This document shows positions 1 to 64,000 of a DNA stretch of 64,000 nucleotides, in pieces. The DNA is taken from assembly GCA_003116975.1 (NCBI GenBank), contig BGKB01000041.1, positions 372,001 through 436,000 of the forward strand, given 5' to 3'. Under the pieces are notes generated by a model. It searched no databases. It saw nothing but the letters and a program-made list of their open reading frames with translations, and had not been told where the DNA came from. The translations under genes and the position numbers were made by a program. The stretch's first letter is position 1; each line of letters starts with the position of its first letter. The DNA is from Aurantiochytrium sp. KH105. Taxonomy: Eukaryota; Sar; Bigyra; Thraustochytrida; Thraustochytriidae.

Positions 1-2
1 TG

Positions 3-458
3 GAGACCTTGCAGAAGGCACTGCGGATCTCAGAGCGCAAGGGCCACACCAAGTCCAAAACTCATGTACAGGAGAATGCCTTTCTCATTACAGAGTGCAA
101 CAGACTGCGCAAGGAGGCTGTGGCCAACAAGATGCGAGCCGATCAGCTCGAAACCAAGGTTGCCGAGCTCGAAAGTCGCATGGGTTCAAACCAAGCCGAG
201 GACCAGCTCGCGAATTTCCCGTTTGGTGGAGCCAAGCGGCAGTCCGTCGCACGAAGCAAGTACGCTGCTCCCACCGCCGCCCCCACCACAGCGACCGCCA
301 CGACCCCTACAAAGCAAGCGCACGATGCGATGGGTGCAGCTCCCTACGGCGACGACGACGTCCGCCAGGAAGATGTCTCTCGGCCCGCAACTCGTCAAGG
401 CGTCCCGGGTCGCAGCAAACGCATTCCAAGTCTTCCACAGCGACCAGGAAGCAAGTAA
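3..458 (+). CDS. C-terminal tail of a coiled-coil protein, CFAP57/WDR65-like (5' partial)
   Basis: The reading frame is open from the left edge and ends at TAA 456-458, so only the last 151 codons or so are present. The first 60 residues are charged and helical; the stretch QENAFLITECNRLRKE resembles the conserved end of the CFAP57/WDR65 coiled coil (QEN-LI-E-N-LR-E), an axonemal inner-arm dynein regulator. The remaining residues are Ala/Pro/Thr-rich and look disordered. The WD40 part expected at the N-terminus would lie outside the window. Identification rests on one short motif, so another ciliary coiled coil is possible. The gene converges on the minus-strand transporter that ends at 958. 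Confidence 0.45.
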   Translation, partial: ETLQKALRISERKGHTKSKTHVQENAFLITECNRLRKEAVANKMRADQLETKVAELESRMGSNQAEDQLANFPFGGAKRQSVARSKYAAPTAAPTTATATTPTKQAHDAMGAAPYGDDDVRQEDVSRPATRQGVPGRSKRIPSLPQRPGSK

Positions 459-957
459 ATTAGTTTCTCCTTTTGTGAGATCGGCATTTTGCGAAAACTT
501 GATGTGTGTATGATGGCAATGCAAGGCAATGCAAGGCAAGGCAAGGTATACTTTTTTGTGGTGCAAGAAAGTGCGCGTGTGCTTGGTTGTCTTTGCGTTT
601 GTGAAAATACTGTAAAACTTTATGGCCCATCTTTCACACTTGAGATTCTCTTCATGGGGCCTCGCGTGATTCCCACGACACTCAAGGGGGGGACACGGTC
701 TGGCCTACATAAAACGACTGCTAGACAGGCTCTGAGCTCGCTCGCTCGTTCATTCGCGGTTATTCGCACGCGAATCGGTACGGGGCGCAGAGGCATCTAC
801 CTCGCTGCCGATTGTGGCGTCCGCTGTGGTGGCTACGATGCTGGCACACGTAGAGTAATCACCATCCGTTTGTGCATTTCCTCTTTGTTCGTGGGGAAAA
901 GAAAAGAAAAGAAAAGAAAGAAAAAGAAAAGAAAAGAAAAAGAAAAGAGAAGAGCTT
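459..957. other. Convergent intergenic region with short tandem repeats
   Basis: This lies between two converging stop codons. It holds a GCAAG-type pentamer run at about 522-546 and a long GAAAA-rich purine tract at about 895-955 that abuts the stop codon of the minus-strand gene. No supported gene is seen. Confidence 0.6.
895..955. repeat. (GAAAA)n purine tract
   Basis: An imperfect pentamer/hexamer purine repeat of about 60 bp. On the strand of the neighbouring SLC30A9-like gene it is a TTTTC pyrimidine run directly downstream of the stop codon, so it would lie in the 3' UTR. Confidence 0.85.
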
Positions 958-2739
958 CTAGAGGGACGAGGTGCGACTGAGCTGGCGCGCAATTTGGTTG
1001 TCTACTCTACGCATTTCTTCCTGCTCATCACTATAGTACGGGGAGTCGTTGGTGGGGTCGCGTGGTAAAGCTTCGACGTCAGAGTACTTTGAGTCGGGCT
1101 CAAGTTCGATGAAGGCAGCAGCTGGGTACTTTTTCCGAATAGCAACCTCAATGTCACGAACCTCACGCTCAACAAGACGTGTCACATCTTCAGCGTACCA
1201 GCTCATGAGAACTTCGATGTCCTCGCGCTCGGTTGCAGTCATGAAGAGTGGTGCGTACTTGTCTTCGAGATGGGCAGCCAAGTATGTTCCGTCGAAATCG
1301 ACTTCTGCCTTGTAGGAAAAGGTGGAGGGGCCGACCCACTGACTCTGCACGCCGTAGACAGCTTCCACGGAGGGTCGACGCACGAGAATCTTGCGAATTC
1401 CGCTAAGCGTCTCGTGATCAATGGCGTGGCCTAGCAGGAACTGTTGGTTCATACGCACCAGCTGCAGGGCCACCAAGCCGAGCAAGGCTCCGATGCCAAG
1501 ACTCGCCATCGCGTCCCAGTACACAACTCCCGTATAATGCGTGGCCCCAACGCCTAGGGTCGCGAGGATGACGCCCGTGCAGGCAGTCATGTCTTCCATA
1601 ATGACCGCCATGATGAAAGGATCACGAATGGACCAGACATACTTCCAAAAGGGCTTGTCCGCCGGCTTGGTCTCGTAGAGCTCTTTGAGGGTCATGCGAA
1701 GAACCCAGCCGTCGACGAGAAAGGACACGCCCAGGACTCCCCATAGCGCCAGCGAGGTCTCCACGGCATGGCTCTCTGGGTGCAGGAGGTTGTATCCGCC
1801 GTGAAAGATGGCAACGCCGGCGCCCGTCCAAAACATGCCAAGAGCAGAGACGAGCGCCCAGAAGAAGGCTGCACGACCGTATCCATATTGAAAGCGGCCG
1901 TCTGGCGCATTCGAGGACTGGTGGAGGCCAGCTAGAAGAAGGGCTTGATTTCCCGAGTCCGCGAGGGTATGGATTGCCTCGGAAAGCATAGCCGCTGATC
2001 CTGTCTGCCACCATACACCGAATTTGAGCAAAGTGATAAAGGAGTTACCCACGAGAGCGCGTTGGACAGTCTTCCAGTTCAGGGGCGGGGCCGAAGTGCC
2101 TCCCGGATTGACGGCAGAGCCATGGACTGCATGTTCGGGCGGCGCCTCGCCAGCTTCTTTCGAAGATGCGGAGGCTGCGGCGCCGGGAGCTTTACGTGCA
2201 GTGCCATTATTTTTTTCGTTGCTTTGGTCATTGTTTGAGCTCGACCCAGGAACGGGGCCTCCTGGTCCTGGCCCTGGTCCTGGTCCTGCTACTGCTGCTG
2301 AGGAGAACATTGACGGCTGCAAAAGGTACCAGGCCATTGAAGGGGGTCGCAAGTTCGGGCGCCGCGTTGAATCTTGCGAGACTTCATCTGCCTTGATACT
2401 GACCCGCACGCGGCGTCGCAATGCAAGAGGATTTGCAGCTGTCCGCAAGGCCTTGTTTGCTGGTATCCTAAGTTCCGGGACCCCGTTTACGAGGTGTAGG
2501 CCCGCCATCGAGTGTGCTTGGGGCGTGAGGGCATCTTCTCGCGCGCGGTCGGCCGCCGCGGCTGCGAGCGCGCCGCCCAGACCACGCCTGCGCGCCAGCC
2601 CGGTATGGCGCCGAGCGCTGCCGCCTCGCAGGACTTGGCCGCTCGACTGCCATGATCTCGGCCGGCCTGCGTGGCCCTCGCAGGCGATCCGCAGAGAGCA
2701 CGGCGCCGTCGCCCCGCGCGCGCCGGCCCTCGCCAGCAT
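958..2739 (-). CDS. SLC30A9: Mitochondrial zinc transporter, SLC30A9 (ZnT9)-like CDF protein
   Basis: A cation-diffusion-facilitator protein of 593 residues (human SLC30A9 is 568). The CDF membrane domain starts near residue 218 (NWKTVQRALVGNS). It has the TM2 metal site AIHTLADSGNQ (HxxxD) and the family-typical TM5 variant MEDMTA instead of a second HxxxD, which separates ZnT9 from other ZnT proteins. The first ATG, at 2739, opens an Arg/Ala-rich presequence (MLARAGARGATAP), fitting the mitochondrial export role known for SLC30A9. A longer open frame to 2808 starts with TTG and was not used. A Pro-Gly run and a Ser/Asn-rich linker lie between presequence and membrane domain. The first and last genes of the metal theme in this window are this one and the CDF gene at 40770. 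Confidence 0.9.
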   Translation of the reverse strand: MLARAGARGATAPCSLRIACEGHAGRPRSWQSSGQVLRGGSARRHTGLARRRGLGGALAAAAADRAREDALTPQAHSMAGLHLVNGVPELRIPANKALRTAANPLALRRRVRVSIKADEVSQDSTRRPNLRPPSMAWYLLQPSMFSSAAVAGPGPGPGPGGPVPGSSSNNDQSNEKNNGTARKAPGAAASASSKEAGEAPPEHAVHGSAVNPGGTSAPPLNWKTVQRALVGNSFITLLKFGVWWQTGSAAMLSEAIHTLADSGNQALLLAGLHQSSNAPDGRFQYGYGRAAFFWALVSALGMFWTGAGVAIFHGGYNLLHPESHAVETSLALWGVLGVSFLVDGWVLRMTLKELYETKPADKPFWKYVWSIRDPFIMAVIMEDMTACTGVILATLGVGATHYTGVVYWDAMASLGIGALLGLVALQLVRMNQQFLLGHAIDHETLSGIRKILVRRPSVEAVYGVQSQWVGPSTFSYKAEVDFDGTYLAAHLEDKYAPLFMTATEREDIEVLMSWYAEDVTRLVEREVRDIEVAIRKKYPAAAFIELEPDSKYSDVEALPRDPTNDSPYYSDEQEEMRRVDNQIARQLSRTSSL

Positions 2740-2808
2740 GCTGCCAATCTCCGCCGCTGCCCGAGCGAGCCCAGCGGCGCCGCGACACGCGGCCCTTGGC
2801 CAAGGCAA

Positions 2809-2845
2809 CTGCTGCTGCTGCTGCTGCTGCTGCTGCTATTGCTGC
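2809..2845. repeat. (CTG)n trinucleotide repeat
   Basis: About nine CTG units, then an interrupted copy, in the 5' leader of the minus-strand zinc transporter gene. On that gene's strand it reads CAG/GCA. Confidence 0.85.
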
Positions 2846-4701
2846 GTCACCGTGGTCAACACACACTCCACACACGTAGCAGGCGGAAGCAATGCTGGGA
2901 GGGACCTTGGTGCCTTTCATGAGCCCGAGCCCGGAGCACGCTGCCGCAGACAAGAACCCAGCGATGACGGTGACGTGAACGATGAGCACGGCCGTGGAGA
3001 CCCGCTGCGGTTAGCGTCAAAGCCATCCCGATTGTTGGGATCAAGATCAAGTGCTCACGTGGACTCACGTCACAGCCCGGAGTGGGGATGCTCAGCACCC
3101 TCCATTTTTGGCATCACTTGCCAAGGGGGTAGGATTCAAAACTGCATGGAGATCTGTACGAAGCAAGGCACGCGCCAGCAGCATCCCAAGAAATTAGATG
3201 ACTGCTCCAGTGAAGACAGGTCTCGCAGCGAACGTCATAGTGTGAATCAAAACAAAGTCATAATCCCGCCTCCCCCGGCCCCTGTACTCGACAGTCCCGT
3301 CCTTAAAAGACGCCAAATGGCCAGCAGAGCCCTCTGGCTGCTAACCAGTGCATAGTAAGATTAGCACGACGAGAACTGCGACGCTTCCTAGCCGTTGACT
3401 CATTGTCAGAGTGGCCTCCGACTACTCTGTAGATAGATAGTTGGTCAGTCTGACTGGGACCGTTCTTTCACCATTTGCAGCGTAGAGGTATGTTGTCACG
3501 TCGACATTAGCTATAATTGACAGTGTGACTAAGCTATAGTGTTTCCTTTGTCCTTGGCGTGTGCGCGCGAAACGAGCAACGAAAAAGAATTTCATGAAAA
3601 AGGTAGGAAATGTCTGCTCAGGAGTTCCGTTTCAGGCATTTTAGCCGCGCAGGACCGCGCCGAGTGCCGGCAGTGGTAACAGGCAGCTGAGAGCTGGCAT
3701 GATATTTATGATGATCGGTCAGTGGGTCGGTGGGTTGGTTCCCCGCCAGCTGCCTGGCTGGTAGGCAGCACGGCGATTTCCTCGGGTCGCCGAAGAATGA
3801 TAATTATCAAGCAATCACACTCTTTCATTTCCGTTGGTTTTAGATTTATGCTACTGAGAACAAGGCCCTTCCCGGCCAGCGAGCAGAAAGCCCCAGTGAA
3901 TGGAACGGTCGTAAGGCGACTCGCCGCCCAACGGAGCAACTTTATAAAATCAAACAAAATAAACTACAGCTAGCTCCCCTTTTGCCGGGCTCAAACCTGA
4001 ACGCGGGGACGCTTTTACCTAGACGCCACTTTTTTTCCTCATCTTGGTGCCAAGGCAATCAACGCCTAGTTTCTTTCGTTTCGGCAAATGCGCATAGATG
4101 AACGCAGTGTGCTCGCAGAGAGCGGCATGTTTCCGTTTCATCTTGGCCCTCCCTACGCTCATTTCGTGTCGCGATACCTGTTTTCCAGTGTGCGCGGAGG
4201 GCCCTTCATTTCCTCTGGCCCTCTGCACTCGACTTCATTTCCCCTCTGCGAGCTCGCGACGCTGCGGGCTGACGAGCTGTCAGGACTCGAGTGTCATAAT
4301 TGCAGTGAGCCACGTCCTCTGCGGCCTCTAGCCAAACCTTCCGACCGCGCAGAGGGCGCAGAGGACCGTTAGGCACTCGAGGCGAAAGGAGACGCGATGC
4401 GAGGAGCTTGCACGCCGCGGCCAGAGGGCGCGGTGGGCAAGTTGCACGCCGCGGCTCCAGTGAGTTGGCGTCAGTGGAGTGATAAACCCAAAGCCGTTCA
4501 ACGGTAAAGCAACGCAGCTCGTGTTTGTACAAGCAGGTAGAGAGACAGAGAGAGACAGAGAGGGAGACCGGGCGCGCACGTTGAGCTCCTGCCAAAAGCG
4601 CCCGAGGTGTCTCGGCACAGCAGGCAAGCAAGAAACGAAGCAAGCAAACCTGCTTGTCGTGCGTCCACTCGCATAGTTGTGCTTGCAGTTGTGTTGGAGA
4701 G

Positions 4702-4745
4702 CTCTTGCGTACGTGCGTGCGTGCGTGCGTGTGTGCGGGTGTGCT
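4702..4745. repeat. (GTGC)n microsatellite in a 5' leader
   Basis: Four to five GTGC units followed by GTGT/GCGG variants, about 130 bp upstream of the EGF-protein ATG. A near-identical repeat sits upstream of the CDF gene at 40770. Confidence 0.8.
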
Positions 4746-4870
4746 TTCTTACTTGCTTGCTTCCTGGCGGTGCCTCGCGAGCTCTTCCGCGTGCCGAGCA
4801 AACCAGCGTCGCGGTTCGACGTGCGTGCGTGGCTCGTAGAGCAAGTCCAAGTAGAATTAGACCGAGGACG

Positions 4871-5938
4871 ATGCAGAAGACCTTTCTCATTGCGATTGCC
4901 GCACTCGCGGTCATTCCGGCAACAGTGCGCGGCGCCTGCCCGAACTCGTGCAGCGGTCACGGTCGCTGCGGCACTGACGATGTCTGCGCCTGCTACCCAA
5001 ACTGGATGAGCGGCGATTGCAGCGAGCGCAGATGCCCCTACACCAAGGCCTGGGCAGATGTTCCCGACATTACCGTCTCTGGGCGCGACGCCCATCACTA
5101 TGCAGAATGCGGCAACCGCGGTACATGCGATCGCTCCGTGGGCGAATGCGTGTGCGACGATGGCTTCGAGGGCGAGGGCTGTGAGCGCTTGTCTTGCCCC
5201 GGTGGTAACACGTGCAACGGCCATGGTACCTGCGAGCTCATGAACCAGGTCAACGAGCTCGACCTTGATGGATCGACCACTGCTGCTTACGCCGGCTGGG
5301 ATGCCACCAAGGTTCAGGTTTGCGTCTGCGATCCCGGCTACGAGGGCTACAATTGCATGGACCGCAAGTGCAAGCTCGGTGACGACCCTCTCACGCTGTA
5401 CTCTTCGACTGGCGTTGCGGAGATTAACGAGGAGCAGACCATCACCCTCACCGTCGGCACTGGTTTTAAGGCTGGCTCGCAGTTTCTGCTCGGCTACACT
5501 GATTGGCGTGGCGAGACCTGGATTACGCGCCCCATCGACGTTGCCACGACTACCTTGGCGTCTATCGCAGTGAAGGAGGCCCTTCTTTCGCTGCCGCAGC
5601 GCGCGATTGATGACATTGAAGTCAATGTCGATACGGACACCACCGCGAGCAAGGTCATCTCCGTCACCTTTACCAGTCTCGAGACCCCGGGTGACCAGCC
5701 ACTGCTGACACTTTACACTGATGGATGCACCTCCGATGGCTGCCAGCCGTACTATGCTGGTGTGCTTAACAGTGACGATGCGGCCCCGACAACTGCGACT
5801 GTGGCTGTTGCTCAGGACGGCACCGGAGAGCGCACGGTGTGCTCCAGCCGCGGCATCTGCGACACGGAGACTGGGGTCTGCTCGTGCTTTGACGGATTCT
5901 ATGGCCAGGCCTGTGAGAAACAGACCCTTGTGCAGTAA
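4871..5938 (+). CDS. Secreted EGF-repeat protein
   Basis: A protein of 355 residues with a signal peptide (residues 1-20, MQKTFLIAIAALAVIPATVR, then GAC). EGF-like modules follow at about 22-55 (NSCSGHGRCG), 75-110 (ECGNRGTC, CVCDDGFEGEGC) and 112-165 (NTCNGHGTCEL, CVCDPGYEGYNC). Then comes a roughly 150-residue region with beta-rich character and only two Cys, and a last EGF module at about 320-350 (VCSSRGICD, CSCFDGFYGQAC). No transmembrane segment or GPI signal is seen at the C-terminus, so it is probably secreted or loosely wall-associated. The frame is open upstream to 4607, but the ATG at 4871 immediately precedes the signal peptide. The exact family was not recognised; comparable tandem EGF proteins are common in stramenopiles. 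Confidence 0.88.
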   Translation: MQKTFLIAIAALAVIPATVRGACPNSCSGHGRCGTDDVCACYPNWMSGDCSERRCPYTKAWADVPDITVSGRDAHHYAECGNRGTCDRSVGECVCDDGFEGEGCERLSCPGGNTCNGHGTCELMNQVNELDLDGSTTAAYAGWDATKVQVCVCDPGYEGYNCMDRKCKLGDDPLTLYSSTGVAEINEEQTITLTVGTGFKAGSQFLLGYTDWRGETWITRPIDVATTTLASIAVKEALLSLPQRAIDDIEVNVDTDTTASKVISVTFTSLETPGDQPLLTLYTDGCTSDGCQPYYAGVLNSDDAAPTTATVAVAQDGTGERTVCSSRGICDTETGVCSCFDGFYGQACEKQTLVQ

Positions 5939-6976
5939 ATCTGTTTGCTGTTGCTATCTGTTGCTCCTTCCTGTCGCACATTACACACGATCTAAAAGCA
6001 CAAACTACAAACTTTTTTGTTTTGACATTTTCATCTTGTTTTGTTTGGTTTTGCAAATTGCAGGGCTTTTCCCATTCTGGATTTAGCCGCCTTGAATGAA
6101 ATGCCTTGGACGGCCAAGGGTGCTCAAGTTCTCTCTTCGTTTGGTGGCGGCCCGTCTGTAGGTACGAAGAAGACGAGTGTCGTGCGCGAAAGTTAAATTT
6201 CAACATTCGTACTCTCATGACTTGACTATCGATGCTTTTGTCTTTTCGCACCTCCGCGGAGGTATACGTCATGTTAACCCATAAACGGTCGAAGTACGCA
6301 CCCTAGCCAGCTGGCCCGAGCAGCTGGCTCGTGCGCGGCCAACTTGCGCAGCAAGATCGCTGTGCAGCCTGGCGTGCGGGCCGGCCGGCCCGAGCAGCTT
6401 CTGCGAAGCCTGCATACAAAGTACTACTTTGTCAAAAAGGAGGCGTTTCATATCTGCCCATGATGTTGTCGTCGTACCAATATCTTGCAAGTTGTTTTTT
6501 GATTGTGCAACATATCCAAGTCTGCTCTTCGCGCAACACGCGCAACCGAGTTGTAGATTCTTGAGCTTGAACTTGTTATGGATGCTTCGAGCATCAATGT
6601 TCATTTGAATCAAGCTCACCGACTGCTTGCGATGCAAGAAAGCAGTTTCTGAGGGAATGACAGTGAAATAAGGAAACATGCGCCAGACATTGCCAAAAAT
6701 AGCAAACAAAAGATTTCGGTTTCTTCTCTCTCTCCTCAAACTGCAAACATCACAGACGTTTGGCATCAACTGATTGCTAGTACCGAGCGCACGACGAAGC
6801 GTCTCTCGTATCCCTGCTTCAGAAATTTAAGATCACGAGCCAAGCTTCTTCATTATTGACGGGGTAAAAAGCAATCAAGGAATCCAAACGATCGCCCGCT
6901 CGCTCCAGCTAGTTAGTTATAAGAGGGGAAAAAAAGTAGCTAAAGTGAGAGAGTGTGAATGTGGCAACGACGAGGT
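5939..6976. other. Convergent intergenic region, no gene seen
   Basis: About 1 kb between the EGF gene and RPL17 stop codons. It has T-rich 3'-UTR-like sequence at first, then a GC-rich block (6300-6415) with repeated CAGCTGGC and GGCCGGCC/GAGCAGCT motifs that could fold. The open frames here have no coding character. Confidence 0.5.
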
Positions 6977-7564
6977 TTACTCATCGACACCACCGCCAAT
7001 GGGGACCTTGGCGCGGCGGAGCTGGGCCATGCGCTTGCGGGTCAGGAGGGGCTCCGGTCGCTTCTCCTTCTCAACAGGCTCGCCCTTGACCGCGGCGACA
7101 AGCTCGACGTGGCAGGGGTTGCGCATGTAGGGGCCAATGCGACCGTGTGCGCGGAAAGTGCGGCGGCGCATCTTGATAGCCTGGTTGACCTGCACGTGAC
7201 GAATGTACAGGTTATCAATGTCGAGGTCCTTGCTCTCGGCGTTGGCACGGAGGTTGGCAAGAAGGTCGAGCATAAACTTGACCGACTTGACGGGCCAGCC
7301 GACCTGATCACCAGGGGCGCTGATGATCTTGGCCTGGGCGTGGCGGCCGCAGCCAGCACGGTGCTGCTTGAAGGGAATAGCGCGCTCCTTCTCGAGGACC
7401 TGCTCGAGGTAGGCGATAGCGTTGTCAATCTTCATGCCGCGGATGAAGCGACCAACGTTGATCATCTTCTTGAAGTGCGTGCGGAGCTGCGACGCCCGTG
7501 CCTTGCACGAGGTCGAGGGGTCGAATTTGTCGTCATCGACGGAGTACGTGGAGGAGCGGCCCAT
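6977..7564 (-). CDS. RPL17: 60S ribosomal protein L17 (uL22)
   Basis: A protein of 195 residues, close to the usual eukaryotic length (about 184). The N-terminus GRSSTYSVDDD is followed by the uL22 core: LRTHFKKMINVGRFIRGMK, QHRAGCGRHAQAK, the loop QAIKMRRRTFRAHGRI and CHVELV. The protein lines the ribosomal exit tunnel. The ATG at 7564 was chosen because the family starts near the GRS/R-Y motif; the 17-codon upstream extension uses a non-ATG start. It is transcribed away from SEH1, with 1.3 kb of GC-rich shared upstream DNA. Confidence 0.97.
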   Translation of the reverse strand: MGRSSTYSVDDDKFDPSTSCKARASQLRTHFKKMINVGRFIRGMKIDNAIAYLEQVLEKERAIPFKQHRAGCGRHAQAKIISAPGDQVGWPVKSVKFMLDLLANLRANAESKDLDIDNLYIRHVQVNQAIKMRRRTFRAHGRIGPYMRNPCHVELVAAVKGEPVEKEKRPEPLLTRKRMAQLRRAKVPIGGGVDE

Positions 7565-8894
7565 TGTGACTAAATAGGTGGTAGCGTCTCTGTGTGCATG
7601 ATGTCGATGTCTCAACTGTTAGTCTTTCTCTGTCTCGGCTTGGCGTGCATGGACTCGCCAGAGCACACGTGCTGCTGGCACAGCAATCGAGCTCGTCATC
7701 GCTGCCTCTCTCCTCTCCCGCCCCAGTACGACCGGCCCGACCGTCTAGCCGCCTCGGCGTTCCTCGCTCCATCTCCTCTCCTCTCACACGCACGCAGACC
7801 GGCACGCCCACGAGCTCCAAACCCGCGCCGCGCCGCGTCGCGTCGCGTCGCGTGTGCCTGCCCGCCCGCCCGCGTGCGCTCATCCATGCATGCATCCATC
7901 CATCCATGCACCATCTCGCGTTCGCGCAGCAGCCTCCCGCTTCCTCGCGCCGCCTGCCTGCCCGCCCGCCTGCCCGCCCGCCTCCGCGCCGCGCGCCCTC
8001 CCGCGCGCGCTCCCGCGCCGCGCTCCCGCGCCGCGCTCGCACGTACCCGCTGTCGCGCTGGCTCAGACCCAATGAATTCTGGTGGCCGCCGCTCCCTGTC
8101 TCCGCCTCTCTCTGCCCGCCGCCCCTGCTTTCCCCGCCCCTCCCTCCTCCCCGCCCTCCCTCCCCGCCCGCCCGCCCCGCCGCCTCCGCTCGCCGCGCGC
8201 TTTTGCGACCGCTGCGGGCGCAAACCGCCCCGCGCCCGGCGCGGCCACCCGCGCGCCGGCCTATCTGGGCCAGGGTTAGGGTTTCCAAGGTGCGGGGAGC
8301 AGAGCGGGGATGGGCCGCATGGGGAACGGACGCGGCGCGCCGCGCACGGGTTCGCCGTCGACGGGGGAGGGAGGGGTTCGCCGTCGATGGGGAGGGGAAG
8401 GTGGGGGAAGGGGGGAAAGGGCGGCAAGTGGGGTAAAGGGGGGTGCTACAGTGGAGAAAAGGGGGCAGAAAGGGCGGGATAGGGGATATAGGCAACTTGT
8501 AGAGCACACTGCGACGAGACAAGGTCCTGCCTGATCAACTTCTTCGAAGGCAGACGAGTCTTTGCGCGCACGCGTCGAGGGCCAGGGGCTGGGGCCGCGC
8601 AGACGACGAGGTAGTTGAGGCAGAAAGGGCTCACGTAGAGAAGGCATTGCACTCACTGCACTGCACTGCACTGCACGAAGCGTGCTCACGAGGCGAGTCG
8701 ACGGGGAAGGGCTAGCGTGTCCGCGGGAGCGCTAACGTCGACGAAAGATACGCTGCAACGACTGCTCTCTCGCCCGCCCGCCCGCCCGCCCGCACGACCG
8801 GCCGTACCAAGCGACTGTGCACGCGCACGCGCACGCGCACGTGACTTGAACTGTATTCTGCCGTCCTGACCTGCAAGAGCACAACACGGTCACG
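7565..8894. promoter_or_regulatory. Bidirectional promoter region RPL17/SEH1
   Basis: About 1.3 kb between divergent start codons. The plus strand is strongly C-rich from 7700 to 8260 with CGCGT, CGCC, ATCC and CCTGCC short repeats, and becomes G-rich after 8285. It contains a 27-bp element (8202-8228) shared with the M14 gene promoter, a telomere-like GGGTTAGGGTTT (8273-8284) and a CTGCA pentamer run at about 8654-8676. Long open frames across it reflect GC content, not coding. Confidence 0.6.
8273..8284 (-). promoter_or_regulatory. Telo-box-like AAACCCTAACCC
   Basis: On the RPL17 strand this reads AAACCCTAACCC, matching the telo-box known upstream of plant ribosomal-protein genes. It lies about 710 bp upstream of the RPL17 start and 610 bp upstream of SEH1. 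Function here is inference. Confidence 0.35.
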
Positions 8895-9920
8895 ATGCGG
8901 CAGGTGAGCACGTTCGCGAATAATCATGAAGACTTCATGCACGACGTTGCATATGATCATTACGGCACGCGGCTGGCAACGTGCAGCTCGGATCACAAGA
9001 TCAAGGTATGGAGCGAGACCGCCTCTGGGGGGTGGCAGTGCGACGCAGAGCTTTCAGGCCATCGCGGCGCAGTCTGGAAACTTGCCTGGGCGCACCCCGA
9101 ATTCGGCCAAGTCCTCGCGTCGTGCTCGTTCGATCAGCAAATTATCATTTGGGAAGAACTCGATGCGCCTCCCAAGCGCAAGGAAGCTGGTTCGGGCGAG
9201 GATGCTGCCGGCACAAGCACTGGGGCCAGCGCGGGCCAGGCAGCCGCAGAATCGAATTGGAAACAGCTCGCGAAACTCAAGGGAGACGGTCGCGAATCCG
9301 TCAATGACATGCAGTTCGCACCGAGACACTTTGGCCTCTGCCTTGCCACATGCTCCACGGATGGCGCCGTACGTCTGTACACGGCTGAGGACGTCATGAA
9401 CCTCGAGACATGGTCCATGAGCGAAAAGTTCAAGGCAAGCTCGGAAAAGGTGCGCGGCGACAGAGCCTCGGATACCACGAGCATTTCTTGGAACCAATCT
9501 CGTTTTGATCAGCAAATGCTCGTGGTCGGAAACACAAACCGTATCATTGTCTGGTCCCGCAGCAACGCGACGCGTCGCTGGGAAATGCTTCATGAGGTCG
9601 AGTCAGCAAGCGGCAGCGGCGGCGCAATCAACGACGTGTGTTGGGCGCCTAATCTGGGTCGTAGCTACCATCTTATCGCCGCCGCACGTTCTAACTGCGA
9701 CACTGTCGAGATTTGGAAACTGGTGTGGAACCCAGAAACCTCAAAGTACGATACCTTTACGAAAGAAGCGGACCTAGATACCAAGAGTGAGGCGTGGCGT
9801 TGCGAGTGGAATGTCACCGGCACGGTCTTGGCGACCTCGGGAGATGACGGTGTCGTTCGTCTTTGGCGCAAGAATTTTGCTAATTCTTGGGATCTCGTTG
9901 CAGAAGAGTCGCTCAAGTGA
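8895..9920 (+). CDS. SEH1: Nucleoporin SEH1, WD40 protein
   Basis: A protein of 341 residues, the usual length for Seh1, which forms part of the Nup107-160 (Y) complex and of the SEA/GATOR2 complex that regulates TORC1. The first blades match the family closely: HDVAYDHYGTRLATCSSDH, then AVWKLAWAHPEFGQVLASCS and the FDQQIIIWEE strand. A Gly/Ser/Ala linker at about residues 100-120 interrupts blades 2 and 3. Later repeats are AWRCEWNVTGTVLATSGDD and VRLWR. The start ATG directly precedes the first beta strand. It shares upstream DNA with RPL17. Confidence 0.95.
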   Translation: MRQVSTFANNHEDFMHDVAYDHYGTRLATCSSDHKIKVWSETASGGWQCDAELSGHRGAVWKLAWAHPEFGQVLASCSFDQQIIIWEELDAPPKRKEAGSGEDAAGTSTGASAGQAAAESNWKQLAKLKGDGRESVNDMQFAPRHFGLCLATCSTDGAVRLYTAEDVMNLETWSMSEKFKASSEKVRGDRASDTTSISWNQSRFDQQMLVVGNTNRIIVWSRSNATRRWEMLHEVESASGSGGAINDVCWAPNLGRSYHLIAAARSNCDTVEIWKLVWNPETSKYDTFTKEADLDTKSEAWRCEWNVTGTVLATSGDDGVVRLWRKNFANSWDLVAEESLK

Positions 9921-10455
9921 CACCAAGTCAGAGACCAAGTTTCTCATCTTAAAAGGGAAGAGTGGAATGGCTGGCTGGCTGGTTGGCTGGCTGGGTGACA
10001 AAGTAGCCGCCGCGATCGAGTGAACATGTTTTTCACACGCTCGCGGAAATATATTTAGCCCAAGGCGAGCTTTGTCACTGATCTCTGCCAACAACGTCCA
10101 ACCATCGAAGCTTTCTTATTTCCGTGTGAAACTCGAAACGTAAAGAAGTTGTAAATGTAGAAAGAAAAAAAAAGTACGCGTTGCGAGTAAACCATCCTTT
10201 TACTTTTCGCTTGTGTGCGACTGTGTGCAAGAAAAAGATCGTTGGTCTAAGTTTTACGCGCAAAATCCAGGGACAAAGAACTTCTTGAGTCGAATAACAA
10301 CGGGCCACGGTCACAGGTCGCTACATGTTTACATAAGAGGTTTTTCTTTTTCTAGTCAATCGATCTCGTATTCTGTAGGCATTTCAAGAGCACAGCATTA
10401 TACAAAATCGTGGCGCAGGCTCCGCTGCAGCCAATATACGTTTTGGATCCCCTGG
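9921..10455. other. Convergent 3' region SEH1/RPA12
   Basis: About 535 bp of lower-GC sequence. It has a GGCT/GGTT tetramer run at about 9968-10000 and A/T-rich 3'-UTR-like stretches. No gene is seen. Confidence 0.6.
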
Positions 10456-10851
10456 TCAGTTGTTCTGGCTCCACGTGTGAGCACATTTGAGACAATCGTA
10501 AAACACGGTCTGACCTTCATCAACCGAGCGCAGCTGCATGGTGTAAAAGGTGGCCTTGCCGTGCCCGCATTTGGGGCACGTTTCGTCGACTTCGGCGCGA
10601 TGCTGTGTGGCTGTATCGAACCTGCCGTTGTCCGTCTGCAGACCATCGCGTTGGGCGATGAAGCGCTTGGCCCACTTGGGGTCTGTTTGAGCCTCTGCAA
10701 AGGTCCTGATTTTCAAGTTTCGGCTATCGAGGTCACCATAGCAGCACGTGCGGCCGCAGCACACGCACGTGACGGTATCTGAGTTGGGCGTCGCGAGCAG
10801 CGTACCGCAGCGGTCGCAAAAGCTCGTACGCGTCGCGAGAGGGTCCGCCAT
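10456..10851 (-). CDS. RPA12: RNA polymerase I subunit RPA12 (A12.2)
   Basis: A protein of 131 residues (yeast A12.2 is 125) with two zinc ribbons. The N-terminal ribbon uses C12, C15, C29 and C32. The C-terminal TFIIS-type ribbon uses C92, C95, C120 and C123 and carries the acidic hairpin QLRSVDEGQTVFY with D111-E112, the residues that stimulate RNA cleavage by Pol I. The RSxDEGQTVFY form separates A12.2 from RPB9 and from RPC10/C11. The first ATG is at 10851; the longer open frame begins with GTG. Confidence 0.93.
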   Translation of the reverse strand: MADPLATRTSFCDRCGTLLATPNSDTVTCVCCGRTCCYGDLDSRNLKIRTFAEAQTDPKWAKRFIAQRDGLQTDNGRFDTATQHRAEVDETCPKCGHGKATFYTMQLRSVDEGQTVFYDCLKCAHTWSQNN

Positions 10852-12457
10852 CTTCTGTACGGCTGCTAACACCGGCCAGCCAGCCACGAGACGAGCCAGA
10901 GGAATGAAAAGTACAGCCTCTCGTCCGCGAGGACCGTGCTGCGTTCGCCGCGCTCAAGCAACTGCAGCCGCGCGCGTGGTGGTCCTCGCTGCTCCGCTGC
11001 TGTTGCTGCTGGTTCTGTGTCGCGCCGTGGCCACACAGCCTCGTCGCGGCCGCCTGCTTATGCGCGAGCTCCCACGGACTAGAACCCACCTTTACCGCCC
11101 CTTCTCCGGATTGTCACCCAATCGCCATCTCATGTATGAAGGACCGTTCACATGCTATACTTTCCCCTAGGTATTCCTTGGAAGCCCCTATCCCGAGTGA
11201 GTGCGGCTCTCGCCCCTCTTTCACAGGCTTCACGGCCAGTCATTTGCTCCACTTGCTGCGCGCGCATTATTCACTTGCTCGTCTCCATTCTCCACTTGTA
11301 GCCGCCCTTGTGGAGGCCCCGCGCGCAACGCTCTCTTCCGTCTCGCAAGAACCCGCCGCTGCCGCCCGCGCATCATGGCATGACGGCGCTCTCTGCCCGA
11401 TCCCGCCTGCCTCGGGCCCTCGCAGACTCGCGGAGAACAGCACGGACCTCGACGAGAACCAAGAGCAAAGGGGTCGTGGTCTCCTCCGCGCCGTTCACGC
11501 AGCGTCGCGGCGGGCGGCGCGGGTCTCGGGCTCGCGCGTGGCTCGCTCCCGGCGGCGGTCGTTAGATCCAGGCGGTGGCCACTAGGCAGTAGATTCCCGG
11601 CGGCGGTCGCAAGTGTAGAATTTCTCCGCGCAAGTGGAGAATGAGGCCTTCGCAAGTGGAGAATGCGCGCGAGCGGCGCGCCTCTCCGCCACTGGGCGGG
11701 TGTCCAAGTCGCGCGGGAGAAACGAAAGCCCGACTTGCGGCGCGCGATAGCCCAGTGTGCGCGGCGAAACTCCGCACTTGCGGCGCGGCGCCGCAAGAGC
11801 GGCCGATTCGTGGCGGCGGCGGCGGCGGCGGCGGCCGAGTGGGCGGCGCGGCCGCAAGTGGGGAATGCCGCGATAGCCCACTTGCGGCGCGCGCGGCAAG
11901 TGCGCTATCTCCGCGCGGCGACAGAGAGGCGGAGCCGCCTTCGCCCGTGTCTGTCTGTCTACTGACTAGGCGGAAGCAGAGAGGGGGAGGAGAGCAGATA
12001 AACTCAATTCCTCCGCCGGTCGCGGTCGCGTCGATCGAGCGATCGACCGGGGCCACGCCCGAAGGACCCCGCGCGGAGTCGGCTGCGAGAGCGCCCGCGC
12101 TCCCGCCCGCCCCGCCCCGCCCCGCCCGCGCCGCGCCGCGCCGCGCCGCGCCGCATCGCGCCGCATCGCATCGCGGAGCGAGCGAGCGGCCGCCAGTCGC
12201 CGCCCGCCAGCCAGCCAGCCAAGCAAGGCGAGGCCGGCCACCAGCAGCACCGCCGCCGCCCGCCGAGGCAGCGCAGGCACAGGAGCGAGGCAGAAGGCCC
12301 CGCCCGCGTCGCCGAGGAGCGCAGCTCGGGACCCTTCACGTGGTCTCGACGCACGAAGCAAGGGTAAAGCCCGCAGAACGAACGAGGAAGGCACGCAGGC
12401 GCACTCGCCGCGAGCCACGAATACATACACGTAAACCCGCCTCTTGGAGAAAGGAAA
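10852..12457. promoter_or_regulatory. GC-rich divergent promoter RPA12/EIF4G with CAAGTG motif cluster
   Basis: About 1.6 kb between divergent starts. From 11245 to 11905 it carries about ten CAAGTG cores and two CAAGTC variants on both strands, often as CGCAAGTGnGGAATG or CAAGTGnGCTAT. After 12050 the sequence is C-rich with GCCCC and CCGCG runs and an AGCC repeat (the eIF4G 5' leader). No supported gene is seen; the long open frames here are GC-driven. Confidence 0.6.
11245..11905. promoter_or_regulatory. Homotypic cluster of CGCAAGTG motifs
   Basis: Cores on the minus strand are at 11250, 11272, 11293, 11775 and 11879, and on the plus strand at 11610, 11631, 11653, 11855 and 11897. Related CAAGTC forms are at 11704 (+) and 11732 (-). 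Four copies continue into GAATG or a close variant and two into GCTAT. Confidence 0.55.
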
Positions 12458-15400
12458 ATGAGCGCTCCGCCCCAACAAGGACGCGGTCACCCCGCGCAGC
12501 AGCAGCAGCAGCAGCAGCAGCATCAGCAGTCGCCGCAGATGCACCCCGGCATGATGGGCCAGCCCATGATGTACCCGGGCATGGGCCAGCCCGGCCCATA
12601 TGGCATGATGCCCGGCCGCCCCGGCTCCGCCAGCGACAACGCGAGCGTTGGCAGCGCCGGCAGCAACCCCGGACCCACGCCCGGCATGATGGCTTCCCCC
12701 GGTGGTGGACCCATGAACCAGCAACAAATGGGTGGACGCCCGCCCATGTACCCGACCATGCCCATGGCCTACTACGGATACCCGTACATGCAAGGCGGCG
12801 CCGGCATGGGCATGCCCAACGGCATGCCGCAAGGTCCCAACAGCGTCTCCGGCTCCGATGATGGTTCCAACGTGAGCCCCAACGCCAGCCCTGGCATGGG
12901 CCCCATGGCGCAGCCTTTCATGTACCCGCGCGGTCCGCAGTTCATGTATTACCCGCAGAGCGGCATGGGAGGCCCCGGCATGGGCAACGCCCCGCCGCCG
13001 CACCTCCAGCAGCAGCAACAGCAGCAGCAGCAGCAATCCTCGGCTCCGCCCCCGCGCAAGGAGAAGAAGATTCTCGAGATTATTGACCCGAAAACCAAGA
13101 AGGCCGTCTTGCCCTCTCCCACGCACAAGGAGGCGTCCTCGGCGGCTTCGACCTCTTCTGCCTCCTCCGCAGCCGCCGCCGCGCCGGCCGCTGCGCCTGC
13201 CAGCAACGCCAGCTCCACCGCAGCCTCGGGACAGGCCTCGAACGGAAGCGGTGCAGCGGCCGCGGCCCCCGCCCCGGCAGCCCCTGCCGCGAGCAAGCCC
13301 GGTCCCCGCAGCAACATCATGCTCGAGGCCCTGCAGCGCAAGCTGCAACAAGAGGCTGCCGAGGCTGGCAACAGCGCCGAGGCCGATTCTGCCGCCGCCG
13401 CTGACCGCCAGCGCAAGGAGGCCGAGGCCAAAGCCCAGCTAGAGGAGCAGCAACGCGTCGCCGACGAGAAGCGCAAAAAGCTCCAAGAGGACGAAGAGCG
13501 CGCCGAGAAGGAGCGCAAGGAGGCCGACCTCAAACGAAAGGCCGAGCAGGCCGAGGAGGAGCGCAAGAAGCGCGAGCAGGAGCTTGTCCGCCAACAGGAA
13601 GTCGACGCCGCGGCCAAGGCCCGCGCGCTTGCCGAGGGAAGCGCGCGTTCCACCCCCGCCGCAGGGAGCAGCAGTAGTAGTGCTAGTCAGTCTCCGTCCG
13701 CAGCTGCCGCTGCGGCGCCGGAGGCATCTGCCCCTGCGAACAACGCAGACGAGCAGACCGACAGCGCCCCCGCAGAGATCACCCCGGTGCAGGTCAAGCG
13801 CAACGAGTCCGGCAAGATCATTTACGAGTATGCCGAGCTCATGGGCTTCAAGACCCGCTATCGCGACACCCCGCAGGAGCTCACTGCCATTGACTTTAAG
13901 ATTGTCTCTGTGCGCCCTCCCCTGGCGCGCGGCGCCTCGGGTGGCATGGGTGGCAGCCGTCGTGGCTTTGACGGCGGCAACCCGCGCGAGCAGCGCCCGG
14001 GCGGCCCGCCCGGCGCCCAGTGGGGCCGGGGCGGCCCTGGCGCCGGTCCCGGCGGTCCTCGTGGCGCCCCGCGCGGCCCGCCTCTCGGACCCGGTGGACG
14101 GCCTTTGCCGCCGCCGCCCAACGCTGGCATGCGCGTTGCGCCTCTCAAGACCTCCGAGAAGGGCTGGAAGGCCAAACCCGCAGGCAGCGAACTCGAGGCC
14201 ACCATCAAGAAGGTGAACGGTATTCTCAACAAGCTCACCCTGGAAAAGTTCGACCGTCTCTCGAAGCAGATGCTCGAAATTCCCATGAAGAGCGTGAAAA
14301 TGCTCAAGGAGACCATGGCTGCCATCTTCGACAAGGCTCTTTCCGAGTCCAAGTTCGGCGAGCTCTACGCGGACCTGTGCAGGGTCATCGTCGAGAGCAA
14401 GGGCAAAAATCACCAGTGGGACTTTGTAGAGACCAAGGAGAGGGATGGAAAGTACTATTTTACCGCGTCTGACGACGAGAACGAGCCCGACGAGACTCGC
14501 CTTGTGGGCCCGTACGATTCCGAGGAGAAGGCGCTCGAAATGGCGGCCAAGATGACCGACTTTAAGCGCATCCTTCTTAACAAGTGTCAGGAAGAGTTCG
14601 AAAAGGAGACCCAGATTCAAGAATCCGAGGCCCTTGTGGAGGAAATGAAGAACCTCTACATGAACGAGACCGATAAGGCCAAAAAGGCAGAGGCGCAGAT
14701 CAAGTATTCCGATGCCAAGTACGAGTCGCTCAAGATCAAGCGAAAGGTGCTCGGTAACATTCAATTCATTGGCGAGCTCTTCAAAAAGAAGATTCTCACC
14801 GAAAAGGTCATGCACTCGTGCATTATCAAGATCCTCAACCCCAAGCAGGAGATTCCCGAGGAGGAAGACCTCGAATGTCTCTGCCGTCTTCTCACCACAA
14901 TTGGCAGCACGCTCGACTCCAGTCCTGTCCCGCGTACGAAGCAGCTCGTCGACGAGTACTTTGCCAAGCTGCGTCGTATCGCCGGCAACAAGGACCTCGA
15001 CGCGCGTTACCGCTTCATGATTATGGATGTTATTGAGCTCCGCGAGAACAAGTGGCAAGCTCGCCGCGAGGAACTCAAGGCCAAGAAGATTGAGGATGTC
15101 CACAAGGACGCGGCACGTGAGGAGCAAGAAAAGGCTCGTCAGACCGCACGTGGCGGCGGCGCCCGCGGCGCGCCACCTGCTCGTGGCGGTGGCTCGTTCG
15201 GCCGCGACCGCGGATCCGCGCGTGGCAACTTTTCTAATGCTGCCAGCAATGGCCCTATGATTCAGCAGGTCGCGAAGGGTTCCGCGATGGGCTCCTCGCA
15301 GGGATACAAGATTGGTGGCGGCGGCGGCGGTGCTGCCAAGGTTGGTGGCGCTCGTCCTGCCGGAGGTGCCGCTCTCGGTGGTGGCGGCCTTCGCGCCGGT

Positions 15401-16183
15401 GCTGGCTCCATGCGCCCGGGTGGCGCGGCCGGGTCCTTTCGCCCTGGCGCCAGCGCTGGTGCTGGGCTGCAAAAGCCTCCTGCTCTGGGTGGCGCGGGTC
15501 GCGCCAGCGGTCGCTTTGCTCCTGGTCGCATGGGCGGCTCTGGTCCTTTGCGCCCCGGCGCTGGCGGCCAGGGCGCACCTGCGGGCCAGTCCGCCCAGCC
15601 TGCCAAGCGCAAGGTTCCTGCCATCGATACAGAGACCATGGAAAACAAGGTTCGCGGTGCTCTCGAGGAGTACGTGCACCTGAACATGACCTCCGAGCTC
15701 TCGGAGTCCTTCAAGGAGCTCATTCCTCAGGTCGAGTCCGAGGAGGAACTTAAGCTTTTTGTCATCAAGCAGGCTTGCTACATGATCGTCGAGAAGAAGG
15801 ACGCAGAACGTCGTCACATCCCGGACGCTCTCGTGCACCTTCACAAGGAAATGTCGTTTCTCACGCACGACGACTTTGTCGCTGGCCTTGACGCTCGCTT
15901 CGAGTTTATGGCTGATGAGAGCATGGATAGTCCACTCTGTGTCCAGCACTACGGTACCCTTTTGGCGCACCTCTTTGTTGAGGACGTGCTCAAGCTCGCC
16001 GACTTCCCTGCTTTTACCGAGAAGATGAAGGAGGAGTCCAACCATATTATCGGCATGCTCTTCAAGAAAACTATTGCGGCACTCAAGGAACACGAGAAGG
16101 GCCCCAAGGTGCTCGAGGAGCAAAAGGATTCCATCCCCAAGGACTTTGTCTCCGAGTATAAGCTTGAGGAGACTCTCGCCTGA
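12458..16183 (+). CDS. EIF4G: Translation initiation factor eIF4G
   Basis: A protein of 1,241 residues that acts as the cap-complex scaffold. Residues 1-200 are Met/Gly/Pro/Gln-rich with two poly-Gln runs. Residues 200-440 hold Ala-rich and then charged coiled-coil sequence. The eIF4E-binding motif YEYAELM (YxxxxL-hydrophobic) is at about residue 456. An RGG/Pro-rich linker follows. The MIF4G HEAT domain spans about 577-875 (LEATIKKVNGILNKLT, FDRLSKQMLEIP), binding eIF4A and eIF3. A Gly/Arg-rich segment follows, then an MA3 domain at about 1060-1200 (ENKVRGALEEYVHLN, HLHKEMSFLTHDDFV). The protein ends after MA3, so the extra C-terminal W2 domain of animal eIF4G1 is absent. The ATG is the first in frame after a pyrimidine/GC-rich leader. 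Confidence 0.95.
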   Translation: MSAPPQQGRGHPAQQQQQQQQHQQSPQMHPGMMGQPMMYPGMGQPGPYGMMPGRPGSASDNASVGSAGSNPGPTPGMMASPGGGPMNQQQMGGRPPMYPTMPMAYYGYPYMQGGAGMGMPNGMPQGPNSVSGSDDGSNVSPNASPGMGPMAQPFMYPRGPQFMYYPQSGMGGPGMGNAPPPHLQQQQQQQQQQSSAPPPRKEKKILEIIDPKTKKAVLPSPTHKEASSAASTSSASSAAAAAPAAAPASNASSTAASGQASNGSGAAAAAPAPAAPAASKPGPRSNIMLEALQRKLQQEAAEAGNSAEADSAAAADRQRKEAEAKAQLEEQQRVADEKRKKLQEDEERAEKERKEADLKRKAEQAEEERKKREQELVRQQEVDAAAKARALAEGSARSTPAAGSSSSSASQSPSAAAAAAPEASAPANNADEQTDSAPAEITPVQVKRNESGKIIYEYAELMGFKTRYRDTPQELTAIDFKIVSVRPPLARGASGGMGGSRRGFDGGNPREQRPGGPPGAQWGRGGPGAGPGGPRGAPRGPPLGPGGRPLPPPPNAGMRVAPLKTSEKGWKAKPAGSELEATIKKVNGILNKLTLEKFDRLSKQMLEIPMKSVKMLKETMAAIFDKALSESKFGELYADLCRVIVESKGKNHQWDFVETKERDGKYYFTASDDENEPDETRLVGPYDSEEKALEMAAKMTDFKRILLNKCQEEFEKETQIQESEALVEEMKNLYMNETDKAKKAEAQIKYSDAKYESLKIKRKVLGNIQFIGELFKKKILTEKVMHSCIIKILNPKQEIPEEEDLECLCRLLTTIGSTLDSSPVPRTKQLVDEYFAKLRRIAGNKDLDARYRFMIMDVIELRENKWQARREELKAKKIEDVHKDAAREEQEKARQTARGGGARGAPPARGGGSFGRDRGSARGNFSNAASNGPMIQQVAKGSAMGSSQGYKIGGGGGGAAKVGGARPAGGAALGGGGLRAGAGSMRPGGAAGSFRPGASAGAGLQKPPALGGAGRASGRFAPGRMGGSGPLRPGAGGQGAPAGQSAQPAKRKVPAIDTETMENKVRGALEEYVHLNMTSELSESFKELIPQVESEEELKLFVIKQACYMIVEKKDAERRHIPDALVHLHKEMSFLTHDDFVAGLDARFEFMADESMDSPLCVQHYGTLLAHLFVEDVLKLADFPAFTEKMKEESNHIIGMLFKKTIAALKEHEKGPKVLEEQKDSIPKDFVSEYKLEETLA

Positions 16184-16707
16184 TTATGCATGCTTCGAGG
16201 TTTCTCTGCCCAAGCTGTTTTGCATGCACCCTAACGCCCTACTTACCAGCACAGCAAACTGCTCTTTAACAAAAACTTCAACTAAAAGTAAACGCCGCAT
16301 GAATGGCCAACGACTCGTTTCCTTTTGCTTGGAGTAGACCGCTCAGGTCAAGGCTTGCCCGCTCTCTTGGCGACGGGCCTAGTTTTCGCCTAAATTTTGC
16401 GCTGCGCGAGGTCCTTGCCTCTTTTCACAAATCGACAAACAACCACCTTGTCTTCGACGAGTCAAACTGAATTTTCTATCGCCTCAAAAGCGACCAGGAT
16501 CGATTCTTTATTGCACTATGCTAAACGTTGGCTGCAGACAAGGCTTGCAATCCAGCAGAGAACTCGCATCTGCGCGGCAAGCATCGCCCTACCTAACTTC
16601 GCCGGCACACTAACCACATTGATAGACTTTCCTTCAGAAAATTGGCCATCTCGAACAGAAGAGGATGGCAACTTCGAACAGAAGAAAACGGGTGGTACGC
16701 TTCTTAT
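16184..16707. other. Convergent 3' region EIF4G/ARMH3
   Basis: About 520 bp without a supported gene. It contains a short direct repeat TCGAACAGAAGA at about 16650 and 16674. Confidence 0.6.
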
Positions 16708-19215
16708 CTATTGCTTAGAAGCTCGTGAAGGAAAGGCTTTCTTCTCGAACACATGCTGACGATTGCAGTCAGAGATGACACGTACGATGAAATCCCGAAG
16801 CAATGCTCGTTCATGTTGTGTTTCAACATAGCGCTGAAAGCCATCCCGCAAACGATCATGCGGGGCCAAACGAAGCGTCGAAGCAGCAGTTGCCAAGCGT
16901 TCCAGTATCTCTTGATCGCGCTTTGAACGTTCTGCTGACGTCATCTCGACTTCCGGACTCTCCTCGAGCATCATCACCACGGCAGAAAAGTGAAAGAGGA
17001 TGTTACGCAGGTTTGCGAGATCGTGCTGCACCACACGCGGGCCCCCGAACGAGGCCAACGAATGGTCGCGTTCCAAGACGGCTCCAAGCTTCTCAATGAC
17101 CACGCGGTGACGCAAAATCTCCAAAAAGAAGAGTACCCGCGAACTGTCGTCCTGCAAATCGCTATCCAGAATTAGATTCAGCATGTGTACGACATGCACG
17201 CAAAGATCCAAGTATCGAGCAGCTGTGAAGCCTGCAAAAGTGGTAGGACCATTCGCAAGGCGGTCCAACAGACAGAACAGGCCACGACTCACAAAGACCC
17301 AATCAACACCCAGAAGCAGCGCCGCCCCATGCGGAGCTTTTGTGCCAAAGGTCCGCTTCTCAAACATGATGAGCCGGTGTAAGAGGTCTACAGCGCGAGC
17401 GCACACTGCCCCTGCACCGTGACGTACAGCCTCCTCATGATGAAGACCTGTCCGTGGCGCCGCGGTATGTGATGAGCTTTTCGGCGATGGATCGGATTGT
17501 TGGGGTTGCTGCTGATGATGGTCATGATCATGATGGTGATGCTGGCCAGCGTCGGATTGGCCCTGGAGTGACGTAGATTTTTCATCACTTGCGAACTCCA
17601 AAAGTACCGCAGCGACTTGGTGATAAAGCACTGCAGCAAGAGACTTTTCAACAACTCGCATGGACATACTTTCGAGGCTACGACGGTGACGTTCCGCCTC
17701 TGAACTATTGCTCGCACCCGCAACGGAAAGTCCGCGCTGTGGCCGATTTTGTTGCTTCACCGCTGGAACAAAAGCGAGACTTCCAAGACGCATCTCCTTT
17801 TGGCGATGGAAAACGTGAAGATTGTCAACGTTGGAGGTGTCCTCAAATGCAACGGCGAAAAGCAAGGTTGACACTTGAACATTTTCCACGAGACCTCGCA
17901 GCACCAAGAGGGCTACGTGCGTGGAAAAGGGTGTGCTCGTATTGGCCTGAAGACAGAATGTCAAAAAAGTAAGAGTTTCCAGAAAAACGTCTGCGCACCG
18001 CAGCGGTTGCGGTAAGCTGTGTCCGTCGGCCGCTGCCCACGGCGGCGCGTCGTGCTCCGTCAGTACTCGCATCCACACATTCGAGCCCTGGCTTATACGC
18101 ATGCTGCAAACCTCGTACAAAAAGAGAAGCATCAGCTGAGCCCGCGCCCAGAGAGCTGCGTCGCACTTGAGTTCCGGGGATTGGACCAAAATCGGGCTCT
18201 CTGCAGAACAGCGCGCCCGTTCCTGCTGCGCGGCCTTGCTCGCTTTGCTATTTGCTTCGGCAGACACGTCGAGACCCGTGATCCACGCACCAAGCGAAGA
18301 AGTCAGCTGACCACCCCACGAAATGACGGACTCTGATGCCATGTCGACCCATCCAAAAATGTCATTCTCATCACCCCGTGCATAAGTACCCGTGGTACTG
18401 CGCACAAACTGTGTATTAAAGTCCGCGAGCACTGCTCGCAGGGAGAACAGGTAGCGATGCGTATCATTGACGCTCGTTTCGCGCAAGTGTTGCGCAAACA
18501 TGTTGCGCGATTCGTGCTTTCGGTGATGGCACAGCAAACCATACTCTGCAAATACGGCCTCATGTTGCATTGTCCGTTCGGATCGCGCGAGGACCGCACC
18601 AAGGCCCTTTGCCACGGCCTCGTGTCGCACGCGAAAGTGGTCGAGAAGAGAGTTTCGTTGCAAATGTTCACATGCCATTGTCAGCGCGAGAAGCACAACA
18701 AGTGCCTCGTTCGCCAGCTCATCCTCGCGCTCCGCGATGCCCGAGACTTCCTCCAAGAGGCGCCCAAAAACGGTCTCGGCGTCATCCATGCTGCACAGCA
18801 TACGAAGCGCCTGCTCCTCAAAGTCTACGTAGTGTCGGCTCATGATACCGCCAATGAGTACAGCAAGCATTTCAAGTGCGTGTTTGCGGCGAATAAGCTC
18901 TTCGGCATCATCCTCACGGTTGTGCACCTGCCCGCCGTCCTTCTTTCTCTGCACCGATTCGAGCAGCCTGCGCACGAGGACGTGCGTGAGCGGCATGGGT
19001 CGAACCGCGCTAAAGACAGCGACCGGCGCCAGCAGCTGCGCTTGCGAGGCGTGCTCGAGCGTTGCGCGCAGAAAAGCGTGGTTCACCTCCTCGTCGAGCA
19101 GCCGGCTCCATGCGTCGTCAGTTTCCACGACCGCATGCCGCCGCCTCTTCACCAGGTCCGTCACGGCCGTGCAGAACGCGTCGCGGCGCCCGCGCCGCAC
19201 GCCTGCGCCCCGCAT
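16708..19215 (-). CDS. ARMH3: ARMH3 (C10orf76) homologue, DUF1741 armadillo-like protein
   Basis: A protein of 835 residues. The C-terminal DUF1741 region is recognisable: LTFLTFCLQANTSTPFSTH, then LLVLRGLVEN and, near the end, LRDGFQRYVETQHERALLRD followed by FIVRVISDCNR, matching the family ending (LQDGLDQYERYSEQH, then FFKELVRSIS). The N-terminal half is helical and armadillo-like. In animals ARMH3 is a Golgi protein that binds GBF1 and PI4KB and supports PI4P production. A His/Gln-rich insertion lies at about residue 560 (codes HHHHDHDHHQQQ). The ATG at 19215 is the first in frame. It is divergent from the Sfi1-like gene. Recognition is from memory of the family ending, not a search. Confidence 0.75.
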   Translation of the reverse strand: MRGAGVRRGRRDAFCTAVTDLVKRRRHAVVETDDAWSRLLDEEVNHAFLRATLEHASQAQLLAPVAVFSAVRPMPLTHVLVRRLLESVQRKKDGGQVHNREDDAEELIRRKHALEMLAVLIGGIMSRHYVDFEEQALRMLCSMDDAETVFGRLLEEVSGIAEREDELANEALVVLLALTMACEHLQRNSLLDHFRVRHEAVAKGLGAVLARSERTMQHEAVFAEYGLLCHHRKHESRNMFAQHLRETSVNDTHRYLFSLRAVLADFNTQFVRSTTGTYARGDENDIFGWVDMASESVISWGGQLTSSLGAWITGLDVSAEANSKASKAAQQERARCSAESPILVQSPELKCDAALWARAQLMLLFLYEVCSMRISQGSNVWMRVLTEHDAPPWAAADGHSLPQPLRCADVFLETLTFLTFCLQANTSTPFSTHVALLVLRGLVENVQVSTLLFAVAFEDTSNVDNLHVFHRQKEMRLGSLAFVPAVKQQNRPQRGLSVAGASNSSEAERHRRSLESMSMRVVEKSLAAVLYHQVAAVLLEFASDEKSTSLQGQSDAGQHHHHDHDHHQQQPQQSDPSPKSSSHTAAPRTGLHHEEAVRHGAGAVCARAVDLLHRLIMFEKRTFGTKAPHGAALLLGVDWVFVSRGLFCLLDRLANGPTTFAGFTAARYLDLCVHVVHMLNLILDSDLQDDSSRVLFFLEILRHRVVIEKLGAVLERDHSLASFGGPRVVQHDLANLRNILFHFSAVVMMLEESPEVEMTSAERSKRDQEILERLATAASTLRLAPHDRLRDGFQRYVETQHERALLRDFIVRVISDCNRQHVFEKKAFPSRASKQ

Positions 19216-19545
19216 TTCCCCCCTTGCGCGCTTGGCGCCAGGCGTCCGTCCTCGCGGCGCCGCCCTGGCCTCTATCTTTTTGCGGGTTGGGTGACGACGA
19301 CGCTGCCGCCGACGCCGATCAAGGTCTCGCTTGACGATGACGGTGACTTACTCAACTTGCGCGTGTGTCGAACGGGACCTTTTCCGTTTTCAGCCACAGC
19401 TGAGCTGAGCTTGGCAAATGAACGACGAGAATCAACAGGCGGTCATAGGCCTACTCTTTCGTGCGTGTTTCCTTGCCACTGCGTTGGGAAGAACTCTGTA
19501 TCCCGCGCCGTGTCTGTTGCTCTTCCTCTCTTGTCCTCCGAGACT

Positions 19546-19592
19546 TTGCCTTGCCTTGCCTTGCCTAGCCTTGCCTTGCCTTGCCTTGCCTT
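19546..19592. repeat. (CCTTG)n pentanucleotide repeat
   Basis: About eight CCTTG units with one CCTAG variant. A GCAAG-type relative of this repeat occurs at about 522-546. Confidence 0.85.
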
Positions 19593-19867
19593 CATGGGCG
19601 GCCTTGTGCCTTGTGTTATACGTCATAAATGTGTCGCTTTCGATCCACACGCTGCTGTAGCCACCACGCGATGATTGCTCCTTCAGCGGCGATGTTGGCT
19701 CGTCGAGGCACCAGCCCGTCTGCATCTCGCGCCGCCGGCGTCAGAGCTCGGAGCGTCGCGCGCGGTGCGGCAGGTATCGCGTCGTCATTTGCAACGCGGC
19801 CCGCCGCGAGAGACATCTCGCGTCCCACATGGGTCCCCTACTCTTCGTTTCTTGCTTTTGTTTGTTG

Positions 19868-20254
19868 TTATGCTGCAACCGCCGAGGCCTCGAAAGGATG
19901 GAGAAAGAACACCGAGATGGGAAACCAGAACCCGAAGCGAGCGAGCGAGCGAGCGAGCGGCTGGCTATGCGCCGCGACGTCCGCGCGTACCGCGAGCACC
20001 TGCACGTGGTGGCGAGTGACCCCGCGCGCGCGGTCAGAGCGGGGCCTGGACATGCGGAGGCGGAGCAAGAGAAACTGAGCAAGGGCGTCGACGAGGACGA
20101 CCTGGAGGCCGTCCTGGCCGTCTCGCCAGTGCGACTTGTACTCGATCAAGACCAAGAAGAAGCTGCCGATCTGAGTGAAGAGCCACGCGAGGATGCCGGG
20201 CATGTCGGGATGGAAGCAGAAGTTCATGAAAGTGACGTTCTGGCAGCACTTCAT
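19868..20254 (-). CDS. Possible small hydrophobic protein, unknown
   Basis: A 128-codon frame from ATG 20254 to TAA 19868. The first 70 codons are about 90% G/C at the third position (TTC, CTC, GTC, GAC, CAG), like the well-expressed genes here. The plus-strand frame through the same bases shows only mixed codon use. The product would contain a hydrophobic segment (MPGILAWLFTQIGSFFLVLI) near residue 18. The second half is Arg/Ser-rich and less convincing, so the real gene may splice out of this frame. No family was recognised. If real, the Sfi1-like gene must start near 20327 rather than at 19829. Confidence 0.35.
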   Translation of the reverse strand: MKCCQNVTFMNFCFHPDMPGILAWLFTQIGSFFLVLIEYKSHWRDGQDGLQVVLVDALAQFLLLRLRMSRPRSDRARGVTRHHVQVLAVRADVAAHSQPLARSLARFGFWFPISVFFLHPFEASAVAA

Positions 20255-20326
20255 CGGGAATGGTTGCCGCCACCGCCGCCTCTGTCCGGACCTCAAAACA
20301 ATGAACCCTCGCAAACAGCGAATGCC

Positions 20327-23290
20327 ATGACGAGTCTTGACGAGCAACGAATTGAGTATGAGCTCACGCAACAGCCGCGGACGGAAAGTCCATTTCGGCC
20401 TGCGAAACGCGTGCCATCTCAAATAGAGAATATCAATTTGCCACATCGCGATACCACAAAACAGACGATGTTGAGCCAGCATGATCGAGCAGCAGAACAA
20501 ACACCACGGCTGACTTCGAAACCCGCTGGCAAGAAGCAAGAACGCGAAAGTCCTGCGCAAGCTCTTGAGCCCAAGCCAAAAATAACGGCTGTGCCACTTC
20601 ACGAATATGCCGCTGCACGTCAGGATCAAGAGCGCCCAACAACTTCAAGGGCAGATGGAAGTTTCCCAAAAGGCAAAAATGCAAAGCCAGTCTTTTCGCC
20701 CATTCCTGAAATTCGTGCAAAACCACGACCACTACCCGAGAAACCGAAAGTGCCACTCAAATCGCGTTGGCGAAAGGCTGCAAAGGCTCACCGGGAGCGA
20801 TTGCAGCGCCGCGACAAAGATTTTGTCTCATGGACCGCCCAGAGTATGAAGATGACTCGCCACGGAACTGAAAGCTTCACAGCTCTTCCAAATGCGCCCG
20901 TTCCGCGTGGTCCGCGACGCGTCAAGTCATTGCAAGATATTTCTCGGGAGTATGAAGACAAGAACGTGTATCAGCGTCCGCACAGGGACAATGCCGAGGA
21001 GGAAAAGGCATTGGAAAAGGAGCGGCAGGAATTAGTTGCAAGAGCGAAAAGCAAGCTCGCACGAAAACAGGCGAAAGCGGAAGCACTCTCAGCTGCAACG
21101 CAGACCCCTGTGCCCACGCCATCGCCGCTGCGGCGTTGGGTCGTCCTGGAACATGTTCCTGTCAACGAGTTAGACTGCCTTCGGGTGCTGCGCGGCGACC
21201 GATCTGGCTTGGACTCAAATGATCTCATGGGCGCAGATGAACCAACCAGAGAGGAGCTCGAGGATCCTATGCTCAAACGTTTCCACGAAGAGAGGCGGCG
21301 GCTCGGCGCAAGCTTTGAAGCCATTCGTGGCATTATCGCACACCGAGAAAATGCGCTCTTTCGGGAACTCGTTGAGGATCGCGACGAACTCGAGTGCGCC
21401 AAGGCAGAGCTACGAAAACAGATCTTGGCGGCTCTCGCGAATAATCAAGATCCAGACAGCTCTGAAAATAGAAACCGGCGCAAATTCAAGCGAAACCCGC
21501 TGCAAGAGGTGTCTCCCTTTGTCTGCGGAACGACACCAGCTACAGCATCGACAAACCAACAAGTGCGGACAAGCATGGCTGCCGCCGCACGAAGAAAACA
21601 AAAGGCCGCCGTGAAACAGGAACACCAGGATGCAGAGAACGCGTGGGAAGGATCTCCATTCAAGATAAAACTTCTTCAGGAGGTAATTGACAAGCTACAA
21701 AAACGGATCGCCTTTAGAGTGTTATGCTGGACAGCACGAAGACGCGTGATGCTACGTAAACTCTGCGCAGAGCGCGAAGAGTTGGCCAAACGTCTCGAAT
21801 TGCGGCGAGCATTTATTGGGCTTGCAACATTGCATCGCGCCCGAGCCTGGCTTCGTGAACGAGCGCGCAAACGCCGCGCGCACCGCGCGCGTTCCTCGCT
21901 TCGGAATTGCTGGAAAGCGTGGAAAGCGTTCTCTGTAGAGGCTGCATTAGCCCTTGGCAAAGCCGTAACGGCCGAGGCGTACAAGAGGCGAAAGACTCTG
22001 TGGCGTGCCTTTGCAGTCTGGCGCGCGCAACCTTTGGCCATTGAACGCTACGAAACTGTAGCAAACTTATGCGCACGTCGATTCTTTTTCGAGGTCTCGA
22101 CACGGCGAGCTTTGTTCGGATGGCGTCAAGTGACGGTGCGCGACAAGCTCGTGCGTCTACGGCTTGTCTGCCGAGCGAGTGAATCGAGGCTTGGAGCCGA
22201 GGCCCGCGTTCCCGAGCGCTGGACGCGTGCGGGCATGCGCGGGGCTCTATCACTTGCATGTGTCGCATCCCGTGCTCGCTTGCAAGATTCCTTGCAACAA
22301 TCTACAATTGGGCTTGCACAAGGCGCTGTTTCGTCTATTTGCGTCGCGGTGCGTTGGCAAGCACATGTTCGCCAATCTATAGATCGGCGTCAAGCCGCAC
22401 GAGATGCGTACATTCTTTGTGCGCGAGCAGCTCGTAAAGCGTATTCTTCTGCACGTGCACGTCGCGTTAGTCTAGCGTCGCAGCTGCCTGCTCAGCTCAT
22501 GAATCTTGGTCTTGGTAGACTTGCTGCGAGACCTTTAGGTCAGCACATTGCAGCGCTTCGAAGTTTCGTGGCAGGCAACTCGCTCCGATATGGGCTGCCC
22601 ACTGAGAACGATCGCCGGAGACCTCGGTCGCCAAAAGCAAAGACGCCTGAGCATTCGCGTTTTGATCCGGGACTCGCATGGCTCTCGGCACGTACCCCAT
22701 ATCCGGACCCCAAATGGCGACGCGACCTGCCCCTTGCACTTGCCTCTGTGCGCCTTTTGCGAAAGTCACTACATGACTGGCACGAAACTGCGCATGCAAT
22801 TGCTTGTGTTCGTCGAGGGGATTTTGCAAATGATCTCTTACTTGTCAAGCGGGTGTGGCGAGGACTAAGGACCAATGTGATGCTTGGGCGACTTCGCACG
22901 CATCTTATTGCATGGCGTCAGACCCTGGATCGCGGCACATGCGAGGGAAAACGGGCAAGAACGAAACGCGCTTTTTTTCGATGGCGTGCGATTGCCAGTC
23001 GCCGGCGCCTTCTCCGTCGTGTCTTTAGCCTCACGGATCCTCCAGCAGATCAATTGACGGAGCAGTTTTGGCTCCTTTCCAAGGTTCTTGCCGGTTGGCA
23101 AAATTTCGTTCAGACACAACGCAGCGCTCGCCATGGGATCGCCGCGGACCTGCACTATGAGCAGAATCTTTTGGCCAAGGCTTTCTCCGGCTGGCGCGCG
23201 CTTCACGGCGACAGTTTAGGGCGACGTTTTCTGTGCGCAGGGTCTGTTGTTGACGCAGCGACAGCGCGAGCAATTCTATGGCACATGTGA
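20327..23290 (+). CDS. Sfi1-like repeat protein (centrin-binding type)
   Basis: A protein of 987 residues. The first 450 are charged and disordered, with coiled-coil stretches and PRRVKSLQDISREYED. From about residue 450 it carries degenerate helical repeats ending in aromatic-xx-Trp-Arg: LWRAFAVWR, ALFGWRQV, AFFRWRAIASRR, VLAGWQNF, AFSGWRALHG. That pattern is typical of Sfi1 centrin-binding repeats in centriole and basal-body proteins. The repeats are Arg-rich and some are spaced irregularly. The frame is open back to 19829, but its first 166 codons have antisense-like composition and overlap a GC3-rich minus-strand frame, so ATG 20327 was preferred. Codon use is less GC-biased than in the housekeeping genes. 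Confidence 0.7.
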   Translation: MTSLDEQRIEYELTQQPRTESPFRPAKRVPSQIENINLPHRDTTKQTMLSQHDRAAEQTPRLTSKPAGKKQERESPAQALEPKPKITAVPLHEYAAARQDQERPTTSRADGSFPKGKNAKPVFSPIPEIRAKPRPLPEKPKVPLKSRWRKAAKAHRERLQRRDKDFVSWTAQSMKMTRHGTESFTALPNAPVPRGPRRVKSLQDISREYEDKNVYQRPHRDNAEEEKALEKERQELVARAKSKLARKQAKAEALSAATQTPVPTPSPLRRWVVLEHVPVNELDCLRVLRGDRSGLDSNDLMGADEPTREELEDPMLKRFHEERRRLGASFEAIRGIIAHRENALFRELVEDRDELECAKAELRKQILAALANNQDPDSSENRNRRKFKRNPLQEVSPFVCGTTPATASTNQQVRTSMAAAARRKQKAAVKQEHQDAENAWEGSPFKIKLLQEVIDKLQKRIAFRVLCWTARRRVMLRKLCAEREELAKRLELRRAFIGLATLHRARAWLRERARKRRAHRARSSLRNCWKAWKAFSVEAALALGKAVTAEAYKRRKTLWRAFAVWRAQPLAIERYETVANLCARRFFFEVSTRRALFGWRQVTVRDKLVRLRLVCRASESRLGAEARVPERWTRAGMRGALSLACVASRARLQDSLQQSTIGLAQGAVSSICVAVRWQAHVRQSIDRRQAARDAYILCARAARKAYSSARARRVSLASQLPAQLMNLGLGRLAARPLGQHIAALRSFVAGNSLRYGLPTENDRRRPRSPKAKTPEHSRFDPGLAWLSARTPYPDPKWRRDLPLALASVRLLRKSLHDWHETAHAIACVRRGDFANDLLLVKRVWRGLRTNVMLGRLRTHLIAWRQTLDRGTCEGKRARTKRAFFRWRAIASRRRLLRRVFSLTDPPADQLTEQFWLLSKVLAGWQNFVQTQRSARHGIAADLHYEQNLLAKAFSGWRALHGDSLGRRFLCAGSVVDAATARAILWHM

Positions 23291-23601
23291 GCGACCTGGC
23301 CGAAAAATACAGCCTACCGCAGGATAGCACACCACGAACAGTACAGCGCTGGCACCACAGTCGGCACCACAACCGCAATGATCGCAACGTAACGTAAAGT
23401 AACGAAACGTAAGCCTAAAGTAAAAAACACAAGATCACGCGCCTCATCAAAGTATACAGAGAAAGAGATAGGCCTAGCTCACTGACCAAATCATGTTCCC
23501 CCGTATGGTCCCTCTGGTAGTATTGTGTGTTGACTCTGCTTCTGCAAGCTGTTTGCATGTTTGAAAGATGGACATCGCATGCCTCGAGTCCTTCCTGTCT
23601 A
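23291..23601. other. Convergent 3' region
   Basis: About 310 bp. It contains repeated AACGTAA/AAAGTAA heptamers (23386-23422) and one TAGGCCTA octamer (23469). No gene is seen. Confidence 0.6.
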
Positions 23602-25221
23602 CTAATGAAAAGAAGCCGCGTTGAGTTTCGGAGCACGCACAAAGGCAGCAACGTTGAGAAAGAGCGAGAGACATGCCAGCATCAGAAGCGCCTGCAGATC
23701 CGTCGTATACGAGGCCGAAATGTCGCGAATATAACCAAATACTACATGACCGATGCCCCCTCCAAAGCTCTCGAAAACAGAGTAAATGCCGAAAGCAGTG
23801 CCCAGTGAGTCAGGAGAGACGACAATCGGAACTGCACTCTTGACCAACGTCGGCGTCGTCGAGGTCCCTACAGAGAGCAATATCATTGCGAGGATTGCCC
23901 ACTCCGGTGTCACCGTATCGCTGAGGAAAATGTAAAAGGCAAAGATGGCTGACGTCGACGCAAAGAGGCAAATGTAAAGACGGCCGCCATACTTGTCAAC
24001 GAAGATGCCCACCAGCGGGGCGAGAAAGACAGGCAAAAGTGAGTCAATGCTCGCAATGAAGCCTGCTTGCACAGTGTCCATCTCTGTCGCGGAGCGAATG
24101 AAGTCCGCGGAAATGCCCCCGAAAAGATTGTGCAAGTTACTGTACACCATATGCATAAGCCCGAGAACCCAATAAGAAAGAGGCAAGAGTCGAACGCGGT
24201 TCAAGTGCAGCGCCAGATAATACTTCACATGGCGCTCCTCGACCTCTTGATGATGCAGCAAATGATTGTTGCGAGGTGTTGCGTCCTGTGCAGCCTCGGC
24301 GGCTTCCTGGTCAATTCCAGGGAGTAGCATTGCGCCGTAATACGACACCCCGGAAGGTGCCCGGCTTCGTTGATGTGGCGATGCCGTACTCGAGTCTGAC
24401 GATCGCGATCTGCTCTCGGAAGCATCCACTGCAACGAGACCCCGTCGCTCCTCCAAATCGCCGGGCTGCTGATTTAGTGCAAAGCGAAAGGGTCGCTCCG
24501 CATGCGCAAAAATGTAGTAGATAATTGCAACGAGTACACTGCCAAAAAGAAAGGCACTGCCGAGCCATACGGCCCCTCGAAACCCGCCTTGTAGACGGGC
24601 CAGTTCTGCCGGAAGGGCCTTTCCCAGCCAATTTGCCAGGTAGTGAACAGATTCGGTGAAACCGATCGAGAAGGCCAGTGTATTGCCTTCAAACCAAGTG
24701 CCGACAATGGCGCCTTGCACAATGCCAGTACCGCCTTCGCCAAATCCATAAAGAACACGACCTGCCAGCGCAAGCGGAAAGCTCATGAGGTTTGGCATCA
24801 AGAAGATGGCGAACATGACGTGGCCAAGGAGGGCCACGGACGTGAAGAGCACTGCGCTGTACTCGTGTCCTTTTTCGTCCACCAGGAGCCCGGTGAGGAA
24901 GGGCATAACTAGATTAGGCCAGCTCGTTGCTGCGAGAAAGGCTCCGAATTGAGCGTGCGAAACGATTCCTCCCGCCCCGGGAGACCCCGTGTCTGAGCCT
25001 ACAAAGTAAACCTTGAGCGGGCCGAGCGCATGCTTCATATAGTGCGCACCTGATGGAATTAAGGACGCGCATAGCAAGACAAAGATCTTGTAACGCGTGC
25101 CTGGCCACCTGTGCGCCGTGTCTGCCTTCATGGTGTCCTCTTGGCTGCCCTCGCTGCCTTCCTCGGCAACGAGCGACCGCGTCGAGATTGGCCCAGCTAC
25201 CTTGGCCCGGACGAGCGCCAT
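23602..25221 (-). CDS. Major facilitator superfamily transporter, MFSD1-like
   Basis: A protein of 539 residues with about twelve hydrophobic segments. A charged N-terminus leads into KIFVLLCASLIPSGAHYMKH. The TM2-TM3 loop motif is LLVDEKGHEYSAV, and TM4-5 has GRVLYGFGEGGTGIVQGAIV, like the RFLFGIGGES-VAQ motif of MFSD1, a lysosomal dipeptide uniporter in animals. A central cytoplasmic loop of about 100 residues is Ser/Glu-rich. The second half has GIFVDKYGGRLYICLF and SVGTSTTPTLVKSAVP. The open frame reaches 25326 with a GTG start; the first ATG, 25221, leaves a normal cytosolic N-terminus. The substrate cannot be read from the sequence. Confidence 0.82.
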   Translation of the reverse strand: MALVRAKVAGPISTRSLVAEEGSEGSQEDTMKADTAHRWPGTRYKIFVLLCASLIPSGAHYMKHALGPLKVYFVGSDTGSPGAGGIVSHAQFGAFLAATSWPNLVMPFLTGLLVDEKGHEYSAVLFTSVALLGHVMFAIFLMPNLMSFPLALAGRVLYGFGEGGTGIVQGAIVGTWFEGNTLAFSIGFTESVHYLANWLGKALPAELARLQGGFRGAVWLGSAFLFGSVLVAIIYYIFAHAERPFRFALNQQPGDLEERRGLVAVDASESRSRSSDSSTASPHQRSRAPSGVSYYGAMLLPGIDQEAAEAAQDATPRNNHLLHHQEVEERHVKYYLALHLNRVRLLPLSYWVLGLMHMVYSNLHNLFGGISADFIRSATEMDTVQAGFIASIDSLLPVFLAPLVGIFVDKYGGRLYICLFASTSAIFAFYIFLSDTVTPEWAILAMILLSVGTSTTPTLVKSAVPIVVSPDSLGTAFGIYSVFESFGGGIGHVVFGYIRDISASYTTDLQALLMLACLSLFLNVAAFVRAPKLNAASFH

Positions 25222-25666
25222 CGTTGCGTCTCCGCGAACCGGAAGACGACCTTCTACGCTCCCGCCTAGCCCTGCAACTGCCGCAGAGTCTATTTCTGCT
25301 TCGCGTGCAGCGTGCAGTGCAGTCACGCCGCTCTCCTATCCTCGCGCACTGCGCGCCGCGCCGGCAGTTTGCTTGTATGATGGATGATCCATCCATGATG
25401 TTGGGCTGGGCCTACAAACGAATGGTCTCCGCTTAATTTTGCGTTGTCCACGACTGTTCGCAATTTTTTATTGACGATGGCCGTCTGTCGAGTGCAGTCC
25501 AGTCCAGGCTCCAAACAGGCTCCGTTGCGTATCACGTCATAGGCTGTGCTTGTTTGTAATGAAGTTAATTTTTCAATTCAAGGTGAAGTAGGCTAGAGTG
25601 TTCTGCATTTTAAGAAAAAAGACATCATTTCTTTTGCGAGTATTGTACAAGATATCTTCTGTCTCT
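25222..25666. other. Intergenic region between two minus-strand genes
   Basis: About 445 bp, presumably the 3' end of the AIM6-like gene and the promoter of the MFS gene. It is A/T-richer at 25540-25660. No gene is seen. Confidence 0.6.
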
Positions 25667-27091
25667 CTACAATGTGTCGCCAAGAAGAAATGCTTTGAGG
25701 CCAGAAATGCGATCTGTACTAATTAGATCAACACCTGCGTCAAGCAGCATCTTCCACGCATCTGGGGTCTCAGGGGTATCCCAGAAGCGCACCTTGACGT
25801 GCGGTACGGCTGTATGAATTGCAGCAACGGTCCCTTCGAGATTTTCCGCAAAGCTCTCATGCCACACAGAGGACATCATGCCAAGTGTGCGGATCAACGA
25901 CGCATCGGAAGGGGCCGGGTGCTCAGGATCAATTCGGCCGTCGAGCCGCGTACAGTGTGTGGGACGTTGCAAGAGGCGCGCCGCTAGCTCAGGAAGAAGT
26001 GAAGGGGAAATGCCAGAGATGATGACCTGTACAGGTGACAAGAAGCTCCGCTTGACTTCTGGGGCAGGCAATGGCACTCCTGCCTGATCATAGCACTCAA
26101 AGACTCGAAAGCCTGACTCCTTGTTGACCCTCGCCAAGATCGTCTCCAATGCATCCCAAGTCTCAAGTGACGAGCTCTTCATATCAATCATTAACGTCTG
26201 CTGCTCGCAAACTCCAAGACGGCTTGCGAGTGGGTTAATTGGTCCGGGCCGTGCTGGGTTCTTCTTGGCTAGGTTGACGAGGGGGCGGAGATATTGGTCC
26301 TCAAGGTCATTGGACGTCGGCTGCACGTGGCCCGTGAACAATCGACCCGAACGAAGAAAAACATCCGCCTCAATGCTGCAGAACCCAGCAGAGAGCGCCA
26401 GCTTCACAGGCACTGCTTGCTGGTAGTCATTGTGCGAATGGGCATGGAGTAATGGAACGGGTGGCTGTCCACCTGATGGAAAGAGTTCCAGCGCACCATT
26501 GGAGTCTTCGAGATCGAGGTACAGCTGAAGTTCATCTTCTCCTGTCCAGCACACATTTTGGCGAATCACGAGAACGAGTGTGATGATAACAAAAAGAAGT
26601 GAGCAGATCACGGCGCACTCTAGACATTCGCAAAAACCGCAGGTAAATTGTCGCCCGCACTGAGGCGAGAAAATCTTCGGCTGTCGCATCTCAGACCCCG
26701 TTTCTGCATCTAGACGCTCAAAGCTGTGCGAGCGCCCGCCAAAGCCCATCCTGCGCAGCAAACTACCAGATCTCCGAGTCTTTCTTGTCGTTTCAACATC
26801 AAAGCTTTGTATCCGCCGATCTCTTTCGTTGCCGCCATTTTCCGCGTCGTCGTCGTCGTTGTCGACACTCTCGTTCTGATCATAATGAGTAAAGCCCCGC
26901 GGCTGCTGACGAAGCGACTCCTCGTGAGCATGTAGTCGTTCAAGTGTTTCGCTTGCTACCGCCCTTGCTCCTTGCTGCGGTTGCGGGTTAGGGCGCACAT
27001 CTTGAAGCAGACCACGGTCATCCGCATCGAGTCGTCCTAGGTCCATGTTGCCTTTCTCGGCGGAGGCTCCCTCTACCGCGCGGCTGTCCAT
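25667..27091 (-). CDS. AIM6-like PLC/GDPD-fold membrane protein
   Basis: A protein of 474 residues. An acidic, Asp/Asn-rich cytosolic N-terminus leads to one transmembrane helix at about 165-190 (CAVICSLLFVIITLVLVI). A PLC-like phosphodiesterase barrel then starts with LLHAHSHNDYQQAVPVKLAL near residue 217, where the His pair and Asn-Asp match the entry to the AIM6/GDPD active site. SIEADVFLRSGRLFTGH (Glu, Asp, then Gly-His) and TLMIDMKSSSLETWD follow, and the domain ends with LDAGVDLISTDRISGL. Fungal AIM6 is a mitochondrial-inheritance gene of unknown reaction. A single TM anchor in front of the domain suggests a lumenal or extracellular face. ATG 27091 was chosen over an upstream TTG. Confidence 0.8.
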   Translation of the reverse strand: MDSRAVEGASAEKGNMDLGRLDADDRGLLQDVRPNPQPQQGARAVASETLERLHAHEESLRQQPRGFTHYDQNESVDNDDDDAENGGNERDRRIQSFDVETTRKTRRSGSLLRRMGFGGRSHSFERLDAETGSEMRQPKIFSPQCGRQFTCGFCECLECAVICSLLFVIITLVLVIRQNVCWTGEDELQLYLDLEDSNGALELFPSGGQPPVPLLHAHSHNDYQQAVPVKLALSAGFCSIEADVFLRSGRLFTGHVQPTSNDLEDQYLRPLVNLAKKNPARPGPINPLASRLGVCEQQTLMIDMKSSSLETWDALETILARVNKESGFRVFECYDQAGVPLPAPEVKRSFLSPVQVIISGISPSLLPELAARLLQRPTHCTRLDGRIDPEHPAPSDASLIRTLGMMSSVWHESFAENLEGTVAAIHTAVPHVKVRFWDTPETPDAWKMLLDAGVDLISTDRISGLKAFLLGDTL

Positions 27092-27399
27092 GCCTGTCGC
27101 GCGCGAGATTGAGTCCAAAGCCGAGGTCTCGTCTTCTCTCTGCGCAGACCCGAGCCCCCGTCAGACGGCTCGCTCGCTTGTTATTCTGATCCGAGTCTCC
27201 AGCTCACGTGAAAAGACTTTGAGAACTTCAATCACACGGTTACTACAGGTTCGAAGCGCAGGACATTGACAACATCGCTTGCGTGGAACGGCAAGCATAC
27301 AACACAATTGACAAGGCGCGTCAATAAATCGATGACGAGGAAAAGGCATTAAAGCCCCCCCCCCCCCTCTTCTTTTCTTTATTTGTCTAATCTGGAAAA
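27092..27399. other. Short intergenic region with C13 homopolymer
   Basis: About 308 bp between two minus-strand genes. It contains a run of 13 C residues at 27355-27367 close to the coiled-coil gene's stop codon, followed by a CT-rich tract. Confidence 0.65.
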
Positions 27400-30300
27400 T
27401 TACGATCGCCACAGCGCACATGTGGACTGCACGAGACGTCGAAGCTCGCTCTGGGACAGCCGGCTGGGAAGACTGCCACGCGTTGTAAAAATGTGATTTA
27501 CAAAGGTCTTGTGGCGCTGTACAGCGTTTCGCAGCGACTGAAAAGCAGCACTTGCCACAGGATCGCTGCATCGTGCTTCGGCGCCAAAGAGGTCTCGCAC
27601 GTCCTCAGGTGAGAGCTCGAGCATCTTCGCAACGGCATTCGCGTCAGTTCCTGCTGCGCCGTCAACTTCAGAAGATGCGGAGGCGTCTGGAACATAACAC
27701 TTGCGACGGATCTCGAGTGCCTCGTCCGAAACACGAAGAAGCGTCGCATGCAAGGCGCGCTCGACCTCGACCGTCTCGCGATGATTAGCTTCAGCAAGCT
27801 CTTCCATCTTGACAGCACGAGCCTCGAGGGCCTGCGACTCTCGTTCCGCTGCGCGCGCCTTGGCCTTGAGCTGCGCAATAGAATCCTTTGCGCTCGATGT
27901 CTGGCGCTGGGCTTCCTTGTGGTCTTCCTCGAGACTGGCGAGCTTTCGTTTGCATGCCTCGAGATGATTCTCCGCTGCAGAAGCCCGTTTGCGCCATCGA
28001 TCGAGCTTGGCTGAAAGCTCCTTTTCTACATCGCGAGACGCGACGGTCTGCGCTGCCGCCCGGGCGTCCGAAAAGAGACCAGCCTCGTTCGGTTGGCGAA
28101 GTTGCTGTTCTCGCATTTGCTGTTCTCGCATTTGCTGATGCTGCTGTTGTTCCTGCTTGAGCATGTCGATGCGACTGCGAAGCGCCGTGCGCTCTCGTGA
28201 GAGGCTGCGGACCTTTTCCCGCAATTCATCAAGTTCCTTGACGGCCTCGTTAAGCTCAGATTTGGCACGTTCACTCGATTGCCGCGAGGCTTGCGCAAGA
28301 TTCTCCTTGTTGCGGGCTTCTGTCTGGGCTGCGCGCGCCTGAGCCTCGAGACGTTGTGCGCGACGGCGCAAATCGTCCTCGGCGCCCTTTTCCTCTGTTG
28401 CCTTTTCTGCCGCGGCCTGCAGCATGTCGCGTTTTCGCGCGGCATCGGCGCGGTATTTGCGAATTTCGGCTCGACTCGTCGCGAGATCGGCGCGCAGCTT
28501 CGCCACAGCCTCGGGGCTCTGCCACGTTTTCTTCAGAGCCCCTAGTTGCTCCTTGAGCCTGTCGGTGGACCCCTTGTGTTCATTGACGCGCCGTTCCAAG
28601 GCTTTGATGCGCGCCTGTGCGCGCTTACGCTCTGAAGCCCGGACCTCGTTCACTGTTGCACCAGACTCGAGGTCTTCAATCTGCTCTTGCAGCGCAGACC
28701 GCTCTTGCTCCGCCTCTTCGCGCAACGCAGACAAGGCGTCCTCCTTGCTTTGTGCAAGGCTTAACTCCCGCTCGCGCAACGCGACAAGCTCGTTCTGTAG
28801 CGCTTCGACCTGGCCAGACTGCACCTTGGTCCGTCGCAGCCTTTCCTCGAGCCGGACAACCTGTGCATGCAGGTCGTCACGCTCGCTCTGGAGTGTCTCA
28901 AGGCGTGAACGAAGAGACGCACATTCAGCCTTGGAGACGGATTGCGAGGACTCCGCGGCGCGAAGCTGTTCTTTGTTGACCTCTTCGTCCTTGCTGAGTC
29001 TCTCGTGTAGGGAGTGCACTTCTTGTCGAAGCCGGGCCATCTCTTGCTGCTCGGCCATACGCTGACGCTCGCGTTCGCGGTCGTATCGATCGAGGACCAC
29101 GTTGATGCGCCGTACAGCCTGTTCGAGCTCCACGCCTTGCAAGAGACCAAGAAAGGATTGCAGGCGTTCGGCAATTCCGTCTGCGCTTGCAGTTGCCGCG
29201 GGCCCGCGCTTTTCGAGCCGTCGTTGGAACTTTTGCAAAGTTGCCACCACGCTCGAGTTCGCGGCGCTCAAGCTCTTGTTAGCTCGCGCAGCATCCGCTA
29301 ACCTTCGTGTGAGAATGTCGGCCTCGGCGCGCAGTCGCTTGATCTGCGTGTCTTTTTGTTCAAGAAGAATCTGTGCCGTCTCCTCGGCGAGTACCTCAAG
29401 TTTGCTGGTCTCGTGAGGTGTCTTGGATGACGGCGCGTCCTTTGGCTCCTCGCTCTGGGCGTCTGCAATACTGCCACGAGTCGCGTCACGGCGCACGCTG
29501 ACGTCAGCGCCCGTGCTCGACGGTTCGACTTCACGCACGAAAGAGTTCTCTTCTTGAAGCTCGGCTACGCGAGCGTGCAATTCGTTGATTTCCTTTGCTT
29601 GTTCGAGCATACGCATGCGCAGCTCGGCGGGATTTCCCATCTCCTGCAAAGCCGGTGCAGACTCGTGCATCATAAGTTTCGTTTCGTATTCAAAGGCAAG
29701 GTTCACCATTTCGCGTTTACTCTCGTGAAGCTGGTCACGCAAGATGGAAGCCTCCATCTTGAATCCTTCAGCAAGCTTGCGTTCGCGCTCCACAAACGCC
29801 TTTTGCTTCTCGCCCTCTCCGTCCGTGTTTGTTTTGTAGTGTTCAAGCCGAAGAGAGCTTTCGGCGAGCTCGCTTTCGAGCTGGAGAATGCGTTCAGAGC
29901 GCGCATGAACCTCGCTCAACAAGTCGGCCTCGGCATCTTCGACGTCGACGTCGACACACGAGTCAAGCGCGAGGTCGTGAGTTTTGGCCAGACGCTCGAG
30001 CGAACGGCAGCGCTGCGTCTGTGCTCGCAGCTGCGCGCTCGCGCGAACGAGCAATTTCTCTGCAGTAGCGGCACGATCCGCCTCGAGTTTGCGAAGTCGC
30101 TCGTGCTGCATTTGACGAATCGAGCCCTCGAGCTCGTAGCGCCGCTCGAGAGCGTGTAGACTGGCTTCGGAGCGCGCCTCATCCTGCCTTTGGCGCGCCA
30201 ATGCACGAGCCAGACGATCGATGCGAGCCGAGAGCGCCTCCTTGGTCCATTCTGCGCCTCGTAATTTTGCTTCTACGGCGAATCGCGCTTGCTCACTCTG

Positions 30301-33090
30301 CAGCACGGCATCTGCCATACGCTCGAGCGCGCGAAGATCGCTCGTGGCGCCAGGATCCTCATTCACGTCGTGGTGTTTTCGCGCAGATGCAAGTATCTCC
30401 CGCAGCAGCGAAATGACGGGGGTGTTTCCCATGTCCACCACAGTCGCCTCGAGGTCTGCCTGGAAGGCGGCCAAGTTTTCCTGCGAGGCACGCTGTTCAT
30501 CGTGAAGATCCGTGGCAAAAGCGGTGCCCAGATCTGCCAGTTTTTGCGCAAGTACATCGCGTTCAGCTACAGCACCCTCACGGGCCGAACTTTCGTCCAC
30601 GAGCTGGAGCTCGACGCGGACCTGATGCTGCTTAGCCTCTTCTAGCTGCCGCTGAAGTTCGGCGAGTCGTCCGCGCATTTCTTGCGCAGACAAAGCCTCC
30701 TCTTGGCGCTGTGCTTCTGCTTCGTCTGCGTCGTGTTGTGCCCGTTCGAGACTTGCAGCAAGCTGCGATCTCTCCAGACGAACTTCGCGCAAATCTTCTT
30801 CCAGCTTGGCGACTGTTCGCTGCTGCGCGGTTACATTGGCTTCTGCGCGATTCGCGCGCTGCGTGAGGTCGGCGAGCAGATGTTCGCGTTGCGCCTGGCC
30901 ATCGAGCGTGAGAGCAGCTGATTCATCGTCGATTGCGAGACCATGCTGGTCTTGGAGCACGGCCAAGGTTTCTTCTAAAAAGCCAAGACGAGCCTTGTCC
31001 TGCTCGTAGCATATTTCTGCGACGCGTTGTTTGGCTTGCGCACCTTCGAGCTCCACTTCGAGCTCTTCCCCGCGACGCTGGAGAGACTTGCATCGCTCCA
31101 CGTGTTCGCTTCGCAACGTAGCGAGGCGTTCCTCGGCAAGACGCTGCGCTGCACGCGCCTGCTCCACATCGCTGGCCAAGGAAGCCTTCTCCTCCAGTAG
31201 AATGTGCTTTTCACGAACATGCGAGACGATGCGCCGATTCATGACCGCGAGCTGCTCTGCATGTTGACGCTCAGTCTCGAGGAACTTGTTTTCGTGCTCA
31301 GCTTCCACTGCCTGTTGCAGAGAAATATGCTCTGCGATTTGATGCTCAAGTCCAGCAACTTCTTCTTCGCGGTCTTCAAGCTGGACTTGAAGACCGTGCA
31401 CGCGCAGCCTGAATTGCGCAAAAACGCGTTCTTGCTGCCCTTGGCTCATGGGCAGCGAATCATCGTCAGGCATGCCGACGAGCGTCGCAGCCGTGGCGAG
31501 GGGATCGTCTCTCGCAGTACCATTGTTTGCGCCCCCTTTACGAAAGTTGCGACCCCTTTCGCTGGAGGTTTTGTTGCCGCCACCTCTGAGCAGAGCGCCC
31601 GTACTGCTGCTTCGCGGTCGATTCTTTCGACGCAAAGGGGAGTTATTAAAATGTCGATCATTCTCATCGCTGTGTGTACGCTGTCGAGTACCACCTTTTT
31701 CGCTAAGTTCCGCGAGCTTGACCTTGTGCTCGTCAAGTTGCCGAGCAAGGCGCTGCAGAATCACAGTGTGCGAAACAGCCGGCACATCCGCGTAGACAGC
31801 GGAAACGCGAAATCCATGCAAATCGCGCTCTTGGCGCCGCATTATATCGTGTGCGTCCGCGAGACTTTCTCGCAGCTGCTGCAGCTCTGCGTCCATTGCA
31901 TGCAGACGGCCATCACTTTCTACCTTGACCATGGCGAGTTGACCGGCCACGTCGGCTTGTTCAGCGTATTTGCGATGAAGATCAGACTTGCCAGAAAGCA
32001 CGCGCACCGTAGATTCGAGGTTGCGACGATGAATGGCGCCCTTTTCCGACGCAACGCGCACCTGTTGCTCGAGGGTTCGTACCTTGTTAAGCAGGCTTCG
32101 TCTCTCAAATTGAACGTTCTCCTTGAATTCTCGATCGCGGGCCCCGGCGCGCACCAGCTGCGAGCTCAAGTCGACGATCTCCTCGCTTTGCTGAAGAACC
32201 AGCGCTTCAAGCTGGCGCATGGGTGCCTCCTGCGCGACACTTTGCGCCGAAACACTGTCAATACTTTGGCGGCGCGTGTGCTCTGCCGGAGGTTGAGCGT
32301 CCCGGTGTCGGAATTGTTCCGCCTGCTTTGGCGCAAGAGGGGGGCGCTGCCGTTCTGCCGCGTACTTGGTCAAAGACACGCGAAGAGAGCCATTCTCCTT
32401 TTTCAACGAGTCGAGTTCGGCAGACATTTGACGCATTTGCAGCTCGAGCTGACGTGCACGCTGTTCTGATGGGTGTTCACGGTCTGCGTCCTCCTCGAGA
32501 GACTTCATTGCTACGCGTAGACGGCGCAGCTCGTTTTCGTCTTGCAAGGCAGTTCGCTTGGCTGTTTCCAAGAGATCTTCAAAGACGGCTTTTTCAGACT
32601 CGAGTTCGGCAACTTTGAACTGGGCTTCCTCGCGCTGTTCCTCCACTTCGCGAAGTTTGGTTCGCAGATCGTTGCGCGCTTTTTCGGCTCCTTCCAGCGC
32701 GGCTTGTTGGCGCGCAGACTCGTTACGATGCAGCTCTTTCACCTGAGCCAATTCCTGGTTCATTTCTTGCGCTGCAGCATGACCCTGGCGCAAACTGGCA
32801 AGCTCTGCCACGAGAACCTCGATTTGTTCACCTTGATCCATGGCTTTGTCTCGCAGTTCTGCCTCGCGTTGCTTGCTCTCCTCGAGCTCGCGCCGTACAG
32901 GAAGTGCTTGCACTTCTTCCTCGAGACTTTTGATACGCTCATCCTTTTTGGCAAGAATCGCAAGGACTTTTTGGCTTCGACGTTCGAACTTGGCACGCTC
33001 CTCTTCGAGTTGCCGTGCTGGTACCGTGGGTTCGCGGACAACTGCCGGGGCGCCTTGCATGGGCCTGGCCTGGGGCTTTCGCGACGACAT
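27400..33090 (-). CDS. Giant coiled-coil protein, possibly CEP290-like
   Basis: A protein of 1,896 residues that is almost entirely heptad-repeat coiled coil rich in Glu, Gln, Arg, Leu and Ala. It starts after a short basic head (MSSRKPQARPMQGAPAVV). Breaks in the coil occur at about 470-570 (Ser/Arg/Asn-rich) and 1170-1230. Residues around 990-1030 (VEAKLRGAEWTKEALSARID, then RLARALARQ) resemble the mid-region of the ciliary transition-zone protein CEP290 (RNRAKHLRQTIQSLRRQ), but coiled coils align easily by chance. The last 60 residues are globular-looking and may include a short helix bundle. ATG 33090 is the first in frame. The gene is head to head with an IQ-motif protein, which supports a centriole or cilium role by context only. 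Confidence 0.7.
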   Translation of the reverse strand: MSSRKPQARPMQGAPAVVREPTVPARQLEEERAKFERRSQKVLAILAKKDERIKSLEEEVQALPVRRELEESKQREAELRDKAMDQGEQIEVLVAELASLRQGHAAAQEMNQELAQVKELHRNESARQQAALEGAEKARNDLRTKLREVEEQREEAQFKVAELESEKAVFEDLLETAKRTALQDENELRRLRVAMKSLEEDADREHPSEQRARQLELQMRQMSAELDSLKKENGSLRVSLTKYAAERQRPPLAPKQAEQFRHRDAQPPAEHTRRQSIDSVSAQSVAQEAPMRQLEALVLQQSEEIVDLSSQLVRAGARDREFKENVQFERRSLLNKVRTLEQQVRVASEKGAIHRRNLESTVRVLSGKSDLHRKYAEQADVAGQLAMVKVESDGRLHAMDAELQQLRESLADAHDIMRRQERDLHGFRVSAVYADVPAVSHTVILQRLARQLDEHKVKLAELSEKGGTRQRTHSDENDRHFNNSPLRRKNRPRSSSTGALLRGGGNKTSSERGRNFRKGGANNGTARDDPLATAATLVGMPDDDSLPMSQGQQERVFAQFRLRVHGLQVQLEDREEEVAGLEHQIAEHISLQQAVEAEHENKFLETERQHAEQLAVMNRRIVSHVREKHILLEEKASLASDVEQARAAQRLAEERLATLRSEHVERCKSLQRRGEELEVELEGAQAKQRVAEICYEQDKARLGFLEETLAVLQDQHGLAIDDESAALTLDGQAQREHLLADLTQRANRAEANVTAQQRTVAKLEEDLREVRLERSQLAASLERAQHDADEAEAQRQEEALSAQEMRGRLAELQRQLEEAKQHQVRVELQLVDESSAREGAVAERDVLAQKLADLGTAFATDLHDEQRASQENLAAFQADLEATVVDMGNTPVISLLREILASARKHHDVNEDPGATSDLRALERMADAVLQSEQARFAVEAKLRGAEWTKEALSARIDRLARALARQRQDEARSEASLHALERRYELEGSIRQMQHERLRKLEADRAATAEKLLVRASAQLRAQTQRCRSLERLAKTHDLALDSCVDVDVEDAEADLLSEVHARSERILQLESELAESSLRLEHYKTNTDGEGEKQKAFVERERKLAEGFKMEASILRDQLHESKREMVNLAFEYETKLMMHESAPALQEMGNPAELRMRMLEQAKEINELHARVAELQEENSFVREVEPSSTGADVSVRRDATRGSIADAQSEEPKDAPSSKTPHETSKLEVLAEETAQILLEQKDTQIKRLRAEADILTRRLADAARANKSLSAANSSVVATLQKFQRRLEKRGPAATASADGIAERLQSFLGLLQGVELEQAVRRINVVLDRYDRERERQRMAEQQEMARLRQEVHSLHERLSKDEEVNKEQLRAAESSQSVSKAECASLRSRLETLQSERDDLHAQVVRLEERLRRTKVQSGQVEALQNELVALRERELSLAQSKEDALSALREEAEQERSALQEQIEDLESGATVNEVRASERKRAQARIKALERRVNEHKGSTDRLKEQLGALKKTWQSPEAVAKLRADLATSRAEIRKYRADAARKRDMLQAAAEKATEEKGAEDDLRRRAQRLEAQARAAQTEARNKENLAQASRQSSERAKSELNEAVKELDELREKVRSLSRERTALRSRIDMLKQEQQQHQQMREQQMREQQLRQPNEAGLFSDARAAAQTVASRDVEKELSAKLDRWRKRASAAENHLEACKRKLASLEEDHKEAQRQTSSAKDSIAQLKAKARAAERESQALEARAVKMEELAEANHRETVEVERALHATLLRVSDEALEIRRKCYVPDASASSEVDGAAGTDANAVAKMLELSPEDVRDLFGAEARCSDPVASAAFQSLRNAVQRHKTFVNHIFTTRGSLPSRLSQSELRRLVQSTCALWRS

Positions 33091-33852
33091 GCCTTACTAT
33101 TGTGGAAGGGCTTGGGTAATGATCTCGAAATCGTTTGCGCCTCGGTGTGCTAAACTCGTTTTTGCTTGATTTGATGATGCGAGAGCACAGCCCGTCTGAT
33201 GAGCCCCCGACAAGTCTGGGCAAGACTGTCTTCTATGGGCTCTTGCGTTGGCGTGGTGTAGATTGGTTGGAATTGATCTTCTCTGGTGAAAGGTTTCCTT
33301 GGGGGCTCTGACTTCACAAGCTCTCTTTCAAGTTGTGCACGTGCGTCCGTCAGCACTTGCCTCGGGCTCACCTGAGATCACCTCAAGGAGACCTCCGCGT
33401 GCGCCGCCGCAGCCGGCAGGCGCGGGGCCAAAGGGCGTGCTGCTCGAGCACGGAGCCCGCTACTTCGAAGTCTGGGCTCCCTCGCCCTGCAACCGCCGGA
33501 AAAATTATTTCCGTGCACGATAACTCTCAACGGCTATAGGCCTATTATGAATGGCCATCATGTATGTGATCATGACGATCAGTGAATCGAATGAAAAATC
33601 CAAGGTCAGGGTGGGGAGGGGCGGCCTTGCACGTGCGTACGCTAGATCCGGAGAACAGTTTTTGTTGTTTTGCGGTTGCCGCGCACATTGATTGGCGCAG
33701 GAACAACAGTTGTAGCGTGGCGCCTCCCGTTTTGCAAACGCGAGTTTTGCCTTTTCTCGGGACGAGCGCAGGAGCGCCATTGCACAGTCCTCTGGAGAGC
33801 AAGAGCTTGCAAGCTGGCTGCTTCAATCGACAGATATTATAAACAAGTAGCC
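33091..33852. promoter_or_regulatory. Bidirectional promoter, coiled coil/IQ protein
   Basis: About 760 bp between divergent starts. It holds one TAGGCCTA octamer (33537-33544), a CA-rich/AT-rich segment, and a protein-like minus-strand frame at 33150-33371 (see findings). An in-frame TTG extension of the IQ gene begins at 33670 but lacks an ATG. Confidence 0.45.
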
Positions 33853-35901
33853 ATGGAAGCGTCCATTCAGCATCGCATCGCATCCTTGCGCCGAGAACTT
33901 GCCGACGCGACGCGGCTTGAAGCCGAGCTCGGTCAGCGCACCAAAAACACTGTGCGTAAATCAGACCAAGCCAAAGCTACTTCCGATCAAGAGACCGCGA
34001 TGCTTATGCGGAGGGCCATGTACGATCCGTCGCGAGGCAACATTGTATCCAACCAGAAGTCTGTCATTCCTGCAAGACGATCAAATTTAAACTGGATTGA
34101 AGAGAACAAAGCAGCATTCCCGCAAGAGCCTGCAGTTTCATATCTTCGTACGAAGTCAGACGAGGCGCCGCCGCTTCCGCGCGACGAAGACGATGTTTAC
34201 AAGGTACTTTCACGAGCCGCAAAGCCTCCTCGCAAAACAAAAGCTGTCAGACCGCGACCACCGAAACGTAATCGAGGAATTGCGCGCGTTCAGTCTGCGA
34301 CGCAGCTCCCAAAACTTGTCGAATCGCTGGAAGCAGCCAACAATGCACAAGACAGAGCCTTGGAGGCCTCGATCGAAGCGATGCAAAAGTCTCTTGAGGC
34401 ACAACACTTGCATACGGCACCTGAGCGCAGATCAGAAAATTTGTTCAATACTGACGATAAAGTGTTGGAGAACCGCAGGAGACCGGAACGACAGCACCTC
34501 GACTGTATTCGTGCGCCTGGGATTGTACTCGCGCCAATTTTGGATGTCATGCAGAGATATATTATGCGACAGGCTCTTTATCAAGTGCGAGCCTACGCAA
34601 AAAGTGTCGATTCATTGGAGACGCATTTCATGCTGTACCCCCAAGCTGTGCTGGGCTTGCAAGCACGCTATCGTGGACGCAAAGACAGACTTCGTGTGCG
34701 GAAGTTGGAAGAGAAACGAGCCGAGCAAAGGATGCGAGCCTCCATTACTATTCAAAGCTTTTGGCGGCAGTGTCGTGCAAGGCTTCGCATTGCCAAACTC
34801 CGCGACGAATTGCGAGTGTCTGCTGCGTTAAGAGTGCAGCGAGTCTGGCGTGGTGCCCGTGCGCGAAGACGCGCTTGGGTGATTTTGCGTCGCAGAATAT
34901 GGGCCATTGCTCAAGTGTGGCTTTCCATGGGTGTTCAATCTTCTTCGCACGTTGTACAGAGTGCAGGACTCTCGACGCAGGAGCACGCTGCTCTCTCGCA
35001 GGTGGCGCAGGTCATGGTGGACAGCAAGGAGCGAGTTCCAGAGCTCTCACCTCATGTACTCAGTGGCTTGCTTCAAGGCGTGCGCGTGGCGATCTTTGTT
35101 CGTGACACCGTTGCCCAACGTGAGGAAAACTTGAAGGATGAGGCCGTGCGTCCCGCCGAAAGCGCTCCTGAACGACGCGAGAAGGAAGCGATCCGCAAGA
35201 GAGAGATCGCTGAGCAACGTCGGCGCGAATCTCTTCGCAAAGCAGAAGAGAGACGAAAAGCAGCAGAGGCCGAGCAAGCCTTTATGGAGCGTGCGCTTCG
35301 GGAGGAACGCGAGCAAACGCTGCAAGAGCAACGCAGAAAGGCTGCCGTTCAAGAGGAGACCTCACGCAAGCTTGCCGCCACTCGTGCTGAACAAGAAGAG
35401 AAGCGCAGGCGTAAAGCGAGCGAAGAGCGCGCTGCGCAGCGTGCAAAGGAACGCGAGATCGAACGACGGAGAATGGCTCTTGCTGATGCGCGGCGCACGC
35501 TGAATGCGCAATGCGAGGAGGATGTCTTTGCCTTGCGAGAAGTGCATCTTCCCTCAGCACTTCGTGATCTTGAGTTCGGGATTGCGCAGAAGCGAATTAG
35601 CCTTGTCGCGGAGCAGCGGAAGCTCAAAGCACGTCGTCTTGCAATACAAGCCCAGCTAAAGGAGCCGCTGGTCCCATCAGCTGCCAAGGCCAAGTTGAGA
35701 GACGCTCTGGCAACTCTGACTCAGGAGGAATCCACTCTTGCAAGCTCGCTGCGCGGCCTCGACGATGAACATAAGCATGGTGTACTATTGCTGGAGACCT
35801 CTATGGATGAGCGTGAAGAAGAGATCCGTGCCCAGTATGCCGCGCTGCGACGCGATGCAGAGAATGAATTCTCACTTTGTGTTCGTGACGGCAAATTATA
35901 G
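33853..35901 (+). CDS. IQ-motif coiled-coil protein
   Basis: A protein of 682 residues. ATG 33853 has a strong start context (GCCATGG). A coiled-coil head (IQHRIASLRRELADATRLEA) is followed by basic disordered sequence to about residue 230. Then come three IQ-type calmodulin-binding motifs at about 255-345 (VLGLQARYRGRKDRLRVRK, ITIQSFWRQCRARLRIAK, ALRVQRVWRGARARRRAW). The last third is an Arg/Glu-rich single alpha-helix/coiled coil ending near LETSMDEREEEIRAQYAALR. No family name can be assigned; the architecture resembles centriolar and ciliary IQ proteins. It is divergent from the giant coiled-coil gene. Confidence 0.8.
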   Translation: MEASIQHRIASLRRELADATRLEAELGQRTKNTVRKSDQAKATSDQETAMLMRRAMYDPSRGNIVSNQKSVIPARRSNLNWIEENKAAFPQEPAVSYLRTKSDEAPPLPRDEDDVYKVLSRAAKPPRKTKAVRPRPPKRNRGIARVQSATQLPKLVESLEAANNAQDRALEASIEAMQKSLEAQHLHTAPERRSENLFNTDDKVLENRRRPERQHLDCIRAPGIVLAPILDVMQRYIMRQALYQVRAYAKSVDSLETHFMLYPQAVLGLQARYRGRKDRLRVRKLEEKRAEQRMRASITIQSFWRQCRARLRIAKLRDELRVSAALRVQRVWRGARARRRAWVILRRRIWAIAQVWLSMGVQSSSHVVQSAGLSTQEHAALSQVAQVMVDSKERVPELSPHVLSGLLQGVRVAIFVRDTVAQREENLKDEAVRPAESAPERREKEAIRKREIAEQRRRESLRKAEERRKAAEAEQAFMERALREEREQTLQEQRRKAAVQEETSRKLAATRAEQEEKRRRKASEERAAQRAKEREIERRRMALADARRTLNAQCEEDVFALREVHLPSALRDLEFGIAQKRISLVAEQRKLKARRLAIQAQLKEPLVPSAAKAKLRDALATLTQEESTLASSLRGLDDEHKHGVLLLETSMDEREEEIRAQYAALRRDAENEFSLCVRDGKL

Positions 35902-36160
35902 CTCCAAACCGCAAGTAATTTCACATACAAATGTCGAGGACTGTTCTGCGGTTCAAGCTCGCCGTCATTCCTTCTTCCCAACTCTCTTTCTGCTCTTCTT
36001 CATTTTTTCACCTGCAACAAACGAAGCCCTTCCTGGTCCTCATCATCTTCATGCCCCTGCTACCAACACCCTTCCTTGTTTCTAGGCCTGCCTACACAAT
36101 AGTAGGCCTAGTAGTAGCAGTAGTCAGTAGGGTCTACTACTACTACCACTGCTACTACTG

Positions 36161-36191
<31 letters not shown>

Positions 36192-36579
36192 GACTACTAC
36201 TAGGCCTACGACTAGTTTGTACTTTTGGCGGGCCATCTACTTCTACTATTCCTGCAACGCAGACACGTTCGACGGCGGCGAAGCTGGACGCTGGCGAGGA
36301 CGGCGCGCCCGATCGCGCGCCCCCACGAGCTCCACCGTCGCCGCCCGCCCTCCGTTGCACGGCGTGGGCGCGAGCCGAGCGTGAGTCCACGTGTGCGCGG
36401 AGAAAGCGCGATCAAGGCTCGGCGCGTGCGCCGCGAGGGTGCGTACGCACGCACGCGCGGCGACTGGCGCTGCGCGGAGAAGGAGAAGGAGCGCGGGGAC
36501 GCAAGGTCGCGCGCGAGAGAGCTTGGACGCGCGCGAGCGAAGAGGGAGGCCGGCTTGATCCTCTCCTCTTTGAGACAAG
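35902..36579. other. Intergenic region with CTA inverted repeat, PTEN promoter
   Basis: About 680 bp. The first part is CT-rich 3' UTR. A CTA/TAG tandem repeat that forms a large inverted repeat spans 36099-36215. The remaining 360 bp is GC-rich, purine-biased leader sequence of PTEN. Confidence 0.65.
36099..36215. repeat. (CTA)n tandem repeat with flanking inverted arms
   Basis: About 17 CTA/CTG units (36134-36200) are flanked by arms TAGGCCTAGTAGTAG (36103-36117) and CTACTACTAGGCCTA (about 36194-36208), which are reverse complements. The region can fold into a hairpin. Confidence 0.85.
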
Positions 36580-37644
36580 ATGAACAACGTGAAGGCGCTT
36601 GTGTCCAAAAAGAAGAAGCGCTTCGTGGACGACCGCAATGGGTTTAACCTGGACCTCAGCTACATTGGCGGGCCCGATGCGCAGCTGATTGCTATGGGCT
36701 ACCCGGCCGCAGGCGTCGAAGCCCTGTACCGGAACAGCATGAGCGAAGTACAACGTTTTTTTACGACGTTTCATGATGGCAACTACGCGGTGTACAACTT
36801 GTGCAGCGAGCGTGTGTACGACTTGACCCAGTTTTTCCCACTCACGTACCGCTTTGGATTCGACGACCACCAGCCGCCTCCGCTCGAGATGTTTAGACCC
36901 TTTTGTGAATCTGTCGGAGAGTACCTGAACGAAGACCCGAAACACATTGCCGCGGTGCATTGCAAGGCCGGCAAGGGTCGCACGGGCGTCATGGTGAGCG
37001 CTTTTCTGGTACACTCGGGTCGATGCGGGTCAGCTGAAGAGGCTCTCGTCGAGTTCTCGCGCGAGCGAACCAAGAATCGCAAGGGAGTCACCATTCCGAG
37101 CCAGCAGCGCTTCGTCCACTACTATGAGCAGCTTTTGCGGCGCGGCAGCGTGACTGCATACACATACTGCATTAGTCACGTGCGCATGGTCGGTGTTCCG
37201 AATCATGACACCTCTATTTTGGGTGGTGGCTGCCAGCCCTTTTTCGAAGTCTCGCTCGCATGGTACTCACCCGAAGATGGCGAGGCGAAATCGAAAACGA
37301 TTTACAACTACAAAAATCACGTCCGCAAACTGCGTCACTTTAAGCGTGATGACAAGTTCGTAGATCTCGACGTCTCTTCGCACAACCTTTTGGTGGCTGG
37401 CAACGTGCGGATTCGCTTCTATGACCGTGATCGCTATTCTCAAGCGGAAATGTGCCAGATCTGGCTTCACACGGGCTTTATTGAGTCGAACTTTCTCTGT
37501 TTCGAAAAATCTGTCATTGACAAGGCATGCAAGGACAAAGAACACAAGCGCTTCGATCCTAACTTTCGCATCGAGGTCTACTTGCACAAGGTCGATAAGC
37601 GTCTCGTGGCCTCCGAGATGGTTGGGGTTGACGAGGACGACTAG
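36580..37644 (+). CDS. PTEN: PTEN phosphatidylinositol-3,4,5-trisphosphate 3-phosphatase
   Basis: A protein of 354 residues. The N-terminal PIP2-binding module KKKKRFVDDRNGFNLDLSYI parallels the human one. The phosphatase domain has the exact PTEN P-loop HCKAGKGRTG, with catalytic Cys128 followed by Lys129, Lys132 and Arg134; the two lysines give 3-phosphoinositide preference. The WPD-type loop is FDDHQPPPLEMF. A C2 domain spans about 190-345 (FFEVSLAWYS, VRIRFYDRDRYSQAEM, FWLHTGFIES-type strand, RIEVYLHKVDKRL). The protein stops soon after C2 (human PTEN is 403), so the long phosphorylated tail and PDZ-binding end are missing. It should oppose PI3K signalling at the plasma membrane. Confidence 0.96.
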   Translation: MNNVKALVSKKKKRFVDDRNGFNLDLSYIGGPDAQLIAMGYPAAGVEALYRNSMSEVQRFFTTFHDGNYAVYNLCSERVYDLTQFFPLTYRFGFDDHQPPPLEMFRPFCESVGEYLNEDPKHIAAVHCKAGKGRTGVMVSAFLVHSGRCGSAEEALVEFSRERTKNRKGVTIPSQQRFVHYYEQLLRRGSVTAYTYCISHVRMVGVPNHDTSILGGGCQPFFEVSLAWYSPEDGEAKSKTIYNYKNHVRKLRHFKRDDKFVDLDVSSHNLLVAGNVRIRFYDRDRYSQAEMCQIWLHTGFIESNFLCFEKSVIDKACKDKEHKRFDPNFRIEVYLHKVDKRLVASEMVGVDEDD

Positions 37645-37901
37645 ATTTCCTTTTCCTACCTTTCGCACTCTCTCTCGATTTGACGGCCTCGCGCTCTCCA
37701 GGATCGCGTGCAAGCTCAGGCTGGAGAGACGAAGAAAGACCTCTTTGCGGCCTGCCTTCTGTGGTGTGTTTTCTGTTTCCTTTTATCTGTTTCCTATACA
37801 TTCTTCTTTCATGTTTGTTTGTTATGGGTGGTATTACAATGGTCATTGATTTGCTAGCAACAAAACGTGCAATGTGGTGTTGCCGCCTTGCAGAAAACAT
37901 A

Positions 37902-38873
37902 TCACCTTCGCACATCTGTGCAGAGTGGATTCTTGAAGCACTGCCGACAGTGATCATTGATGATCCCAGTCTGTTGGCAAAAAGCGTGCAATGTGATGCT
38001 ACCAAGAAACTTGAAACCCTTGGCCTTTAACGCTTGAGCAAGTTTCCGGGATGTTTCACTCTCCGTGGGGAGCTTGCTGGTCTCTGTCCAAATCTCTCGA
38101 TTGACGATTGGCTCATTATTTGTAAAGCTCCAAAGGTAGCTTGCTAGGCCACCGGGGTAGTCATTTTCGATCTCAATGCAGCGCTGCGCGTTATTTACCA
38201 CGGCGGCGAGTTTTCGACGGTTGTGCATGATCCCATTATCTGGATCTGCTACGAGAGCGTCCACGTCGGCATCTGTCATTGCAGCAATCTTTTTCATATC
38301 CCACATGTGAAATGCTCGTGCGTATGCCTCGCGTTTCTTCCACACGATGTTCCAGCTCACGCCAGCTTGCTGAGCGCAGAGCGAGAGGATCTCAAAAAGC
38401 TCGTCTCGGTCCCTTTGAGGGTGACCCCAGTGTTTATCGTGGTATTCCCGCGACCGTTCCGTCTTGGCGCTCCATGCGCATCTTCCTTGCAGCGGGTTTC
38501 CGGCTCCTTCTCGCTGCTTCTCATCATTGCGTTTTTGCTCTTGTTCTTGCACTTGCACTTGAACTTGCTCATGCTCTTGCTCGTAGTACTCACAGTCAGA
38601 CTCGTTCTTTTTCTTTATTCGTTTCGAGGTCGTTGTCGATCTCGCCAAAGACGACGGAGCTCTCGTGCTCGAGCTCACCGCCAGCGCGCCCGAGGACTTC
38701 CTCTTCTTCATCGCCGACGACCCCGTAGCCGTTCTCCTCGTCGTCGTGGCCGCTCTCGTTGGCGACTGCAGTCGCGGCGACCTCCGTCTCGCCACCGACG
38801 GCGTCGGCGGGAGTGCGCGCGTCTCCTCCAAGCTCTGCGGCCCGGGCTCGCGGCTTGCGCGCGACGCGACCAT
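37902..38873 (-). CDS. tag: DNA-3-methyladenine glycosylase I (Tag family)
   Basis: A protein of 323 residues: about 128 residues of basic, Ser/Thr/Arg-rich and then Gln/Glu-Val-rich extension, followed by the Tag domain of about 190 residues. The zinc-snap ligands of bacterial Tag are kept: Cys132 (GRCAWS), His145 (EYHDKHWG), His308 and Cys312 (NDHCRQC). QQAGVSWNIVWKKREAYARA and KALKAKGFKFLG-type motifs are also conserved. Two differences are notable: the E of the YHDxEWG motif is His148, and the base-contacting Glu38 of E. coli Tag aligns with Cys166 (SLCAQQAG instead of CLEGQQAG). The basic extension may be a nuclear or organellar signal. Tag is a bacterial-type family, so ancient transfer is likely. 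It converges on PTEN. Confidence 0.88.
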   Translation of the reverse strand: MVASRASREPGPQSLEETRALPPTPSVARRRSPRLQSPTRAATTTRRTATGSSAMKKRKSSGALAVSSSTRAPSSLARSTTTSKRIKKKNESDCEYYEQEHEQVQVQVQEQEQKRNDEKQREGAGNPLQGRCAWSAKTERSREYHDKHWGHPQRDRDELFEILSLCAQQAGVSWNIVWKKREAYARAFHMWDMKKIAAMTDADVDALVADPDNGIMHNRRKLAAVVNNAQRCIEIENDYPGGLASYLWSFTNNEPIVNREIWTETSKLPTESETSRKLAQALKAKGFKFLGSITLHAFCQQTGIINDHCRQCFKNPLCTDVRR

Positions 38874-38972
38874 GGCGAGGCGCCGGCGCTGGGTCTTTGC
38901 GACTCAAGTCGAGCACGAACTTGCCTTCGGGACTTGAGCGAGCGCCCCTATTGGTCTGACACGGTCTGACAT

Positions 38973-40074
38973 GTGAAAGATTCTTGTGAAGCAGTAGGAA
39001 CCGTAATTCTGTCCAGGCAGTGCGTTTTCCCTTTTCCCCAGCGTCCAGAGAAAGTGTCCAGTTCTCCTCCCTCGGCGAAAAAAGATACCGATTCTGTGTA
39101 TCTTTTGAAAGAAAGCTTTTGTTCAAAGCCCGCGAGAGCCTGGTCTGATGAGTCGGCGCTGCAGTGCTTTGACGCATCGTGAACTGTGCGACGGAGTACG
39201 CTCTCCCCAAAGAGTACCTGGATCAAGCTCGAAATCTTGTCAAGGCGATCGGCAAGAAGCTTAATATCGGCCAAAGTGATACCGACGACCGCGCGACTGC
39301 TTCCAGTTTTCCAACGGTGTTGTCAACTTTAAAGATCTCACGGATGTACCAAACCCCGCTGCTTTTCGCAATCTCTTCCCTCAAAATGCGCTCCAGAGAT
39401 TGGTACAGGACCACCATGCCGTACGCTCTCAGTGTCTCGAACAAAACGTTCCACAAGCACACTCGCAACGCGAATAAGGTCATCATTGTCTTCACAGAGG
39501 GCAGACCTTCTGCTCCCAACCCCGGAGAACGTACAGAAGGCTTGCCCGCTGACCACGCTCTCGACGTCGCTCGATACCTGCGAACTTCGGACATGCACGC
39601 TTGAAGCTCTCTCTTCCTAGCATGGAAGACACCACCGTCATTTACGTCTCGATTGGCGAAGATCCGATGAAGACCATGGAACTCATCTTCTCTGCAGGAC
39701 TCACTCAGATTGCAGCTGATGCTGATGCGGAAGCTGATGACAATGATGATTTTGTCGACGATGTGCTGGCAACGATACGCGGCGACTGCAAGGTGCCCTG
39801 CAAGAAGAACGTGCGCTACCGAGGCAGTCTTGTGACGAATCCAGAAACGGGACCGCGATACTTTCCTAACTTCGAGGATGCGCAAGCTTGCCAGGATCTT
39901 TTCAACTCGGAGGAGTGGAGCGAGACATGCACGCATTTCGCCTACCAAGGAAACAAAAAGTGGTGCTGTCTTTTTAAGGGTGTACCCCGAATGAAGATCG
40001 TCTGGGTCAAGTACGACTACGTCTCAGGCGACAAGACCTGTGCGGTTCTTTGGTTTTACAAAAAGAAAGCCTGA
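38973..40074 (+). pseudogene. Degraded vWA-domain protein with C-terminal Cys-rich (PAN-like) module
   Basis: Pieces of one von Willebrand factor A domain follow one another in different frames. They are a metal-site-like DESALQCFDAS (ending at about 39179), helix LDQARNLVKAIGKKLN (39208-39260), strand FQFSNGVVNFKDLTD (about 39303-39347) in another frame, and KVIIVFTEGRPS plus ALDVARYLRTSDMH (39477-39598). An out-of-frame stretch of about 38 bp precedes VIYVSIGEDP (39637 on). From there the frame is intact to 40074 and ends with a Cys-rich module (CQDLFNSEEWSETCTHFAYQ, then CC and C). The frame changes at least three times and the gaps are far too small for introns. It may be the decayed copy of a secreted adhesion-type host protein. 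Sequence error is the alternative. Confidence 0.6.
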
Positions 40075-40609
40075 CCAAGACATGGCGATCCCCAAAAGTG
40101 CAAAACAACGTCATAATTTTCTCACGCATGAAGTCGCGGAACAAGCCAATCGCACCAGCGCTCGCGTGCGGTGTGGCCGTGGGAGACGAGGCGATTGTAG
40201 CCCCCATTCGTGCCGGTCGTCACCAAAGTCCGACCACGCCTGCCTGCTCGTTCCGAGATTTATCTCCAAAGTGGGCTGTTCATTCTTGCCCACCGTGACT
40301 CTCATCTCATAAAGGTCATGCAATTGGTGACAGTGTCATCATTTTCCATATTAACCTTGCGATTTCCCATGGCGTTGTTCATTGCAGTTTGATACCGATT
40401 GAAACGTTGTTCAGTAGCCCGAAGTAATGCTCTTCAAAGTTTGCGCGGATGATTTTGTTTGTCTGTCTTGGGGTGGGGCTGAACGATAGATAGGTGACGT
40501 CGGCACGTGCCCCCCAATTGATATAGAAAGGGCTTCCGCGTCGTCGCGCCCACTTGCGCGGCGCAATAGAGCCCTTTACGTGGGCCATATCCGACTTACG
40601 AGCCGGCGC

Positions 40610-40616
40610 TATAAAA
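40610..40616 (+). promoter_or_regulatory. TATA-box-like TATAAAA
   Basis: The only clear TATA box noted upstream of a start codon in a GC-rich promoter here. It is placed 154 bp before ATG 40770 and 94 bp before the GTGC repeat. Confidence 0.4.
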
Positions 40617-40702
40617 CCCTTGCGCGGCGACACGACTTCCCTTGGCGCAGCAAAGCCGTGACGAGCCTCGCAACCTTGCTGCGCGAGGCCGCGTGCGGAG
40701 CG

Positions 40703-40732
40703 CGTGCGTGCGTGCGTGCGTGCGTGCGTGCA
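40703..40732. repeat. (GTGC)n microsatellite in a 5' leader
   Basis: About six GTGC units, 40-65 bp upstream of the CDF gene ATG. This resembles the repeat at 4702-4745. Confidence 0.85.
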
Positions 40733-40769
40733 TAGGCGCGCGCGCGTGCGCGAGGGACGCGGCCCGCCC

Positions 40770-42581
40770 ATGAGTGCTGCCGCCGCGGGCCTCTCTGGCC
40801 CGGCGTGCGCCGCGGGCCGCTGGCTTGCGATCGGGCGCCGGAATGGACTCGCTCTCGCGCGAAGTCGAACCCAAGGCGCCTCGTCGTCTCTGCCGCTGCC
40901 ACAACGCCTGCGGGCGCGGCGTCAAGGGTCTCTCCTGCGGGCGCAAGCTGCGTTGGCGGTAGCCTTGGACTTGCCCTGCGTGTGGCAGAGCGCCTATTCT
41001 TCGCGCCAGATGAATACGGATGTGCGCAGTGGCGGCCCAGTCGTGCGCACAGAGGCACAACCTCCGCAAAGAGAACTCGAGGACGAAGTGGACCTTGACG
41101 CCATGGACAAGGCCCAGCGCCACGTCACGTGGCTCGGACTCTATAGCAACGTCTTACTGGCCGGCACCAAGGGCTTCATTGGCTTCTCGAGTGGATCGAT
41201 GTCCCTTATCGCAGACGCCATGCATTCTGGATCCGACCTCTGCGGCGATTTCGTTGCGCTTGCCGCCATCACGCTCAGCAAAAGACCAGCTGACAAGCTC
41301 CATCCCTATGGATACGGACACTATGAATCCTTGGGGACGCTGCTCGTGTCAACATTGCTCGTTGGTGGCGGCGCGGGCATTGGGTGGCATTCGCTGAACC
41401 AGCTTCTGGTGGTCAGCGCCACGGAGGCGACAATGGTGCGCCACATTCCCGCAGCGCTCATCGTGATTGGCGCCTCAATCGCCGTCAAGGAATGGCTCTA
41501 CAGAATCACCGTGAAGGTTGGTCAGGAGACACATAGTCCTGTGCTTGTCGCAAATGCTTGGCACCACCGTACAGATGCACTCTCTTCCATTCTTTCGCTC
41601 ATTGGCGTCGGCGGCGCATGGTTTGGCTGGTACATGCTTGACCCTGTCGCAGGTCTCCTCGTCAGCGGAATGGTGCTCAAGGCTGGCGTGGAAATTGGCT
41701 GGGATGCCTGTCAGGACCTCACGGATCGACGGCGAGAGTCAGATTACGATGTCATTGGTGGGGTGTACAAGGTTGTTGAGAATCTTGCTCTCCAGCCCAC
41801 CTCTGCCGTCGTTGATGCTCACGACGTGCGCGTGCGTAGACTCGGGCACTATCTTCTTCTTGATTTACACCTTCGTGTCGAACCAAGACTCAGTGTGAGC
41901 GGCGGCTACGTTGAGAGCAATCGCGTGAAGCGACATATTTACAAGGCATATCCGCGCATCAGTGAAGTGATGATTCACGTTCAGGCGCACCCGCGCCGCA
42001 GCGCAATGGAGCAAAGTGGAGACATGGTCGATGCTTCCTTTGTTGCGTCAGGTTCGCCCCAGACGCTTGTCCAAGTTTCGCCCGAGCCTGCACAAACTCA
42101 ACGTGAAGACCAGCACGTTCAACAAGAAAAGCTGATCATGAACGCAACAAACGACGTTGAGCCGAAAAAGGTCCGTCGAGAGCTATCCTTGCATGCGGAG
42201 AGCCGCCAACCCATGGCGCCGCGGCGGTCTTTCACGCCCATTCCCAATCAGTTTGCCAAGAATGTTCGATCCCATTTGGAAATCGAAGGGGACGTCCGCG
42301 CTGCCGTGATGGAGGCTGCGGCGCGTGACCCCGTCATCAATGCGCTCTCGCATTGCCAGATCTACTACGACGTTGCGGAGTCTCGCGTTTTTGTGGAGAT
42401 CAATCTCGTCATGGAGAAAACGGTGACGCTCTTGCGTGCCGACGAAGCCGCGCAAGTCGCCAGAGAAGCCGTGCTGAGTATCCCTGATGTCTACTCGGTC
42501 GACGCTCACGTAGAGCTCGGAGATGAAGACACTGATGATGCGGAAACCACCGAACCTGAAAAGCAGCCTGCTCGTGCTTGA
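40770..42581 (+). CDS. Mitochondrial-type CDF metal transporter (MMT/MTP-like) with two C-terminal domains
   Basis: A protein of 603 residues. ATG 40770 opens an Ala/Arg/Ser-rich presequence (MSAAAAGLSGPACAAGR) typical of mitochondrial import. The CDF membrane domain covers about 115-330. The TM2 site DAMHSGSDLCGD and TM5 site AWHHRTDALSS both give HxxxD, and TM3 has KRPADKLHPYGYGHYESLG. The best match is the FieF/MMT1 branch that handles iron or zinc in mitochondria. After the usual cytoplasmic ferredoxin-like domain (LDLHLRVEPRLSVSGGYVES to VMIHVQAHP), a 130-residue linker leads to a second similar fold (FVEINLVMEKTVTLLRADEA to VYSVDAHVELG). That duplication makes it longer than normal CDFs (300-450). 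Confidence 0.88.
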   Translation: MSAAAAGLSGPACAAGRWLAIGRRNGLALARSRTQGASSSLPLPQRLRARRQGSLLRAQAALAVALDLPCVWQSAYSSRQMNTDVRSGGPVVRTEAQPPQRELEDEVDLDAMDKAQRHVTWLGLYSNVLLAGTKGFIGFSSGSMSLIADAMHSGSDLCGDFVALAAITLSKRPADKLHPYGYGHYESLGTLLVSTLLVGGGAGIGWHSLNQLLVVSATEATMVRHIPAALIVIGASIAVKEWLYRITVKVGQETHSPVLVANAWHHRTDALSSILSLIGVGGAWFGWYMLDPVAGLLVSGMVLKAGVEIGWDACQDLTDRRRESDYDVIGGVYKVVENLALQPTSAVVDAHDVRVRRLGHYLLLDLHLRVEPRLSVSGGYVESNRVKRHIYKAYPRISEVMIHVQAHPRRSAMEQSGDMVDASFVASGSPQTLVQVSPEPAQTQREDQHVQQEKLIMNATNDVEPKKVRRELSLHAESRQPMAPRRSFTPIPNQFAKNVRSHLEIEGDVRAAVMEAAARDPVINALSHCQIYYDVAESRVFVEINLVMEKTVTLLRADEAAQVAREAVLSIPDVYSVDAHVELGDEDTDDAETTEPEKQPARA

Positions 42582-43077
42582 AGCACTGAGTCATCGTTTG
42601 GGAAGAGAAGAAATGAAAAGTCCTTTGATGAGGTCTGCTTTCTTTTGTTAAAATCAGCACCAGGACTAGCCTCCTCTTTTTACGAGCAGCACAACCGTGG
42701 CAAGCTCCGCGCGATTTCTGCGCCTTTTTGAACATGGAGTTGGCGGGAGGGAATGCAAACTGCCTGAATTTGCCTCGGGAGATCTCTTGCTTCCGTTACA
42801 ATGTGAGCGACTTGATCCAGCAAGCCAACCTTTATTTTTTATTTTTTTGAAAACTTCTCCTGATTTTACTCAACAAAGAAATGGGAAATTTTTGCTGATT
42901 TTGTACTTTCAAGTATCAATCTTCCGATTCACGACATTTCGCGTTTCCTGCTCATTGCGACCACGCAACGATGCTTTGAAAGCCCATGTGCGTCGCTCGA
43001 AGATTCGGAAAGGTCTCGGAACGAGGAGTTAATAAAGGATGAGCACATTTTAAAAAGTGATCAGAACATTGCAATGT
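42582..43077. other. Convergent 3' region, T-rich
   Basis: About 500 bp, A/T-richer than its surroundings, with T runs at about 42833-42850. No gene is seen. Confidence 0.6.
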
Positions 43078-46000
43078 TCATTTTAAAACTGGGGCCTTTG
43101 ACTTTCCACATTCCTCCATCGGCTCCAAATGCGGGCGAAGCAAACCCTCGAGCGCAAGCACAGCGCACGCGCAAGATCGCGGAAGATTTTCCGGGAACTT
43201 TCTCCCAAGGTGCTCCTCGAGCTGTGGCGACAGCGAACTTGTGTCGGCGACCTCAAGCAATTCACAGCGAAATTGCACCTCGAGCTCCCACAACGTAGGA
43301 TGAAACTTGGACTCAAGAAGCATATTGAGCGCGGTGCTACGCTCCTTGCCGTTCGTGTCGCTGCTCATAAGGTCCTTCTCATCCAAAATCGCTTGCAGCA
43401 CATGGCTGAAGCCAACAAGTCCCAGGTCGTCAGCCAGCTGCGCCATTGACACCGCTTCGGCCGTCGATCGGGGCGCGCAACCGTCTTCAATCACGCCAAT
43501 GCTGACAAAACGGAGAATCACTTCCCATGTGCGACGGTCCACCACGTTTGAAAAAGCGGCGGCGTAAAGACAAATAGGTCTATCGGAAGTGGCCTGCGCA
43601 TTTAATGCACACGTTGCAAATGCGTCCTCCAATGCGCGTGCAAACACGGACGAGCGCACGCAGAGTTGGCTGCTGTGCGCGCGTATTGCGTCTGTTGCCA
43701 GCGTTGCATCTCCAGGACCGAGACGAATCTCCACATCGCCTTCTTCTTCATTCGCAGCGATCGCCGTCGATACATCAAGGCTAACGTGCGACTGATGCGC
43801 AAGGCTAGCAAAGCGAGCCTCAAATTCGTCAATATCCGGGGCCGTAGACACATCATCAGTGATGACCATACCAAGGTCCTCGAGAATCTGCTGTCCGGCA
43901 GGGTCTCCTTCCTGTCCGTATCTTGCCGGCTCAACATAAAGACGGGCATCAAGCCTTGCACCCTCCGCCTCGATTTGCTTGCGAAGTCGTGCGGGGGCGA
44001 GTGCCAGCACGCTCGATCCATCGATTTCACTAGCTGCGAGCATCCTAGCGACGTCCACGACCACGGAATCCGGTCGACGGCAGAACCGAAGCCCATGTCT
44101 TTCAAGCATTCCGCGTGGACACGAGCATTGGAGGTCATGGCCGTGCGGGAGGACGCATTCCTTTGGCGGTAGAATCACATGACGATTGTCCTTGCGCTTG
44201 AGCTTGCGCATGAGCAAAATGATGCGATTGCAAATGTCCACCAAGGTTTCGCTTCCCAACCCATCGACTGCAAATCGACATAGTTCCTCAACGTGCGCCG
44301 TGCGGATTCGTGGCGTGCCCTTGCGGCGCGCGAGGCCACGCGATGTGAGAACGTGGCGTTCAAGAAGAAGGTGCACTGTCTCAGTTGCCAGGATTTCCAG
44401 TGCAGGTAAAAGCCATTCGTTTGCAAGGACAAGCAAACTGACCGCGTCCTCCACATGCGCAAGCACCTCGCGACCATCCACAAATCGTTCAGTGTCTCGA
44501 TTTGCCGTAAATGCCGCCAGAGGCGATCCGCGAAGGGATCCCTGATATACAAAGCGAAGGGCGTCCTTGACGACTGCTGACGAATGATGAGAGAGATCGA
44601 CCTCGAGCGAGCTCGCTTCGCGCATGCCCCCACGGAACATTCCGGCAAACATGGGGCATCGTGCACAGAGAATGTGCCGATGAGCGCGCAGTATGAGCTC
44701 TCCTTGAACAATGATCTGAGCATCTGCGCCAAGTCGCTCTCGCTCTTCAAAGAGTCGTTCCATATCGCGGTGGTAGAAACGATCCAAGTTAGGTTTTGTT
44801 CGATTTTCTTCCTCTGTGCTCCCGCGATCTTGTGCTGTCACCTTGCCTGGGGTCCAAAGCAAGACGCAAGCTTCCAAATCAGTATAAGCATGCTCGTGCC
44901 CTCCTGCGGCAGATCGAGAGAAAGTGCTTTTGCAAACCTGGTGAACGAGTCTCTTGGCACGAGTTTGAAAACGTTCTGTCAAAGTCACGGGCGGATCCGT
45001 TTGCAGCAGAACGAGACGTAGTGCATCTAACGCCCGCTCCGTACGAGTGGTCGCTTCATGTTCTATGCTGGTACCCAAGCCCAAAGCTGCGTCGCGGATC
45101 TGGACGGCATCGCCAAGAGCGACGAGAGAGACTTCGGCGGCGCTAGGATTCGTGCGCATCATACTACTCCGACAAATGAGGCGAGCGAGAAGTGCTTTGG
45201 GTGGAGGTCCATTATCGTGCGCGATGGCAACAGCGAGTGCGGATTCCTCACGACCGTTCAGCTGCGAACAAGACGCACCTTGATCCAGGAGCTGCGCCGC
45301 CATGGCAAAGTGCCCCCCTCGCAATGCACTTTGCAGCACTGTATCGCAAGGCCATGACCAATCAAGCCACTGCAAGCATGGCTTTCCTTCGCGCTCGATA
45401 AATTCATCGACAACCCCAGACGCACCATGAAACGCAGCGAGATGGAGTGGACAGGGCGTGCATGAAATGGAGCTCGGAACCGCCGCTTGCGCCGAGAGTC
45501 CACGCAGTGGCGTGCCGCGATCCAACAAAAGCCTCACTGTAGAACGACGCCCCGCTGCTGCCGCCTTGCAAAGAGGAGTCCAATACGAGTTATCGACGGC
45601 ATGAACATCGGCGCCGCGAACAATGAGTTCCGCCACGGCCTCATTTGCGCCAGAAGATGCCGCGACGTGTAGGGGGGTTTCGTCTTCGCGGTTTCTTGCA
45701 TCAATGCGAGGACGCAAAAGAGCCACAAAGGACGCTGGGACTTCGAAGCGCGGCGCAGCGGCGACAGCCAGATGTAATGGCGAGTTTCCTAACTTGTCTT
45801 TTGCGACTGGCGAAGCTCCGTGATCGAGAAGGAGTTTCGTAGCAGCCGCGTCAATGCGGCTTGCGGCAACATGTAGTGGTGTTCGCCCCCGTGGATCGCG
45901 TGCCTCCAAATTCAGCCCCGCAGCGACCGAGTGACCAGCGCCAGCGCGCAGGGCGGCCTCGAGCAGGGCCTCGTCGCCGAGATGGCAAATGTGATGCAAG

Positions 46001-47283
46001 GCCGAAGCACGCTCCTCGTCACGGCCACGATTCAGGCCTGCAGCATACGTTCTCGGAGCCGATTCAGCGTTCCAGTGCACGAGCATTTCCACAACGCCTG
46101 GGCTCCGCGCCTCAACAGCCAATGCTAAGGGCCCCCAGCCATCACTGCGACATACGCCGTGCAAACGTGCCGCGAGTAAATCACCATCTTGCCGCACAGA
46201 ATTAGCCCACTTGACAACACCTGTCAAGTCGCCCTCGGCGCAGGCTTTGAGGAGAGCCGCGTTGCTGGAAGCGCGGTCCGCAACAGAGACATCATCAGGC
46301 TCTGCACCCCTATCATTGCTGGCGCTTGAGCTGGCCTCGGTGAATGCTGGCGGTAATGGTGACCTTGGCCTGACCTTGGTGCGGGCCTTGCGCTGTGGTG
46401 GCTCTGCAGTCTTTTCGAGTTCCTGAAAACCCTCTCTTGCAAAATACGAGCGCCACTGCTCGCGCAACTTTGATGCCCACTGACGCGAATGATCTCGTAC
46501 TTTTTCGTCGATGGCTTCGTGGAGAGTCGTCTCTACGAGTTCAAGTGCATTGGTCTGGGCCACTTCGCGAAGCAAAGTCTCATGATCCCGAAGAATACTT
46601 GCTGCGGCTTCTTCCCGCGCACGAGCTCTCCGGAGAAAGCCGTGAGCATTTGCACTATTTCTCAACGCGAGTCTTTCGAAGCCTTGAGGAGCTTTGTTTG
46701 TGATTGTTGCGTTCACGTCGGCGATGTTTCCATCTTCGGCCCTGGCCATGAGGGCATAGGTCTGCAAGCCTGAGCCAGGCTGCCATTCTGGGGCATTGGC
46801 TCGGAGATGATGAGTGGTCGTCCAATCTTCTCGTCCTTGTCCTTGTCTTCGATCTTGTCCTCGGTCTTGCCCTCGGCCTCGGCCTCGACCTCGGCCTCGA
46901 CCTCGACCTCGTCCTCTTGTGCGGCCTTGTCCATGACTTTGTCGTTCCTCCCGATGTCCTCGTCCTCGTCTTCGGCTTCGTGTGGTCCCGCCCTGATCCT
47001 CCGCGCAGGACTTGCCTTCGGACTGCTGACGTCGCCCGCGGGCATGCCTTGGCTGTGTGGCTCTGCGATGCTCGAGCGCGGACGCCGCGTCATCAGTGCC
47101 ACTCGCAGGCATCTCCTGTAGAGGGTCTGCGATTTGCGTCGGCGATTTGATCAGAGGATGTGGGCGGGTCGGCAGGCAAGCTGACGGACCCCGAAAGAGA
47201 CACACGCGGATCACTCTCCACGTTGCCGGACCATACTCTCTGGTGATGAGAGCCAGGTCCGAGCAGGAAAGGATGTCTGACAT
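43078..47283 (-). CDS. Ankyrin-repeat and double BTB/POZ protein (ABTB/BPOZ-like)
   Basis: A protein of about 1,401 residues from ATG 47283; ATG 47112 is a second candidate start 57 codons in. Residues about 100-160 are an Arg-Gly dipeptide run from a hexanucleotide repeat. At least eight ankyrin repeats lie at about 333-680 (GRTPLHVAASRIDAAATKLL, GNSPLHLAVAAAP, DETPLHVAASSGANEAVAEL, YWTPLCKAAAAGRRSTVRLL). A first BTB domain spans about 850-960 (ILRAHRHILCARCPMFAGMF), and a second, more divergent one about 1180-1300 (IRAHSSQLCVRSSVFARALE). This ankyrin plus two-BTB order is that of ABTB1/BPOZ, adaptors of cullin-3 ubiquitin ligases. A BACK-like linker lies between the BTBs. Cullin binding is inferred from family knowledge. 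Confidence 0.85.
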   Translation of the reverse strand: MSDILSCSDLALITREYGPATWRVIRVCLFRGPSACLPTRPHPLIKSPTQIADPLQEMPASGTDDAASALEHRRATQPRHARGRRQQSEGKSCAEDQGGTTRSRRRGRGHREERQSHGQGRTRGRGRGRGRGRGRGRGQDRGQDRRQGQGREDWTTTHHLRANAPEWQPGSGLQTYALMARAEDGNIADVNATITNKAPQGFERLALRNSANAHGFLRRARAREEAAASILRDHETLLREVAQTNALELVETTLHEAIDEKVRDHSRQWASKLREQWRSYFAREGFQELEKTAEPPQRKARTKVRPRSPLPPAFTEASSSASNDRGAEPDDVSVADRASSNAALLKACAEGDLTGVVKWANSVRQDGDLLAARLHGVCRSDGWGPLALAVEARSPGVVEMLVHWNAESAPRTYAAGLNRGRDEERASALHHICHLGDEALLEAALRAGAGHSVAAGLNLEARDPRGRTPLHVAASRIDAAATKLLLDHGASPVAKDKLGNSPLHLAVAAAPRFEVPASFVALLRPRIDARNREDETPLHVAASSGANEAVAELIVRGADVHAVDNSYWTPLCKAAAAGRRSTVRLLLDRGTPLRGLSAQAAVPSSISCTPCPLHLAAFHGASGVVDEFIEREGKPCLQWLDWSWPCDTVLQSALRGGHFAMAAQLLDQGASCSQLNGREESALAVAIAHDNGPPPKALLARLICRSSMMRTNPSAAEVSLVALGDAVQIRDAALGLGTSIEHEATTRTERALDALRLVLLQTDPPVTLTERFQTRAKRLVHQVCKSTFSRSAAGGHEHAYTDLEACVLLWTPGKVTAQDRGSTEEENRTKPNLDRFYHRDMERLFEERERLGADAQIIVQGELILRAHRHILCARCPMFAGMFRGGMREASSLEVDLSHHSSAVVKDALRFVYQGSLRGSPLAAFTANRDTERFVDGREVLAHVEDAVSLLVLANEWLLPALEILATETVHLLLERHVLTSRGLARRKGTPRIRTAHVEELCRFAVDGLGSETLVDICNRIILLMRKLKRKDNRHVILPPKECVLPHGHDLQCSCPRGMLERHGLRFCRRPDSVVVDVARMLAASEIDGSSVLALAPARLRKQIEAEGARLDARLYVEPARYGQEGDPAGQQILEDLGMVITDDVSTAPDIDEFEARFASLAHQSHVSLDVSTAIAANEEEGDVEIRLGPGDATLATDAIRAHSSQLCVRSSVFARALEDAFATCALNAQATSDRPICLYAAAFSNVVDRRTWEVILRFVSIGVIEDGCAPRSTAEAVSMAQLADDLGLVGFSHVLQAILDEKDLMSSDTNGKERSTALNMLLESKFHPTLWELEVQFRCELLEVADTSSLSPQLEEHLGRKFPENLPRSCACAVLALEGLLRPHLEPMEECGKSKAPVLK
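46845..46920. repeat. CCTCGG/CCTCGA hexanucleotide repeat
   Basis: About ten hexamers inside the coding region of the ankyrin/BTB gene, encoding Arg-Gly pairs on its strand. Confidence 0.85.
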
Positions 47284-47513
47284 CGAAAAAGCTAACGACC
47301 GAAGCAAGTACTACAGAGTAGCAATGTTGCATCGCCATCCATTCAGCGATCGATTCGTTGAGAGCTACAGTCATCTTCTCTTTCGATCCAGGACGTCGAT
47401 TTCACATGCACTCTCGATTTGAGTTGATGGACTTGCACGCGGCAGGCACGATACAGTGCGATGATACAGGGTGATGCAAGGCATGCGAAATGATATTTCG
47501 TCGCTTCTTATTA

Positions 47514-48586
47514 TCATAGCTGAGGTTCGAGGGGAAGGTCGCAAACGATGATCGCGTCGGAGAGGACATAATAACGCTGGACACTATCACCTTGTGAGAT
47601 GTATGGCACTCGCGAGATGGAGCGAATGCGAAAGCCTTCAGGCTGCAATACGCGTAATGCCAGGGCCTCGAGAGACTCTTCAAAAGAAGCCTTATCGCGA
47701 CAACGCGCTCCTTCCATTGGAAGAATTTCTGAAGGAGCAAGCTGGCGCGTGCCGGATTCTACAAATGGGCACCAAGGCTGAGTTCATTGAGATTGCGCAT
47801 GGGTCAGTTTCGAAAAATAAAAAAGCGCAAAACAAAAGACAAAATTGGACACGAGAACAAGAGCCTCCGGAAAAAACTTACCAGTACGACGGCGAGCACA
47901 AGTCGCCCTGTTCCCGGCTTGAGGCGGGCTTTGAGATCGCGAAGAAGTGTGAGGGGTTGGTCAGCGCGATCGAGGACGTTGAAGCAGGTGATCAAGTCGA
48001 ACTTTTCCGCATTCGAAGTCGGCGTTGGCAATGGCTGTTTTCCAGGTTCGTAGCAGCCCCATCCACGCGCCCTCAGCTTGGAAGCCATTACCGATGAAGT
48101 CTCCGTGGTGACGACCTCGTCAAAAGCACCAGCATAGCTCTCTGTGATCGATCCGTCTCCCGACCCAATGTCAAGAAGGCGGCGACGGCCGTGCGCTGTT
48201 GGTCCTGGGGCGGCCTCTCCGTTGTCGCCATCGGAAGGCTCGTCAATGGACATGGCGATCTCGCGAGGGCTAAAAATGTTCGGGCATACACGCGCAAGGT
48301 GAGCGTTCGAGAGAACAAACATCTTACCGCGGCCTGTCAGCCCATTGGCGTCAGTCCTGGACATGAAGCTGCGCAGCACGGAAGCAACTCCATCCCGCAA
48401 GACATTTGCCTGACAAGTTTGGAGAAATGCCTCCGTCTCCTCGTCGCGGTCAAGGGGCACCCACAAGGCGCGCACCTTTTCGTCGAGCGTGTCGAGGTTC
48501 ACCGTGTACCGGAGCGGCGGGTCCGGCCTCTCGTAGTCGCCCGCGACGCGGGCCGCACGTCTCGTGGTTTTCAGGACGCTGGCCAT
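47514..48586 (-). CDS. METTL9: METTL9 (DREV) histidine methyltransferase homologue, two exons
   Basis: Exon 1 runs from 48586 to 47882 and exon 2 from 47777 to 47514, giving 322 residues from the first ATG. Exon 1 has the family hallmarks FMSRTDANGLTGRGKMFVLS, the SAM-binding LLDIGSGDGSITE and CFNVLDRADQPLTLLRDLK. Exon 2 continues in phase 0 with PWCPFVESGTRQLAPSEILP and ends SRVPYISQGDSVQRYYVLSD-type, just as METTL9 ends. METTL9 makes N1-methylhistidine at HxH motifs. The frame is open 25 codons further up (GTG 48661) through a hydrophobic stretch (AALVVVLAVAIS) that would serve as signal anchor. No ATG precedes it, so an upstream exon or non-AUG start is possible. Confidence 0.88.
47778..47881 (-). 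other. Spliceosomal intron of the METTL9-like gene (104 bp)
   Basis: Donor GTAAGT begins at 47881 and the acceptor ACTCAG ends at 47778. A CTGAC branch-like sequence lies about 35 bp before the acceptor. Removal joins two exons in phase 0 exactly between VVL and PWCPFVE, at the position where METTL9 proteins read LVLPFHPYVE. Read-through would add 25 non-family residues and stop. Confidence 0.93.
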
Positions 48587-49432
48587 GCTGATGGCGACTG
48601 CGAGCACCACGACAAGCGCAGCCGCCGTCGCGCGGGACGTCGCCGCGGTCCTCCCGTGCACGCGCCGGTCCCTGGCTGCCGCGCCGCGCTCCGCTGCCGG
48701 CCACGCCAGCTAAGCTCTTCTTCGCGGCTCGGCCAATGCCATTCGTGTTTGCTTCCCTCCTCTGCTGCGCCCTCGGCACTTTCGGCCCTCCTCTATACCG
48801 ACGTCCTCTCCTTACTGCGCAGAACTACACTAGCACTTTTCATTATGAGTCCGTCGTCGACAGGACTCGTACCAGCCTCCACTACTCGGGACAGCGGCCC
48901 GTGGGGCGCGAACATCGAATGAGCCTCGCGCCGTTCGGACGACGCGCGAGCAGCGACACCGGCAAGGCACCGTGTGCTTCTTGTCGTTGATGTCGCTGTT
49001 GTCGGCGGCGGGTGGCGTCAAAGACCTTGGCGTGTCGTGCCCTGGCGCTGCGCGTAGTACGATGTAGTAAGAAATGCTAGAATCTGGAGGTCTGCGGGAG
49101 CAGCCCTCGAGGCATCCGTAGGTCCAGGAGCGATGTCTCGAGATTCGTTTGGGTGGTATGAAGACGCGATACGATGTGAGGGAAAGGATCACAGAAGAAG
49201 ACGATGTAGAAGACGACAATGACGACAAAGAGGACGACGGTAAGAAAGAATGCTGGTCAGGAGCGAAGAAGTTCTCTACTGCCGCCATAGGTTCGAAAGC
49301 GACGTCTCGAGATTCGACCGCGCGGTATCGAGTCGCGGCACAAGGGGGAAAGAAAAGGAAGAAAAGGGCGAAAAAAGTAAGAAAGAAGGGTCGGTCACAA
49401 GGAAAAGAGATTTCTTCATCGAGTCGAGAGCT
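48587..49432. other. Intergenic region upstream of METTL9-like gene
   Basis: About 845 bp. The part nearest METTL9 may contain its true 5' exon. A 14-bp direct repeat CGTCTCGAGATTCG-like occurs at about 49133 and 49305. An acidic then Lys-rich plus-strand frame (49149-49460) looks like simple-sequence DNA, not a gene. Confidence 0.5.
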
Positions 49433-50461
49433 TCAATTTTTAGCCTTGAAAAAGGTGTAGGAGAGAACGATGTTGTCAATGCCAGCCATCTGCGGATCGT
49501 CGGCGAATGTTGGGTCAATGTAAAAGAAGACGGGCATGTCGACCTCTTCGTTGGGCTTGAGGCGCTGCTGATCAAAGCAAAAGCACTGGATCTTGTTAAA
49601 GTAGATGCCAGCCTTGGTCGGCGTGATATTGTACGAGGCCACGCCAGTGATGGCCTCGTCGGTGTTGTTGGTTGCGGTGTAAAATGCAAGGGCAGTCTCG
49701 CCCGGAACTACACGTACCTCGGATTGCTGCGGCTTGAACTTCCATCCGAGACTGTCGGCCGTGTTGGCGGTGAATTTGACGGTGATCGGATTCGCCCCGG
49801 GAACGGGCTGCATGCTCCTTGCCTTATCGAGACTTGATTGCCGCGTAGTGCCACCATATCCGGTGACCTGGCAAAAGACCTTGTATAGCGGCACGGCGGT
49901 GTAGGAGAGCCCCACGGCTGCCACCACGATGCTTAGCATGTACACGAGACCAGTTGCGTTCTTGCGCCGGACCTCCTCATCGTAGCGGCCGGATGATCGG
50001 CTAGAAGACGCAAAGCCTCTGCGCGCGCCACCGGTCGCGGACAGCGGGCGTTTCATCGCCACAGGTCCCACGCCGAATGCGGACACAGACATTCGCGCCG
50101 GTGCTGCACATTGCCGCGTCGATGCCAGACGAAGTGGAGACGACATTGCCGCTACTGTTGTTGCCGCTTTAGCTTTTGCATTCGACCTCGCTGGTCCTGC
50201 CATCGTACCCAGAGATCGCGTCGTCGTCATCGTCATCGTTGTCGCCGCGCCCAAAGCCTTCGGCATCCTATGCCCGGAGATTTCCCACGCGGCCCCTGGG
50301 AACGCTGTGTTGATCATTTTTGTCGCGAGGTTGGCCCTGGAGACCCTAGCGGCCTTTGCGTAGGTCCCGATACTCGCTGTCGCGAGCCTCGGCGTGCTAC
50401 GCACGCGCGATGCTCGAAGCGCGCTCATGCTGCTGGCGGCAGTGGCTGCGAGCATGGTCAT
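49433..50461 (-). CDS. COX11: Cytochrome c oxidase assembly protein COX11
   Basis: A protein of 342 residues. About 155 residues of Ala/Ser/Thr/Arg-rich N-terminus include the mitochondrial presequence. One transmembrane helix follows (GLVYMLSIVVAAVGLSYTAV) with the family motif PLYKVFCQVTGYGG. The intermembrane-space copper-binding beta domain comes next, with the invariant pair in KIQCFCFDQQRL (about residues 292-295) and the end MAGIDNIVLSYTFFKAK. COX11 delivers Cu to the CuB site of COX1. The N-terminus is longer than usual (yeast 300, human 276). It starts at ATG 50461, with a second ATG two codons later, and is divergent from ISCA2. Confidence 0.95.
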   Translation of the reverse strand: MTMLAATAASSMSALRASRVRSTPRLATASIGTYAKAARVSRANLATKMINTAFPGAAWEISGHRMPKALGAATTMTMTTTRSLGTMAGPARSNAKAKAATTVAAMSSPLRLASTRQCAAPARMSVSAFGVGPVAMKRPLSATGGARRGFASSSRSSGRYDEEVRRKNATGLVYMLSIVVAAVGLSYTAVPLYKVFCQVTGYGGTTRQSSLDKARSMQPVPGANPITVKFTANTADSLGWKFKPQQSEVRVVPGETALAFYTATNNTDEAITGVASYNITPTKAGIYFNKIQCFCFDQQRLKPNEEVDMPVFFYIDPTFADDPQMAGIDNIVLSYTFFKAKN

Positions 50462-51542
50462 CTACCTATGACAGCTTTGGCGTGCGGCTGCGAACGTGGC
50501 ACCCGACCTCTCCTGCGCTGGGCCTCCACTCGCAGTCGCTCGTCGCTTACCCTCGCGGGAGCGCTGCTAGTACAAGGCCAACGAGCCCGTCCCTGGCCAC
50601 GAGGCCTTCCGAGCGCGTCCCTGGCCGCTTTGGGGGTCTGCAAGTCAACGTTGGACTCATGGTCAATCAGCCGTGGTCACCGCCAAGTGTATACATTGTG
50701 GGTTAAAGTTCTACGAGTGCTCCACGGCATCTTTGCGCCGGCAAGCGCATTCGAAGACGTTGCAGTCTTTCAGTAGAAGAAAGTATTGGAAAAAAGGGGG
50801 GCTGGGCTCGGAGAGACACGGCACGAAACTAAAATGATACAGAATGAATGACGTCCTTCAAGTTGGCCTGCTAAACTCTGTATCTTCGTCAAATCAAAAG
50901 TTACCATCCGAGATTGCAGCGCAAAATAAGAGAGCGCGCGACCCTCGCGTTGTAACATTTGGTCAATATCGTTCTTTTGCTTGGTCACTGCAAATATTCC
51001 GGTGTGATTTGCAAGAAGCTCTTACTAAATCCTCCTTTTTGTTTCTTTGCTATTACAAAAAGCTGTAAAATGTACGACATCCGGGTGAAGCGTCAAATTA
51101 TTTTTGAGATTTAACGGTCAGCTAAAGTCAAATTTGATTCGAGGATGCTCAAGTCTAGGACGTGATATTCTCCAAATTTTCTTCTCGAAAATTCTCTCAC
51201 TTGTAAACCCAGCCGTGGGTAGGCCTACACTTCTCGTCCCAAGTAGCCAGACAAAGCAAGATGGCCCAAAATATAAAAAGGTATGCTCAAACAGACGTCG
51301 TGGCCGATTCCAATCGTCTGGTTTCTCGTTGTTGAAAGAACGAATAGTTAGCATGCAACACCATGGCACCGGGTCACCCAAACACGAGTCGAGGCACCCA
51401 AAACTTCAGCTCTTGAAGCAGAGCGTCCAAACCTCGATTGTCTGCTACGAGAAACTCGCAACTCGCGACGAGCACGGCAGAAGAGCGGCAGGCGCGCAGC
51501 GGCTGAGCGACAAAGAAGCAAGCAAGCAAGCAAGCAAGCAAG
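50462..51542. promoter_or_regulatory. Bidirectional promoter COX11/ISCA2
   Basis: About 1.08 kb between two divergent mitochondrial-assembly genes. The COX11 side (50462-50700) is GC-rich; the middle (50800-51350) is A/T-rich with one TAGGCCTA (51220-51227). An AAGC tetramer repeat (51519-51541) abuts the ISCA2 start codon. Confidence 0.55.
51518..51541. repeat. (AAGC)n repeat abutting a start codon
   Basis: Five to six AAGC units end one base before the ISCA2 ATG, so they form the end of its 5' leader. Confidence 0.85.
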
Positions 51543-51986
51543 ATGCTCGCGGCAGCTCGACGCAGCGGCCTTGGCATGGCGCGTGTCGGCTCGCCTCTCT
51601 GGCGTGCGGCGTTTTCGACCTCGGGGGTGACCGAGGATGGCGCCGGCGTCTTGCTCACCAAGAAGGGCGCCGAGCGGCTGCTGGAGCTACAGAAGAGCAA
51701 GAACAACGACAAGCTGATGCTGAGACTTGCAGTGGAGGGCGGCGGCTGCTCAGGGTTTTCGTATGTCTTTAACGTGACGGACGAGGAACCGAACGATGAC
51801 GACATCATCTTTGAGCACCATGGCCAAAAGGTTGTGGTCGACGACGTTTCGCTCGACTTGGTCCGCGGAAGCAAGATCGACTTTACGGAGGACCTTATCC
51901 GCAGATCCTTTGAAGTCGTCGACAACCCGAACGCGGAAACCGGCTGCGGTTGTGGGTCTTCTTTTGCGGCAAAGATGGAGTTCTAA
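51543..51986 (+). CDS. ISCA2: Mitochondrial iron-sulfur assembly protein ISCA2
   Basis: A protein of 147 residues, near human ISCA2 (154). An Arg/Ala presequence (MLAAARRSGLGMARVGSPLW) is followed by the A-type carrier fold: LTKKGAERLLELQK, LRLAVEGGGCSGFSYVF, and the C-terminal NAETGCGCGSSFAAK. The three cluster ligands are Cys69, Cys135 and Cys137. ISCA2 works with ISCA1 and IBA57 to make 4Fe-4S clusters. The insert DEEPNDDDIIFE favours ISCA2 over ISCA1. It is divergent from COX11. Confidence 0.94.
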   Translation: MLAAARRSGLGMARVGSPLWRAAFSTSGVTEDGAGVLLTKKGAERLLELQKSKNNDKLMLRLAVEGGGCSGFSYVFNVTDEEPNDDDIIFEHHGQKVVVDDVSLDLVRGSKIDFTEDLIRRSFEVVDNPNAETGCGCGSSFAAKMEF

Positions 51987-53787
51987 AAGCTGCGCGGCAG
52001 TGTTTGTAACTAATCTTGAATGACATCTATACTAACCTACAACCAAAGAGTTTTTATTCATAGATGCCAATCATAGTCGCGTCCTAGGTCCTGATCTTAA
52101 TCTCTTAATTCCCTTTTTTTTGTCCGGATTCGAGCTGCAAGGCTGGTTTTGAATGCCAACTCCTTGCGACAAATTTTCCCAATATGATCTTCCTGGCCGG
52201 AGGTGGCGGTGTCTTTGCACCGTTTACAATGAGTAAACGCCTCCCTTTCTCCCAACCCCCATGTTGAGATAATCCTGACGGTAAATGGTGTATGATGGAA
52301 AATTGAAAGCGAAGAAATCAATGTTTCCTGTGCGTGCACATTGGCGAAAAAGATAGGCGGCCATCATCGTTATGAAAAAAAGGAATAAAGATAAATGGAG
52401 TAAATATCTCGAACCATTCTTGCCGTGCGCAATCTTAGTCGGTGCTATGCCCTGTGTCACCATGTCCAGTGCACTTACTACATTCAAGGAGAAGGAGATG
52501 GTCTGCGGTGGGCTATCATGCTGCGTCAAGTGCTATCTCATTTGATCTTTCGTTGCCGATTGTCGCACTTCTATCGAAAGCAAAGAACATGCTCGTGAGA
52601 AAACACACTCTCTTGAGTCCGCTTCGAGGTTGCGGGGCAGGTTCGTGTCTGTCTCTACACGCGCTGATTCTCTCAGCAAAAGAAATCCTCCGGCGATTAT
52701 GCCACACAAATCGCTCACAGATCACCTGACCCCGCGACGTATGGGGCGCATTCGATCAGCCGGCCGCAGCCCGGCAGCTGCAAGTTTGCCACGTCCCTGG
52801 CGTATCTTTTCGCGGTTCGGGGAGTGACCAATTGCTTCCCGACCTCATTCGGCGCGCATTCAGCGACCGCGTATCAGCCGCGGTAGTAGTCAGTTGGTTG
52901 CTGTACATACACATCCGTCAGTCCACCAATCCTTCAATTCGTTTGTGGAGCGACGGCGTCTGAGAGCGTCCCGCGCTGGGCCGTGCGACGCCCTCCGCGC
53001 CTCGCCTGGCCTCCCTCCGCGGCCTCGCCTGCGCGCGGCGCCGCTGCGTCTCAGCGAGGGCCTCGAGTTCCTTGGTCATCGTCGTCGTCCCTTGCAGTTG
53101 CTTGCATCTTCGTCGCGGCCAATCGCGACTCGCACACCCCAAGTCCAAGTCGGGGCCGGCTCCAGCTCCCGCGCGCTCGAGGCCTGGCCCCGGTCCTCGA
53201 AGCGGGAAACGCGGCGCGGAGGGCCTCCGATCGGTCGATTGATCGAGCATTCGAGCCCTGCCGTCCTCGGGGTCGCAAGTCTTCGCGAGATCGCTCGATC
53301 GGGATCGATCGATCGACAGCCGAGCAGAGCCAGGCCGCACCAAAGAAAAGAAAAAAGAAACGGGAACAGACCGCCAGTGTCCACTCTGGGCGCGGGTTAG
53401 CGCCCTTCCGCAGCGCGTCGGCAAGTGCGGGCGGGGCGCGCGCAAGTGGTGTATTTCCGGGCGCAAGTCGGGCTTCTGGCTGGGGGGACGCGGGGCGGCG
53501 GCGGCGCGCATTCTGCACTTGCGCGCAGCGCATAGCGCACTTGGGCGGCGCGGATAGCCGACTGTACCTCGGCGGGGAGAGGGAGGGAGGCGCGAATTCA
53601 AAAAAGGTTTGATTTGAATCGCGACTTGGTTGAAGAAGGAAACAGAACAGGGAAGAGCGAGCTGAGAGAAGAAAAAAAAAAGCCAAGCAGACAGAGCAGA
53701 GCAGAGCAGAGCAGAGCAAAGCAAAACCCGACGCGACGCGACGCGACGCCGCGGCTCCGCGAGCGAGCGAGGTAGCTGCGCGACGCG
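51987..53787. other. Intergenic region ISCA2 to P4-ATPase with promoter motif cluster
   Basis: About 1.8 kb. The first 900 bp is close to balanced composition and holds no supported gene; a hydrophobic minus-strand frame at 52224-52529 lacks codon bias. From 52960 it turns GC-rich. CAAGTG motifs cluster at 53418-53545, followed by a purine-rich leader with AGAGC and GCGAC repeats before the ATPase start. Confidence 0.5.
53418..53545. promoter_or_regulatory. CAAGTG motif cluster upstream of the P4-ATPase
   Basis: Cores are at 53422 (+), 53443 (+), 53516 (-) and 53538 (-), plus CAAGTC at 53464 (+). The contexts GCGCGCAAGTGCAGAATG and GCCCAAGTGCGCTAT (both read on the minus strand) repeat the two extensions seen in the eIF4G promoter. 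The cluster ends about 245 bp before the start codon. Confidence 0.55.
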
Positions 53788-56700
53788 ATGGCGGGCGCGG
53801 GGGAGGGCGCGGACGACGCCCGGCGCGGCCAAGAGCAGCCCCTCGCGGACGCGCAGGGGCCGCCGGAGGAGGCCTCCGCCGACCGGCCAGGCCCCGGTAC
53901 AGAACCGACCACCGACCGCGAGGCTGACGCCGCGGAAACGGAGGAGGACGACAACCTTACCATCGGCCACAGCGACCACGAGGACGACGGGGAGGAGCTC
54001 GAGAATGGAGATGGAGGAGGAGGAGGAGGAGCTCGCGAGGACGAGGGACATCAAGGTAGCAGTGGCGGGGACGGGGACGGTGATCACGATGGTGAACGGC
54101 CGATGCTCGAAGAAGCCTTTGGCGGACGTCACGGAGACCAGAGCGCCAAGGATTCTCGTGCGCAGCTCGACCCCGAGCTGCAGAACGAAGCCATCAAGCC
54201 GACGTCCATGGACGATCTTGAAGACGAAGAGGACGACCAGGCCACGCCGGATACCCTCGACCCGTACGCACGATGGCTGCGCATCCTGGGATTCACCATG
54301 AGCAAGACTGTACCTCAGCCTGGTAAAGGCGAAAAAGTAGAGCTCATCCAACTCCGCGTACCCTTTACGAGCACCTTTGTCCGCCAGCAAGCGAAGAGAG
54401 GCTGCAACGAGAGGCTTTCGAATACTACGCGCACGGCCAAGTATAACATTTGGACGTTCTTCCCCCGAGCGGCCGGCCACCAGTTCCTGCGTTACACCAA
54501 CGCCTTTTACCTTTTTATCGCCATCATTGCTCTCATTGGCTATTTTGGTGAAAACCTTTGGACCGTCTCCTTCAACCCAGTCACTATTATCGCCCTCCTC
54601 ATCGTAGTCGTGGGCGTGGCGCTCATCTTTGAAGGACTCGATGATTGGCGGCGGCACAGCGGCGACCGCGAGACAAATAATGCCACAGTCTCTCGTATTC
54701 GCAAAGGCGAGATCGAAGAGACGACTTGGGGCGAGCTCGTGCCCGGCGACCTCGTTTACGTCAATGACCGCGAGTCCGTACCAGCCGATATTGTCCTGCT
54801 CGCTTCGTACGGCGCGGACGCCAAAGGCTCGACGTGCTACATTGAGACGAGTGGGATCGACGGAGAGACGAATTTAAAAATCAAGGAGGTCCCGAAATTC
54901 ATGACAGCTTCCCTTTTTCGCAACGTAGAGGCGCGGGAGTCTCTACAATCCTCGCGCATGACAAGCAAACGCATGTCGAGCTACATGAGCACGCCCGAGG
55001 TTCAACTTCACGAGAAACAACGCCTCGCTCGCATTATTCCGACGCTTTGCGCTGGACTCTACGAATACGAGCAGCCCAATGTCTTTATGCAATTTAATGC
55101 GACCTTTGTTCCCCGCTCCAGCTTTAATGGCGACCCTCTAGAGAACCCGCCCTCGGAAAACGACAAAAAATCGCTCGATTTCAAGAACCTCATCCTCCGC
55201 GGGTCGCAGCTTCGCAACACCAAGTGGATTGTCGGTCTTGTGGTGTACGCTGGGCCAGAGACCAAGTTGGCGCTCTCGCGGCGGCCGTCGCCCGCCAAGT
55301 TCGGCCGCATTGACACCTTTATGAACCGCATTCTGGCCGTTGTGACGGTGATCATGATTGTGCTCATCATTTTTGCCGACGTCTTGCTTTTCACCACCAC
55401 GCCAGACACGGCAACCATGTGGTACTTTCAGTACACAAGCTCCACGGTGGACGCATTTACGACACCAGGCCCACTTGCCTACCTCTTCACCTTTTTGATT
55501 CTGTTTTCCAACATTATCCCCATTCCCATCATCATCATTGTGGAAATCCTCAATTTCTATGCCCAGGCCGTCATTCAATGGGACCTCGAGCTTTATCACG
55601 ACAAGACAGATACTGCAGCCTCGTGTCGCACGAGTAACCTCGTTGCGGAAATCGGCCAAATCACGCATGTCTTTAGCGACAAAACGGGCACCCTTACGCG
55701 CAATCAAATGAAGATGATCGGATGCTGGGTGGATGGGAAAATGTACGGTCACCAGCCACCGCCGCCCGACAAGAGCGAAATGGAAAACGTTGGTGGTGCT
55801 TCTAGTAAATCCGGCAACGACGGTGAGAAAGATGATCCGGCTGCGCCAAAGTCATTCTCGTCAGAGGACAAACAGGCGTTGGAGGCCATCGTTGAGCAAG
55901 AAGTCGCCAACCTCAATTCGGGCTGCATTCCCAGCTCCCCCGTGAGTATTCCCGAGGAACTATCCAACAGTATCAATGGTTCCTCGAAACGTAACAGCGG
56001 CGGCTTTGAAGACTTGGAGCTCGGCAACGGCGGCAGCACCACCAAGCGTCACGCCGACGATGATGCCGGCGATTCCACCGACATTGACGACGACGCCTCA
56101 GGCCGAAACCTGGGATCCGAAGACAACTTTGGGTGCGATGACGTTGACGATGACACTAACTCAGAGGCTTCGATGAAGTCAATCGACGTCGAGGAAGTCT
56201 TTCAGGATGCCATTGGTTTACTGCAGGAAAACTCGAATACCGATGAGCATCGCGCCGTGCTTGACTTCTTTGTCTTGCTCGCCGTTTGCCACACCGTTGT
56301 TCTCGACTGGGATGAACACGGCGAGCCTGTTCTTAACGCAGAAAGTCCAGATGAGGAAGCCTTTGTCCGCGCTGCAGGCGTCTGTGGTGTTGACTTGCAA
56401 TCTACGAGCGACGGCCGTATCGTGATCAAGACGCCGCATTTCGAAGACGAGTACAAGGTGCTCGCGGTCAACCCGTTCAACAGCTCCCGCAAGCGCATGT
56501 CGCTTGTGCTAAACCGCACGAGCGACAACTCCATTGTCCTCATGATGAAGGGAGCAGACAATATGATGCTTGAGCGTCTGGCTCCTGATGAAATGGAAAA
56601 GGTCGAGGAGCTCTCCGAGGCGCTCACACGCTACTCGTGGAACGGGTTGCGGACCTTGGTCATGGGTAAACGGGAGCTCACCCCTGACGAGTACGAGGAG

Positions 56701-59190
56701 TGGCACGAGACGTACAAATCCGCTCTCGTGGCCAAGAGTAGCGAACGCGCCGGCGCCCTCGCCAAGGCTGCAGAGATGGTCGAAAGAGACGTGGTGCTCG
56801 TGGGGGCGAGTGCCGTCGAAGATCAGCTGCAGCTTGGCGTCCCGCAGGCCATCAAAACGTTGCGTGACGCTGGTACCCAAGTTTGGGTTCTCACAGGAGA
56901 CAAGGTAGAAACGGCCATCAACATTGGCCTCTCGAGTAATCTGCTCGACTCTTCAATGTTTCAGCTCAAACTGATTGGCGACGATGTGCATCACTTGGAG
57001 TCGCAGCTCGACGAGATTCTCGATGTCTTGCAGCAGGCGACGGATGGCGTAGACCTGAACTGGGATCGCTTTCACACATCGTCTCACATCCAGCGTCATC
57101 TCACTCTCGATGAGCGTGATGGAGCGCAGAATACAGAGTCTGTCTTTGGTTCGACCATGTCAAAGATGAAATCTTGCCTGGTGTCCTTTGCGCGTCCTTT
57201 TCGCGAGTTCCGTCGCTTCATGCACAACTTTTTGCAGGCGCGATCGACGAACAAACAGTTTCAGGCCAATGTCGCGCTCATTGTGAGCGGTAACGCCCTG
57301 GAGCAGCTCTTGCACGAGCAAAAGGGATCCATCGAGCTGCAGCAGAAACTTCTTTACGCCGCGCGCGCTTGCAAGGTTGTCTTGGCGTGCCGCGTGAGCC
57401 CTGCGCAAAAGTCTCTCATTGTTGAGATGGTGCGCTACGCTCCAGACATCAAGCAGCTTCCTACACCGCCTGTCACGCTCGCGATTGGCGATGGCGCCAA
57501 CGATGTGCCAATGATCCAGGCTGCCCACGTGGGTATTGGCATCTCGGGCATGGAAGGTCGTCAGGCTGTCAACAGCAGTGACTTTGCAATTGCTCAATTC
57601 CGCTTCCTTGTTCGTCTCATGCTCGTTCATGGCCGTTGGACCTACCGGCGGCAGGCCAATCTCATCAACTACATTGTGTATTCGTGGCTTGTCTATACGG
57701 GCCTTCTCTTCATGTACCTGCCGTACAGTCTCTACAGTGGTCAGCAAATCTTTTACGAGACTCTTTACACCTCGTTTTTTGCGTACTTTGCAAACGTGGC
57801 GGTGGTGGCTCATGGTTGGTTCGAGCGCGATCTCACGCCGCAAACGGTGATGCGCAATCCCTGGGTGTACAGCGTAGGCGTCAATTCCAACGACCTCAAC
57901 TTCAAAAAGCTCGGGGCCGTCACCTTCGTGTCTTTTCTTCACATTCTTCTTCTCTTTGGCTTTCTCTTTTCGGTGCTTCCTAGTACAGTGCCGCTCGATA
58001 TTCTCGGCTCGGCCATGTTCGTCGGTCTCATCATGATCCTCTACACACGGCAAGCTCTTGTGGGCTCCACCTACGTGAGCATTACCGTTGGCATTTTCAT
58101 ATTGGATCTCATGTGCTTTTTCATCGTTATGGCCAGCATTCAGTCGCCACCCATCATCTACACCGAGTCCGAGGGCGCGGGCATGATATGGTCAGCCGTT
58201 GTTCTTTGCATGATGTCTGTTGTCGTGTTCGATTCCACCGTGCGCATTTCTCGCAAGGAATTCTTCCCGCATCCGGAGCAGGTCCTGCAAGAACTTGATC
58301 GCGGTTACTTTAAGGGTAGCAAACATGCGCGTCATTCGCATCAAGACGCTTTTCTCGTGCTGGAAGACTTTGGTCGTCTTACGGCGCTGCCCTTCGCGAT
58401 TGCTACACAGCGCATTGGCAACATTATTGAGAAGCGCGAGCTCGCGCAGCGTCAAAAGGACATGGAGAGCATCGGATCGATCTCGCAGCTGGACATGGTG
58501 GAACGGAGTTTGTCGGCCCCAGCCTCGGCGCACCTCGTGGCGTCGCGCTTCTCAGAAGACTCGACAATGATGGGCGAGCGCGCAAACTCGTCGATCGCGC
58601 ACCCGACATCGCAGTCTGCCTTCCAGCGCATGACTCCCGCCTTTGACTTTGACTTTTCTACATTTGGAAGTGACGTGCGTGCGAGTTTCCGTCGCATGGG
58701 TGCAAACGCTCGTGCGCCGTCCTTGCGTTCTGCTTCGGCGGGCAATCGTGTTCCGCCGTCCGTTAACGAAGAAGATGCAGATCCCTTGCCGCATACCGAC
58801 AGCGAAAGCTCACACGTCGATAACGACGCATACATGACCTCTGCACGTCGTTTTGATTTGCAAAAGTTTTTTCCCTTTGCACGCAAGAAGGGTTCGCTCG
58901 AAGAGATTGCCGAGCTTGAAGAAACGGAGGAGAACGGCGGCGGGGATGAGTCCCCATCCCCAGTGGAGGCGCAGGCACATAGTAGCGACGAATTGGGAGG
59001 CAACGAAGAGAAGGACAACCACAAGAATGAGGACGGAGACGATGGTTCGCTGCCGTCCCCTCCTACTCTTGAATCCTCTGCGCATGGTAACATCACGGAG
59101 GAGGACGTGCCGCAAGAACATCAATCAGAAGAGCCTCAGAATGAGCAAAACGAGCAAGCTGTCGATGATGAGAAAACGCGTCAGGGTTAA
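53788..59190 (+). CDS. P4-type ATPase (phospholipid flippase)
   Basis: A protein of 1,800 residues; the family is usually 1,100-1,350. The acidic disordered N-terminus covers about 1-150. The P4 signature NTTRTAKYNIWTFFPRAAGH precedes TM1-2 at about 235-290. The actuator loop is SGIDGETNLK (DGET near 358). TM3-4 lie at about 510-590. The phosphorylated Asp is residue 631 in DKTGTLTRNQMK. A Ser/Asp-rich insertion covers about 655-800, then comes the N domain, GDGANDVPMIQAAHVGIG near 1235, and TM5-10 at about 1290-1490. The tail of some 300 residues is acidic. It moves aminophospholipids to the cytosolic leaflet, normally with a CDC50 partner not seen here. The substrate class cannot be assigned with confidence. 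Confidence 0.95.
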   Translation: MAGAGEGADDARRGQEQPLADAQGPPEEASADRPGPGTEPTTDREADAAETEEDDNLTIGHSDHEDDGEELENGDGGGGGGAREDEGHQGSSGGDGDGDHDGERPMLEEAFGGRHGDQSAKDSRAQLDPELQNEAIKPTSMDDLEDEEDDQATPDTLDPYARWLRILGFTMSKTVPQPGKGEKVELIQLRVPFTSTFVRQQAKRGCNERLSNTTRTAKYNIWTFFPRAAGHQFLRYTNAFYLFIAIIALIGYFGENLWTVSFNPVTIIALLIVVVGVALIFEGLDDWRRHSGDRETNNATVSRIRKGEIEETTWGELVPGDLVYVNDRESVPADIVLLASYGADAKGSTCYIETSGIDGETNLKIKEVPKFMTASLFRNVEARESLQSSRMTSKRMSSYMSTPEVQLHEKQRLARIIPTLCAGLYEYEQPNVFMQFNATFVPRSSFNGDPLENPPSENDKKSLDFKNLILRGSQLRNTKWIVGLVVYAGPETKLALSRRPSPAKFGRIDTFMNRILAVVTVIMIVLIIFADVLLFTTTPDTATMWYFQYTSSTVDAFTTPGPLAYLFTFLILFSNIIPIPIIIIVEILNFYAQAVIQWDLELYHDKTDTAASCRTSNLVAEIGQITHVFSDKTGTLTRNQMKMIGCWVDGKMYGHQPPPPDKSEMENVGGASSKSGNDGEKDDPAAPKSFSSEDKQALEAIVEQEVANLNSGCIPSSPVSIPEELSNSINGSSKRNSGGFEDLELGNGGSTTKRHADDDAGDSTDIDDDASGRNLGSEDNFGCDDVDDDTNSEASMKSIDVEEVFQDAIGLLQENSNTDEHRAVLDFFVLLAVCHTVVLDWDEHGEPVLNAESPDEEAFVRAAGVCGVDLQSTSDGRIVIKTPHFEDEYKVLAVNPFNSSRKRMSLVLNRTSDNSIVLMMKGADNMMLERLAPDEMEKVEELSEALTRYSWNGLRTLVMGKRELTPDEYEEWHETYKSALVAKSSERAGALAKAAEMVERDVVLVGASAVEDQLQLGVPQAIKTLRDAGTQVWVLTGDKVETAINIGLSSNLLDSSMFQLKLIGDDVHHLESQLDEILDVLQQATDGVDLNWDRFHTSSHIQRHLTLDERDGAQNTESVFGSTMSKMKSCLVSFARPFREFRRFMHNFLQARSTNKQFQANVALIVSGNALEQLLHEQKGSIELQQKLLYAARACKVVLACRVSPAQKSLIVEMVRYAPDIKQLPTPPVTLAIGDGANDVPMIQAAHVGIGISGMEGRQAVNSSDFAIAQFRFLVRLMLVHGRWTYRRQANLINYIVYSWLVYTGLLFMYLPYSLYSGQQIFYETLYTSFFAYFANVAVVAHGWFERDLTPQTVMRNPWVYSVGVNSNDLNFKKLGAVTFVSFLHILLLFGFLFSVLPSTVPLDILGSAMFVGLIMILYTRQALVGSTYVSITVGIFILDLMCFFIVMASIQSPPIIYTESEGAGMIWSAVVLCMMSVVVFDSTVRISRKEFFPHPEQVLQELDRGYFKGSKHARHSHQDAFLVLEDFGRLTALPFAIATQRIGNIIEKRELAQRQKDMESIGSISQLDMVERSLSAPASAHLVASRFSEDSTMMGERANSSIAHPTSQSAFQRMTPAFDFDFSTFGSDVRASFRRMGANARAPSLRSASAGNRVPPSVNEEDADPLPHTDSESSHVDNDAYMTSARRFDLQKFFPFARKKGSLEEIAELEETEENGGGDESPSPVEAQAHSSDELGGNEEKDNHKNEDGDDGSLPSPPTLESSAHGNITEEDVPQEHQSEEPQNEQNEQAVDDEKTRQG

Positions 59191-59464
59191 GGCAGGCCGT
59201 GCATCGTGTCAAGTACGAGCACGAGAACGCGCCCCCAAAAAACCACAAAAAAAACTTGGCAACTTATTCAATTTTCTCCACTCTCTCTTTCTCAATCTAT
59301 CTTTCTCTCTCTCTTGTCGAGAGCCAAATCAAAATTCACTGATCCTGCATTCTCTGTTTGAAAAGAAAACAAAATTAGCAGCGCAAAAGGACACACGAAG
59401 ACAAGCAAGACAATCCAACGTGCATTGGGAATCATGCCGAAATACAACTTTGGCCGCAGCGTGC

Positions 59465-60921
59465 TTACTTTTTCCTCTTGCGCTTGCCGCCCTGCACCAC
59501 CGGCGTCGGATAGACGGGGCGCTTGGAAAAGGGAACGTTGACAGGATTGCCGCTGAGTTGCAAGCGCAAGAGTTTTTGCGCCATAAACACCGACGCCGTC
59601 TCGAGCTCGCGCAAGAGCGTCTGGAACGGGTCAATGGCGATCTTGGTCGCATCCTGACGGGTGCTTAACGCACTAGCCTTGACGTCAACCATGAGGGAGA
59701 GCTCTGCTTCGAGTTCATTGTACGTGTAGTCGATGAGCTGGCCATGGTTTTTGGAGTGAAATTCGGACTCGCGCGCAGTCACCGAGTACTTGGTGCCATC
59801 CGTGCGCTCCATTTGAATAGCCAAGCGACCCGCGATAAGATTGATATCGATGGGCTTTTCGATGGCACGATACACCTGAGGTGGCGTAATAACACCCGAG
59901 CAGCACTTTACGTGCATGACGGCGACACGGCCACGTCCTGTTGCATAGTGTGCCATATAGTTGCGCAGCGACTGCGTTTCTGGCTCGGAAAAGTTCGCTG
60001 GGCCCTGGAAGCTGTCAAGCTTGGCGCCCTCCTTGAGACGCTTTCCAAAGCCCCACGAGACACCGTCGAGACCCCAGTTCGTCTCGAGATCAACGCCGTG
60101 AGAGCCAGACACAGCGACACGGCGGTTCTTGCACCAGGACCGGGCGCTGCTTGGCGTATGCAGGTGGGAATAATCAAAGCCACCCGGATTTGCAATCATC
60201 ACAAAATGGAACTGCACTGCATCAAGCAAGGCCTTGGTGGTCTCACCACGGCCCTTGATGGCCATGGCAGTGTGTAGGATTCCCATTGATGAAGTCCACT
60301 CGCAACCCTTGAGCGTGCCAATGACAAAGACATGCTTGCCACGACGTCCGTTACCAACACGGAGACTCATGATGGCTTGAGGTTTCTTCTTGTCCGCCGT
60401 GTCACCAATCTCCACCAGATCTACATCCTTGTAGTGATCTGCGAGCTCCTTGGCAACAGCAAGAATCTCACGCTGAGAGCGGTAACGAAGAAAGACGCTC
60501 TTGTGCTTCCCGTACACAGGGTCGCGCGCCGTAAGGCGGTTGTAGTCTCCAGGAGGAAGAATGTCTCGAAGGGCCTTTTTCGAAAGGGCTTCAAGGTCGG
60601 CAGCATCCGAGGGAACCTCTTTGAGACTCTCGCGGAGGGCAGCAAGGCGTGCAGCTTCGACCTCCTCTGGCCGCAAGGGCTCCGGCTTGATTCGCTTGAC
60701 ACCTTCCTGGATAAGTTCTCCGAGACGGTCGTCATCTTCCGAGCTCGTTTCAAATGAAAAGTCGCCGCTGTCAAAGTCTTCCAAGTCTTTGAAGAGATCC
60801 TCGACGTCGTCATCAGCTTGCGCCGAGCCCCCGCCAAGACTCGAAAATAGGTTTTCGAGCTCAGAGTCGGTCTCGGTGGGCTCAGATTCTTCTGAGGTCG
60901 TCTCGTCTCCGCCCTCTTCTC

Positions 60922-60958
<37 letters not shown>

Positions 60959-61837
60959 TTCTTCGGCCTCGCCCTCTTCTCCTTCGTCAGCAGTGTTTTC
61001 CTCCTCAACCTCGCCGCCCTCTTCTTCTTCTGTCTCTTCTTCTTCTCCGTTGTCGGTCTCGTCTCCAGCGAAGATATCGCCAATGGTTTCGTCATTCGAA
61101 ACTCCTTCAACGTCATCGCTGCTATCATCAACCGTGATGTCGGTTGGAGAGTCGACGCTGTCGACATGTTCCCGATCGCCATCGAATCCGGTACTTTCGA
61201 CATTCTGTCTTTCTGGCTCAACATAGGCTCCGTGGGTGTTGGCTGACTTGTCGCGCGCGGAGAAGTCGCCTCGCAGGCTGCCCTCGCTTGACGCATCCAC
61301 GCGCATGAGCGTGCAGGTGGAGGCTTGGAAGCGGAATGCAGGGCAACTTTGCGCAGCGCACGTGTCGCAGCATTCTTGCTCGGACGCAGCGCTGGTCTGT
61401 GCGATCACAGCGCCGCTCTGCAGTGGTCTTGACAAGTCGGCAAAGGCGGTCTGGGACTCTACAAAGTACAGCGCTGCAGTGCCACAGAGCTCGTGTTTAG
61501 GATTCCGCAGCCGCAGTTCGCCGAGATGGTCGAGCGAGATGCCAGCGCTCACCCTTCCGCCCTGGTCGCCAGGCTTGATGCCGACGAGCGGCCGCATCGT
61601 CTCGCTCGCAGCGGACTCCTCGGTGGTCGTCGTCGCGCCGCCAAAGATGAGCTCTGGGAACATGTGCGAGCACAGCATCAGGATGCCCACCAGCGCAAGT
61701 CCGAGGCCGATCTTGAGCTTCCGCGTGGCCTGCGCGCTCCTGCGGTGCTCCTTGCTGTTCTCCGCCTGCAGCCTGCGCCAGTCGTCCTCGCGTCGCCGCG
61801 CCGAGCGGCCGCCGCCGCGCACGTTGCGCATGAGCAT
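59465..61837 (-). CDS. M14 carboxypeptidase-like pseudoenzyme, type II membrane protein
   Basis: A protein of 790 residues. A basic cytosolic head is followed by a signal anchor (KIGLGLALVGILMLCSHMF, about 40-60). A Cys-rich PAN/apple-like module follows (SEQECCDTCAAQSCPAFRFQ, then STCTLMRV), then some 230 residues of Glu/Asp-rich low complexity, including poly-Glu. The M14 fold starts at about residue 445. The metal ligands of the divergent partner's HxxE...H site are changed: HGREW becomes KGCEW (Lys510, Glu513) and DVHCCSG becomes HVKCCSG (Lys644). The substrate-binding LNRNWG is LETNWG, and the catalytic Glu of VETRG appears as Asp718 in LMVDVKA. It is probably inactive. ATG 61837 was chosen; the open frame goes on to a TTG at 62086. 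A plain peptidase annotation would be misleading. Confidence 0.87.
60912..60966. repeat. (CTT)n repeat encoding poly-Glu
   Basis: CTT/CCT triplets inside the M14-like gene, read as GAA/GAG codons on its strand, giving a run of Glu residues. Confidence 0.85.
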
Positions 61838-62493
61838 CTTGCCGCGGTCTCGCGCCGGTCCTCGGCGCCTCGCCGCTCCCCGTTCGGCCGACCGCGCGGG
61901 GTCCGGACGCCGCGCGCGCGCTCGAGCGGACCGCCTCGCGGGCGGAGCTTGCCCTCTCGGCGGCCTCGCGCGCCCGCGAGCCGCGTGGTTGCGGACTTGC
62001 TCGCTGTCGCTCTGCTCGCCCTGCTCGCTCTGCTTGGTCGCCGTGGCGTGCCGGCTACTCGCGCTTTGCGACCTCTGCGGGCGCAAACCGCATTCCGCAC
62101 TTGCCGCCGCGCCGCAAGTGCGCTATGCGCGGCGCGCGAAGGGCGCTTTCGCGCGCGGCAAGTCGGGAATGCGCGGCGCCAAGTGCGGCTAACGGGCAGG
62201 CAGTCGGCTCTCACAGGAGAAGAAGCGGGGAAAAAAGGAGAAAAAGGAGGGGAAGAAGGAGGCCCGAGCAGGCAGCAGCGACCAAGCTTTCCTGCCTCGC
62301 TCATTTTGGCAAAGACGGATCGCCCGCGCTCGCGACGGCGGGGAGCCGGGTCGGCCTGTCCGTCTGCTTAACTGCTTGCTCGCCTGCTTGCGTGTCTCGG
62401 ATTTTGTGGTTTCTGGACGGCGAGGGAAAGGCAAGGTGAGACCTTGCGAGAGTCTTGCAATTTTGCTACGTGAGCTGGAGAGCTTTGCTCACC
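61838..62493. promoter_or_regulatory. Bidirectional promoter of the M14 gene pair
   Basis: About 655 bp between the divergent starts. It contains the 27-bp element at 62065-62091 (one base different from 8202-8228). Next to it lie CAAGTG cores at 62098 (-), 62115 (+) and 62180 (+) and CAAGTC at 62159 (+). A purine-rich tract (62218-62270) follows. Confidence 0.6.
62065..62091. promoter_or_regulatory. 27-bp element shared with the RPL17/SEH1 promoter
   Basis: The element begins TTTGCGACC and ends CTGCGGGCGCAAACCGC, with one variable base (T here, G at 8211) between. TTTGCG and CGCAAA within it are reverse complements separated by about 11 bp. The other copy is at 8202-8228. Confidence 0.6.
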
Positions 62494-64000
62494 ATGGCGC
62501 GCCTGCTGAGAACCGCGGTGACGGCCCTGGTGGTGCTCGTGGTGGTCATGCTGGGCAACGAACCAACGCCGGTGACAGCAGCGTCATCGCGGCGCAGGAA
62601 GAGCTCTAGCTCGGGCATAGAACTGTCGGACGCCTTTTTCCAGCACTGGGCACCCTTCAAGGACTTGGAAAAATTCATGGACGCCTTGTACAAGCAGTAT
62701 AAATCGACGAAATTGATCTCCATGAGCACCATTGGCAAGAGCGCAGAGAAGCGGAAGCTGACACTCATGAGTATTGGCACTTCGGAGCCCAAATATCAGC
62801 TTATGCTCATGGCGACCATGCACGGCCGCGAGTGGATCACGCCATACGCTACGCTGTACACGGCGTGGCAGCTCCTCAAGTGTCACGAAGAGGGCGAGGA
62901 GCGCTGCGTTGACTTGCTCGCGAATACGCAAGTGCACTTCCTGCCCGTGCTTAACCCTGACGGCTACGAATTCACCCGCATCCCAGCATCGAAAAATGAG
63001 CAGGCGCGGCAATGGCGCAAAAACCGACGCAATCTGTGCTCCAAGTGCGAGCGAGGCGTGCATGGTATCGACCTCAACCGCAATTGGGGCGTCAAGGACC
63101 GGTCGTGGGGTTTCGGCAATGACAAAGCAACCACCGAGGTGTACCAGGGGAAGCATCCTTTCAGCGAGCCTGAAATCAAGGCCGTCCGGGACTGGCTGCT
63201 GCACAAGGGGCGCTCCAAGCACATTAACGCCTTTTTTGACGTACACTGCTGTTCTGGGGCTATTTTGCCCCCCTTTTACTACAATGGCGAATCTGAGCTC
63301 TTGCAATCGCAGAATCTTGACAACTGCAAGGCGATTGCCACCTCGATGAAGGCCGTGAACAAGATTCGCTACAAGTGGCGTCCGCGCGAAAAGGAGTTTT
63401 CGGCGTCAAATACGGGCATTGGCGCCGACTGGATTTACGCGGAGGCGGGCATCCCGAACGTCTTCATTGTCGAAACGCGCGGAAACAAGACCAAACTTCT
63501 CAAGGACATCTTTGAAGTCCCCGAGGACCAAATCATCCCCATCGCTAAAGAGCTCCAAGCCGGCTTTTGGAAAATGGCCGAGCTCTTTGCCAACAAACAA
63601 GCTGTCGTTCTCTCTGCTATCTCAGACACCGTCGGGGAGTCAGTTGAAAGTCTTTCACCGTCCGAGGCTGCAAGTCTTTTGGCTGCGACAGATTCTCTGA
63701 TTGGCTCGAGCAGCCCTGGTGGCGGTTCAAAGGGCGCTTCTGTTGATGCCATCGCAACGGCGCTCAGAGGCTCAAGCGTCGCTGCTGACGAAACGGACGC
63801 GCAGGATAATGTTGAACCTGGCGACATGAGTCTCGACGATCTTCTTGCAGCCTTTGATGACCCGTCCATCAAGTCCAAGGCCAAGGCCAAGTCGACGCCA
63901 GCACCAGAGCCAAAGCCTGAGTCTAAGCCACCTCTTCCGGCCGCTGAAACGAAGACGAACGCGGACGATACCCAGATCGACATGGACGACACAAGTTCAA
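62494..64000 (+). CDS. Secreted zinc carboxypeptidase, M14 family (3' partial)
   Basis: The frame is open from ATG 62494 (context CACCATGG) to the right edge, at least 502 codons. A signal peptide (residues 1-30, MARLLRTAVTALVVLVVVML) is followed directly by the mature peptidase domain, without the usual propeptide. The zinc ligands are His110 and Glu113 (MHGREW) and His251 (FDVHCCSG). LNRNWG supplies the Asn-Arg substrate clamp, and the catalytic Glu327 lies in FIVETRG. The C-terminal extension from about 365 is Ser/Ala-rich and then acidic and Lys/Pro-rich, and is cut by the window end. Carboxypeptidase A/B preference cannot be told. It is head to head with its degenerate paralogue, with 655 bp between starts. 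Confidence 0.93.
   Translation, partial: MARLLRTAVTALVVLVVVMLGNEPTPVTAASSRRRKSSSSGIELSDAFFQHWAPFKDLEKFMDALYKQYKSTKLISMSTIGKSAEKRKLTLMSIGTSEPKYQLMLMATMHGREWITPYATLYTAWQLLKCHEEGEERCVDLLANTQVHFLPVLNPDGYEFTRIPASKNEQARQWRKNRRNLCSKCERGVHGIDLNRNWGVKDRSWGFGNDKATTEVYQGKHPFSEPEIKAVRDWLLHKGRSKHINAFFDVHCCSGAILPPFYYNGESELLQSQNLDNCKAIATSMKAVNKIRYKWRPREKEFSASNTGIGADWIYAEAGIPNVFIVETRGNKTKLLKDIFEVPEDQIIPIAKELQAGFWKMAELFANKQAVVLSAISDTVGESVESLSPSEAASLLAATDSLIGSSSPGGGSKGASVDAIATALRGSSVAADETDAQDNVEPGDMSLDDLLAAFDDPSIKSKAKAKSTPAPEPKPESKPPLPAAETKTNADDTQIDMDDTSS

Follow-up and report, generated by a model that had tools for sequence, protein, structure and literature searches.

A conserved M14A pseudopeptidase with lysine at both zinc-histidine positions, predicted to be membrane-anchored, lies head-to-head with an active-type paralogue in Aurantiochytrium sp. 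KH105

Five pseudopeptidases of peptidase family M14, AEBP1, CPXM1, CPXM2, CPD-III and Ecm14, are tabulated in a 2024 review (PMC11266112), and H69 is kept in all five. According to the same table, AEBP1, CPXM1 and CPXM2 also keep E72, with N196 in AEBP1, Q196 in CPXM2 and H196 in CPXM1, and the site of CPD-III reads H69, A72, D196, Q127 and Y270. Ecm14, an ascomycete protein with a cleavable prodomain, keeps H69, E72 and H196 and has D144, H145 and K270 (PMC7706225, PMC11266112), and half of its basidiomycete sister group is described as carrying R127Y, H196R and E270H (PMC7706225). The literature searched, as far as its accessible parts go, yielded neither a head-to-head pair of active and dead M14 genes nor an M14 protein with lysine in place of both zinc histidines.

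The window analysed here, a stretch of 64,000 nucleotides, contains such a pair at its right-hand end, referred to below as the left and right genes. Site residues are given in CPA numbering, and positions 71, 124, 197, 198 and 248 are assigned their customary roles. The roles of positions 69, 72, 127, 144, 145, 196 and 270 follow the accounts in PMC11266112 (Table 2) or PMC7706225. The alignment was anchored by taking R127 as the first R of W-R-K and the Y248 column as the one preceding a D-W pair. The features are:

59465..61837, minus strand: left gene, M14A pseudopeptidase, 790 aa; a single unbroken ORF, span including the stop codon
61643..61711, minus strand: left TM-like segment, residues 43-65, preceded by a strongly basic N-terminus (Kyte-Doolittle scan)
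61271..61411, minus strand: left PAN-like module, residues 143-189 (PF00024 E 0.003, below threshold)
60710..61219, minus strand: left acidic spacer, residues 207-376
59684..60463, minus strand: left pseudo-M14 domain, Pfam-matched part, residues 459-718 (PF00246)
60299..60310, minus strand: K69 (residue 510), G70, C71 (512) and E72 (513), replacing H-x-R-E (alignment)
60131..60133, minus strand: C127 (residue 569), replacing R127 (alignment)
60080..60085, minus strand: E144-T145 (residues 585-586), replacing N-R (alignment)
59900..59908, minus strand: K196-C197-C198 (residues 644-646), replacing H-C-C of the active-type paralogues (alignment)
59684..59686, minus strand: D270 (residue 718), replacing E270 (alignment)
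59468..59491, minus strand: left basic C-terminal tail GGKRKRKK (ORF translation)
61838..62493, no strand: divergent intergenic region, 656 bp (copy-to-copy comparison)
62494..64000, continuing to 65073 past the window, plus strand: right gene, active-type M14A, 859 aa (PF00246 E 2.5e-55)
62668..63558, plus strand: right M14 domain, Pfam-matched residues 59-355 (PF00246; AF2)
62821-62823, 62830-62832 and 63016-63018, plus strand: right H69, E72 and R127, zinc ligands and clamp (alignment)
63076-63081, 63244-63246 and 63472-63474, plus strand: right N144-R145, H196 and E270 (alignment)

The left ORF, which runs from the start M at 61837 to a stop ending at 59465, had been proposed to encode an M14 relative, and both profile and fold place its product in peptidase family M14 with the A/B-type fold. 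PF00246 matches it with E 3.2e-25 and 89.7 bits (cut-off 21.6), and the best Foldseek matches of the AF2 model of residues 425-775 (pLDDT 81.8, pTM 0.88) are carboxypeptidases. Among the 50 matches listed, mature CPA and CPB chains reach a TM score by target of 0.79-0.85 and zymogens and carboxypeptidase T lie below that range; the solved chains matched are of CPA, CPB and CPT types, with the A/B types nearest. The Pfam scan found one M14 stretch in the left protein and one in the scanned part of the right protein.

The alignment confirms that both zinc histidines have been replaced by lysine (KGCEW, HVKCC), Asn-Arg by Glu-Thr and Glu270, the general base, by Asp, and it reveals two losses which the original prediction had missed, R71C and R127C. 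Every residue of the substrate clamp (R71, R127, N144, R145) is consequently replaced, and E72 and R124 are the only catalytic or clamp residues to survive. The residues that mark an active M14 enzyme (H69-E72-H196, R127, N144-R145, E270) form a complete set in the right protein and a broken one in the left, which is, by sequence, catalytically dead. H69, E72, N144, R145 and H196 are intact in 49/49 prokaryotic M14 rows, a sample picked for likeness to the right protein and therefore favouring intact sites; R124 is present in 20 of the 49. These rows, which were used for the residue table and the models, come from 80 kept out of at least 350 confirmed relatives in a prokaryote scan whose patterns permitted K69, C71, E144 and T145 and extended to positions other than 196; the remaining 31 were dropped as short matches or as members of a large set of similar Sulfurovum-type rows.

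The right protein (AF2 model: pLDDT 88.0, pTM 0.91) had been credited with every catalytic residue, which holds for H69, R71, E72, R124, R127, N144, R145, H196 and E270 but not for Tyr248, which is unrecognisable, its column containing A with F and S adjoining. The gene continues beyond the window edge to C41:437073 (window position 65073), where it encodes an acidic spacer, a C-terminal hydrophobic TM-like segment and a basic tail, an arrangement that lends no support to the description of its product as secreted. Reading topology from hydropathy and charge, both proteins are probably membrane-anchored, the TM-like segment of the left protein being a predicted type II anchor whose orientation is suggested by charge. 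The supposed gain of this anchor by the left gene is not supported, since each of the six full-length proteins of the local subfamily, including four of active type, carries a TM-like segment away from its M14 domain. The long acidic spacer was found as predicted. The PAN-like module is a less certain matter: it contains several close-set cysteines, its protein sequence is unchanged between gene copies, and its scores are below the cut-offs (PF00024 17.8 bits against 21.4; PF14295 12 against 27). PAN_1 is common across the KH105 genome, and the module's own two copies were the only relatives found for it there at E below 0.2.

The likeness to AEBP1 and CPXM that had been proposed for the left protein does not extend to the details, since those proteins keep H69 (PMC11266112) and have another architecture. 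AEBP1, CPXM1 and CPXM2 resemble it in combining a conserved dead M14 domain with a binding module and in having extracellular roles, but they belong to the regulatory group and carry an N-terminal discoidin domain, whereas the left protein is nearest to the A/B types, has K69 and K196, combines a PAN-like module with a TM-like segment, and gave no discoidin match in a Pfam scan at E 1; the discoidin domain, regulatory-type M14 domain and H69 that characterize the group are all missing from it. CPD-III is likewise a dead M14 domain made with active ones in a membrane protein, with almost every site residue substituted and T145 in common, but it shares one polypeptide with the active domains and is built of carboxypeptidase/transthyretin units (PMC11266112), several of which per chain define the CPD type and are not found in the left protein. 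Ecm14 is also a conserved A/B-type dead M14 protein with a clamp altered at 144-145, but its combination of D144 and K270 with an intact zinc triad (PMC7706225, PMC11266112) is replaced here by E144, D270, K69 and K196. Its basidiomycete sister group shares the change of one zinc histidine to a basic residue and the loss of R127, but H196 is the sole zinc ligand reported as changed, and the relevant portion of PMC7706225 mentions neither an anchor nor a PAN module. The modular stramenopile proteases of Aphanomyces euteiches join a PAN module to a peptidase domain as the left protein does, but the one described in PMC10084794 is an active, secreted subtilase with a C-terminal PAN. Because H69 survives in all five of the tabulated pseudopeptidases, the replacement of both zinc histidines by lysine represents a new variant.

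The full-length active-type members of the local subfamily are the right protein, C2, C27 and C161, and C249 is an active-looking fragment. C161 has a C-terminal TM-like segment and an ORF without a signal-like N-terminus, which means that some members may not be ectoenzymes. The genome also encodes a second dead M14 protein (C104/C113), with substitutions different from those of the left protein, an N-terminal TM-like segment, acidic stretches and a fused GGCT-like domain that lacks the catalytic Glu. In the own-genome search its contigs gave no further M14 match, which indicates that a dead M14 here needs no active neighbour. A further GGCT-like protein in the genome has a TM-like stretch and also lacks the catalytic Glu. 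A tree of 22 of the 49 prokaryotic rows and seven own sequences (partial locus C249 left out), which was flagged for long branches and for the unusual composition of several rows, among them those of right and C104, groups the left protein with the right protein and C161 with support 82/56. The AU test rejects neither left with right (p 0.40) nor left with the second dead gene (p 0.41). One and two origins of the dead state are therefore indistinguishable, and a sister relation of left and right was not accepted as proven.

Another contig, C16, carries the head-to-head pair as well; its frames are open and its left copy, of 786 aa, has the same site residues, lysines included, which makes sequencing error unlikely. 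Copy-to-copy mismatches amount to 5.2% in the 656-bp gap; the two coding sequences differ by 2.5% and 2.6%, the convergent gap by 6.6% and the 427 bp after the right gene by 4.2%. The 656-bp gap is less conserved than the coding DNA and its length is within the ordinary range for the KH105 genome, so the proposal that a single promoter drives both genes simultaneously gains no support from it. No sigma-70-type site was found in the gap, a result without meaning for a eukaryote. The right protein is the best own-genome match of the left (118.8 bits; next locus 57.6), with an aligned identity of 26.5% compared to 24.3% for C2, the next, and about 0.013 adjacent pairs would be expected by chance among 13 M14 loci at an assumed gene density; the two genes probably derive from an old local inverted duplication. 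By eye, a PPG segment precedes the M14 domain in the left protein and C2 and is absent from the right protein, which weakens a simple origin of the left gene as a copy of the right. A single scan of viral contigs with the left protein alone found no relatives. A viral-contig search with M14 patterns gave 35 matching stretches, of which four encoded a relative; on visual inspection these four resemble structural proteins of phages that end in an M14-like part.

The two copies of the left gene are close (dS about 0.09), and over the span between them its M14 domain has accumulated 24 synonymous and no non-synonymous differences in 321 codons, a pattern with a neutral probability of about 1e-15. 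Residues 66-210, the PAN region, show 5 synonymous and 0 non-synonymous differences, the TM segment and N-terminus are strongly constrained, and residues 211-420, the fast-changing acidic spacer, show 11.5 and 13.5 (domain versus spacer p 3e-5, taking the spacer differences as 12 and 13). Whole-gene dN/dS is 0.089. The M14 domain of the right gene, with 18 synonymous differences and 1 non-synonymous, does not differ from that of the left (p 0.44). The prediction that the left gene is selected rather than decaying is thereby upheld, and over the span between the copies it is, as far as the coding sequence tells, a conserved dead gene and not a pseudogene. In the tree its domain has a branch length of 2.33 compared to 0.8 for the right, which points to fast change at some earlier time.

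These counts leave almost no probability to a pseudogene, or a recently dead gene that decays slowly: such a gene might retain as little of its site as E72 and R124, but the frame is open in both copies and 0/24 domain differences are non-synonymous, which rules this reading out over the span between them. The decoy role put forward in the original prediction, in which the dead domain binds the substrates of the right protein and protects or concentrates them, is highly improbable. The left protein does have the fold of carboxypeptidases by Foldseek and keeps E72 and R124, but a substrate decoy would have lost catalysis and kept its substrate-binding residues, and here R71, R127, N144 and R145 are all replaced, R124 alone is kept for substrate (a residue found in 20/49 prokaryotic rows only), the named pocket residues shift from positive to neutral, and the right protein is itself predicted to be membrane-anchored. 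Repurposing as a binding module accounts for the left protein better than a decoy function towards its neighbour does.

It is rather unlikely, although worth weighing, that the two proteins are co-expressed as a membrane heteromer in which the dead subunit presents substrate or controls activity. The paralogues are adjacent and head-to-head in both copies, where chance would hardly place them, but local duplication by itself accounts for that, and the gap between them is neither unusual in length nor specially conserved. Both have long acidic spacers, which were not found at the threshold used in the three other full-length active-type members, but the second dead M14 protein is likewise acidic and has no M14 neighbour. 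The M14A enzymes described are for the most part monomers. Consistent with a partner role, the M14 match of the right protein begins at residue 59, leaving no room for the usual propeptide, and CPD-III has been suggested, in the account given in PMC11266112, to present substrates to active domains. Somewhat more doubtful still is a pocket rebuilt to house a newly acquired metal, disulfide or redox centre. There are exactly four cysteines in the M14 domain, all at the old pocket positions 71, 127, 197 and 198, and its protein sequence is identical between copies; C71 and C127 are unique to the left protein among own-genome sequences, but C197-C198 is shared by the active-type paralogues and so is not specific, and the pattern was noticed after the fact. 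Zinc is presumably absent, but E72 and the four cysteines could bind a metal.

On balance we favour, with some reserve, the reading of the left protein as a membrane-held, probably metal-free M14A pseudopeptidase that serves as a displayed binding module. It would be held in the membrane by its N-terminal segment, with the PAN-like module, the acidic stalk and the dead carboxypeptidase fold facing away from the cytosol. The fold may be stable without zinc because the two lysines would supply positive charge beside the retained E72 and the substituted E144 and D270, so that the named pocket residues together carry no net charge. The PAN-like and pseudo-M14 domains would then be displayed for binding or as a scaffold, rather than serve as a decoy that takes up C-terminal substrates, and the right protein would be a separately anchored ectoenzyme beside it.

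The left protein has lost its zinc histidines and its clamp, yet its domain is as constrained between copies as that of its active-type neighbour. It offers a clean test of whether a metalloenzyme fold can persist for binding alone, with built-in positive charge replacing the metal, for which the genome supplies internal controls in the right protein, C2, C27, C161, the fragment C249 and the second dead M14 protein (C104/C113). A more speculative and rather unlikely extension is that the zinc site has been rebuilt, the lysine pair standing in for Zn2+ next to E72 and the four cysteines converging on the former substrate pocket to form a novel centre, be it structural, redox or metal-binding, and that a set of dead enzymes is displayed as surface recognition modules. 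If this were true, KH105 would have a wider set of membrane-displayed dead enzymes, which would include both GGCT-like proteins.

The two head-to-head genes are as follows.

61837-59465, minus strand: LEFT, the dead M14A gene, an uninterrupted ORF of 790 aa.
62494-65073 (the end lying beyond the window edge), plus strand: RIGHT, its active-type M14 neighbour, 859 aa.

Both exceed the Pfam PF00246 cut-off of 21.6 bits (LEFT 89.7, RIGHT 188.5). Their active sites were compared, in carboxypeptidase A (CPA) numbering, using an alignment of eight sequences from this genome, one of them partial, with 49 prokaryotic M14 rows, which were drawn from the best 80 of at least 350 relatives ranked by likeness to RIGHT and found with search patterns that permitted K69, C71, E144 and T145 and did not cover position 196. 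At positions 69, 71, 72, 124, 127, 144, 145, 196, 197, 198 and 270, LEFT reads K, C, E, R, C, E, T, K, C, C, D and RIGHT reads H, R, E, R, R, N, R, H, C, C, E. Within this RIGHT-like selection H69, E72, N144, R145 and H196 are retained in 49/49 prokaryotic rows, R71, R127 and E270 in 48/49 each (with one gap at 270), and R124 in just 20/49. RIGHT has the residues of an active M14 carboxypeptidase (zinc triad, R127, N144-R145, E270) and LEFT does not. The alignment confirms the originally predicted replacement in LEFT of both zinc histidines by lysine, of Asn-Arg by Glu-Thr and of Glu270 by Asp, and it adds two losses that had been overlooked, R71C and R127C. The claim that RIGHT keeps every catalytic residue holds for H69, R71, E72, R124, R127, N144, R145, H196 and E270, and does not hold for Tyr248, a dispensable residue, which is not recognisable.

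Selection on the two genes can be gauged from a second copy of the locus, since contig C16 carries the same head-to-head pair in a region collinear over 17 kb at 96.1% identity. The 76-Mb eukaryotic assembly, in which the window is G000:C41:372001-436000, contains 13 M14 loci, 12 of which are present on two contigs, with dS between copies of 0.04-0.10; the thirteenth, on contig C249, is a single fragment whose first residue is unread. The two-copy state suggests either very divergent haplotypes or a hybrid. Long uninterrupted ORFs, numerous PAN matches and a PUFA-synthase-type locus suggest a labyrinthulomycete-type protist; the locus scores 930 bits to TIGR02813, short of the 1010 cut-off, and the family also gives matches under that cut-off in 11/14 control genomes. 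Counted between copies as synonymous against non-synonymous, the differences in LEFT are 24 against 0 over the 321 codons of the M14 domain, 1 against 0 over the N-terminus with the transmembrane (TM) segment, 5 against 0 over the PAN-like region and 11.5 against 13.5 over the acidic spacer; in the M14 domain of RIGHT they are 18 against 1. The neutral probability of 0/24 in the LEFT domain is about 1e-15 if sites are taken as independent, and the domain differs from its own spacer at p 3e-5 (spacer counts rounded to 12 and 13). Its substitution pattern does not differ from that of the RIGHT domain (p 0.44), so that over the copy-to-copy span the dead domain is constrained as tightly as the active-type one; whole-gene dN/dS is 0.089 for LEFT and 0.106 for RIGHT, within a range of 0.07-0.29 over 12 gene pairs. 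The AF2 model of LEFT (alignment of 51 sequences) has pLDDT 81.8 and pTM 0.88, and the solved structures that match it best are carboxypeptidases A and B; the RIGHT model has pLDDT 88.0 and pTM 0.91. The 24 synonymous against 0 non-synonymous differences bear out the suggestion that LEFT is under selection instead of decaying, and it is near certain that LEFT is both dead and constrained. Its status as a conserved dead enzyme, an M14 pseudopeptidase, is well supported.

The proposed likeness to the vertebrate AEBP1 and CPXM pseudo-carboxypeptidases is not supported by Table 2 of PMC11266112, which gives H69 for each of AEBP1, CPXM1, CPXM2, CPD-III and Ecm14 and lysine at neither zinc histidine in any of them, unlike LEFT with K69 and K196. 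The nearest single change found is the H196R of basidiomycete relatives described in PMC7706225. In the portions of the literature searched, no match was described for a head-to-head active/dead M14 pair or for lysine at both zinc histidines. On IMG/VR viral contigs, M14-like domains with a DLNRN motif also occur, placed close to the end of long proteins that look like phage structural proteins.

The architecture of the proteins departs from the original prediction of a secreted enzyme beside a newly anchored relative. In RIGHT a signal-like N-terminus precedes the M14 domain; an acidic region (about 491-767) comes next, followed by a hydrophobic segment (831-849) and a basic tail, the last two of which point to an anchored protein. 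LEFT has a basic N-terminus and a hydrophobic segment (43-65), and the positive-inside rule predicts that everything after them lies outside. The two are thus predicted membrane proteins, with anchors at opposite ends. Because a TM-like segment lies outside the M14 domain in 6/6 full-length members of the subfamily (RIGHT, LEFT and the paralogues C2, C27, C161 and C104) as well as in the C249 fragment, anchoring is likely to be a rule of the subfamily and not a gain of LEFT. The C161 ORF has no signal-like N-terminus, so this member need not be an ectoenzyme. RIGHT, LEFT and C104 contain acidic stretches, with more than 35% Asp/Glu over 60 residues, which C2, C27 and C161 lack. Two members whose TM-like segment is N-terminal, LEFT and C27, finish in Lys/Arg runs (KRKRKK, window 59468-59491, and SKRKKT), which basic-specific carboxypeptidases might trim or acidic spacers might bind. 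PAN_1 is greatly expanded, with at least 141 matches in the genome at E 0.01 or better (150/200 candidates scored, counting both copies); oomycete PAN-subtilases are shown in PMC10084794. Two cation-efflux (PF01545) transporter genes lie in the window at 958-2739 and 40770-42581.

The adjacency of LEFT and RIGHT fits an old local inverted duplication. About 0.013 adjacent M14 pairs would be expected by chance (assumed gene density), and the best own-genome match of LEFT is RIGHT (118.8 bits, next locus 57.6; aligned identity 26.5%, against 24.3% for C2). In a tree of 22 prokaryotic rows and seven own sequences, the six full-length members that carry Cys-Cys directly behind residue 196 fall in a single clade (100/100), in which LEFT clusters with RIGHT and C161 at 82/56; branches are long for LEFT (2.33), C104 (2.42) and the intact C161 (2.26). 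The AU test rejects neither a LEFT+RIGHT nor a LEFT+C104 grouping, and the dead state may therefore have arisen once or twice. The divergent gap of 656 bp, proposed as a shared promoter, is the second shortest of six minus-to-plus gaps in the window (the others being 613, 762, 1896, 2131 and 3326 bp) among chosen non-overlapping ATG ORFs of at least 250 aa, overlapping alternatives being set aside; the four ORFs beside the two gaps closest in size count as ORF calls only, since Pfam matches one of them weakly and the other three not at all. Between copies the gap differs by 5.2%, compared with 2.5-2.6% for the two coding sequences, 6.6% for the convergent gap and 4.2% for the 427 bp after RIGHT, and hence shows no sign of special conservation in this comparison.

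The role of LEFT must be weighed against a second dead M14 and its only PF13772 counterpart in the genome.

G000:C104:169919-172504 and C113: second dead M14, two copies.
G000:C72:81585-81869 and C149:98865-99149: the sole further PF13772 match in the genome.

In the C104/C113 protein the TM-like segment is N-terminal and is accompanied by acidic stretches; the M14 domain has H69, S71, E72, M127, R144, E145, Q196 and S270, with motifs identical in both copies. The C-terminus carries a GGCT/AIG2-like domain (PF13772, E 1.6e-12), in which alignment to human GGCT puts Asn at the position of the catalytic Glu98. The copies differ by 16 synonymous and 2 non-synonymous changes in the M14 domain and by 8 and 1 in the GGCT domain, so that this gene too is under constraint between copies, and neither contig has a further M14 match. 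The C72/C149 protein, judged by eye, also lacks the catalytic Glu, reading LDKQKG, and a TM-like stretch precedes its domain.

On balance LEFT is probably a displayed, metal-free binding or scaffold module, of which we infer the binding role. The named pocket charges (K69, R124 and K196 against E72, E144 and D270) add up to zero; the lysines may thus stand in for the charge of Zn2+. With R71, R127, N144 and R145 lost, binding of substrate C-termini becomes less likely, and with it the substrate decoy once envisaged. A new Cys-based centre would draw on the fact that the LEFT M14 domain has exactly four cysteines, every one at a pocket position (71, 127, 197, 198). The pair at 197 and 198 is common to 7/7 local members (RIGHT, LEFT, C2, C27, C161, C104 and the C249 fragment), whereas most prokaryotic rows have S/T/A followed by Y or another residue; the site is a cis-peptide in CPA, so a vicinal disulfide is conceivable there. 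Such a centre is unlikely, and so, to a slightly lesser degree, is a partnership of LEFT with RIGHT of the kind suggested for CPD-III; LEFT as half of a regulatory pair is weakly supported. As far as sequence can indicate, predicted anchored dead enzymes recur in this genome with no active partner nearby, which speaks more for a general role as displayed modules than for a regulator dedicated to RIGHT.
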